A stretch of DNA of 35,157 nucleotides from a virus, in the IMG/VR virus record IMGVR_UViG_3300043411_000953, positions 1-35,157 of that record; one strand, given 5' to 3'. The notes under the pieces were generated by a model. That model made no database searches. It was not told where the DNA came from and worked only from the letters and a program-made list of their open reading frames with translations. This document shows, piece by piece, positions 1-35,157 of the stretch. Each line of letters starts with the position of its first letter. The stretch's first letter is position 1. The translations under genes were made by a program, and so were the position numbers.

Positions 1-92
1 ATAAGTCCGAATACTCCAACAACTATAAAGCTGAGTAGTATCCATTTTGTTAGGCTATGAGATGTTTGTACGCGTTGATAATTTTGTTTCAT
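1..92 (-). CDS. small membrane protein, 3' part outside window
   Basis: The ATG at 92-90 opens a frame that runs off the left window edge after about 30 codons. The N-terminus is polar and basic (MKQNYQRVQTSHSLTKW) and is followed by a hydrophobic run (ILLSFIVVGVFGL), so it is probably an inner-membrane protein with its N-terminus in the cytoplasm. A good ribosome binding site (AAAGGA, 8 nt before the ATG) supports the start. Small phage membrane proteins with a TSHSL-type start are familiar to me, but no function is known. It is the most distal leftward gene visible, directly after the pentapeptide-repeat gene. Confidence 0.6.
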   Translation of the reverse strand, partial: MKQNYQRVQTSHSLTKWILLSFIVVGVFGL

Positions 93-157
93 AATGTTTT
101 TCCTTTACTTGTTGATTATTGTTTCTTGTTGTTGTTCTTTACTATCCATTATACACC
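90..157. repeat. intercistronic direct repeat, copy A
   Basis: This 68-bp stretch matches 844-910 with roughly ten mismatches and a one-base gap. On the leftward strand each copy contains, in order, the 3' end of the upstream gene, a 14-codon micro-ORF, an AAAGGA ribosome binding site and the ATG of the next gene. The two copies bracket the pentapeptide-repeat gene exactly, which suggests duplication of a translation-coupling module or cassette insertion by recombination. Confidence 0.75.
105..149 (-). CDS. 14-residue micro-ORF between genes, copy A
   Basis: ATG at 149-147 overlaps the end of the pentapeptide-repeat gene and reads MDSKEQQQETIINK before a TAA whose last bases start the AAAGGA ribosome binding site of the next gene. 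A near copy (858-902) reads MDIKEPQQEKIINK in the same context. Coupling of ribosomes from one gene to the next is one possible role; a functional peptide is less likely. It may simply be a by-product of a duplicated spacer. Confidence 0.25.
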   Translation of the reverse strand: MDSKEQQQETIINK

Positions 158-846
158 TCTTCTACAAGCCTGTATGTAGCACCTTCTATCGTGATTTCTT
201 TAGGATTAGACAATCCTTCATCTATCTTGATACCCGATATTTCGTAGAATACTTCCGCATCAAAATTTGGTAGGCTTTTGATTTTGAGTTGTTCTTCACG
301 TGTAGCATTATCGTATGACTTTTCCCAGGCTTCTTGATATTCGTAGACTTTTAGATAACCGCCTGTAGTTTCGTATGTAGGGTGGTCTTGTTTTTCTAGG
401 TCTGTCATATCTTCTTTGTCTACCCATTCTGTTAGGTTGAAATATAACCATGATGGTATGTCTGCTTGTGCCCATTGTTCTCTGGTGCAGGGCTTGTTGA
501 AAGCGCTGAAACCCATTTCATCTATTGTCGAGAAGTGTCCTGTGGAATAGTTTGATGTAGACCAATACCCCGTAGAGTAATTGCCAGTAGAACGATACCC
601 CGTAGAACGATCGCCAGTAGACCAATCGCCAGTAGACCAATCGCCAGTAGAGTAATCGCCAGTAGAACAATGACCTGTAGACCTATTACCGGTAGACCAA
701 TCGCCAGTAGAATGATACCCCGTAGACCAATCGCCAGTAGAATAATTGCCAGTAGAATAATTGCCCGTAGAATGATAGCCCGTAGAACGATTACCCGTAG
801 AACAATCGCCAGTAGAATAATGGCCCGTGTTTGTTTTATTTACCAT
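142..846 (-). CDS. pentapeptide-repeat protein with STG core
   Basis: 234 residues. Residues 5-109 are 21 tandem pentapeptides of the form aromatic/Arg/Cys/His-S-T-G-Asp/Asn/His/Tyr, expected to fold as a right-handed quadrilateral beta-helix. Residues 110-234 form a separate acidic domain starting at FNKPCTREQW and containing LTEWVDKEDM and YETTGGYLK, a C-terminal region I associate with phage and prophage pentapeptide proteins of the NTGD type. Function of that family is unknown; DNA mimicry, as in Qnr/MfpA proteins, is only an analogy. The repeat DNA is a 15-bp minisatellite in which TCT-ACN-GG is constant while the flanking codons vary as NAT and mostly YRN. Start: AAAGGAAATAATT precedes the ATG. 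Confidence 0.85.
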   Translation of the reverse strand: MVNKTNTGHYSTGDCSTGNRSTGYHSTGNYSTGNYSTGDWSTGYHSTGDWSTGNRSTGHCSTGDYSTGDWSTGDWSTGDRSTGYRSTGNYSTGYWSTSNYSTGHFSTIDEMGFSAFNKPCTREQWAQADIPSWLYFNLTEWVDKEDMTDLEKQDHPTYETTGGYLKVYEYQEAWEKSYDNATREEQLKIKSLPNFDAEVFYEISGIKIDEGLSNPKEITIEGATYRLVEEVYNG

Positions 847-910
847 AATTATTTCCTTTACTTGTTTATTATTTTTTCTTGTTGCGGTTCTTTAATATCC
901 ATTAGACACC
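844..910. repeat. intercistronic direct repeat, copy B
   Basis: Second copy of the module described at 90-157. It covers the end of the 57-residue gene upstream, a 14-codon micro-ORF, the ribosome binding site and the start codon of the pentapeptide-repeat gene. Spacing between the copies equals one gene length, as expected if gene plus spacer was inserted or duplicated as a unit. Confidence 0.75.
858..902 (-). CDS. 14-residue micro-ORF between genes, copy B
   Basis: ATG at 902-900 lies inside the last codons of the preceding gene and the frame ends in TAA fused to the AAAGGA ribosome binding site of the pentapeptide-repeat gene. Its product would differ from that of 105-149 at three residues (Ile/Ser, Pro/Gln, Lys/Thr). 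Frame and length are conserved between the copies, which makes a translational role possible but not shown. Confidence 0.25.
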   Translation of the reverse strand: MDIKEPQQEKIINK

Positions 911-1065
911 CTCTGACCCTGTTTTAATCCCAAACGGTATGCTTCAAGTAAAGCAAAATAAGAGTTCATATTTTCCTCATGCTCCACGTTTGCTTTATGT
1001 AAAACCTTTGCTGACTCTTTAAGTTTTTTATACGCTTCTTCTATATGATCTATCTGTTTTTCCAT
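892..1065 (-). CDS. 57-residue helical hypothetical protein
   Basis: ATG at 1065-1063, four bases after the stop of the upstream gene, so probably translationally coupled. The product is charged and helical (MEKQIDHIEEAYKKLKES at the N-terminus, SYFALLEAYRLGLKQGQRV near the end), with no Cys, signal peptide or membrane segment. I do not recognise a family. It fits exactly between neighbours in the same orientation, which is the main reason to accept it. Confidence 0.6.
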   Translation of the reverse strand: MEKQIDHIEEAYKKLKESAKVLHKANVEHEENMNSYFALLEAYRLGLKQGQRVSNGY

Positions 1066-1069
1066 TGTT

Positions 1070-1252
1070 CTATACGCCTTCTACAATATTTTTAATAGAT
1101 TCAAACACTTCTTGTCTCCAATATGTAGGGTTAGCAGTAGGATTTGAATATTCAAGGTTTTTATCTATGACTTCTTTGATTTGTTTTAGTTGTCGTTCTG
1201 TTAATAGTCGGCAATCTGCATGGATGTCAGCTATCGGTTTTATCTCGTTCAT
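1070..1252 (-). CDS. 60-residue hypothetical protein
   Basis: The start overlaps the stop of the zinc-ribbon gene upstream in an ATGA arrangement, and AAGGAG lies 6 bases before the ATG. The product has a helical LLTERQLKQIKEVIDK segment, suggestive of a small helix-turn-helix or coiled structure, but no recognisable motif. It is part of a leftward series with ATGA or few-base junctions. Confidence 0.6.
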   Translation of the reverse strand: MNEIKPIADIHADCRLLTERQLKQIKEVIDKNLEYSNPTANPTYWRQEVFESIKNIVEGV

Positions 1253-1419
1253 TTATTTGTCTCCTTGCTTTCTGTGTAAACTTTGACCACTGACATTTCA
1301 TCTGCACATTTCTGTGCATAATATTCAAACACACAGTCCTTACAAGTGCTGTCCATTGTGAGCGTTGCCCAATCCCCACAGTCAGTACAAGCTCCGACTT
1401 GGTAAAGTTGTTGTGTCAT
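1249..1419 (-). CDS. 56-residue zinc-ribbon-like protein
   Basis: ATG at 1419-1417 overlaps the upstream stop (ATGA) and its own TGA overlaps the next ATG, so it sits seamlessly in the operon. The sequence contains two CxxC knuckles, CTDC at residues 11-14 and CKDC at 26-29, with a spacing typical of a single structural zinc site. Such mini zinc ribbons in phages often contact nucleic acid or RNA polymerase; here that is inference. One additional Cys follows at residue 38. Confidence 0.65.
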   Translation of the reverse strand: MTQQLYQVGACTDCGDWATLTMDSTCKDCVFEYYAQKCADEMSVVKVYTESKETNK

Positions 1420-1670
1420 TTTGGTAGATCCTTTATACGTACATCGTCACTGGTGTATAGAATTAGACCTTTGATTATCCTTGTACCATCATCTTCTACA
1501 ATATCTTCTAACTCAGCAATGCCTCCAGAACTGTCGGAACATATGTATCCTGGGATACCTAGAGCTTCTAAATGTTCATAATGGTCACACGTAGTATTAT
1601 CGTTATATAAAATAACGGGGTCTGTGTCTTGTAGATCCTCTAATAATATTTTTAATTCTTTTACGTCCAT
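1416..1670 (-). CDS. 84-residue acidic hypothetical protein
   Basis: Starts MDVKELKILLEDLQDTDPVILYND, an alternating helix-strand pattern, and has a DSSGGIAELEDIVEDDG centre. It is rich in Asp and Glu and has no signal peptide. The fold could be a small alpha/beta domain; the family is not recognised, although the opening resembles small phage proteins with a 'L..L.D.DPV' start. The stop overlaps the downstream ATG by four bases. Confidence 0.65.
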   Translation of the reverse strand: MDVKELKILLEDLQDTDPVILYNDNTTCDHYEHLEALGIPGYICSDSSGGIAELEDIVEDDGTRIIKGLILYTSDDVRIKDLPK

Positions 1671-1676
1671 TTTAAA

Positions 1677-1805
1677 CTACCTTTTAAACATATTTTCTAT
1701 AAATTTTACACCTGCTATATATATAACACAAGACATTATAATTAAAATAGCAATTTTTGTCTCGTCTAAAATTTCTATCAATTGTGATGCTTGTTCATGT
1801 GTCAT
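1677..1805 (-). CDS. 42-residue single-pass membrane peptide
   Basis: ATG at 1805-1803 overlaps the end of the preceding gene by 11 bases (ATGACAC). A polar N-terminal half (MTHEQASQLIEILDET) is followed by one hydrophobic segment (IAILIIMSCVIYIAGV) and a short basic tail ending FKR. The layout suits a small inner-membrane protein with the basic end inside. No family is recognised; such peptides near lysis or host-takeover genes can be antiholin- or exclusion-like, but nothing here proves that. Confidence 0.55.
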   Translation of the reverse strand: MTHEQASQLIEILDETKIAILIIMSCVIYIAGVKFIENMFKR

Positions 1806-2064
1806 CAGATACCCTTTCGAAACATGCCATAAATATATCCACTGGTACAAAATTATTTATTTTATCTTCATCTTGATTATTTGTGTTTATGAAAGATACA
1901 GTGCTCACAATATCTCCTAAATTAGTTGGGTTTAGGTGGTGCGAACACTCTTGGACTATCACTATTATGCCTTCTTCAAGAGTACTAATTTCTAGCTGTG
2001 GAGTTCGTGAAAGTTGATCTATAGAGCATAGTGATATATATTCTTGCCCCTCTATTATTTTCAT
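1795..2064 (-). CDS. 89-residue hypothetical protein
   Basis: Overlaps its upstream neighbour by four bases (ATGA). The product begins MKIIEGQEYISLCSIDQL and is predicted to be mostly beta-strand with no membrane segment. Two Cys residues and a HH pair (ECSHHLNP) occur but not in a recognised metal motif. Function unknown. Confidence 0.65.
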   Translation of the reverse strand: MKIIEGQEYISLCSIDQLSRTPQLEISTLEEGIIVIVQECSHHLNPTNLGDIVSTVSFINTNNQDEDKINNFVPVDIFMACFERVSDDT

Positions 2065-2861
2065 TTTGAGTACGTCCTTGCATAGGATAAAACAAGATTA
2101 GATACTGCTTCTAAGCGAGTATCACCAAAGCCTGTAGGGGAGATTTGTGGATTTTGATAATCATCAGGATTAACTGCACATATCTTGTTGCCATCTGTGT
2201 AAAAACGGATTCCGAATTGTTCCTCTACTTCGTCTTTTTGAAGGGTTGGTTCTGTGACGGGAGTGGACTTTGCCTTTATGACTTCTTGTTTTAATGCTTC
2301 ATTTTCTTTACGTAAAGTTTCTCGTTCTTGGGCATCTGCTTGTTTTTGTAGTTGTGCTTCTACTAATTGTTTTTCATGTTCTTCATGTCGGAGTTTGCGT
2401 CCTGCTAAAAGATCGTTGAAGTCCGGTGGAGAAAGAGTAGCTAAGTTCTCTGGGATTTCTGGTAGCTCGGGGTCGATTTGATAAGGAAGAAGTTGGTTGG
2501 TACGTTCATTGGTTATTTGGAGAATACGCTTTTCTTCTTGTATTTCTGCGAACTTTTCTTTTTGTTTTAATTGTTCTTCGAGATCCTGTGCGGAGGTTTT
2601 AATTTTGTTCCACACAGAGTCAACAGCCTTGTTATAAGCTAAGGCATCTTCTTTTAATGCTTTTTTTACTTTTTCTGCACTTGTACGTATCTTTTGTATC
2701 TCTTTACGTAGTGTGCCTGCCTCTTGCATCTGTTGGGTATCTTGTATGGATGTGACTACTATTGCATTTATCTGTTTCTGGTAGTTTGCGACGTCTAGGT
2801 CAAATTGGGCGAGCTGTTGTGTTGCTCTGTCTTCTGGTTTTATTACTTCTATTTGTGTCAT
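2061..2861 (-). CDS. coiled-coil phage protein, DUF1351-like
   Basis: 266 residues. About residues 45-125 are an uninterrupted charged helix (LRKEIQKIRTSAEKVKKAL, later DLEEQLKQKEKFAEIQEEK), followed by a Pro-rich linker (PELPEIPENLATLSPPDF), a second coiled coil with QADAQERETLRKENEALKQEV, and a small C-terminal domain. This architecture resembles DUF1351 proteins, which often lie next to recombination genes such as RecT/ERF or exonucleases; no such partner is visible here. The start has a weak AAAGAGAA ribosome binding site. Confidence 0.7.
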   Translation of the reverse strand: MTQIEVIKPEDRATQQLAQFDLDVANYQKQINAIVVTSIQDTQQMQEAGTLRKEIQKIRTSAEKVKKALKEDALAYNKAVDSVWNKIKTSAQDLEEQLKQKEKFAEIQEEKRILQITNERTNQLLPYQIDPELPEIPENLATLSPPDFNDLLAGRKLRHEEHEKQLVEAQLQKQADAQERETLRKENEALKQEVIKAKSTPVTEPTLQKDEVEEQFGIRFYTDGNKICAVNPDDYQNPQISPTGFGDTRLEAVSNLVLSYARTYSK

Positions 2862-2879
2862 TTTTGTATGTTCTCTTTC

Positions 2880-3302
2880 TTAGTTAGATGTTTTTAGGTC
2901 AATGTCTGGGATAATTGTTTGCGGTTTGAATATTACTTTGTAATGGTATGGGTCTGATTTTATTGCGTCTGTCTGTTCAACAAAATAAGAGACGTTATCA
3001 CTAAGTCCGAGGTAATGTTTTTTATATGTGTCTTCTTCTATTTTACATGTTACTTCTAATTGGTTTTCGCCTACGTCTGGTTGTATTGAACATTTACCTT
3101 CTATGGTCATGAGATATGTGTCTGTAATCCCGTTAAAGAAAATAATGCGTCTTTGTACTTTGAATTGGTCTGCATCTTTTGAGAGATTGTGAGACACTAC
3201 ATCTGCGTCTGATGAAAAGGCTGTAAGTGTGAGTGTAAGTGTGAGTGTGAGTGTTAGTGTGAGCACTAAAAGTATTAGTGTGATTATTAATTTCTTTTTC
3301 AC
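2880..3302 (-). CDS. secreted beta-sandwich protein, no lipobox
   Basis: 140 residues. Signal sequence MKKKLIITLILLV continues into seven Leu-Thr dipeptides. The mature part (SDADVVSHNLSKDADQF, QRRIIFFNGITDTYLMTIEG, HYLGLSDNVSYFVEQTDA, FKPQTIIPDID) strongly resembles the small beta-sandwich lipoproteins of actinophages, from memory. Those normally carry a lipobox Cys before SDADVV; here the junction is LTAFSSDADVV with no Cys, so the protein would be cleaved by signal peptidase I or remain membrane-anchored. A role at the envelope, such as superinfection exclusion, is a guess. The Leu-Thr stretch is encoded by a degenerate hexanucleotide repeat. Confidence 0.75.
   Translation of the reverse strand: MKKKLIITLILLVLTLTLTLTLTLTLTAFSSDADVVSHNLSKDADQFKVQRRIIFFNGITDTYLMTIEGKCSIQPDVGENQLEVTCKIEEDTYKKHYLGLSDNVSYFVEQTDAIKSDPYHYKVIFKPQTIIPDIDLKTSN
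3220..3262. repeat. hexanucleotide repeat in signal-peptide codons
   Basis: Seven consecutive six-base units (CTC/CTT/CTA followed by ACA on the coding strand) encode Leu-Thr seven times within the hydrophobic core of the signal sequence of 2880-3302. Gain or loss of units would keep the frame and change only the length of the membrane-spanning region. Confidence 0.8.
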
Positions 3303-3316
3303 GTTATTTCTCTTTC

Positions 3317-3652
3317 TTAGTCGAACACTCTTTGTGTGAGTTTTGTGAATGGGTTGTATTCTGTCTTCTCACTAATTTTGTATGTGCCTGGTGTGATTAC
3401 TATGCTCTCGTGGTTTTTATAGTCTTTTTTATGTACTAATAGTGCTTCTTCGTAAAGTCTCACAAACATCCCGTTATGAGTCATTATTTGGTCAAACTCA
3501 GTTGTTGACTCAATAACATGGTGGTGTCCAGTTTCTGAGTGACCTACTATACACTCTTTACATGCGTTGGTATCGTTGGTGGGAAGCTCTCCTGTATATG
3601 GAGTTAAAGCTATCTCTCCATGATTTACTGTGTTTTTGTTATTTTTTATCAT
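3317..3652 (-). CDS. conserved phage protein, GHSETGHHHV motif
   Basis: 111 residues starting MIKNNKNTVNHGEIALTP; a longer frame upstream overlaps the neighbouring gene and is not used. Landmarks are GEIALTP, VGHSETGHHHVIES, LVHKKDYKNHESIVITPGTY and the C-terminal YNPFTKLTQRVFD. A family with GH-x-H, a downstream H-E/H-x-x-I-x-x-PG-x-Y and a final E-Y-x-P segment is common in phages and actinobacterial plasmids, without known biochemistry. The His cluster suggests metal binding. It follows the 348-residue gene with a five-base gap. Confidence 0.75.
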   Translation of the reverse strand: MIKNNKNTVNHGEIALTPYTGELPTNDTNACKECIVGHSETGHHHVIESTTEFDQIMTHNGMFVRLYEEALLVHKKDYKNHESIVITPGTYKISEKTEYNPFTKLTQRVFD

Positions 3653-3657
3653 TGTTT

Positions 3658-4704
3658 TTACCCTTCTATTGATGTTAAATATTGTTCTTTTGTCCAACCA
3701 AAAGCGGTTGCTTGTGCTAAGTCTGCGTCTTTTTGTTCTCCTATCTGTGGGTCTACCCATTCTATATAATAATCTGACTGTGAGGGGTGTTTCATTTTCA
3801 TACAATATTGGGTGGTATCAAATGTGGGGGGCTGTAACCCTGTCACGGCTTGATGGAACTTTCGCACTTCATATAGGACTGTTTCTTGATTAAAAGCATA
3901 AGGCATATTCTTTTGGCAATATTCATTGCCGTACTTTGCTCGAAGGGTTTTATACTTTGTACCTGTTGAGATTTCTATTGCACCAATACCTTTTAGCATA
4001 ATATCTGGGTCCATCATAGAAACAGCAACAGCTCGTTTTTCGGCTGTCATATGTATGTCAGTAAGGTCTGAGAATGTTATTTTTCTGTTAATTATTTTAT
4101 TATAAGTTCGTTTATCGAAAATAACATTTTGTAATACATAACCACCCCAACCACTAGGAAACTCGATCGCTTTGCCATGATCGTAATGGACCATTCCATC
4201 TTGTATCACTAATCGCTTAGGTTTTTCACAAAGCAATATTTCGTTATCTTTAAAAGATCCCCAATATGAGTGTGTACTAGCTTCTAGAAATGTCTTATTA
4301 TTAAAGGAATATACATCATTGTGCATCTTTGACTGTATGGCTTCTGACGCTTTGATGTCAACTATATTTTCACTGTAGTATATTTCACGTTTATAGTATG
4401 CTCTTTCCATACTACAAGGCGTATCTTCTAAACATGGATTTTGGGAACATATATTTTTTATTTCTTCGAGCATGATATTTTTGATTATTGAGGCACAAAA
4501 TTCTTGATCTTGCTGAGTTACCAACCACTCCATCTCAGGTCTGTATCTCTCAGTGCGACTAAAACCTAATGCGGTTTTACGTTTTTTAATAGCTTTAAAC
4601 ATTTTTACTGGATCTTTGAACCATTTGAATTTAAAAGGTCCTTGTAATCCCATCTCGTTAAAAGCTTTTACATAAAGTTGCTCTGCTATGGTGTGATGTT
4701 GCAT
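3658..4704 (-). CDS. DUF6745-like protein
   Basis: 348 residues. The N-terminal part (about 1-130) is helical and charged. Residues 165-255 read like the DUF6745 core: IQDGMVHYDHGKAIEFPSGW, then VIFDKRTYNKIINRKITFSDL and a helix equivalent to the usual 'N.EVR..M...YG' (AEKRAVAVSMMDPDIML). That domain contains MORN-like 'display' residues and often accompanies pentapeptide-repeat proteins; its function is unknown. The assignment is from pattern memory and moderate. Start ATG overlaps nothing; it abuts the stop of the FmdB gene directly. Confidence 0.6.
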   Translation of the reverse strand: MQHHTIAEQLYVKAFNEMGLQGPFKFKWFKDPVKMFKAIKKRKTALGFSRTERYRPEMEWLVTQQDQEFCASIIKNIMLEEIKNICSQNPCLEDTPCSMERAYYKREIYYSENIVDIKASEAIQSKMHNDVYSFNNKTFLEASTHSYWGSFKDNEILLCEKPKRLVIQDGMVHYDHGKAIEFPSGWGGYVLQNVIFDKRTYNKIINRKITFSDLTDIHMTAEKRAVAVSMMDPDIMLKGIGAIEISTGTKYKTLRAKYGNEYCQKNMPYAFNQETVLYEVRKFHQAVTGLQPPTFDTTQYCMKMKHPSQSDYYIEWVDPQIGEQKDADLAQATAFGWTKEQYLTSIEG

Positions 4705-4896
4705 CTATTTATCCTTCCTATTATCAGTTTTATAAAAACCTTCGGATTTAAAATGGGTTGGTGCTGGTGAGAAAAGTTGAGTCGTGGGTTCGTAACATTC
4801 TTGACAATTTGGAGGTGTTGTGTCTTTGGCGTGGATGGATCTATGGATTGTTGTTGTGGTTTTGCATTTATGGCATATATAGTCGTAATTAGGCAT
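4705..4896 (-). CDS. FmdB-type zinc-ribbon protein
   Basis: 63 residues starting at MPNYDYIC; an earlier in-frame ATG at 4932 is rejected because the family begins at M-P-x-Y-x-Y-x-C. Cys residues C8, C11, C31 and C34 form the zinc ribbon, followed by EPTTQLFSPAPTHFKSEGFY, a tail typical of actinobacterial FmdB-like proteins. FmdB homologues are thought to act as small regulators, but the biochemical role is unproven. The start overlaps the end of the upstream gene by eight bases (AATGCCTAA), suggesting coupling. Confidence 0.85.
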   Translation of the reverse strand: MPNYDYICHKCKTTTTIHRSIHAKDTTPPNCQECYEPTTQLFSPAPTHFKSEGFYKTDNRKDK

Positions 4897-5518
4897 TTTC
4901 GGTGCTTTCTTCTGATGTTTCACGTGGAGCAATTTCTATTGATGAATTTCGTACAGCTTCCATTGCACTTCTCCACACAGTCATGAAGTCGTCGATATTG
5001 TCATCGTCGATATTGTCATCGTCGATATTGTTTTTACATGTGTAAAGGGGGAGATGGGGGTTTGGTGTTTGAATGTCGTGGTATTGAAGAAGTCCTTCAT
5101 AATGTTTTTTCCAAAGAGCACCAAGGAAATGTTCCAAGAGTGCGATAACAGGAAGAAGTCCTTCACCTGGTTGGATTGGACCTGCGTCAATTATAAGGTC
5201 GTGGTAGTTAATTGAAATATCAAAATAATCTTCATGTGGGGCAATTAGGAGTGAGATGTTTCTATATGGGCCAATTGGTGGCACGGAAATGGTTGCAAAT
5301 CCGTGATCGGGGTTATAATCGGGATCTGTTATGGGATCTGTGTGTGTAGAAAGGGGGAGTCTTTCTGTAAATTGGAAGATAAGATCTTCGAGTTGGCGCT
5401 TCTTTCCCGTAATTTGTGGGAAGGGTTCGCGGTCGTGGTAGGGTTCTGGCTCTGTTTCGGGGAAAAGAGCGTCTATTTGGTCTATAAATGTTTGTGCTTT
5501 TTGTGTTGTTTTTGTCAT
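4889..5518 (-). CDS. 209-residue acidic hypothetical protein
   Basis: Acidic product beginning MTKTTQKAQTFIDQIDALFP. The central part (GFATISVPPIGPYRNISLLI, EDYFDISINYHDLIID) is predicted beta-rich, then a helix (LLPVIALLEHFLGALW) and a variable acidic tail containing NIDDD repeated in tandem. No family recognised. A short tandem DNA repeat lies in the 3' part. Its end overlaps the FmdB gene by eight bases. Confidence 0.65.
   Translation of the reverse strand: MTKTTQKAQTFIDQIDALFPETEPEPYHDREPFPQITGKKRQLEDLIFQFTERLPLSTHTDPITDPDYNPDHGFATISVPPIGPYRNISLLIAPHEDYFDISINYHDLIIDAGPIQPGEGLLPVIALLEHFLGALWKKHYEGLLQYHDIQTPNPHLPLYTCKNNIDDDNIDDDNIDDFMTVWRSAMEAVRNSSIEIAPRETSEESTENA
4988..5029. repeat. 15-bp tandem repeat encoding NIDDD
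   Basis: About two and a half in-frame copies of a 15-bp unit (GTCGATATTGTCATC on the plus strand) encode NIDDDNIDDDNIDD within the acidic tail of the 209-residue protein. Unit loss or gain is frame-neutral. Confidence 0.75.
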
Positions 5519-5539
5519 TTGTGTGTATATATCCTTTGG

Positions 5540-5815
5540 TTATTGTTGTATATAAAAAACTACTTGAGACCATTCGTCATCAGGGTTATCTGAGGCAGTT
5601 ATGCAGTATCCGTAGTGCATACCTAAGAGTTCTGCTTGATAAACATTATCTGCTCTTATAGTTCGATCAACTCTTACGTATTGAAATTGTTGTGCTATTT
5701 TTAGTGTAGCGTCAAGAAGTCCCATTTCGTAACCTGCTACAAATGAAGCGTCATCAAATATTCCTCCTTTTGATTTTACGTTAGTGAATGGCATTGCTAA
5801 TTCGTGTTCTGACAT
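5540..5815 (-). CDS. conserved 91-residue phage protein
   Basis: Start at MSEHELAMPF, preceded by GGAAG 8 bases upstream; the frame continues further upstream without a ribosome binding site. Landmarks are LAMPFTNVKSKGG, DDASFVAGYEMGLLDATL and a C-terminal ASDNPDDEWSQVVF. This layout matches a small family I recall from actinobacteria and their phages (F/VAG..MG.LDA..., then a DDEW-type C-terminal strand), annotated only as hypothetical. No signal peptide. Confidence 0.7.
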   Translation of the reverse strand: MSEHELAMPFTNVKSKGGIFDDASFVAGYEMGLLDATLKIAQQFQYVRVDRTIRADNVYQAELLGMHYGYCITASDNPDDEWSQVVFYIQQ

Positions 5816-5892
5816 TTTATTTCTTCCTTCACTTTCTGATGTTATTTTTACCCTATTACATATTAAAAAATTTAACAAGGATTTTTTTTAAT

Positions 5893-7199
<1,307 letters not shown>

Positions 7200-7463
7200 T
7201 TTTCCCTTTATTTGATGTTATTAGCCCTTTTTGAGGGGTGTTTTTTCTATAGATCCATAATAACTTAGAGGATTAAGATTGTCAAGTTATTCGTAAAACC
7301 CCTGGTAAATGTTGTTTTTTTAAAAACATGTTCTTACAGCCCCCCTCTCTTCTCTTTTTTTTATGTTTACTATAGAAAAGAAGTAATATAGGTAAAGGGG
7401 GGTCTGACCTGGGGGGATGGATTTTTTTTGATGTAAAAAAGCTGTAATGGCGCGGTAAAGTGG
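7200..7463. other. intergenic region, possible replication origin
   Basis: 264 bp between the primase and helicase genes with no ORF. It holds the helicase promoter, a weak AT-rich inverted repeat at 7313-7328 (TGTTTTT/AAAAACA), and G6 tracts at 7397-7402 and 7411-7416 flanking GGTCTGACC-like symmetry, plus a C6 tract at 7340-7345. Such G/C runs stand out in this AT-rich DNA. Location next to prim-pol and helicase makes an origin plausible, but no iterons are evident. Confidence 0.35.
7257..7285 (-). promoter_or_regulatory. sigma70-type promoter for helicase gene
   Basis: On the minus strand TTGACA (7285-7280) and TATTAT (7262-7257) are separated by exactly 17 bp. Transcription would start about 50 bases upstream of the helicase ATG at 7199. 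The -35 element is a perfect consensus. Confidence 0.65.
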
Positions 7464-8348
7464 TTAAAATGCGTCTACTGCGGCACGCAGTTCTTCGGTT
7501 GCTGGATCGGAGTACTTTTCGTGGACGTAATAGGCTTTTCGACGAATTTCTGAGAGTGTGTAAGGTTTTTTAGGGGGTTGCTCTAGTGCGTAGTAGATCG
7601 AATCTGCTTGTGCGAGTAGGGAATTTAGGCTGTGTCCGGCATTTACGAGGTTGATGAGAGTTTGGAAAACGAAAGAATCGCGACCGCCTATAGCTACTAG
7701 ACCATCCTCTGTGACGTCTGTGAAGCCCGTAGAGGAGTTTTCAGTGCCGTTTGGATAGTTTATACCTGTCGAGGAATTAAAGCTCTTAGAACGGCTTGTA
7801 GATGGGTTAGAGGGGATTGGGGGTAATTCGAGGAGTTCTGTGATTGTGGGGAGAGATGTGGGTACAAAGCGATAGTGTTTGGAAGGGGGGCATAAAGCAT
7901 ATCCTCGCTCTCCACGCAAATCTACGAAACCGGTGCTTAGATTTTTTACAGGGATTGTTGAGGGTAGGATGTAGTAGAAATGAAGTCCATCACGCGGAGT
8001 TGAAATTGTCACTGTGCGTGGTAATTTGGAAATAAATTCCATGTTTCGGGGTATATCGTCGATATCTATGATAACGAGTTGTTTTTCAGGGTTGTTAGGT
8101 AAAACGCCTGTGACAATTGCGAAATTACAATTCGAATTTTCAATTTGCGAAATTGTGGTTGAGGTATTTTCAGGAGGTGTTGTGTCATACCATTTTGAGT
8201 ACATAGGATGTTTTGCTGGACTTGGGCAATATTTTTTACGTGGACAATGACAAATTGTGATATCTTCTTCTGGGAAGTATGTTCCAGGCCAAACTGTGAT
8301 TATGCGGAGTTGGTATTCTAAAAATATTTTAAAGTATGGAGGTGTCAT
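7464..8348 (-). CDS. prim-pol primase (bifunctional primase/polymerase)
   Basis: 294 residues. The AEP-type prim-pol features are clear: an N-terminal VWPGTYFPE segment, a Cys-rich ICHCPRKKYCPSPAKHP stretch (residues 32-48), the catalytic D-x-D in VIIDIDD (D95, D97), STPRDGLHFYY (116-126) and VDLRGERGYALCPPSKH. The C-terminal 80 residues are a helical domain that in relatives links primase to helicase; here the helicase is a separate gene. Role: primer synthesis for phage DNA replication. The C-terminal linker contains SSTG motifs (FNSSTGINY, ENSSTGFTD). Start: AAAGGAC precedes the ATG. Confidence 0.9.
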   Translation of the reverse strand: MTPPYFKIFLEYQLRIITVWPGTYFPEEDITICHCPRKKYCPSPAKHPMYSKWYDTTPPENTSTTISQIENSNCNFAIVTGVLPNNPEKQLVIIDIDDIPRNMEFISKLPRTVTISTPRDGLHFYYILPSTIPVKNLSTGFVDLRGERGYALCPPSKHYRFVPTSLPTITELLELPPIPSNPSTSRSKSFNSSTGINYPNGTENSSTGFTDVTEDGLVAIGGRDSFVFQTLINLVNAGHSLNSLLAQADSIYYALEQPPKKPYTLSEIRRKAYYVHEKYSDPATEELRAAVDAF

Positions 8349-8396
8349 TTTTTATTTGTCCTTTGTGTATATTTTTAAATTTAAATGATATTATAT

Positions 8397-8425
8397 ATAC
8401 TATCGTAAAATAACGCGAATGTAAA
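8397..8425 (-). promoter_or_regulatory. promoter for primase gene
   Basis: Minus-strand TTTACA (8425-8420) and TAGTAT (8402-8397) with 17-bp spacing. On the plus strand a TATACT (8396-8401) over the same bases could be a -10 for the rightward genes starting at 8452, though without a good -35. The 8349-8451 region is thus a compact divergent promoter region. Confidence 0.45.
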
Positions 8426-8451
8426 GAAAAATAAGATTAAAAAGGAGTGCG

Positions 8452-8676
8452 ATGAAAGAACCTCGTGCAATAATTAGGAATAGAATAGCTGTGCAAAATG
8501 CTGTGGAAAATGATGGTGAGTGGGTGTTGTATGCAGAGTGCGAAGGCAGCACCGCTAAGCAAACGTGCAGGAAATTTAATGCAGCAGAGCTTGCTGGTAT
8601 AGATCTTGTTAATGGGTCTTTGGTATTTGGTGTAGGAGAAGACGAGAACTTATATGTCAGAGTTCGATACAACTAG
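8452..8676 (+). CDS. 74-residue hypothetical protein
   Basis: First of three rightward genes embedded among leftward ones. AAGGAG lies seven bases before the ATG. The product begins MKEPRAIIRNRIAVQNAVEND, with a beta-rich remainder (EWVLYAECEGSTAKQTCRKFNA, GSLVFGVGEDENLYVRVRY). Two Cys are not in a known motif. No family is recognised. Its 3' end overlaps the next gene by 23 bases in another frame, suggesting coupled expression. Confidence 0.7.
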   Translation: MKEPRAIIRNRIAVQNAVENDGEWVLYAECEGSTAKQTCRKFNAAELAGIDLVNGSLVFGVGEDENLYVRVRYN

Positions 8677-9322
8677 TCTTAGCTATCGGAATATAAATCG
8701 TGGTGGGAAGAAAATTGTTCCGCCTTGGGTGTCTGATCCTAAGATAACACAATATTTCTCTAATTGTTTTATATGGAGAGATCTTCCAGTACCGCCTTGG
8801 AAAGCTGATGTTTATGGTGTTTTGTGGGATGCCCCTTGTGCCGATGCTAGGTGTAAAAAGCCATATGAGAAAGTCCGTATAGCTAAATTTGGATCTCGGA
8901 TGTGTGATCTTCATTTTGAAGAACATTGCCAATATGTTCGTACATATTATGCTCGAATTGCTTGTGTGTTTTTGATGGCAGTGGAAGTTAGATTAAGAAC
9001 TTTTTTTGATACTATTGCTGACAAAGGGTATATGGAAACATTAACTATGGGACCTCGTGTCTATGATTTATTAGATAAAATGGTGCCATACCAAAAATAT
9101 ATCCGTGTATTTCCATTTAACGCTAGTGGGTTGGTGCGAGGTAAATGGCTAAGTGCTGGGCAATATAGGGATAAAATAGCTAAAGCTGGGTATATTATGG
9201 CTGATTTTTATGTAGATGGTTTAGGAATTTCTACAAATAGGAGATTCGATTATATGGATTCGCTAGAAGAAGTGATACACTGGGCTTGCGAATATATAGA
9301 AACTTTTACATACAATGCCTGA
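8654..9322 (+). CDS. 222-residue protein with Cys/His-rich segment
   Basis: Contains aromatic-rich N-terminal sequence (PPWVSDPKITQYFSNCFIW) and a CADARCKK...SRMCDLHFEEHC segment (about residues 57-87) that could bind zinc. The rest is helical (YARIACVFLMAVEVRLRTFF) with GLVRGKWLSAGQYRDKIAKAGY. I do not recognise the family. It overlaps both neighbours, 23 bases upstream and eight bases downstream, so the three genes form one unit. Confidence 0.65.
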   Translation: MSEFDTTSLSYRNINRGGKKIVPPWVSDPKITQYFSNCFIWRDLPVPPWKADVYGVLWDAPCADARCKKPYEKVRIAKFGSRMCDLHFEEHCQYVRTYYARIACVFLMAVEVRLRTFFDTIADKGYMETLTMGPRVYDLLDKMVPYQKYIRVFPFNASGLVRGKWLSAGQYRDKIAKAGYIMADFYVDGLGISTNRRFDYMDSLEEVIHWACEYIETFTYNA

Positions 9323-9731
9323 AATTAATAAATATGAAAGCAGTCGAGATAGATTAGCTAATGCCAAACGAAAATTAGAAAATGCTATACCAGATGCTAT
9401 TGATTCTATGATCTCATTGAGTCAAGATGCTAGAGCAGAGCCTGTTCGACTACAGGCAATTAAAGCTGTGCTAGAGCAGAACGAAGTATATCGTAAAGAA
9501 GAAGCTGAAGCACAGATGGCAGATTTGAACGGTTTTATTGATCAACAGATTGTGTACTTATTAAAAGAGTTAAGTCGTAAAAATACATTTATTGAGATTA
9601 TGAGACAAGTTGGTGCAGGTGCTAGTCCAGATGATATTGTCAAGTTTAGAGAACAAACAGACGAAATCTTCGGTATTGGAAGTATTACCGAAGATGCCGT
9701 GGTTATTCTTGAAGATGAAGAAGAAGACTAA
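9315..9731 (+). CDS. 138-residue helical protein, terminase-small-like?
   Basis: Helical and acidic. The segment AIDSMISLSQDARAEPVRLQAIKAVLEQN resembles the helix pair found in some small terminase subunits and other phage proteins ('A...L..L...A..E.VRL.AA..IL'), followed by a helix-rich tail and an EDEEED end. The large terminase lies 13.5 kb away, so this assignment is weak; a DNA-binding or adaptor role is possible. It ends four bases inside the convergent DUF932-like gene. Confidence 0.5.
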   Translation: MPEINKYESSRDRLANAKRKLENAIPDAIDSMISLSQDARAEPVRLQAIKAVLEQNEVYRKEEAEAQMADLNGFIDQQIVYLLKELSRKNTFIEIMRQVGAGASPDDIVKFREQTDEIFGIGSITEDAVVILEDEEED

Positions 9732-10615
9732 GCTACTTTATCTTCTTGTATCTGTGTGACTATTTGAGAAGTCAGCGGTGATGTTTTACCGGAGAAGAAT
9801 CTTCTTGCTAAAGTTAATCTACGTTTATCATGCTTTGACATATCCGTTGCATATATTGCAGTCAACATTGAGTACGTTGAAGTTCCATATAATGAGTTGT
9901 GGTTACTCTCGACTTCATCGCGCATATTTAAAACTCTTGTTAATTTATTTCCAGATAGGTTTTCTATTGGGAATAAAGAATCTAAGATATCTGTAAATGT
10001 GTTGTTCTTCTCTTGTGAAGCAACATTTAATTTACGTTTAAATTGCAGTATCTGAGTTAAACATTCTCGATAAGAGTCTTCAAAGTCAGTAGTATCTACT
10101 GTACGTGATTTTACGTTTTTTGATTGACGTAGATGTGGTTTATCTACTTGTAACATTTCTGATACGTTGTATATCAAGTTTTGTGATACGTTGATTGATA
10201 CTGGCAATATAGCTATACCAATATTCGCATTGTAAGAGAGTGCAAATAAAATATAGTTTTGATATATATCATTATTGATTTGAAATGTTTGGTATTGTTC
10301 TTTTGGAACAGTTAGAAACCATGTGATTTCACCATTCTCTGTTTCACCAGCTGAGTGCACCACGCCACCAATTGTTTTTGTAAGATTGTAAAATTCATCG
10401 GGTTGAAGTACTTCAAAGTCAGCAGGTACTACACGATAAAATTGGCTATCTTTTAAACGTATTAATGCTTTCATATCAGGGATGATTTGGGTCCCTGCCG
10501 ATATAGGTTCTTTTATTATTTTTGAGTCGAGTCCAGCTTGCGCTAAGAAATCTGGAGAGCCTGTGTTAATTGTTTGAGTTATCCAGGGACTTCGACTTTC
10601 CATGTCGTTTTTCAT
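9728..10615 (-). CDS. DUF932-like phage protein
   Basis: 295 residues from MKNDMESRSPWI; this start is chosen because AAAGGATAATAATATA precedes it, while the frame opens further upstream over the promoter. The layout agrees with DUF932/plasmid-like proteins: SPW start, YRVVPADFEVLQPDEFYNL, GEITWFLTVPKE, YILFALSYNANIGIAILPVSINVSQNLI (usually 'P.RVVC.NTL'), a basic HLRQSKNVKSR, then TDILDSLFP and TSTYSMLTAIYATD. Function unknown, though the family is frequent in phage and plasmid accessory regions. Key residues of the 'RVVC.N' segment are altered. Confidence 0.65.
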   Translation of the reverse strand: MKNDMESRSPWITQTINTGSPDFLAQAGLDSKIIKEPISAGTQIIPDMKALIRLKDSQFYRVVPADFEVLQPDEFYNLTKTIGGVVHSAGETENGEITWFLTVPKEQYQTFQINNDIYQNYILFALSYNANIGIAILPVSINVSQNLIYNVSEMLQVDKPHLRQSKNVKSRTVDTTDFEDSYRECLTQILQFKRKLNVASQEKNNTFTDILDSLFPIENLSGNKLTRVLNMRDEVESNHNSLYGTSTYSMLTAIYATDMSKHDKRRLTLARRFFSGKTSPLTSQIVTQIQEDKVA

Positions 10616-10651
10616 TATATTATTATCCTTTTCTTTCTTGTCCTTGTTTTG

Positions 10652-10680
10652 AGTATATATGTTGTTTATGGTTATGTCAA
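10652..10680 (-). promoter_or_regulatory. strong promoter for DUF932-like gene
   Basis: Minus-strand TTGACA (10680-10675), 17-bp spacer, TATACT (10657-10652). It matches the consensus nearly perfectly and lies about 40 bases upstream of the chosen ATG at 10615, which supports that start. Confidence 0.7.
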
Positions 10681-10712
10681 TGAATTTTTTAAAATTAAAT
10701 ATCACATTTTCA

Positions 10713-10733
10713 AAAAGCCAGAGTCAGCAGTGT
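10713..10733. repeat. AGAGTCAGCAGT motif, copy 1
   Basis: Plus-strand AGCCAGAGTCAGCAGTGT followed after a few bases by a T7 run. One of four copies (others 11025-11045, 11406-11426, 18057-18077) in intergenic DNA. It lies upstream of the promoter of the DUF932-like gene. The motif is asymmetric and does not form a convincing hairpin. Confidence 0.8.
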
Positions 10734-10793
10734 GATGATTTTTTTATGTGTTGTGAGGTGCTAAGAGGACACGGCCTATAACAAAGATGTTCT

Positions 10794-11009
10794 CTATACT
10801 TCGGTCTTATTTTTGGGAGGAAAACTATTGTGTTCATTATCAAGTACTATTGGTGATATATCAAATTGTTTTAGAAAATTGTTTATAGCTTCTAAGTCAA
10901 TTTCAAATGAGATATCCATTTGGTGAGATCCACACCCTGAATATTTAATAGATATGTTTGTTGTGTTTTGTATTGTTAGTTTATTTTCGTATCCGTATAA
11001 TTCTTTCAT
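10794..11009 (-). CDS. 71-residue hypothetical protein
   Basis: Opens MKELYGYENKLTIQNTTN after a good AAAGGAT ribosome binding site. The middle reads ISIKYSGCGSHQMDISFEID, predicted beta. No family recognised. The repeat motif copy 2 sits immediately upstream of the ribosome binding site. Confidence 0.6.
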   Translation of the reverse strand: MKELYGYENKLTIQNTTNISIKYSGCGSHQMDISFEIDLEAINNFLKQFDISPIVLDNEHNSFPPKNKTEV

Positions 11010-11024
11010 TTTTTTATCCTTTCC

Positions 11025-11045
11025 AAAAGCTAGAGTCAGCAGTGT
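11025..11045. repeat. AGAGTCAGCAGT motif, copy 2
   Basis: AGCTAGAGTCAGCAGTGT on the plus strand, 15-35 bases upstream of the ATG at 11009 (minus strand). On the minus strand an A-rich TATAAAGAAAAA precedes it, at a distance similar to that in the other copies. Confidence 0.85.
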
Positions 11046-11093
11046 AGTGTTTTTCTTTATATTATTAATAATTGTGTGTGGACGTGCTTAGTA

Positions 11094-11390
11094 CTAAAGA
11101 CGTTTTTTAAATAAGTGCATAACTAAACCTGTACGTTTTTCTGTGAGTGATTCCATATGTACGTGTTCAGGTGTTAGAATCTTTGAATCACCAGTTGGAA
11201 ATAAAGTTAACTCAAATTTAATAGGTGATAATTTTGGTGAGTTTGTTGTGTACCAAAGATGTAAACCAGAACCAAATTGAGAATCTTGAAAAGCGATTGA
11301 AATTTGTTTGTAGTCATGTGGTACTTCAATTATTTTTTTATCTAATAATTTCATATCAAGGTCAAATAATTTTATTTTATGTATATTCAT
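11094..11390 (-). CDS. 98-residue hypothetical protein
   Basis: Begins MNIHKIKLFDLDMKLLDKKIIEV and continues with a beta-rich pattern (YKQISIAFQDSQFGSGLHLWYT, PIKFELTLFPTGDS). It may be a small beta-sandwich or phage accessory domain. No metal motif, signal or membrane segment. It is preceded by repeat copy 3. Confidence 0.6.
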   Translation of the reverse strand: MNIHKIKLFDLDMKLLDKKIIEVPHDYKQISIAFQDSQFGSGLHLWYTTNSPKLSPIKFELTLFPTGDSKILTPEHVHMESLTEKRTGLVMHLFKKRL

Positions 11391-11405
11391 TTTTTAGTCT
11401 TTCTG

Positions 11406-11426
11406 TAAAGCTAGAGTCAGCAGTGT
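11406..11426. repeat. AGAGTCAGCAGT motif, copy 3
   Basis: AAGCTAGAGTCAGCAGTGT on the plus strand, upstream of the ATG at 11390 (minus strand) and followed by GGCAATTTTTTT. Spacing to the start codon is similar to copy 2. Confidence 0.85.
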
Positions 11427-11474
11427 GGCAATTTTTTTGTTATATGTATATGATTTATAGCAAGACTCGCCCTA

Positions 11475-11732
11475 TCATAAGGCGATATCTATTTGATCTA
11501 TGAATTGTGTGATCTCATCGGTCGTAATTGGGTTTGTGAGGTTTACCCTAATTGGTGCATTTAGCAGTAATTTCGCAATTCGGTCGGTTATAGATATTGT
11601 TACCCTAGTTTTGCATACTGGACAATTAAATGCGTATGATGCATTATTACCGTTTCGTGTTGGTATATTTAATGTTATCTTTTTTGGGTGTAAATTGAAT
11701 TGACCGCATTTTTGGTGATCTAGTTTGAACAT
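11475..11732 (-). CDS. 85-residue zinc-finger-like phage protein
   Basis: MFKLDHQKCGQFNLHPKKI starts the product, and FNCPVCKTRVTI carries a CxxC knuckle. A small actinophage family with an N-terminal CG/CD strand, 'Y.F.CP.C...V' and a helix near the end (ITTDEITQFIDQIDI) has this arrangement and no known function. Only three Cys are present, so a complete zinc site would need His or another ligand. Confidence 0.65.
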   Translation of the reverse strand: MFKLDHQKCGQFNLHPKKITLNIPTRNGNNASYAFNCPVCKTRVTISITDRIAKLLLNAPIRVNLTNPITTDEITQFIDQIDIAL

Positions 11733-11736
11733 GTTG

Positions 11737-11943
11737 TTATCCTTTTTGTTTGTATCCGGTTAGAGCGTCTAAATAGAGCGCTGTATCTGTTGTGTAATGT
11801 AGGTGTTGTAAATGGTGCTGTTTGATATTAGAATCGCTTAGAATTGATTGTGTGATGACATTTTGACGCAATTCATCAATAGATCGTGAATTTTGAGTTA
11901 TGAAGTCGATATAATTCCAATATTGAGCATATGTATTAATCAC
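11737..11943 (-). CDS. 68-residue hypothetical protein, GTG start
   Basis: The start codon is GTG at 11943-11941, overlapping the upstream stop by eight bases (GGTGATTAA); AGGTG is located nine bases upstream. The helical product (NTYAQYWNYIDFITQNSRSIDELRQ, as two short stretches) is rich in Gln, Tyr and His. No recognised family. It ends before the zinc-finger-like gene with a four-base gap. Confidence 0.55.
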   Translation of the reverse strand: MINTYAQYWNYIDFITQNSRSIDELRQNVITQSILSDSNIKQHHLQHLHYTTDTALYLDALTGYKQKG

Positions 11944-12250
11944 CAGCTAACACACCTAAATCTATTAATTTTTGGTGCGATCGTTTTTCTTCTTCTTCTA
12001 TTTTACGTTGTTGAAGTCTTGTATTATCGTCAGATCTATACTTAAGATATTCTAAAAGAGATTTTTCATCTTGTGTGTTTAGATTTTTTAGAAAAATTAT
12101 AGCTTCATCTGTGGAATACATTTCATCTGTCGATGCGTATAATTTAGTTGTGATGTGATTTGACTTGTTGTAAATAATATAGTCATGTGTATCATTTCCA
12201 CGAATTAAATAATCTTTAAATAAAATATCCCAGTCGTAATTTTTAGTCAT
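11936..12250 (-). CDS. 104-residue hypothetical protein
   Basis: Start overlaps the upstream stop (TAATG). The product starts MTKNYDWDILFKDYLIRGND and ends in a charged helix with RLQQRKIEEEEKRSHQKL. A coiled C-terminus and acidic content are the only features. Unknown function. Confidence 0.6.
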   Translation of the reverse strand: MTKNYDWDILFKDYLIRGNDTHDYIIYNKSNHITTKLYASTDEMYSTDEAIIFLKNLNTQDEKSLLEYLKYRSDDNTRLQQRKIEEEEKRSHQKLIDLGVLAGD

Positions 12251-12510
12251 TATTTCCCCGCTTCAAATTCGTATTGTGCTTCACCTTTTGCATCTAACGC
12301 GTCTTGTTCTTCTTCGTCTAGATAAGTGTAATAAGCATCTAAATCGTGGATAACGCCAAAATAAGCATCATGTGTTTTGATTATTAAATTAAATAAAACC
12401 TCATCATCACGTAGTTGTGATGGTAAGGTTTCTATCTGTAAATTTGAACATATATCTGAAAAAGATTTGTAATCTTCTTCTAGTTTCCATTCTTCGTATT
12501 CTAGTGTCAT
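12250..12510 (-). CDS. 86-residue acidic helical protein
   Basis: Strongly acidic (MTLEYEEWKLEEDYKSFSD; YTYLDEEEQDALDAKGEAQY). Both ends overlap neighbours as TAATG. Highly acidic small early phage proteins are frequent among anti-restriction and DNA-mimic proteins, but similarity to a known one is not seen. Confidence 0.6.
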   Translation of the reverse strand: MTLEYEEWKLEEDYKSFSDICSNLQIETLPSQLRDDEVLFNLIIKTHDAYFGVIHDLDAYYTYLDEEEQDALDAKGEAQYEFEAGK

Positions 12511-12596
12511 TATTTCTTTTTTCTCTTGTTTTTAGTGATCGTTTTATGAGCTAGTTTTAGTGGTGCATTGTGTATTTTAATTATTGCTTTTATCAT
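12510..12596 (-). CDS. 28-residue cationic peptide, coupled micro-gene
   Basis: Starts MIKAIIKIHNAPLKL and ends NKRKKK. Its ATG overlaps the stop of the upstream gene (ATGA) and its TAA overlaps the ATG of the next gene (TAATG); AGGAG lies eight bases before the start. The precise fit at both ends supports translation. The peptide has an amphipathic N-terminal half and a strongly basic tail, so it could bind nucleic acid, membrane or an acidic neighbour protein. Function unknown. Confidence 0.5.
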   Translation of the reverse strand: MIKAIIKIHNAPLKLAHKTITKNKRKKK

Positions 12597-12853
12597 TTTG
12601 AGTTTCTCCTATGTGGTTTTGGTTGAGTTGAATAATGTGATTTTGGTTTTGACATTGCGTCTTTGACTAAGTGTTTTGCATTACGAAGTGCATGTGTTAT
12701 TTTTTCATTGTTAATGTTGATTTGTTTTAATATTTCTGCTTGTAGTTCTTCAGGAATTAGTAGATCAATTAGTTCTTCTATTGGTTTTTCTTCCCTAAAA
12801 GCAGAATCGGTAATTCGTGCGGACATAATTTCTATATATCGTTGATTAGACAT
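12593..12853 (-). CDS. 86-residue helical hypothetical protein
   Basis: Start taken at MSNQRYIEIMSARI, where the ATG shares a base with the upstream stop (TAATG); an in-frame extension further upstream lies wholly inside the neighbouring gene. The product is helical (EELIDLLIPEELQAEILKQI) with a basic C-terminus (KPKPHRRNSK-like). No family is recognised. Confidence 0.6.
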   Translation of the reverse strand: MSNQRYIEIMSARITDSAFREEKPIEELIDLLIPEELQAEILKQININNEKITHALRNAKHLVKDAMSKPKSHYSTQPKPHRRNSK

Positions 12854-13275
12854 TATGAGTCCACTTTCTGTTGAGTGTAAGGTTGTTCTAGTTCTTCTAT
12901 TTCTAATCCCCATCTAGCATTATCAATGTCTAATTGACGAGTGTGCGGGTAATCATAACGCGCAATTATATCGTTAATTTTTTTAGCTAAATGTGAGTTC
13001 TTGTAATCATCTGATTCACTAGTCTGGTAGCGATAACATATAAGTGCATTTGCGACTTCACCGCTTTGCTTAAACCATGATTCGTGAATTTTGATTAGTG
13101 GGAAAATCTGAACATTGATAGGATCATTATATCGAGCATGTAATGATTTTTGATTATATGAATCGAGTGCCATTGTTAAAACTGGTAGTTCGATTTGGTC
13201 TTGTGATTCTGAATTTCTATTGATAATTTCTGCTACGAACTGTAAATGTCCGTTGCTACATTTCCATACGCTCAT
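12853..13275 (-). CDS. 140-residue hypothetical protein
   Basis: Begins MSVWKCSNGHLQFVAEIINR; the CSNGH start looks like half of a zinc ribbon but only two Cys are present overall (the second in ALICYRYQ). The rest is mixed alpha/beta, ending ARWGLEIEELEQPYTQQK. Coupled to neighbours on both sides (ATGA upstream, TAATG downstream). Confidence 0.65.
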   Translation of the reverse strand: MSVWKCSNGHLQFVAEIINRNSESQDQIELPVLTMALDSYNQKSLHARYNDPINVQIFPLIKIHESWFKQSGEVANALICYRYQTSESDDYKNSHLAKKINDIIARYDYPHTRQLDIDNARWGLEIEELEQPYTQQKVDS

Positions 13276-13469
13276 TTTGTTTTGTCCTTTTCTGTTATGT
13301 TGTATTTTTTAAGTAGTAATTTACCTGCTTTGGTGGTCGATAAATCATTACTTACTTGTGTGAATAAAATTATATCTCTCGCATACTGTAATGATGGAAA
13401 TAGTGGGTGAGTTGCTAAAATTTCTGCGTAGTAATCTAATTCATATTCTTGATAAGTTTCGGGTGTCAT
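13272..13469 (-). CDS. 65-residue hypothetical protein
   Basis: MTPETYQEYELDYYAEILAT start with aromatic, acidic helices and a C-terminal KLLLKKYNITEKDKTK. ATGA overlaps at both ends. Unknown function; size and acidity match its operon neighbours. Confidence 0.6.
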   Translation of the reverse strand: MTPETYQEYELDYYAEILATHPLFPSLQYARDIILFTQVSNDLSTTKAGKLLLKKYNITEKDKTK

Positions 13470-13729
13470 TTTTCTAACTCACTATTAAACATTTCAATTT
13501 GCTCTGAGATTAAATCATCAAACCCAGACCTAAAAAATATTTGTGCAAATTGTAATTTTGAATCCAATATTGATAAATAATTGCTTAAATTTTTTATCAA
13601 AATTGATGTGTGATTTTGTTGGAAATTTTGATTTTGTATTTGCACAATTGTGAATAGTTCATTTAATTTTGTTTCGGGAAATATTTCTTCTATTTCTGAA
13701 TCGGTTAGTGCTGTTTTTAATATTTTCAT
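13466..13729 (-). CDS. 87-residue hypothetical protein
   Basis: Helical (MKILKTALTDSEIEEIFPET, SNYLSILDSKLQFAQIFF). An ATGA overlap links it to both neighbours. No motif is seen. Confidence 0.6.
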   Translation of the reverse strand: MKILKTALTDSEIEEIFPETKLNELFTIVQIQNQNFQQNHTSILIKNLSNYLSILDSKLQFAQIFFRSGFDDLISEQIEMFNSELEK

Positions 13730-14181
13730 TTTTCACTCCTTGTTAAGTTATCTCTGTATGGTTGTTCATGTTTTTCTCTGTAATCTATAAGATCATCAAT
13801 ATCGTAGAATATAGTTCCATCTAAGAATGTAACTAGGCTTCCCTCGTCTAATAAATATTGGTATTCTTTATCGGTGGTCTGTATCTCGCAGATACGATCA
13901 CATAGGTCGGAATCTACCATGTCAACCGCGTTTGCTAGGTCTATCATGTCTTGTCGGTCTAGTTCGTTTGCTACATTTGCGTATTCTGAATCCCAATCAT
14001 TTGATACGTTGCCTGTTGATATTTTTAATACGTCTTTGATTTGTAGTGGAAATTCTGGCGTACTCCCGACTAATTCACCATTTGCGTATTCCATAGTTTC
14101 TGCCATTGGGTCTGGTGGGTATTGTTCTAAGCATTTTATTGCGTATTGGTTAATGATTTTGTAATATTGTTCTTTGTTCAT
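13726..14181 (-). CDS. 151-residue acidic hypothetical protein
   Basis: Start at MNKEQYYKIINQY, one base after the upstream stop and with GAGGAG just before it; the frame also opens upstream but that part overlaps the neighbour. The product contains ELDRQDMIDLANAVDMVDSD and YDIDDLIDYREKHEQP, strongly acidic. Proteins with 'ANAV..VD.DL...I' and 'YDVDD...Y' patterns recur in phage early operons; role unknown. Confidence 0.6.
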   Translation of the reverse strand: MNKEQYYKIINQYAIKCLEQYPPDPMAETMEYANGELVGSTPEFPLQIKDVLKISTGNVSNDWDSEYANVANELDRQDMIDLANAVDMVDSDLCDRICEIQTTDKEYQYLLDEGSLVTFLDGTIFYDIDDLIDYREKHEQPYRDNLTRSEK

Positions 14182-14182
14182 T

Positions 14183-14542
14183 TTAATTCTCCTCGTTAAA
14201 TTCTGGCACGCCTGCTGGTTCAAGCAGTTCAACATCACCTGGTTCAATATAATCGGCTAGTTCTCCTAATCTGATTAGCTCACCTATCGAGATATTTTCA
14301 TCTCGTAGTGCTTGACGTAGTTCTTCTAGTTCGTGGTTAATAGAGTCATCAATTATCTTTTTAGCTTCGTCTAGAGTTTCAGGGTAATCATTAAAGTAAA
14401 AACCATCAGTCTTAACTATGTTGTAATAATCTAAATAGTCATCATTTTCTACTATTACATTTGTTCTTTCACCAGCATCATCTAATTGATAAACTGTATT
14501 TGTACAATATTGAACTGTTATTTCATAACCTTTGTATTTCAT
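14183..14542 (-). CDS. 119-residue acidic hypothetical protein
   Basis: MKYKGYEITVQYCTNTVYQL opening, then YYNIVKTDGFYFNDYPETLDEAK and a helical acidic tail with two adjacent motifs (ELEELRQALRDENISIGELI). The N-terminal 'KGYEI...' strand with a later 'A...ID' helix resembles small single-domain phage proteins. The same Y-K-G-Y/YR-I opening appears in the 74-residue protein at 16529-16753. Confidence 0.6.
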   Translation of the reverse strand: MKYKGYEITVQYCTNTVYQLDDAGERTNVIVENDDYLDYYNIVKTDGFYFNDYPETLDEAKKIIDDSINHELEELRQALRDENISIGELIRLGELADYIEPGDVELLEPAGVPEFNEEN

Positions 14543-14766
14543 TATCTCACCTCATAATCTACTAGTAACATGTTCAAGTCACTTCTGTATTGATCTACCA
14601 TGTCATCAAGTACTTCCATAAATGTCATTTTTTCTAAATTTTCATTTTTGTAGTCGTAATAACGTAATAAGTCTTGAGTAAGTGAGTCGAAAAAAAGTGA
14701 GTAATTTTTATCATCACGATCAAGTTCTTCACTTGATTTTTTTAGGGCTTCTAGGTCTATTTTCAT
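14542..14766 (-). CDS. 74-residue acidic helical protein
   Basis: First gene downstream of the promoter at 14802-14830, with AAAGGAT before the ATG. MKIDLEALKKSSEELDRDDK starts an all-helical acidic product ending LNMLLVDYEVR. Unknown function. Its stop overlaps the next ATG (TAATG). Confidence 0.65.
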   Translation of the reverse strand: MKIDLEALKKSSEELDRDDKNYSLFFDSLTQDLLRYYDYKNENLEKMTFMEVLDDMVDQYRSDLNMLLVDYEVR

Positions 14767-14801
14767 TTTTTATCCTTTGGTTTTTTCTGTGTTGTAAGTT
14801 A

Positions 14802-14830
14802 ATTATCATATGGAATTAAAAATATGTCAA
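14802..14830 (-). promoter_or_regulatory. early promoter copy P4
   Basis: Minus-strand TTGACA (14830-14825), 17-bp spacer and GATAAT (14807-14802). The 44 bp from 14787 to 14830 match 16043-16086 with only three differences, including the transcribed start region (AACTTACAACACAG on the minus strand). Other members of the set are at 16797-16825 and 17349-17377. Confidence 0.8.
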
Positions 14831-14845
14831 CAGTTTTTTTTAATT

Positions 14846-15079
14846 TTATTTTAATGGTGTATATACGCCATAACTTCCAAATAAATCGTCCATAATTTCT
14901 TGAGTCATTACTTCATCATTAGTTATTTTTTGTATTCGTTTTTCATAACCATCTTTAACTAATAAATCATAGTGTTCTTGTAGTTCACGGATAATTGCCG
15001 ATGGTATTCCTGTATTTTCTTCTTCGTGTAGTTCAGTAAAGACTTTTTTCATATCGTTAATTATTTTATCTGTTTTCAT
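14846..15079 (-). CDS. 77-residue hypothetical protein
   Basis: MKTDKIINDMKKVFTELHEE start and DEVMTQEIMDDLFGSYGVYT end. Helical and acidic. Its ATG overlaps the stop of the 35-residue gene (TAATG). Unknown function. Confidence 0.6.
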   Translation of the reverse strand: MKTDKIINDMKKVFTELHEEENTGIPSAIIRELQEHYDLLVKDGYEKRIQKITNDEVMTQEIMDDLFGSYGVYTPLK

Positions 15080-15122
15080 TATTTTTCCCCCTGTACTAAT
15101 TCATAAATTACTTGTGCTGGTT
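15077..15122. repeat. 46-bp direct repeat, copy 1
   Basis: Matches 15321-15366 at 44 of 46 positions. It contains the start codon of the downstream leftward gene and the last codons of the gene upstream (PAQVIYELV in both). The shared ends suggest a duplicated gene of which one copy lost most of its body. Confidence 0.85.
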
Positions 15123-15186
15123 TTGATTCGTCGAAATATCTACGAATAATTTTGTAAGTTTCTGGGTCTTGTGGTGTTCTTGTCAT
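15079..15186 (-). CDS. 35-residue protein sharing C-terminus with neighbour
   Basis: ATG at 15186-15184 shares a base with the upstream stop (TAATG) and its own stop is coupled the same way. MTRTPQDPETYKIIRRYFDE is followed by KPAQVIYELVQGEK, almost identical to the C-terminus of the 93-residue protein (QPAQVIYELVKAEK). This looks like a duplicated, shortened paralogue rather than chance. Function unknown. Confidence 0.55.
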   Translation of the reverse strand: MTRTPQDPETYKIIRRYFDESKPAQVIYELVQGEK

Positions 15187-15323
15187 TATTTCAACCTTTC
15201 ACATAAATCAATTAAGTGTTCTGTATCATTTTTCATAAGAGTTAGTACATTTATAATTTCATTATATTTTTTGTCCGAGTCAGCATCTTTAATTAAATCT
15301 GCTATTTTTTCTAAATCGGTCAT
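15186..15323 (-). CDS. 45-residue helical protein
   Basis: ATG at 15323-15321, TAATG overlaps at both ends. MTDLEKIADLIKDADSDKKY is followed by a second helix (LTLMKNDTEHLIDLCERLK). A helical hairpin is likely. No family recognised. Confidence 0.55.
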   Translation of the reverse strand: MTDLEKIADLIKDADSDKKYNEIINVLTLMKNDTEHLIDLCERLK

Positions 15324-15366
15324 TATTTTTCCGCCTTTACTAATTCATAAATTACTTGTGCTGGTT
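15321..15366. repeat. 46-bp direct repeat, copy 2
   Basis: Second copy of 15077-15122. The 244-bp spacing contains the 45-residue gene and most of the 35-residue gene. Recombination between copies would delete both while leaving the operon in frame. Confidence 0.85.
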
Positions 15367-15604
15367 GTCCGATTTCTTCATCATATTGATCTCCCGATAT
15401 GTTAAGGCTAACGCCTGTTTTTCCCTCTGTGAACTCATCAGCTCGATTGTAAGCGAATTGGAACATATCTTCGATGATTTGTATATACTGATTTGGAACT
15501 ACGAACTCGTCGCGATCTAGATCGGTTCTAAGCGTAATCATTGTATCTGTGACTGTGAATGTTTTTGAGAGTGCATCTCTGACGTGTAGGATATCTTGTT
15601 TCAT
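15323..15604 (-). CDS. 93-residue hypothetical protein
   Basis: MKQDILHVRDALSKTFTVTD start, mixed alpha/beta, with FQFAYNRADEFTEGKTGVSL in the middle and the PAQVIYELVKAEK tail also present in the 35-residue neighbour. AAAAGAG lies before the ATG. Unknown function; the conserved tail may be a short interaction motif. Confidence 0.65.
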   Translation of the reverse strand: MKQDILHVRDALSKTFTVTDTMITLRTDLDRDEFVVPNQYIQIIEDMFQFAYNRADEFTEGKTGVSLNISGDQYDEEIGQPAQVIYELVKAEK

Positions 15605-15619
15605 GTTTTTATCTCTTTT

Positions 15620-16027
15620 CTAAGCGTTTTGCTTTATTTTATTTATACTTTTAATGTTTTTACCAGATACATTTTTTATAGCCCCATCTACAGTTTGAAC
15701 TCTTTTCTCACTTAGGAAATAACATAGGGTGCTAATTTCTTCGTAGCTAATAAATCCGCTGTAATCTCTATGAGATTGTGAGTAAGTGATTTCATGAGTT
15801 GCCAATGCTAATTCAGCATCTTTTTTAATTTGTTCAATTTTCTCAAATGATGAATCGAGTAGAAATTTTACATCTTGTTTTTCACTAATTGATTCGTTGG
15901 TTTCCCAGCCACTATCCCAGTTGATAAAACCAGTACCGTAATTTTCACGTATATATGTGATTAAATCTCGGATATCTGCTTCGGTGGTTAAGTTGTCTAA
16001 TTTATTTTTTATTTCTCTTAATTCCAT
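15620..16027 (-). CDS. 135-residue hypothetical protein
   Basis: First gene after promoter P3. MELREIKNKLDNLTTEADIR is followed by a Trp-containing acidic stretch (TGFINWDSGWETNESIS) and a helical region with FISYEEISTLCYFLSEKRVQ, which could be a small winged-helix-like domain. The C-terminus is basic (KNIKSINKIKQNA). No known family. Confidence 0.6.
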   Translation of the reverse strand: MELREIKNKLDNLTTEADIRDLITYIRENYGTGFINWDSGWETNESISEKQDVKFLLDSSFEKIEQIKKDAELALATHEITYSQSHRDYSGFISYEEISTLCYFLSEKRVQTVDGAIKNVSGKNIKSINKIKQNA

Positions 16028-16057
16028 GTTTTTATCTCTTTTCTGTGTTGTAAGTTA

Positions 16058-16086
16058 ATTATCGCATGGAATTAAAAATACGTCAA
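16058..16086 (-). promoter_or_regulatory. early promoter copy P3
   Basis: Minus-strand TTGACG (16086-16081), 17-bp spacer, GATAAT (16063-16058), embedded in the 44-bp element nearly identical to that at 14787-14830. It drives 15620-16027 and following genes. Confidence 0.8.
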
Positions 16087-16089
16087 TGA

Positions 16090-16302
16090 TTATTTTTTAA
16101 TTTTATTTTTATTTTTAAGTTCTAGCGCTTTGGTGAAAATTTCAAAATCTAAATTGTCATCAGTCTTTGGTGATTCATTCAGCAATGCCCTTAATTCTTC
16201 GTTAGAGTACATTTGAGCCATTATTGTGGCGCATTGCTCAATAATTGTTTGGTCATCTGTTAGAGAGTCAATTGCTTTTGAGAATTGTGTTTTATTTGTC
16301 AT
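16090..16302 (-). CDS. 70-residue acidic hypothetical protein
   Basis: MTNKTQFSKAIDSLTDDQTI start and a Lys-rich end (LKNKNKIKK). Helical. A TAGGA ribosome binding site lies just upstream of the ATG; the gap to the previous gene is 14 bases. Unknown function. Confidence 0.6.
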   Translation of the reverse strand: MTNKTQFSKAIDSLTDDQTIIEQCATIMAQMYSNEELRALLNESPKTDDNLDFEIFTKALELKNKNKIKK

Positions 16303-16316
16303 TTCCTACCCCTATT

Positions 16317-16529
16317 TTAATAACTTCTCTCTTGTGAAATTCGATATTCTCGAATTACTAAATTTATTTCATTTGCAATTAGTCCAATTTTTAGCATTGG
16401 AAATTCACCAATTTTTTCAATAGCATAAGTTTCGAGTTGCTTTGAATCAACAGTCGGAAATTCTTTGATAGTTTCCCTAATTGCGTCTTGTGCTTTTTTC
16501 GCTAGGTCTAAATCATCTTGAGTAATCAT
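16317..16529 (-). CDS. 70-residue helical hypothetical protein
   Basis: Begins MITQDDLDLAKKAQDAIRET and ends in LVIREYRISQERSY. Amphipathic helices, no Cys. Its start overlaps the stop of the next gene upstream (TAATG). Unknown function. Confidence 0.6.
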   Translation of the reverse strand: MITQDDLDLAKKAQDAIRETIKEFPTVDSKQLETYAIEKIGEFPMLKIGLIANEINLVIREYRISQERSY

Positions 16530-16753
16530 TATGCAATACCCCCGATTATGAAATGTGAATTCATAGAGTCAGAACCAGCATTGGCATTTTCTTCTAGGTC
16601 AATTGTTAATTTCAATTCACTTGCACTTGAGTAGCCCTCAAAATCACCTTTTGATGTTTTAATACCATAAGCGTTAAATTCTGATTCACCATCTTGTGAG
16701 TGTTCTTCGATTCTGTAACCTTTGTAATTTTCTGAAATAATTTCTATGTTCAT
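16529..16753 (-). CDS. 74-residue hypothetical protein
   Basis: MNIEIISENYKGYRIEEHSQ then FNAYGIKTSKGDFEGYSSAS, a beta-hairpin-rich pattern, and a helix. The 'YKGYRI' N-terminal strand recalls the 119-residue protein at 14183-14542 and other small phage domains. It is the first gene after promoter P2. Confidence 0.6.
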   Translation of the reverse strand: MNIEIISENYKGYRIEEHSQDGESEFNAYGIKTSKGDFEGYSSASELKLTIDLEENANAGSDSMNSHFIIGGIA

Positions 16754-16796
16754 TTTCTTGCCCTTTTCTGTGTTGTTGTTGTTGTTTTGTATCTTT

Positions 16797-16825
16797 ATTG
16801 TCGCATTGATTTTTTAATATGTCAA
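16797..16825 (-). promoter_or_regulatory. early promoter copy P2
   Basis: Minus-strand TTGACA (16825-16820), 17-bp spacer, GACAAT (16802-16797). The spacer keeps the ATCAATGC/ATTCCATGC-like character of P3 and P4 but is more diverged. The rest of 16754-16917 contains a G6-rich stretch near 16900 on the minus strand and no ORF. Confidence 0.65.
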
Positions 16826-16917
16826 CGATTATTTAATTTTTTCATATAATACCTGGTAGAAGGTGGTTTTTCGTTAGGGATACGCAGATAGTTTTTAGAG
16901 ATCACCCCCCATTCTTG

Positions 16918-17316
16918 TTAACTAATTTTCAATTTATCAGTAAATTTACCAACTTTTTTAGCACTCGAAATATCAAAATTTTCATTCTTAGCAATGCTCT
17001 CACGTGGTGTCAACTTGCAAATTTTTGCTACGAAGTCAGCACTATCATTTTCACTCTTAAATAGAGAAATAAGCACATCTTGTGACCAGGTAATACTTCC
17101 ACCTGTAGTTACAAATTCAGCAGTTCCAACATTTTCAATTTCAATATCTTTTAGATTTTCTTTTTCCATTTCAGCAGTAATTTTTTCTTCTAAATTTTTC
17201 ATTACTAAGTCAATATCTTTTTTAGATTCAGCAAGTTTTTTATATTCACTAATTAAATCTGAAAATACTTTTTCTTTCACAATTAGTTTAGTTTTTTTAG
17301 TTTTTGTAGCAGTCAT
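16918..17316 (-). CDS. 132-residue coiled-coil hypothetical protein
   Basis: Basic N-terminus (MTATKTKKTKLIVKEK), coiled coil over about 18-60 (YKKLAESKKDIDLVMKNLEE), then a strand-rich part with TAEFVTTGGSITWSQDVLIS and a helix ending KLTPRESIAKNENF. Phage proteins with a leading coil, a 'V....G.I.W..D..I..F' segment and a terminal 'R.S..KNEN' are common next to recombination or nuclease genes; function unknown. It is the promoter-proximal gene of this block, with AAAGGAT before the ATG. Confidence 0.65.
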   Translation of the reverse strand: MTATKTKKTKLIVKEKVFSDLISEYKKLAESKKDIDLVMKNLEEKITAEMEKENLKDIEIENVGTAEFVTTGGSITWSQDVLISLFKSENDSADFVAKICKLTPRESIAKNENFDISSAKKVGKFTDKLKIS

Positions 17317-17348
17317 GTTTTTTATCCTTTGTTTGTGGTTGTAAGATC

Positions 17349-17377
17349 ATTATGCGCCTTGAGTTCTAAAAAAGCAA
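17349..17377 (-). promoter_or_regulatory. early promoter copy P1
   Basis: Minus-strand TTGCTT (17377-17372), 17-bp spacer, CATAAT (17354-17349), followed by ATCTTACAACCACA, which resembles the transcribed start of P3 and P4. It would drive the coiled-coil gene 16918-17316. The -35 is the weakest of the set. Confidence 0.6.
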
Positions 17378-17405
17378 TAGTTAAATTAAATAAAAATCAA
17401 ATAAC

Positions 17406-17527
17406 CACGTAGAGTGCTAAGTTACTTGGTCACGTAGAGTGAGAGTAACTTATTTCAAAAACCGCGAATCTATAGGGGGCTAACTTTACATAAAATTTCA
17501 TTATGGGCATTTAGATCACATAGAGTG
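17406..17527. repeat. three CACRTAGAGTG repeats before HNH gene
   Basis: CACGTAGAGTG at 17406-17416 and 17431-17441, CACATAGAGTG at 17517-17527, all in plus orientation. The second lies at the centre of an 8-bp inverted repeat (AAGTTACT 17419-17426, AGTAACTT 17444-17451). The 257-bp gap between the divergent genes at 17316 and 17574 thus holds promoters for both and a likely regulator-binding array. Confidence 0.65.
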
Positions 17528-17559
17528 ATGAAATCCACCAATTTTTAATTAAAATAATA

Positions 17560-17565
17560 TATAAT
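17560..17565 (+). promoter_or_regulatory. -10 element for leaderless HNH transcript
   Basis: A perfect TATAAT ends nine bases before the ATG at 17574, and there is no ribosome binding site between them. Transcription would start at or next to the ATG, giving a leaderless mRNA, a common mode in Actinobacteria. No good -35 is seen 17 bp upstream. Confidence 0.5.
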
Positions 17566-17573
17566 ATACACAT

Positions 17574-18065
17574 ATGGGCAAAATAAGACGTTATACAGAA
17601 CTTGGCATATTATGTAATGTTTGTAACGTAGATCAACCCTTAGAAAATTTTAGGTTAGATCGTGGAACATGTAAAAAATGTAGACATATGCAAGATAGAA
17701 AAGTACTTAATTCTAATATTGAAAAATTTATAGCTAGGTCAGTAGATGTAGCAAGATCACGAGCTAAAAAGAAAAATATACTTTTTGAAATTACTACTGA
17801 TTACATGCTTCAACAATATAACAATCAACAAGGTAGGTGCTTCTACACCGATGAAATAATGACATGGGGCTATGGAAATGGACGACTGACATCAGCACTT
17901 AGTTTGGATAAGATTATACCAGAATTAGGCTATGTATTAGGTAATTGTGTTTTTTGTTGCGATAAAGTAAATAAGTTAAAAAATGATTTACCCCTTGATG
18001 AGCTAGAAAAGTTAGACCCAGCAGAGTGGGTAAAAAGAGCTAAAAAACACATTCTAAAAAGCTAG
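17574..18065 (+). CDS. HNH-family endonuclease with zinc ribbon
   Basis: 163 residues. An N-terminal zinc ribbon uses CNVC (C14, C17) and CKKC (C33, C36), followed by a helical linker and an HNH-like nuclease core from about 80: GRCFYTDEIM, SLDKIIPELGYVLGNCVFCC and the VNKLKNDL helix. In many phage HNH relatives the first motif is 'S.DRI....GY...N....C...N..K', as here; the classical first His is not present, so activity needs testing. Likely a homing-type or free-standing mobile endonuclease. Its stop codon TAG belongs to a copy of the repeated AGCTAGAGTCAGCAGT motif. Confidence 0.8.
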   Translation: MGKIRRYTELGILCNVCNVDQPLENFRLDRGTCKKCRHMQDRKVLNSNIEKFIARSVDVARSRAKKKNILFEITTDYMLQQYNNQQGRCFYTDEIMTWGYGNGRLTSALSLDKIIPELGYVLGNCVFCCDKVNKLKNDLPLDELEKLDPAEWVKRAKKHILKS

Positions 18066-18077
18066 AGTCAGCAGTCT
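18057..18077. repeat. AGAGTCAGCAGT motif, copy 4
   Basis: AGCTAGAGTCAGCAGTCT overlaps the 3' end of the HNH gene and supplies its TAG stop. As in the other copies, a T-run (TTTTTT) follows after eight bases. The orientation relative to the adjacent coding strand is opposite to that of copies 1-3. Confidence 0.85.
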
Positions 18078-18354
18078 ATGAAATTTTTTATATATGTATT
18101 ATATATATGGGAAGTCAAAATCTTATCTATAGGGCATTAAAAAATAAAATAAAAAATAATTTTCCAAATCGGAATTTTCGCCTAAATAGGATAAGTTACT
18201 TAAATCGGTCAAAAGTATCCTAAACTAACCTAAATCGGACAAATCTGTTTTACCTCAAATTGTTGGAAATAATTCATTGCATTTATTTCAATTCTATGAT
18301 TAGATATATATATGCAAGTCAATCGCTTGTAACTCACACAGATAGGAAATTGAA
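18066..18354. other. repeat-rich intergenic region
   Basis: 289 bp without an ORF between the HNH gene and the rightward accessory block. It contains the AGAGTCAGCAGT copy 4, four iteron-like sites (18166-18243), ATAAGTTACT (18191-18200) also found near 17444 and 21237-21310 in the other orientation, and a TATGAT (18295-18300) that may be the -10 for the gene at 18355. Confidence 0.5.
18166..18243. repeat. iteron-like CTAAATCGGA repeats
   Basis: AAATCGGA at 18166-18173, CCTAAATAGGA at 18181-18191, CTTAAATCGGT at 18200-18210 and CCTAAATCGGACAAA at 18229-18243, all in plus orientation and spaced 15-30 bp. A related CTAAAACGGACAAA lies at 21326-21339. Binding by a replication initiator or repressor is possible. 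Confidence 0.6.
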
Positions 18355-18942
18355 ATGACAAATTGGAATTATGAAACTGAAACAAATGCTCACACTACAT
18401 ATGTAGACAGTGAAGTTCTAACATTAAAGATGGGAAATTACATAGCTAAAATTGTACAAGTTAGTGATGGGTTTGAATCACCGAGAGAATGGGACAATAT
18501 AGGCTCGCTATGGGTCGGCTCAAATTGCCGACGCAATTACTCGATAGGTGACAACGATCAAGCCGATATTGGTGATGATGAAATTGAAACTATAATTGCA
18601 CAAGCAGGTACTGTATCGTTACCTGTTTACATGTATAATCACAATAACGAGAGATTAAGCACTACCCCGTTCAGTTGTCAATGGGATTCAGGTTTAATCG
18701 GATTCATTTATGTTACATCTGAAACTATTGCTAGTGATCTTGTATTAAGTAATATATCTGAAACTGAAATTAAAGAACTACTTAACAGTGAAATTGAAAC
18801 CTTAGATAGTTATGTAAGTGGTGAAATTTACGGATTCACGATAATTGACAGTACGGGAAGTGAAGTTGATTCATGTTATGGATTCTACGGGCTAGAGCAC
18901 ACCAAGTCGGAAGTTGAGATGCTACTAAAGAATTTAATTTAA
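18355..18942 (+). CDS. conserved phage accessory protein (SPREWDN family)
   Basis: 195 residues. Landmarks are VSDGFESPREWDNIGSLWVG, NYSIGD, LPVYMYNHNNERLSTTPFSC, WDSGLIGFIYVTSETI, and SGEIYGFTIID...DSCYGFYG near the end. I recall this set (SPREWDN, 'P.Y.Y.H....T..FSC.WDSG..G.IY', 'G.VYG......VDSC.GFYG') from many phages of low-GC and actinobacterial hosts; it has no known function. Start is preceded by ACAGATAGGAAATTGAA, identical to that of the next gene. Confidence 0.75.
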   Translation: MTNWNYETETNAHTTYVDSEVLTLKMGNYIAKIVQVSDGFESPREWDNIGSLWVGSNCRRNYSIGDNDQADIGDDEIETIIAQAGTVSLPVYMYNHNNERLSTTPFSCQWDSGLIGFIYVTSETIASDLVLSNISETEIKELLNSEIETLDSYVSGEIYGFTIIDSTGSEVDSCYGFYGLEHTKSEVEMLLKNLI

Positions 18943-18945
18943 TCA

Positions 18946-18974
18946 TTGACTTATTTATGCACCAGGTGCATAAT
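18946..18974 (+). promoter_or_regulatory. promoter with overlapping palindromic operator
   Basis: TTGACT (18946-18951), 17-bp spacer, CATAAT (18969-18974). A perfect 9-bp-arm palindrome, TTATGCACCAGGTGCATAA (18955-18973), occupies the spacer and most of the -10. A dimeric repressor bound there would block RNA polymerase. It controls 19009 and downstream genes. Confidence 0.7.
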
Positions 18975-19008
18975 GATATTAAACAACTAATACAGATAGG
19001 AAATTGAA

Positions 19009-19704
19009 ATGATAGATATAATAGATTCGCGCGATACACAATTTACAGTGGATACTTATCAAGTGTTTACGCTTGAACACGAGCATGAGAGTGAAATAGC
19101 TTACATTTATGAGTCAAATTCAAAACTGACTAAAGAGCAAGGACTACCAGAGTTCGACGATGTTAAGTACTTTATTGATGACTATATAGACTTTGAGTTC
19201 AACATGGTCGAATATCAGCGCGACTTATCGTTTGCAAGTATCGAGTATATTAAAGAATTAGATGATGACAATTCTAAAATAATCAATTCAATAGAATTCA
19301 ACAATAGTCAGTCACCTAAATTCTATAACTACACGACTGATAGTTACACGATGACTGTTGATTATGACAATTCAAAGATGCAAGCTTGGATAATTGATAA
19401 CTATGACTATTTCGTGAAGTACCTTGATGATAATTCTAATCTAGATTTCCACATGATTAAACGTGGATTCTTTGATGATGAGTACCACGATGATTATGTT
19501 AACTCATTATATAGTGTGCAACTATTAGCATACTTAGATTACTTGTATTATGCATCTAACGTTGAGAATAGCCAGTTTGAGAATTACTACTACTCAATGA
19601 CTGATACAGTCCCAGGATACGAATACATATCATGGTCGATTAATACCGATAAAATCGATGAGTGCAAGCATCGTAAAATTTTATTAAAGAATTGCATTTA
19701 TTAG
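19009..19704 (+). CDS. 231-residue acidic phage accessory protein
   Basis: Very acidic and Tyr/Asp-rich. The segment FNNSQSPKFYNYTTDSYTMTVDY resembles a phage family with 'F.SP.FYNF.TD....'. Several DDxY runs follow (DDEYHDDYVNSLYSV). Role unknown; high negative charge and location fit DNA mimicry or anti-restriction, as inference only. The same 20-base start element (ACAGATAGGAAATTGAAATG) as for 18355 precedes and includes the ATG. Confidence 0.65.
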   Translation: MIDIIDSRDTQFTVDTYQVFTLEHEHESEIAYIYESNSKLTKEQGLPEFDDVKYFIDDYIDFEFNMVEYQRDLSFASIEYIKELDDDNSKIINSIEFNNSQSPKFYNYTTDSYTMTVDYDNSKMQAWIIDNYDYFVKYLDDNSNLDFHMIKRGFFDDEYHDDYVNSLYSVQLLAYLDYLYYASNVENSQFENYYYSMTDTVPGYEYISWSINTDKIDECKHRKILLKNCIY

Positions 19705-19776
19705 ACCGATCAAGTAAGATGACCTTAGTGAGTAAAAATTCTCACTACGAAACGACACAGATAAGGACAAATTAAA

Positions 19777-19923
19777 ATGACTAAAAACGAAATCAAAGCA
19801 CGCAAAGCATTCGCACCGATCAAGAACAAGCAACTCCAAGCGCGGTTGATCGCGCGAGCGAGTAAATTTATCAATGCTCAACTTGATGATGTAGTTTTTT
19901 TATTCGAGAATGGGGGCAAATAA
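19777..19923 (+). CDS. 48-residue basic protein
   Basis: ATG at 19777 after ATAAGGACAAATTAAA. MTKNEIKARKAFAPIKNKQL is followed by QARLIARASKFINAQLDD; strongly basic N-terminal half, helical. The next gene begins two bases after its stop. It is GC-richer than average because of clustered GCGCGA words. No family known. Confidence 0.55.
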   Translation: MTKNEIKARKAFAPIKNKQLQARLIARASKFINAQLDDVVFLFENGGK

Positions 19924-19924
19924 A

Positions 19925-20086
19925 ATGAGCGACTATTTCAGAGAATTTAAAGATACATATATAGAACGTAATGTATATGGCTACTATGTAGCACGGGTAT
20001 ATCGTGGCACAGATACCACGCAATTAGTTGCGGATACTGTTATAGGTATCAAGCGAATGATTACAGATTACAAGGGGGATAGATAA
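19925..20086 (+). CDS. 53-residue hypothetical protein
   Basis: ATG at 19925, two bases after the preceding TAA. MSDYFREFKDTYIERNVYGY then YYVARVYRGTDTTQLVAD: a short strand-helix pattern, as in single-domain phage proteins. GGGGGCAAATAAA upstream gives a ribosome binding site. Unknown function. Confidence 0.55.
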   Translation: MSDYFREFKDTYIERNVYGYYVARVYRGTDTTQLVADTVIGIKRMITDYKGDR

Positions 20087-20089
20087 AAA

Positions 20090-20233
20090 ATGTTCTATAT
20101 ATCACCGATTACTAAACTAGAGCGCGAAACAAATAAGGCGTGGCATAGATTCCACCTCGACGAGTTCAAGCAATTACCAAAGCGCGAGCGCAAAACTAAC
20201 GAAACTACTAAACAGATTAAGGGGACTAACTAA
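20090..20233 (+). CDS. 47-residue basic hypothetical protein
   Basis: ATG at 20090, four bases after the upstream stop. MFYISPITKLERETNKAWHR then FHLDEFKQLPKRERKTNET; basic and helical. AAGGGGGATAG precedes the start. The next gene starts two bases after its stop. Unknown function. Confidence 0.55.
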   Translation: MFYISPITKLERETNKAWHRFHLDEFKQLPKRERKTNETTKQIKGTN

Positions 20234-20234
20234 A

Positions 20235-20729
20235 ATGACCATTGAAACATACAACGATTATATTAAAGATCTAGAACTAACAGCACAAGATATAATTGAA
20301 ACGTATAGGCGCGAGCACTTAGGCGAAGTGCTTAACGATTCTAGTGACCTGTACGATGAAATACTAAGCGCGACCGACTCAAGTTGTGTTTACCACTACA
20401 CAAATCGCAAGATCTTAGAATTCAGCGACAATCGAGATGTTGCACAGCTAGAGGGATTATTACAACCGACCGACGACATCGACGAGCTGACCGACGCGAT
20501 GGCATTCTATGCGTATCGCCAGGACTTAAGTGATGCCGTCGATGCGTGCATTTCAAGCCTAGACCAAGAATTATATAGCGACGATACGATCTATATAACA
20601 CAGTACACGATGAACAAATTGCACAGTACGGGAATATGTAACAGATATACGCGTGAATGGTTGGATCGTGGATTATGGCTACTAAATGCACTACATGAAA
20701 TTGAAACTAAGGCGGTTAACAATGGCTAA
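20235..20729 (+). CDS. 164-residue acidic helical protein
   Basis: MTIETYNDYIKDLELTAQDI with many Asp/Glu, then LLQPTDDIDELTDAMAFYAY and a C-terminal NRYTREWLDRGLWLLNALHE. All-helical and acidic except for the end. No known family; related helical acidic proteins occur in phage accessory blocks. GGGGACTAACTAAA serves as ribosome binding site. Its 3' end overlaps the following gene by eight bases. Confidence 0.6.
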   Translation: MTIETYNDYIKDLELTAQDIIETYRREHLGEVLNDSSDLYDEILSATDSSCVYHYTNRKILEFSDNRDVAQLEGLLQPTDDIDELTDAMAFYAYRQDLSDAVDACISSLDQELYSDDTIYITQYTMNKLHSTGICNRYTREWLDRGLWLLNALHEIETKAVNNG

Positions 20730-21201
20730 TCAAATCACAAGTAAATTAAATCAAACAAGTACTAGTGCTGTAAAATTGCAAGTGGTAACGCTTGCAATTA
20801 TCGCGACGCTATTAGTTGCAATTCTCATAGCACTCACAAGCGCGAGCAATGCCCCGTTAAGCGTTAACGCAAATGCAACGAGTGAGCAACAAGCGCCAAG
20901 CGTTGCAACGCCAAGCGATGCACCGCAAGCGACGAGCGACGAGCCTAGCGACTTGACCACGCTTGAGCAATGTATACTTGTGCTTGAAACTACTCACGAT
21001 TTCGCGCCGAAACATTGCGGGAATATCACGGAAGATGATTCACGCCTAGATGCAACCTATCGAACGATCCAAGATACCAAGCCAGACTACATCGATTCGG
21101 ATATATGCCAGCAAGTGACGACCATAGCCGAGAATCTAGACTCGATATATATCAGCGACGCGGTGGAAACTTGCACGCTTGCAAATGTTACAAGATATTA
21201 A
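20722..21201 (+). CDS. membrane-anchored four-Cys extracytoplasmic protein
   Basis: 159 residues from MANQITSKLN; AAGGCGG precedes this ATG, while an in-frame ATG 36 bases upstream lies inside the neighbour. A single membrane segment spans about residues 19-41 (LQVVTLAIIATLLVAILIAL). It is followed by an Ala/Ser/Pro linker (TSEQQAPSVATPSDAPQATS) and a C-terminal domain with four Cys (LEQC, KHCGN, DICQQ, ETCTL), likely two disulfides outside the cytoplasm. An exclusion, adsorption-blocking or envelope role is possible; none is shown. Confidence 0.65.
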   Translation: MANQITSKLNQTSTSAVKLQVVTLAIIATLLVAILIALTSASNAPLSVNANATSEQQAPSVATPSDAPQATSDEPSDLTTLEQCILVLETTHDFAPKHCGNITEDDSRLDATYRTIQDTKPDYIDSDICQQVTTIAENLDSIYISDAVETCTLANVTRY

Positions 21202-21460
21202 ACTAATTAAATTACTAGCTAGTAAATTACTAGCTAGTAACTTATTAAATAGTAATTTATTTATTTATATTACTACTTAGTAAGTTACTAGCCAGCACCG
21301 ATTAGTAACTTATTCTAAAATTATACTAAAACGGACAAAAGGGAAAAAGCGGACTTATCGGACAATTGACATATGTCATCCGATGTACAAAATAAAAACA
21401 AAAAACAAAATAAAAAAGTATATACAAAAAACAACCAATAAATAAAAGTATATACTCAGA
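21202..21460. other. repeat-rich convergent intergenic region
   Basis: 259 bp between convergent blocks, without ORFs. It contains palindromes (21212-21283), AGTAACTTATT at 21237-21247 and 21305-21315, CTAAAACGGACAAA (21326-21339) with further CGGAC words, a perfect TGACATATGTCA (21367-21378) and two AAAGTATATAC words (21416-21426 and 21447-21457) in very AT-rich DNA. Candidate replication origin or regulatory hub; no clear rho-independent terminator is seen. Confidence 0.45.
21212..21283. repeat. TTACTA-NN-TAGTAA palindrome cluster
   Basis: Perfect 14-bp palindromes TTACTAGCTAGTAA at 21212-21225 and 21227-21240, and TTACTACTTAGTAA (same arms, different centre) at 21270-21283, with half-sites close by near 21286 and 21303. 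The first two are 15 bp apart. Typical of sites for a dimeric DNA-binding protein. Confidence 0.75.
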
Positions 21461-21751
21461 TTAACTCAAACAATATTCAATAATTTCAATCTGATCTATC
21501 TCAGGTATTAAATACCATAACCGGTCCATATTATCTACATCAAACATAGAAACTAACATCCACGCATTATCTCTGATGTTCTCCACATCCATAACGTACT
21601 TAGTTTTTCCTAAGTAATAATCAACACTCGTACCAACATTATATTGCCCCCACAGCTCAAGAGATTTACTTTTTATTATATTAAATATACTTTCAGGAGG
21701 TGTCTCATAGTACTTAGCACTAGACATATCCTCAAATAAAGATCTAAACAC
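21461..21751 (-). CDS. 96-residue hypothetical protein
   Basis: MFRSLFEDMSSAKYYETPPE then KYVMDVENIRDNAWMLVSMF and an end in IPEIDQIEIIEYCLS. Mixed alpha/beta, acidic. Its start overlaps the end of the HNH-like gene upstream by eight bases. No family recognised. Confidence 0.6.
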   Translation of the reverse strand: MFRSLFEDMSSAKYYETPPESIFNIIKSKSLELWGQYNVGTSVDYYLGKTKYVMDVENIRDNAWMLVSMFDVDNMDRLWYLIPEIDQIEIIEYCLS

Positions 21752-22343
21752 CCAACACCCTCTCTACAGGCCAACCTACTTTTACACGATACGCCAATGT
21801 CCCAACACCTATTCCAGTACGTCTTGACCATTCGGGCAAGCTCATAGTTTCACCACCATATTCTAACACAGTGCCGTGTCTAGATTCACCTCTTGTTCCC
21901 CAAAAACAATTACCTTTAACATAACCTAAAGACCAATCACGTCTACACAAAACTTTACCCATAGGTTGTGCCCCCATGTCTCTTCTGAAACTCTTATAAC
22001 TCACCCAGTCAACTTTTTCGCCACTTAGCTTCATATTCTGCCATACGCCATATTCTTTTTCATTAGTGATGTTACGTTTTTTACGCAAAGGTCCTCCGTA
22101 CTTAACCTTGCGATTCCAGTGACTTAGACATAAATCTACACCGAGTTCTTTTACCTTTTTTTCACAGCCTTCAATTACACATGCGCCCTTAAATTCTCGA
22201 ACCTTACCACGAAATATTTTATCTTTGTTATCAACGTGTACGATCATTCTGTGTCGCAGTGTGCTAACGCTTATATCTAGTTCTGCTGCCCAGGCATAAA
22301 TATTCTGTTTTGTACCTAAATATTCGTATTGTTTTCTGTCCAT
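21744..22343 (-). CDS. HNH-type endonuclease with NUMOD-like HTH modules
   Basis: 199 residues. N-terminal HTH-like module (YAWAAELDISVSTLRHRM, about 16-33), then a zinc finger ACVIEGCEKKVKELGVDLCLSH with the phage pattern 'C...C......LC..H..R...YG.P' and a core reading YGVWQNMKLSGEKV, SYKSFRRDMGAQPMGK, LCRRDWSLGYVKGNCFWGT, as in HNH/AP2-like homing endonucleases. A second HTH-like module (MSLPEWSRRTGIGVGTLAYR, about 167-186) closes the protein. These modules match NUMOD1-like DNA recognition units. Promoter at 22382-22410 and AAAGGATAGGAAA ribosome binding site. Confidence 0.75.
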   Translation of the reverse strand: MDRKQYEYLGTKQNIYAWAAELDISVSTLRHRMIVHVDNKDKIFRGKVREFKGACVIEGCEKKVKELGVDLCLSHWNRKVKYGGPLRKKRNITNEKEYGVWQNMKLSGEKVDWVSYKSFRRDMGAQPMGKVLCRRDWSLGYVKGNCFWGTRGESRHGTVLEYGGETMSLPEWSRRTGIGVGTLAYRVKVGWPVERVLGV

Positions 22344-22381
22344 TTTCCTATCCTTTTCTTAAATATTTTTTCAATAGCATA

Positions 22382-22410
22382 ATAATAAAACATCATACTA
22401 AAAAAGTCAA
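22382..22410 (-). promoter_or_regulatory. promoter for HNH/NUMOD gene
   Basis: Minus-strand TTGACT (22410-22405), 17-bp spacer, TATTAT (22387-22382). Transcription would start about 35 bases before the ATG at 22343. It lies between two genes in the same direction, so this endonuclease seems to have its own promoter. Confidence 0.65.
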
Positions 22411-22413
22411 TGT

Positions 22414-22659
22414 TTAATTTAAAAAGGAACTCACAAAATTTATAGCCATGTCATAGTTAACAAACTGATTTACTTCACTTTCCCCAGAACTGTTGACAAC
22501 ACATAAGCCATATAAATCACCTTCTAAATACCTCAAAATTGCAGTATCTCCTGCTCCACATTTAGCTGTTAGTATGCCGTCTTTATTTTCCCAACCAGCT
22601 TCACAGAGCTTCATCATACATCTAGGATTAAAAGGTTCCATACGCATATTATTCAACAC
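22414..22659 (-). CDS. 81-residue hypothetical protein
   Basis: MLNNMRMEPFNPRCMMKLCE start; a beta-rich centre (DTAILRYLEGDLYGLCVVNS) and a C-terminal helix (YDMAINFVSSFLN). Four Cys without a classic spacing. Several Met codons near the start leave the exact start uncertain. The start overlaps the upstream gene by 11 bases. Confidence 0.55.
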   Translation of the reverse strand: MLNNMRMEPFNPRCMMKLCEAGWENKDGILTAKCGAGDTAILRYLEGDLYGLCVVNSSGESEVNQFVNYDMAINFVSSFLN

Positions 22660-23167
22660 CTACAATTGATTCTTTACAGTAGTCAAAAAACTTACGCACA
22701 AGTACTTCTCCAAAAGCATCACTTGCTTTGGTGTTTCCAATTTTATTTTCACGACTAGCTGTTAGATATTTATCCATAAATTTCAATGTATCTTTAGAAT
22801 CTAGAACAGTAAACTTAATTTCACCGATCGAAAAGTAGTTGCCACACTCTAACCACCCCATTAGTGCCTTAAATACTTCACTTTCACCAATTCCCCAAAC
22901 TAGGTGTATATTAAAGTCATTAATAATGCCGTCTAAGACTCCTGTTAGATGATTACCAACCTCCACAGCACTAAAGTCTGTGATATCCACATAATCTACA
23001 GAGCAGATTTCAAGTAGGTATAGTAATAAGTCTTCTCGATCCCAAGCACCATCTAGTAAAATATCATTATCAAAATGCACCCAACCTCCGTCACACAAAT
23101 CCACACATAGGTTATCGAGGTGTATCAAAGTATCTGTAGAAATAAAATTAAAAATATTATCTGACAT
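22649..23167 (-). CDS. 172-residue acidic hypothetical protein
   Basis: MSDNIFNFISTDTLIHLDNL start; repeated hydrophobic-acidic pattern (LLLYLLEICSVDYVDITDFS, LTGVLDGIINDFNIHLVWGI). No membrane segment long enough to be convincing. Unknown. It diverges from the terminase gene across a 66-bp gap, where AT-rich -10-like sequences occur without clear -35 elements. Confidence 0.6.
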   Translation of the reverse strand: MSDNIFNFISTDTLIHLDNLCVDLCDGGWVHFDNDILLDGAWDREDLLLYLLEICSVDYVDITDFSAVEVGNHLTGVLDGIINDFNIHLVWGIGESEVFKALMGWLECGNYFSIGEIKFTVLDSKDTLKFMDKYLTASRENKIGNTKASDAFGEVLVRKFFDYCKESIVGVE

Positions 23168-23233
23168 CGTAACATTTTAGCATAATTCACCTATAAACGC
23201 TTATTATTACCAAGAAGTGATAAAATAAAGTAT

Positions 23234-25693
23234 ATGCAAGAAGAATTTATATTTAATACTCTTGAAAATGACTTTAAAGGATGGCAATCCTGGCCAGCCG
23301 AGCAAAAAAAGCGTCTTTTAGAGCGACTTCTATATGATTTTGACCTGTGGAGACTCCCTCAACAAGAAATCCCACCTGATTCTGAGTACAGATACTATCT
23401 AAACCTTAGTGGCCGCGGTGGGGCAAAACTGCTCTCTATCGACACACCTATTCTAACTACCAGTGGTTTTAAGACAATGGGCACTATTGAGCCTGGAGAC
23501 ACTGTTTTTGATGAAAGAGGAAATCCCACAACAGTCATTCATTGCTCAGAAATTCAATATGAGCCATCTTTTAAAATAACTTTTTCCGATAACTCGGTTC
23601 TTTACGCACATGATGGGCATCAATGGGTGACACTAACACATGCGGAAAGAAAAAAATATATCCGGTCAGATAGATTGAATTATAACCCTAATCAACCCCC
23701 TTTACCACTTAATTGGGCCAATAAACCCCCGATAACAACTCAAGAAATTATAAATACTTTTACACACTCGGCACGTAAAGATTTAAATCATTGTATCCCC
23801 CTCACTAAACCTTTACAATTTCCAGAACAAGACTTACCATTAGACCCTTATATTCTCGGCTATTGGCTTGGAGATGGTAGTAGTAGTGAATCCGCGATTA
23901 CCGTGGGTCCAGAAGATAGTGAATTTTTTATACATTACATGGAATTATTAGGATCAAAAGTTACTAAACGTAAGACATCTGAGGGCAAGGCACATTTATA
24001 TAAACTCGAAAAAAATAATGGAATATCTTTAAATCCAATACTTAAAGAATTAAATTTAATAAAAAACAAGCATATCCCAGAAATATATCTCCAAGCGTCA
24101 GAAAAACAGAGAAGGCATCTTCTTGCAGGACTCCTTGATTCAGACGGCCACGCCTCCAGAGATAAGAAACGTGCTCATTTTACAAACACTAACCATCGAC
24201 TCATAGAGCAAGTGAATTTTCTCGCTTTATCACTTGGATATAAAGCAACAATTACTGATCACCAAGGAATGTTGTACGGTGTAAAGAAAAAAATGGCATG
24301 GCAAGTTTCTTTCCCAGCAATTGATAATCCTTTTATTCTCCCGCGCAAAGCTCAAATAATAGATGATCAATTAATATCAAAACAACAGTCTCGTAACCAT
24401 CATAGAATGATTAAATCAATAATACCAGGGCCAGTCCTACCTATGAAATGCATCATGGTCGATTCCACCAACTCAATGTACTTAGCTGGAACTTCATTAA
24501 TACCCACACATAACACTAAACTATCTTCCGAAGAGATTAGAAAACGAGCTTTAGCAAAACCAGATACCCGCATAAACTTAATTGCTCCAACACACGGTGA
24601 TGCTAGAGATACAAATCTTGAAGGAGACTCAGGTATTATATCTGTCTGTGCTCCAGGAGAGATTAAAAAGTACTTAAAAAACCAAGGACAAGTTATTTTT
24701 TCCAACGGATCTCGTCTCTTAACATTTTCAGCACAAGAGCCTGAACGTCTTAGAGGTAAACAAAGTCACTATTGTTTCATGGACGAGTTCTCCTCGTTTG
24801 AGGAAAATACACAAGAGATTCTTACACAAGTACAGATGTCAAATCGTTTAGGTAATGACCCCAAAGTTTATATCACAACAACTCCAAAACCTTCTAAGAT
24901 ATTAAATGCTCTAATTGCACGACCAGATACTCACTTGGTTGTTTCGGGAACTTTAAATAATCCCTTCTTAGCAACAACACAAGTAAAAGAGCTGGTAGAG
25001 CGCTATGCCAACACTGCTATTGGTCAACAGGAACTTTTTGGACAGATTCTTACAGAGTCTAAAAACGCAAACTGGTCCCGCGCAATGATTGATGATTATC
25101 GCGTCACACAAGAAGAAGTTCCGGACTCTTTGCGAATAATTATTGCTATTGACCCATCATCTACAAATAATAGGCGATCAGATGAGTGCGGGATGATAGT
25201 TGCTGGTGTTTCAGCAGATAAACATTTCTATGTTCTTCGTGATCTCTCTATAAAAACGACACCACAGTTGTGGGCAAACAGAGCTGTTACAGCATACCGA
25301 CAATACAATGCTGCACTTATTGCTGTTGAAAAATCCGACGGTGATTTAGTTAAAACAATTTTAAAAAATATAGACGGCACAATCCCTATTCGCATGTTAT
25401 CTCACCAGAAAAAGGGTAAGACTATTAGAGCAGAACCCGTGTCGCAGTTATATCAACAGGGAAGGGTTCATCATGTTGGTTATCATAAACAATTAGAGGA
25501 TCAACTATGTTCAAAAGTCCCAGGAGATTCATCTTCAGACGATAGACATGATGCTTTGGTCTATGCTATTCGAGAGTTATCTAATACAGGGCAGGGAGGT
25601 GCTGTTATTTCTGCACGTCAAGCCAGGGCTAACCAAACTAGTAGTCAAGATGGTCGCATGCAAAATATTAGAAGAAGTCAAAGAGGATTTTAA
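23234..25693 (+). CDS. terminase large subunit interrupted by an intein
   Basis: 819 residues before splicing; the exteins join to about 457. N-extein 1-65 ends LSGRGGAK; C-extein resumes TKLSSEEIRKRALAKPD, so the Walker A motif GRGGAKT is rebuilt only after intein removal. Downstream are LIAPTHGDARDTNLEG, RLRGKQ, Walker B YCFMDEF, TTTPKP (motif III region), and the RNase H-like nuclease with IAIDPSS, AVEKSDGD and SSDDRHDALVYAI. Role: ATP-driven DNA packaging and genome cleavage at the portal. The unspliced form should lack ATPase. It starts the rightward packaging and head module; the ribosome binding site is weak. Confidence 0.93.
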   Translation: MQEEFIFNTLENDFKGWQSWPAEQKKRLLERLLYDFDLWRLPQQEIPPDSEYRYYLNLSGRGGAKLLSIDTPILTTSGFKTMGTIEPGDTVFDERGNPTTVIHCSEIQYEPSFKITFSDNSVLYAHDGHQWVTLTHAERKKYIRSDRLNYNPNQPPLPLNWANKPPITTQEIINTFTHSARKDLNHCIPLTKPLQFPEQDLPLDPYILGYWLGDGSSSESAITVGPEDSEFFIHYMELLGSKVTKRKTSEGKAHLYKLEKNNGISLNPILKELNLIKNKHIPEIYLQASEKQRRHLLAGLLDSDGHASRDKKRAHFTNTNHRLIEQVNFLALSLGYKATITDHQGMLYGVKKKMAWQVSFPAIDNPFILPRKAQIIDDQLISKQQSRNHHRMIKSIIPGPVLPMKCIMVDSTNSMYLAGTSLIPTHNTKLSSEEIRKRALAKPDTRINLIAPTHGDARDTNLEGDSGIISVCAPGEIKKYLKNQGQVIFSNGSRLLTFSAQEPERLRGKQSHYCFMDEFSSFEENTQEILTQVQMSNRLGNDPKVYITTTPKPSKILNALIARPDTHLVVSGTLNNPFLATTQVKELVERYANTAIGQQELFGQILTESKNANWSRAMIDDYRVTQEEVPDSLRIIIAIDPSSTNNRRSDECGMIVAGVSADKHFYVLRDLSIKTTPQLWANRAVTAYRQYNAALIAVEKSDGDLVKTILKNIDGTIPIRMLSHQKKGKTIRAEPVSQLYQQGRVHHVGYHKQLEDQLCSKVPGDSSSDDRHDALVYAIRELSNTGQGGAVISARQARANQTSSQDGRMQNIRRSQRGF
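23429..24514 (+). mobile_element. class 3-like intein with LAGLIDADG endonuclease
   Basis: Residues 66-427 of the precursor, 362 residues. Block A is LLSIDTPILTTSGF, beginning with Leu rather than Cys/Ser/Ala. Block B contains DGHQW with W131, block F contains MKCIMVDSTNSMYLAG with C406 at the place of the usual Asp, block G ends IPTHN with T425, and the +1 extein residue is Thr. This is the W-C-T signature of class 3 inteins, in which the block F Cys is the first nucleophile. LAGLIDADG motifs are YILGYWLGDG (about 206) and LLAGLLDSDG (about 296). Splicing in this phage is inferred. Confidence 0.85.
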
Positions 25694-25694
25694 A

Positions 25695-26039
25695 ATGCCA
25701 CACTTTGATTTCGCAAATAGTAGATACATACAAATTGGCGCATTTCAGTGGGAGATTGTATTTATACCAAACGATCCACAAGACCTAGAGCAAGATATGG
25801 GAGAGTGTGATTATGAGAAATTACAGATTAGAATTACAGATGGTCCAGAAATTAATCCTCAAATAGTAGCAGACTCAATACTACACGAAGTTCTACATGC
25901 AATTATCTACTCAACACCTTACCACAACACTCTTTCTATTACAGATGAGGAGACATTCGTTCAAATTTTAACTCCATTTTTATTACAAGCAATCCAACAA
26001 CTACAAAAAGAGCTTGCTTTTCCTTTAGAAAACATTTAA
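25695..26039 (+). CDS. small zinc metallopeptidase (HExxH)
   Basis: 114 residues from MPHFDFANSR; the ATG lies two bases after the terminase stop and AGAGGA precedes it. ADSILHEVLHAI gives the HExxH zinc site (H64, E65, H68), with an acidic helix (SITDEETFVQILTPFLLQAI) further on that could give the third ligand. Small phage proteins of this kind occur next to terminase genes and are annotated as metallopeptidases; substrate unknown. A role in head maturation, or against a host protein, is conceivable. Confidence 0.75.
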   Translation: MPHFDFANSRYIQIGAFQWEIVFIPNDPQDLEQDMGECDYEKLQIRITDGPEINPQIVADSILHEVLHAIIYSTPYHNTLSITDEETFVQILTPFLLQAIQQLQKELAFPLENI

Positions 26040-26049
26040 AATAAAAAAT

Positions 26050-26256
26050 ATGACAAAGAAAAATGTTAAACTCCTCTATGATAAAGCTAATTTGTACGTA
26101 AAATTGATACATACAACTGCAGAATTAATCAACATAATGCTAGAGAATGGCGAGTCTACAGGTGATTTACCTCTTTTTCTCGTAAAAATAGAAAAAAACG
26201 CACAAAAATGTCTTAAAGAAATAGAAAGTCTAATAGTATGCAAGACACAACAATAG
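26050..26256 (+). CDS. 68-residue helical hypothetical protein
   Basis: MTKKNVKLLYDKANLYVKLI and a second helix (LVKIEKNAQKCLKEIESLIV). Likely a helical hairpin or coiled coil. Its 3' end overlaps the next gene by 19 bases. No family recognised. Confidence 0.55.
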   Translation: MTKKNVKLLYDKANLYVKLIHTTAELINIMLENGESTGDLPLFLVKIEKNAQKCLKEIESLIVCKTQQ

Positions 26257-26459
26257 ACGATCCGCTACACCTCGCTACAGTGCTCTCACCAGGTGAAATA
26301 TATCGAACCCCTTATTTTCGTATACATAATACGTCAAATACTTTTGATATGCATGTGCAACTAGTTGATGAAGTAAATTTCACTAGTTATCGCACGTTCA
26401 CACCAGGTCAGGGGTTCCACGCGTTCAACATATTGGACGATGATGTCAAGAGAGTTTAA
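26238..26459 (+). CDS. 73-residue beta-rich hypothetical protein
   Basis: MQDTTIDDPLHLATVLSPGE then YRTPYFRIHNTSNTFDMHVQ. Predicted beta. Overlaps both neighbours by about 20 bases, which suggests coupled translation. Unknown function; a minor head component cannot be excluded. Confidence 0.5.
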   Translation: MQDTTIDDPLHLATVLSPGEIYRTPYFRIHNTSNTFDMHVQLVDEVNFTSYRTFTPGQGFHAFNILDDDVKRV

Positions 26460-26631
26460 AATAGAGTCTAAAAACCCATTTCCAATGATTCCAAAATTTA
26501 CAAAAACAACTATCACGCATATCCCCACCGGAATTTATATAGAAGTAGACGGAAAACCTTCAAAAAAGGAAATAAACGCGATTTATACGAGAATTTGGAG
26601 AAAAATACGTAACGCGAAAGGGGGTAAATAA
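26440..26631 (+). CDS. 63-residue protein resembling part of an RF-1 domain
   Basis: Two successive ATGs (26440, 26443) are possible starts. The stretch ITHIPTGIYIEVDGKPSKKE resembles the strand after the GGQ motif of class I release factors ('VRITHIPTGIVV.C...RS...N...A'), but GGQ itself is missing and the product is only 63 residues with a basic end (RIWRKIRNAKGGK). Either a small nucleic-acid-binding domain of similar shape or chance similarity. It sits directly before the Hint-like ORF. Confidence 0.45.
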   Translation: MMSREFKIESKNPFPMIPKFTKTTITHIPTGIYIEVDGKPSKKEINAIYTRIWRKIRNAKGGK

Positions 26632-26633
26632 TT

Positions 26634-27368
26634 ATGGCTTTTGCAAAAGGTTCCACAATATTGACCACAAAAGGTCTAAAAAAGGTAGAAGATCTTGAAA
26701 ATATCCAATTTGATGTTATTTTAAATAATGATATTTTTCCATGTCACTACGGCATGGTCAAAACTGTTAAAAAAGACATTTATATCTTTAGAACTAAGAG
26801 TGCTTTTCGCATCTTTACCACACTTGACCAGGATCTTCTTGATGGCAACGGTCAATTTAGAAATGTCCAGGATTTTGACTATGTTGATAATATTACTTTA
26901 AATAGCCCAAATAATATACAATTTGGCGGAGACCCCGATGCAGAGAAAATACAATATCAATCATCACAAGAGTATAAAAAGTTTCTACGTGACCTAGTTA
27001 AACATTCTAGCGAGTATTACGCCCCAAGAACATTACTAGTTAAAGTCCCAACAGGGATGCGTGTACCGAGAGTTCAAGAAATGGTAATGCGCTTAGGGGT
27101 TTATACGCGCACATGGCAAAGACTTAATGTTTACATGCGCACACAGTTTGCATTACAGCAGGAAAATATTGAGAAGTTCATGCATATGATTAATTCAGAC
27201 GAACCAATCCCAGAACACACACCTACACAAGTTCCGTACCTAGCTTTACACTATTCACATTCCGATTTCATGTATGAATGTGAAATTGAAGGGGCACAAG
27301 CACACCCAATGCAATGTTTTTATGTAAAAGATGCGACAAAACTTGACAAATCACCTTTTTTAATATAA
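26634..27368 (+). CDS. free-standing Hint/intein-like protein
   Basis: 244 residues. The start MAFAKGSTILTTKGLKKVED matches an intein block A ('C..G.T.I.T..G...IEDL'), and IFRTKSAFRIFTTLDQDLLD with GNGQFRNVQDFDYVDNI matches block B ('...G..I..T.DH.LL..DG.F....DL..GD.I'), with Asp replacing the usual His. Near the end YECEIEGAQAHPMQCFYVKD looks like block F. There is no terminal His-Asn, no N-terminal nucleophile and no extein-like flank, so it is probably splicing-inactive: either an intein remnant or a domesticated Hint domain. A middle part of about 90 residues is not LAGLIDADG-like. Good ribosome binding site (GGGGG). Confidence 0.55.
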   Translation: MAFAKGSTILTTKGLKKVEDLENIQFDVILNNDIFPCHYGMVKTVKKDIYIFRTKSAFRIFTTLDQDLLDGNGQFRNVQDFDYVDNITLNSPNNIQFGGDPDAEKIQYQSSQEYKKFLRDLVKHSSEYYAPRTLLVKVPTGMRVPRVQEMVMRLGVYTRTWQRLNVYMRTQFALQQENIEKFMHMINSDEPIPEHTPTQVPYLALHYSHSDFMYECEIEGAQAHPMQCFYVKDATKLDKSPFLI

Positions 27369-27371
27369 TAT
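27343..27371 (+). promoter_or_regulatory. promoter for leaderless GTG-start gene
   Basis: TTGACA (27343-27348) inside the last codons of the Hint-like ORF, 17-bp spacer and TAATAT (27366-27371). The GTG start codon at 27379 lies seven bases after the -10 and has no ribosome binding site, so a leaderless mRNA is expected. This promoter would also transcribe whiB-like and portal genes. Confidence 0.55.
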
Positions 27372-27378
27372 ATATAAA

Positions 27379-27747
27379 GTGGACATTTTACCTGCCGATA
27401 TCTCACCAGCTCCTTGGAAATTTACACAAGGTGGTGTACCAGGCTGGAGAATTACAGACTCAAACGATGATTTAGTTTGTTTTTCAAAGGATAATCCATA
27501 TACAGCCCCAAACGCAGAATTTATTGTGTGGGCAAGAAATAAAATAGAAAATTTAATATACGAAAACGAAAAAATACGAGAACAAGAAAAAAGGATCATA
27601 AAAAAGACAACACAAATGCGAGAAATGTATGAAATACTCATACGAATCGAGCAGTGGCTTGTTGAATCTAACCAGCCTGATACTTATATACAAGAGTTTA
27701 AGAAGTTGTTTGATGATTCCGGAATTTTTAGAGAAAGCGCGTTGTAA
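27379..27747 (+). CDS. 122-residue protein, GTG start, actinobacterial type
   Basis: The start is GTG with no usable ATG before residue 78. PADISPAPWKFTQGGVPGWR then ITDSNDDLVCF and NAEFIVWARNKIENLI form a domain known in actinobacteria and their phages ('PW.......W.I.D......DA.FI..AR..V..LL'), followed by a coiled coil (KIREQEKRIIKKTTQMREMY) and an acidic end. Function unknown. It overlaps the WhiB gene by 35 bases. Confidence 0.6.
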   Translation: MDILPADISPAPWKFTQGGVPGWRITDSNDDLVCFSKDNPYTAPNAEFIVWARNKIENLIYENEKIREQEKRIIKKTTQMREMYEILIRIEQWLVESNQPDTYIQEFKKLFDDSGIFRESAL

Positions 27748-27997
27748 AGATTACGATATAAATCTTTTTTACCCCGAAAAGGACAATCAGCGCAAATTCC
27801 CACCTAAAATATATAAGAGTGCAAAAAATATTTGCTCTAAATGCCCTGTTCAATTCGAATGTCTTGAATATGCTTTAGAAAACTCAGAAATACTTGGTGT
27901 GTGGGGGGGAAAATCTCCTCCAGAACGCAAAACAATGTTTATAAAGTTATATGGGCATGAAGCTTGGACGGAGGCACGCAATGGGTTGCGGGTGTAG
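27713..27997 (+). CDS. WhiB-family iron-sulfur transcription factor
   Basis: 94 residues from MIPEFLEKARCK; a longer frame upstream overlaps the neighbour. Four Cys (C11, C41, C44, C50) with C-x2-C-x5-C and the GVWGG turn at 62-66 followed by a basic stretch (KSPPERKTM) are the full WhiB signature. Such proteins bind a [4Fe-4S] cluster and the sigma-4 region of the housekeeping sigma factor, and phage versions such as TM4 WhiBTM4 can inhibit host WhiB function. This gene is the best evidence for an actinobacterial host. It sits between terminase and portal genes. Confidence 0.9.
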   Translation: MIPEFLEKARCKDYDINLFYPEKDNQRKFPPKIYKSAKNICSKCPVQFECLEYALENSEILGVWGGKSPPERKTMFIKLYGHEAWTEARNGLRV

Positions 27998-28163
27998 AGG
28001 GCCTAGAAGGCCAAATGTAAATGATAGAGGTAATTTAAGAGCAGTTGTAACACCACCTGCCACATTTATATGGGTTGTTGGTGAGAATACTTACACTGAT
28101 TTATATGAGGCTAAAACATACGCAGATGCAAATAATTTAACAGTAATTAGAAGGAAAGCATAA
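27981..28163 (+). CDS. 60-residue MGCGC-type phage protein
   Basis: Start at MGCGCRGPRRPNVND; a longer frame overlaps WhiB. The MGCGC opening, then YTDLYEAKTYADANNLTVIR, is a familiar small phage protein near the portal gene ('MGCGC.......T..EA...A......IR'). The two Cys could bind metal. Function unknown. It overlaps the 3' end of WhiB by 17 bases. Confidence 0.65.
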   Translation: MGCGCRGPRRPNVNDRGNLRAVVTPPATFIWVVGENTYTDLYEAKTYADANNLTVIRRKA

Positions 28164-28164
28164 A

Positions 28165-28476
28165 ATGTCACCAATTATATTTTTTATTTTAACAGGACTA
28201 TTCACATGGCGTGTGACAAGGTTAATCATTGATGATGCCATCATGTTGCGCCCAGTTAATTGGCTTTTTAAAATTTCTAAGTCCAATAAATACCTTATGA
28301 AGCTTTTGACCTGCTATTATTGTCTAGGATTCTGGATAAGTTTAGTTACATATATAATAATAACCCTCACAACGGATTATTTTTACGTAAATAACTTCTT
28401 TGAGCATGTCATATTAATTGGTGCGCTCTCAGCTTTTCCACCACTAGTACAGTCATTTATACCAGAAGAAGCGTAA
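28165..28476 (+). CDS. DUF1360-like membrane protein
   Basis: 103 residues. First membrane segment IIFFILTGLFTWRVTRLI, then LTCYYCLGFWISLVTYIIIT with the C-x2-C-x-G-F-W motif typical of DUF1360 proteins, and a third hydrophobic stretch (HVILIGALSAFPPLV). DUF1360 proteins recur in phages next to portal genes, with no assigned role. ATG follows the previous stop by one base. Confidence 0.75.
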   Translation: MSPIIFFILTGLFTWRVTRLIIDDAIMLRPVNWLFKISKSNKYLMKLLTCYYCLGFWISLVTYIIITLTTDYFYVNNFFEHVILIGALSAFPPLVQSFIPEEA

Positions 28477-28479
28477 TAC

Positions 28480-30372
28480 ATGCCCAATTTAAGAGCACCT
28501 CTAGAGGAAGCAACATTACCGTTTGCTACACAAGTAATTCAAGGTGCTGCTACAGCGGTTGATATTCGTAAACGTAAAAAAAATAGTGATAAACCTGTTG
28601 TACAGAACTGGCAATATAAAGCCTATGAATATTACGATGAAGTCCCAGAAGTATATTACGGAGCTAACTTTATTGGTAACTGTCTTGCACGAATCCGCTT
28701 AGTTGGTGCTGAAGTAGCTAAAAATTTAGGAGATCCTCCAAAAGAATCTACAAAGAAGTTTCTAACAGAAGCTGTTAAGAATTTTACTAACACACGTGCA
28801 GGACAAGCTGGTTTACTACGTCGCTTTGGTCAAAACATGTTCCTTGCAGGTGAAATATACATACACGGGGAAGTAAAAGATGATGAGACTCAAAATTGGG
28901 AAGTTTATTCTACTATTGAGTTAAAAGGTGATAATTTAAGTGGTTATACACTACAAAATCAAACTGGTGGCGACATAATTAATATACGTCGCGACGCGTT
29001 AATCACAAGAGTTTGGAAAGAACACCCTAAACGATCTTATGATCCAGATTCTGCTATGAAAACATGTAGCAAACAATGCGAGAAATTATTATTACTTGAA
29101 AAACAAGATATGTCTATTGCAAAATCTCGTTTCGCAGGTGCTGGATTGTTACTAATACCTTCAGAAATTATACCAACAGGTGTAGTTGATGAAGAAGGTA
29201 ATATTGATGATGACCCAAACCACAGTCCTTTTATTATAAACATCCAAGAAGCAATGATTGCACCAGTTATTGGGGATGAAGATCCAGCAGATGTTGTCCC
29301 ATCTTTTATTACAGGACAGTCTGAATTTTTAAAGCAAATTCGCCATTTAACTATGGAGAAACCGCTTAATGAACACTCCGATGCTCAAAAAACAGGTATT
29401 GTTCGACGTATGGCAACAGCTATGGACCTTCCAAACGAGGTCCTACTAGGGTTACAAGATACTAATCACTGGACTGCGTGGCAAATTAAGGAAGAAACCT
29501 TCCAAACACATATTCGCCCTGTTGTTGAAATGATTTGTAATTCAATTACTGTTGGATATCTCTGGCCACAATTAAAAAAGGCTGGAATTGATAATTACAA
29601 AGACTATTTAATATGGTATGATGATTCGAACTTAGTTGCACGTCCAGACAAGTCAGTTGCTGCTCAAAAAGCATTTGAAGGTCTTGCACTTAGCGAAGAA
29701 GCATACCTACGAGAGATGGGATTCAGTGAAGATGATGCGCCTAACGAAGAAGAGTTTTTACGTCGTGCTGCGCTTGCTATGCGCTACGGTGATGGCCTTT
29801 TTCTTATTGATGGTGAAGATGATCCTGATTACAAAAGAGGAACGGCCTCAAAAATTGGTGGACAAAACAACCACGATGCGCAAGGTCCCTTCCCGCAAGA
29901 TAAATCGCGACCAGATCCAAATCTCCCCGGCCCTGCTAAGTCTACAATACCGGGTATTAATACGGCTCCAGAAAAATCATCCTCACAGGGAGGACTCCAA
30001 GCCTCTGGTTCTTATACACTCTCGCCACAAGCGCAGGGGTATTTAGAAGCTTCTATTGATAGAGCTTTAGAGAAAGCTGGAGCTAAAGTTCGCAGTATTT
30101 TCCCTAAAAACTCTGAAATGGCACTGTATGCTAAGAATTATTCTAATGAAGAATTGTACGGTAGATTAGATCGAGGCACTAAAGGTCAATATAATATTTC
30201 TGATGAGGATTATTTAGATTTTACACCTGCAATAAAGTATTTACAAGCAGAAAATCCTAATAAAGATTTTGATTATACCCAAGTATTGGACACCTTGCGC
30301 CAAGAAGCTATACGTAAATCTATAGCATCTGCTGGAAACTTTTCGCTCGATTTGGACAAATTGGACATTTAG
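28480..30372 (+). CDS. portal protein
   Basis: 630 residues. The N-terminal part WQYKAYEYYDEVPEVYYGAN and FIGNCLARIRLVGAEV, the central stem-like region VRRMATAMDLPNEVLLGLQD with NHWTAWQIKEETFQTHIRPV, and the wing/clip PATTERN typical of actinophage portals are present. The dodecameric portal sits at the vertex used for DNA packaging and binds terminase. The C-terminal 150 residues are Pro/Gly-rich followed by coil (YLEASIDRALEKAGAKVRSI). It lies after terminase and before the protease, as expected for HK97-like modules. Confidence 0.9.
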   Translation: MPNLRAPLEEATLPFATQVIQGAATAVDIRKRKKNSDKPVVQNWQYKAYEYYDEVPEVYYGANFIGNCLARIRLVGAEVAKNLGDPPKESTKKFLTEAVKNFTNTRAGQAGLLRRFGQNMFLAGEIYIHGEVKDDETQNWEVYSTIELKGDNLSGYTLQNQTGGDIINIRRDALITRVWKEHPKRSYDPDSAMKTCSKQCEKLLLLEKQDMSIAKSRFAGAGLLLIPSEIIPTGVVDEEGNIDDDPNHSPFIINIQEAMIAPVIGDEDPADVVPSFITGQSEFLKQIRHLTMEKPLNEHSDAQKTGIVRRMATAMDLPNEVLLGLQDTNHWTAWQIKEETFQTHIRPVVEMICNSITVGYLWPQLKKAGIDNYKDYLIWYDDSNLVARPDKSVAAQKAFEGLALSEEAYLREMGFSEDDAPNEEEFLRRAALAMRYGDGLFLIDGEDDPDYKRGTASKIGGQNNHDAQGPFPQDKSRPDPNLPGPAKSTIPGINTAPEKSSSQGGLQASGSYTLSPQAQGYLEASIDRALEKAGAKVRSIFPKNSEMALYAKNYSNEELYGRLDRGTKGQYNISDEDYLDFTPAIKYLQAENPNKDFDYTQVLDTLRQEAIRKSIASAGNFSLDLDKLDI

Positions 30373-30392
30373 TACTTTATAATAAGTGGGTT

Positions 30393-31697
30393 ATGAATAA
30401 ACCCAAAAATTTTAAATTAAAACTAATAGATGAACTAAATCCTACAGACGACGGTAGATCCTTCTTACCAGGCGTGATTACATGGCCAGCTGAAGAAGAT
30501 ATGCCCTTACCACTTATGTTTCTAGATAAGATGTCCCATGATGGGCACGATGATGCCCAAGTTGCAGGGTATATCAATAAAATTTATCGCGAAAATAATA
30601 GTATCTTCGGTGAAGGCACTTTTGCACCAGGAGAGTACGGGGATTACTTATCAGAACAAGTTACTGCAGGCTTACAAGGTGTTAGTTCAGATTTACGAAA
30701 TACAGATTCAATAATCACAACTTCTGCAACAGGTAAATCTATACAAGTTTTCACACAAGGAATTATACGAGGAGCTACTGTGCTCCCAATACCAGCTTTT
30801 TCAAATACAAGAATAGCGGTAGTTGCATCGGCTATACCAGTAGCTCCTCCCAAGGATTGGTTCGACGATCCTAAATTAGAAGAGCCAACAATGATCACAA
30901 TCACCCCAGAGGGTCGTATTTTCGGCCATGTGGCTGCTTGGAACTCGTGTCATATTGGTTATCTAAACAAATGTGTATCTCCTCCTAGATCGCAAAATAA
31001 CTATGCCTCATTTAATTCAAGGCCAGTTACAACAGAAGAAGGTGAAGATGTCCTAGCAGGACCACTGACTTTTGGCATAGGGCATGCATCATTAACAGCA
31101 TCCTCTAGAAAAGCTAAGGAACATTACGACAATGTTAATGCTCAAATTGGCCAGATACGTGTTGGCGAAGACGCTCATGGTATCTGGATGGCAGGCGCAA
31201 TTAACCCAGATGTTGATGATATTAAATTACGTAAACTCAAATCATCTGCAGTGTCAGGTGATTGGCGTGGTCAAGATTTACAAGGGGTACTCACAGTAAA
31301 TATACCAGGATTTCCTGTACCTCGTGTTCAAGCACATATAAAACAAGATAAACAGTTCGCATTAGTTGCAGCTGGTGTCCTTATGGACAATATAGAACAA
31401 GGAGATTCATTTGATATGGATGAAGAAAAAGTAATAGAACAAAAAGAACTAGTTCTAGACAATATTATAGCGGAGTTCGGTGCAACCTTAGAAGCATTAT
31501 CTGAGTCCGATGTAGATTCTGACGTAGCTGTAAAGTCCAAAGAATTACTAGACACACTAACTGCAAGTGTTGCTGCTGAGCCAGCATCTGAGGACAGTGA
31601 AGGTGTAACCCCTGTTGTAGATAAAACTAGCGAGCGCTTAGACGCTATGGAGCATGCGCTTATTCAATTAGGCGAAGCTGTATATAAAAAAATGTAA
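30393..31697 (+). CDS. capsid maturation protease
   Basis: 434 residues. The core (about 40-330) has features of actinophage prohead proteases: SHDGHDDAQVAGYI, GRIFGHVAAWNSCHIGY with the His, CVSPPRSQNNYASFNSR and LTFGIGHASL, a W-M-A-G segment, and SSAVSGDWRGQDLQGV near the end. The C-terminal 100 residues are an acidic helical tail that may act as scaffold. Role: cleaves capsid precursors during prohead maturation. The catalytic Ser is likely in SGDWR. It follows the portal with a 20-base gap and a weak ribosome binding site. Confidence 0.82.
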   Translation: MNKPKNFKLKLIDELNPTDDGRSFLPGVITWPAEEDMPLPLMFLDKMSHDGHDDAQVAGYINKIYRENNSIFGEGTFAPGEYGDYLSEQVTAGLQGVSSDLRNTDSIITTSATGKSIQVFTQGIIRGATVLPIPAFSNTRIAVVASAIPVAPPKDWFDDPKLEEPTMITITPEGRIFGHVAAWNSCHIGYLNKCVSPPRSQNNYASFNSRPVTTEEGEDVLAGPLTFGIGHASLTASSRKAKEHYDNVNAQIGQIRVGEDAHGIWMAGAINPDVDDIKLRKLKSSAVSGDWRGQDLQGVLTVNIPGFPVPRVQAHIKQDKQFALVAAGVLMDNIEQGDSFDMDEEKVIEQKELVLDNIIAEFGATLEALSESDVDSDVAVKSKELLDTLTASVAAEPASEDSEGVTPVVDKTSERLDAMEHALIQLGEAVYKKM

Positions 31698-31707
31698 ACT
31701 AGGCTAA

Positions 31708-31726
31708 ATCAGACATTTCGTCTGAT
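31708..31726 (+). other. hairpin between protease and capsid genes
   Basis: ATCAGAC (31708-31714) and GTCTGAT (31720-31726) form a perfect 7-bp stem with a 5-base loop. No T-run follows, so it is not a standard terminator; it could be an mRNA processing or stability element that raises capsid mRNA. The 31698-31803 gap otherwise holds TTTACA and CATACT-like words and the capsid ribosome binding site AAAGGAG. Confidence 0.5.
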
Positions 31727-31803
31727 ATTATCTTAAATAACGGGTTTTACATAGTTCTACTCAATTCATACTAAAAAATATTAAATCTCAAAAAGGAGAA
31801 ATT

Positions 31804-33504
31804 ATGGAATTTGACCTAACTGGTCTATCCGACGAGGAACTCAAAGTAAAATTTGATTCTCTAACATCAAAAGCACAAGAACTAAACAGTAAAGAAAACT
31901 CTACTGCTGCAGAACTTAGCGCTTGGGTTAGTGAATTAGAAACTACTGTTGCTGAAGCAGATGCTGCTAAAGCAGAACTTAGTGCTCGCGTAGAAGTAAA
32001 AGAAAAAGCAGAAGCTCTTAAAGCTAAAACAGCTGAATTTGCTGCTGAAAAAGAAGTTGAAGACGCTAAAATAGAAGCTGCTAAAGCAGAAACTTTAAAA
32101 GCTGAAAAAGAAGCTATCCGTGCAGAAGCAAAAGCTGAAGCATTGGCTGAAGTTGAAGCAGAAGCAAAAGCTAAAGCAGAATCTGAAGCAAAAATTGAAG
32201 AGGATGTTCAAATCTCTCCAAAAGATGCTGAAGTACAACCAGATCAAGCTAAAGTAGAAGACGTAGTTGCTGATGATGAGGAAGAGAAAGTTGTTGCACT
32301 TGTTGCATCTGCTGACATTCCAAATGTTGCATCTGGTACAGAACTTAGTGGTAATGACCTAGGAAAAGCTATTTTTGCTAGACGCCAACAAATTAAAGGT
32401 GGCGGCTCAGACGGAGAGTTCGTTCTCGTTGCATCTGCAAGCGCAAATTATGAAGACGACCGAACACTAACAGGTGATTGGGAATCTGACCAAGAGAAAA
32501 TCCAAAATGTAGTTTCTAGTGACGTAATAGTTGCTGCTGGTGGAATTTGTTCCCCAACAGAAGCTTACTACGGTTTAGAAGTACTATCAGACGCTGGTCG
32601 CCCACTTAAGGCTATCCTTCCTGGTTTTGGTGCTACTCGTGGTGGATTACGCTTCATGGCTCCTCCAAGTATTGCTGATTTGGTTGCTGGTACTCGTATC
32701 ACTACTGAAGCTCAAGATGCTGCTGGTTACGGTGGCTCTAAAACAGCTAACAAACCTTCTGTTGCTGTTTCATGTGGAAATATTAGTGAAGTTGTTGTAG
32801 ATGCTATCTCAAGCATTATGACAGTTGGTAATATGAACGCAAGAACATACCCAGAATTAGTTGCTGCTTGGACAAAACTTGCTGCTGCTCAACACGCTCG
32901 TGTTGCTGAAACAAACTTGCTAGACAAGATTTCTGCTGCATCTACTGCTGTGACAGACTCTAAAGCTTATGGTGCTACTGGCTCATTGCTTGGTACTGTT
33001 TCTAAAGCTGCTGCTGGATTCAAATCACGTCACCGTATCACAACTGGTGTAAATTTACGTGCTGTATTCCCTGAGTGGACTAAAGAACTACTTAGAACAG
33101 ATATTGCTCGTGAAGCTCCTGGTGATGGCCTTGGTCGTTACACTGTAACAGACGCTGAAATCATGTCATGGTTCTCAGTTAGAGGAATCACTGCAAGTTT
33201 CTACGTTGATACTCATACAGGTGCTGGCATGTCCTATGGTGCTCAAAGTGCAGGAGCAGTTACTGACTTCCCTGCAACTGTTGAATGGTACTTGTTCCCA
33301 GAAGGTTCATTCATCTTCGTTGATGGTGGTACTTTGGATCTTGGACTTGTCCGTGATTCAACACTTAACTCAACTAATGATTACTCATTATTCGTTGAAA
33401 CATTTGAGAACTTGGCTTTCATTGGTCATGAATCTCTAAGAGTGACTAACACACTACAACCTGATGGCTCAGGACCTGCGTTACAAACTATTGTAACTAA
33501 CTAG
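31804..33504 (+). CDS. major capsid protein with N-terminal scaffold domain
   Basis: 566 residues. Residues 1-165 are Ala/Glu/Lys-rich coiled coil (AKAEAEALAEVEAEAKA-like) and act like the delta/scaffold domain of HK97-type capsid proteins, expected to be cut off by the protease upstream. The capsid fold begins near DLGKAIFARRQQIKGG and includes GGICSPTEAYYGLEVLSDAG, FMAPPSIADLVAG, a central KSRHRITTGVNLRAVFPEW and ENLAFIGHESLRVT. Strong AAGGAG ribosome binding site. Terminator after the gene at 33526-33552. Confidence 0.92.
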   Translation: MEFDLTGLSDEELKVKFDSLTSKAQELNSKENSTAAELSAWVSELETTVAEADAAKAELSARVEVKEKAEALKAKTAEFAAEKEVEDAKIEAAKAETLKAEKEAIRAEAKAEALAEVEAEAKAKAESEAKIEEDVQISPKDAEVQPDQAKVEDVVADDEEEKVVALVASADIPNVASGTELSGNDLGKAIFARRQQIKGGGSDGEFVLVASASANYEDDRTLTGDWESDQEKIQNVVSSDVIVAAGGICSPTEAYYGLEVLSDAGRPLKAILPGFGATRGGLRFMAPPSIADLVAGTRITTEAQDAAGYGGSKTANKPSVAVSCGNISEVVVDAISSIMTVGNMNARTYPELVAAWTKLAAAQHARVAETNLLDKISAASTAVTDSKAYGATGSLLGTVSKAAAGFKSRHRITTGVNLRAVFPEWTKELLRTDIAREAPGDGLGRYTVTDAEIMSWFSVRGITASFYVDTHTGAGMSYGAQSAGAVTDFPATVEWYLFPEGSFIFVDGGTLDLGLVRDSTLNSTNDYSLFVETFENLAFIGHESLRVTNTLQPDGSGPALQTIVTN

Positions 33505-33525
33505 TCTAACCCGACAAGGTAATTA

Positions 33526-33552
33526 GAAAGGGAGGCGAAAGCCTCCTTTTTT
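33526..33552 (+). terminator. rho-independent terminator after capsid gene
   Basis: GGAGGC (33531-33536), GAAA loop, GCCTCC (33541-33546), then T6; the AAAG before the stem can pair with the first T residues. This is the clearest terminator in the window. It would limit read-through from the highly expressed capsid gene into the next genes, which have their own ribosome binding sites. Confidence 0.9.
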
Positions 33553-33646
33553 AATGCCATAACACGAGTAAAAATGCCGTTTTATACATATTTGGTATGA
33601 TTTGTGGTAATATTGTAAAAAAGTTCTTTTAAATTACGGAGATTTC

Positions 33647-34501
33647 ATGGCTGCTGTCGGTATACCTATTACATACGAAGGTTCAAAGGTTATTAAGCCT
33701 AGAGTATCTTTACTTGAAAGTGTAGAGGTTGTTTTACACGAGGATGAAAGATTTGCTGGGGGTATTGATGTATCTTATGACCCATGTGGCGATGATTCCA
33801 TCGGTATTTGGAAATACTGTGTAGCATCACCCGACGCACTACCTACAGGTGCAGTATGTAACAACGCTGGGTTTGATCCCTTCACAATTGTGGCAGGTAT
33901 AGAAGCTTCGACCTATGGTACTTCTGACAAAGATTTAATGTTAAAAGCAGAAAGACTACTTGACGCTAACGTTTCAAAACAACTAGAAGAAGAATTATGG
34001 ACAGGTGCTCAAACAAGTAACGACCACCTAGCCTCAGCTTCTGCAACAGACATTACAGGCGCAACAGCTATAGACCCTGAAATTGCACTATCTGCTCTAG
34101 AAAACAAATTAGGACATCGCGGTGTTATACACATGTCCCCATTGATTTTAGGTAATTTATTAGCTTCTGGCTCTCGAAATGTTTATAAAGAAGCAGACTC
34201 TCAAACAGGAGTAATACGTTATTTCACATTTATGGGAAATCCTATTGTTGCAGGTTATGGGTATCCTGGAACAGATAAATCTGGTGGAAATCCAACATCA
34301 ACTGCTGAGTGGATGTACGCTAGTGGACCAGTTGTTGTGCATCTTGGTCCTGTAACTTTTCCTACAAAAGAAAAATCTCAATCTGTTAATCGGAGTAATA
34401 ATGAATATACATTTTATGCTCAACAGACAGCCGTAGCCACATTCGATATATCATGCGGACACTATGTCGCAAAAGTAAATCGCGGATATACAGTTATATA
34501 G
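33647..34501 (+). CDS. virion structural protein next to capsid gene
   Basis: 284 residues. Contains DPFTIVAGIEASTYGTSDKD, a helical RLLDANVSKQLEEELWTGAQ, EIALSALENKLGHRGVIHMS, and MGNPIVAGYGYPGTDKS. I recognise the pattern ('DPF...AG...S', 'A...L.A.....E.E...G', 'L..LE..L....G.IH..P', 'P.V.G.GY.G') as a common siphophage gene following the major capsid gene in actinophages; it may be a minor capsid or head-decoration protein. Function not settled. ACGGAG lies five bases before the ATG. Confidence 0.75.
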   Translation: MAAVGIPITYEGSKVIKPRVSLLESVEVVLHEDERFAGGIDVSYDPCGDDSIGIWKYCVASPDALPTGAVCNNAGFDPFTIVAGIEASTYGTSDKDLMLKAERLLDANVSKQLEEELWTGAQTSNDHLASASATDITGATAIDPEIALSALENKLGHRGVIHMSPLILGNLLASGSRNVYKEADSQTGVIRYFTFMGNPIVAGYGYPGTDKSGGNPTSTAEWMYASGPVVVHLGPVTFPTKEKSQSVNRSNNEYTFYAQQTAVATFDISCGHYVAKVNRGYTVI

Positions 34502-34503
34502 CC

Positions 34504-34842
34504 ATGTCTGCGGGAATCTATAATTTCGAGATAGAGCAAGGATCTACATTTAGTAAAGATATTGTCTATAAACCAGGAGGTATAGCTGCTGACTTAACAG
34601 GGTATAGTGCAACTTTAATTGCTAAATGTAATATTCAAAATACTGATAAGGTTTTAGACCTCTCCACTGCGGATGCTATAACAATTACACCTATAACAGG
34701 TACAATTACTATTGATCTACCTGCGTCATTTACCACAGCACTAACATTTAAAGAAGCTTTCTACGAATTAATATTAATTACTGGAGCTATTAAAAAAAGG
34801 ATTCTAAAAGGTAAAATTACCTTGTCACCAGGAGTGTTATAA
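34504..34842 (+). CDS. virion protein with FEIEQGSTF start
   Basis: 112 residues from MSAGIYNFEIEQGSTF; a longer frame overlaps the preceding gene. The pattern F-E-I-x-Q-G-x-T-F, 'DLTGYSATLIAKCNI', 'I.I.....TGTITIDLP' and a final LKGKITLSPGVL is a very common phage small domain found alone or at the N-terminus of baseplate/fibre proteins (BppU-like). The beta-rich fold suggests an adaptor or fibre attachment role. It starts two bases after the stop of its neighbour and overlaps the next ATG. Confidence 0.75.
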   Translation: MSAGIYNFEIEQGSTFSKDIVYKPGGIAADLTGYSATLIAKCNIQNTDKVLDLSTADAITITPITGTITIDLPASFTTALTFKEAFYELILITGAIKKRILKGKITLSPGVL

Positions 34843-35157
34843 TGAGTGATGACTGCATTGAAATAATAGTTTCCCCAGATCCAGATGAAATTACTTATAT
34901 TTCACCTGAAGATGAAATTGTTGATGTAACAATAGATGAAGAGACTGTCACCATAACAACAGAATGTGGTCAAGGTCCTCCTGGTATTCCTGGTCAAGAT
35001 GGTGTACCTGGTGCTGATGGTCAACCTGGTGAGGGTGTACCTGCTGGTGGTCTATCGGGTCAACAGTTAGCAAAAATAGACGGTACGGATTTTAATACTA
35101 CATGGGTAGACCCGAATACTGGGAATGTTGATAGTGTTAACTCTCAGACTGGTATAG
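34842..35157 (+). CDS. collagen-like fibre protein, 3' end outside window
   Basis: ATG at 34842 shares a base with the stop of the preceding gene (TAATG). The first 40 residues are acidic and strand-like (MSDDCIEIIVSPDPDEITYI), then a collagen-like G-x-y stretch begins (GPPGIPGQDGVPGADGQPGE), followed by SGQQLAKIDGTDFNTTWVDP and VDSVNSQTG, motifs seen in phage tail or head fibres. At least 105 codons; it continues past the window. Likely an exposed fibre, triple-helical at the collagen part. Confidence 0.75.
   Translation, partial: MSDDCIEIIVSPDPDEITYISPEDEIVDVTIDEETVTITTECGQGPPGIPGQDGVPGADGQPGEGVPAGGLSGQQLAKIDGTDFNTTWVDPNTGNVDSVNSQTGI

Follow-up and report, generated by a model that had tools for sequence, protein, structure and literature searches.

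The interrupted terminase gene and its surroundings

The window, that is the whole stretch of DNA analysed here, is the linear IMG/VR virus record IMGVR_UViG_3300043411_000953, of 35,157 bases. Its plus strand encodes at 23234..25693 an 819-residue precursor of the large terminase (TerL), the flanks of which match Pfam Terminase_6N (4.5e-13) and Terminase_6C (1.1e-13) as well as PHROG terminase families, and the middle of which matches LAGLIDADG_3 and Hom_end. Alignment with the intein-free TerLs Pan1, MW202777 and DSL-LC01 delimits an N-extein of 65 residues (23234..23428, plus strand), which ends in the Walker A sequence GRGGAK (residues 60-65, bases 23411-23428). The C-extein (24515..25693, plus strand), recognised from the Pfam matches and the TerL alignment, carries the rest of the ATPase domain, including the Walker B sequence FMDEF, and the RNase H-like nuclease domain. 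Between Lys65 in the Walker A loop and Thr428 (base 24515) sits an insert of 362 residues (23429..24514, plus strand; residues 66-427, LLSIDTPI...LIPTHN).

The protein without this insert (GRGGAKTKLSSEE) aligns with intein-free TerLs, for example that of Pan1 (GRGSGKTRTGAE), and the residues of its Walker B motif, C-motif and nuclease are all retained; the Walker A, Walker B and RNase H-like nuclease motifs of a Terminase_6 large terminase are therefore present. The earlier note had placed the insertion inside Walker A and had advised looking for intein-free terminases in related phages. Such relatives exist: a search for intein-free TerLs yielded 80 loci, and all 66 of their readable loops have a continuous GRGxGKT sequence. 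The further claim of that note, that the packaging ATPase depends on splicing, fits the comparison, the loop being split here and whole in the relatives. After splicing the Walker A motif would read GRGGAK-T, with Ala where relatives carry Gly. This residue, Ala64 (23423-23425), replaces the P-loop Gly preceding the catalytic Lys and has no counterpart among the readable intein-free relatives (0 of 66); it could mean an impaired ATPase. No close relatives of the whole precursor were found in viral contigs by means of short peptide patterns.

The portal and major head proteins are encoded downstream of the terminase, so that the locus lies where a tailed phage keeps its packaging and head genes. 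A gene for a WhiB-like transcription factor (27629-27997; Pfam, 3.5e-18) lies between the terminase and portal genes, and this one gene suggests an actinobacterial host. Elsewhere in the window, Prim-Pol primase and D5_N/DUF5906 helicase-like reading frames (5922-8348, minus strand) form a replication module. By eye, two further frames look like DNA-binding proteins of HNH type or associated with homing, of which one (17574-18065) has no Pfam match and the other (21744-22343) only a sub-threshold match to HTH_30. Farther along, three small genes beyond the terminase frame and its immediate neighbour, lies an orphan frame of 244 residues, P0002 (26634-27368), whose start (MAFAKGSTILTTKGLKKVEDL) and end (HPMQCFYVKD) look by eye like Hint blocks A and F. 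Searches gave no family match and no relatives for P0002, and a pattern search gave two matches, both within unrelated short frames. As a Hint protein it is unsupported: its hhalign score of 15.8 lies among those of shuffled copies, which reach 21.7, and its AlphaFold2 pLDDT is 34. There is only a slim chance that P0002 represents a diverged Hint domain standing on its own, with a block F-like Cys in QCFYVKD, derived from or remaining of a class 3 intein and given a new role in the phage.

Residues that place the insert in class 3

Class 3 inteins are known to have Trp at position 12 of block B (B:12), Cys at F:4, Thr at G:5, no nucleophile at position 1 and Ser or Thr at +1 (PMC5050341, PMC5222942, PMC4031507), Cys at +1 being restricted within the class to Bvi IcmO (PMC5222942). 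The insert has this whole set. It starts with Leu66, thus without a Cys, Ser or Thr nucleophile; its block B sequence HQW (23618..23626, plus strand) provides His B:10 (H129) and Trp B:12 (W131); Cys406 (24449..24451, plus strand), the predicted first nucleophile, stands at F:4; and the stretch formed by PTHN (residues 424-427) and the +1 residue (24503..24517, plus strand) provides Thr G:5 (T425), His G:6, Asn G:7 (Asn427) and Thr428. Re-reading the sequence confirmed every residue and coordinate of the earlier note, from GRGGAK and L66-N427 to HQW, C406, PTHN and Thr428, and the boundaries and residue identities of the insert are established. Since Cys at F:4 taken by itself is also found in class 1 inteins (PMC4031507), the class assignment rests on the whole residue set and not on this Cys.

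To place these residues in the family, the intein was aligned with 159 relatives, drawn from contigs of viruses and of genomes, and with 10 inteins of named phages (of the 80 viral plus 80 genome loci retrieved, only one, which was incomplete, was lost; the C-terminal motif filter removed no alternatives). Not one of the 169 inteins departs from His B:10, Trp B:12, Cys F:4, Thr G:5 or the final Asn. Position 1 is Ala in 133 of them and Leu in 13, and the +1 residue is Ser in 116 and Thr in 53. Sequence matches to solved structures point to the same class: the best is the class 3 DnaB intein of M. smegmatis (6bs8, 3e-13), and together with the two MchDnaB1 entries (6rix and 6riy) the class 3 structures match at 3e-13 to 6e-12 and cover both splicing halves, versus 0.03 only for the class 1 gp41-1 intein. 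In all three structures the residue opposite C406 is the block F Cys, and W131 pairs with the HQW of 6bs8; the alignment to known class 3 inteins thus dispels the concern that C406 might fall outside F:4. Further matches of the insert, to an intein-containing PHROG terminase family (4e-32), to LAGLIDADG_3 (1e-13) and to full-length inteins (up to 3e-80), exclude chance. The Pfam family Intein_splicing (PF14890) did not match this class 3 intein, and scans based on PF14890 would therefore miss such inteins. In sequence and in fold the insert groups with class 3, within an intein tree whose deep branches are poorly supported.

With the W-C-T residues at the defining block positions and class 3 homologues at the same site, the class proposed at first reading holds. 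We are nearly certain that the insert is a class 3 intein of full length that includes a LAGLIDADG homing endonuclease and lies between the Walker A Lys and Thr of an actinophage-like Terminase_6 TerL. A point against this reading is that even the closest intein shares no more than 42% identity. Direct attack of Thr+1 on the N-terminal junction, as in a class 2-like intein, with Cys406 incidental, has a practically negligible probability: class 2 as known consists of orthologues of KlbA, which carry Ala1, Ser G:6 and Cys+1 (PMC4031507), whereas G:6 is His here and the W-C-T set is complete. A decayed intein, unable to splice and leaving TerL broken, could be imagined from Leu1 in place of the common Ala1 and from the unusual Ala64 beside the junction, but it is scarcely credible, as the frame is open throughout, the splicing and endonuclease residues are conserved, the TerL catalytic motifs are intact, and neither oddity is unique (besides the 13 inteins with Leu at position 1, six of the 169, this one included, have Ala at -2).

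Endonuclease domain, same-site relatives and mobility

The middle of the class 3 intein has the two motifs of a LAGLIDADG homing endonuclease with their acidic residues and a matching fold in the AlphaFold2 model. The first motif, GYWLGDGS (residues 209-216; 23858..23881, plus strand), contains Asp214, and the second, LLDSDGH (residues 300-306; 24131..24151, plus strand), which lies within the LAGLIDADG_3 and Hom_end matches, contains Asp304; these Asp residues are kept in 158 and 164 of the 169 inteins, respectively. The model, for which 50 sequences were aligned and which includes about 10 extein residues at either end of the intein, has a pLDDT of 91.1 and a pTM of 0.91. Foldseek comparison with the PDB retrieved PI-SceI (6e-19), other VMA inteins, PI-PfuI and I-DmoI (2e-6), together with the class 3 DnaB inteins (2e-6), which superpose at an rmsd of 1.0-2.1 in the N-terminal half. 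The predicted fold is the expected Hint plus LAGLIDADG architecture.

Eight IMG/VR viral contigs (L093-L098, L145 and L159) bear inteins at the same TerL position (LAGRGxGK^TR), also with class 3 residues and a LAGLIDADG domain; they are about 39-46% identical to the present intein and are preceded by GK instead of AK. In the intein tree they form one group with it, except L159, with a weak support of 80. The Lys/Thr insertion corresponds to the 'classic' P-loop site (PMC5050341), and class 3 P-loop inteins in Terminase_6 proteins were met in several public records. The TerL inteins of Clavibacter phage CMP1, Methanosarcina virus MetMV and Klebsiella phage fENko-Kae01 share the class 3 residues and the P-loop Lys/Thr site but belong to other TerL lineages, CMP1 with 36% identity and the two others on long branches. 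The MetMV insert (L007), one of these Terminase_6 records, follows the P-loop Lys and has class 3-type HLW, QCIKIS and ATHN^T. Its branch is very long, and it shows that the P-loop site and the class extend to archaeal viruses. The mycobacterial DnaB inteins (6bs8, 6rix and 6riy) have in common with this one the Hint fold, the W-C-T set and a P-loop insertion; they differ in being mini-inteins without endonuclease, in their host protein, the helicase DnaB, and in Ser+1. Mycobacteriophage inteins TerL1-a to -e and TerL6-f also interrupt the TerL ATPase domain, some of them being class 3, and TerL1-a occupies the Lys/Thr P-loop site, while TerL6-f lies in the C-motif and not in the P-loop as in the Terminase_6 protein described here (PMC5050341).

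The inteins and their host proteins do not follow the same order of similarity. The L093-type inteins are the nearest to this intein (about 42-45%), with TerLs only ~30% identical to this TerL; L145 has a closer TerL (39%) and a less similar intein (39%); and the nearest TerL overall, that of L013 (43-44%), has no intein. This mismatch suggests horizontal transfer of the intein in the past, as judged from these identities, and not current mobility. The active mobility put forward in the earlier note is thus supported in part, by the intact endonuclease motifs and the incongruence between intein and TerL; ongoing homing is unsupported, as no near-identical intein-plus/intein-minus pair (>80% TerL identity) was found among the relatives compared. 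The GC content of the intein (36.9%) is close to that of the phage (36.1%).

Predicted splicing and place among known inteins

From the class of the intein, we infer splicing in the order of the class 3 mechanism. Cys406 in block F, activated by His129, would attack the Lys65-Leu66 bond to form the block F branched thioester; the N-extein would then be transferred to Thr428, cyclisation of Asn427 would free the intein, and an acyl shift would link Lys65 to Thr428 and restore GRGGAKT. Before splicing, the packaging ATPase would have no continuous P-loop. The endonuclease, for its part, would cut intein-free terL alleles, so that the element would spread by homing. Splicing is on record for class 3 and TerL inteins, and cleavage of intein-free DNA for the TerL inteins of BAKA and Bethlehem (PMC5050341, PMC5222942, PMC4031507). 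Splicing could also be conditional, a redox- or metal-sensitive packaging switch as reported for mycobacterial DnaB inteins, and the catalytic Cys is indeed of the same class as that of MsmDnaBi1, described as a stress sensor (PMC6195587, PMC7360933); we hold such a switch to be highly unlikely, given the fast splicing that others observed for all five phage TerL inteins they tested (PMC5050341).

The founding class 3 intein is reportedly, from the title of Tori 2010, the mycobacteriophage 'Bethlehem DnaB'. The 2016 survey lists a Bethlehem intein (gp10) as TerL1 and cites Tori 2010 in that row (PMC5050341), from which we infer that the founding example is probably itself a terminase intein; the first description in a mycobacteriophage DnaB-type protein, given in the earlier note, is therefore right by title and probably not by host protein. 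The same survey (PMC5050341) describes class 3 inteins in phage TerLs and reports that five phage TerL inteins splice rapidly and that two of these cut DNA; class 3 inteins of TerL, the P-loop site between Lys and Thr, and TerL homing endonucleases that are active have all been published before. With the present intein, the class 3 inteins in the P-loop of Terminase_6 TerLs gain a further, deeply branching member, at a site where host and intein relationships disagree. The finding opens no new question and supports the view, already in print, that class 3 inteins are carried and spread by phages.
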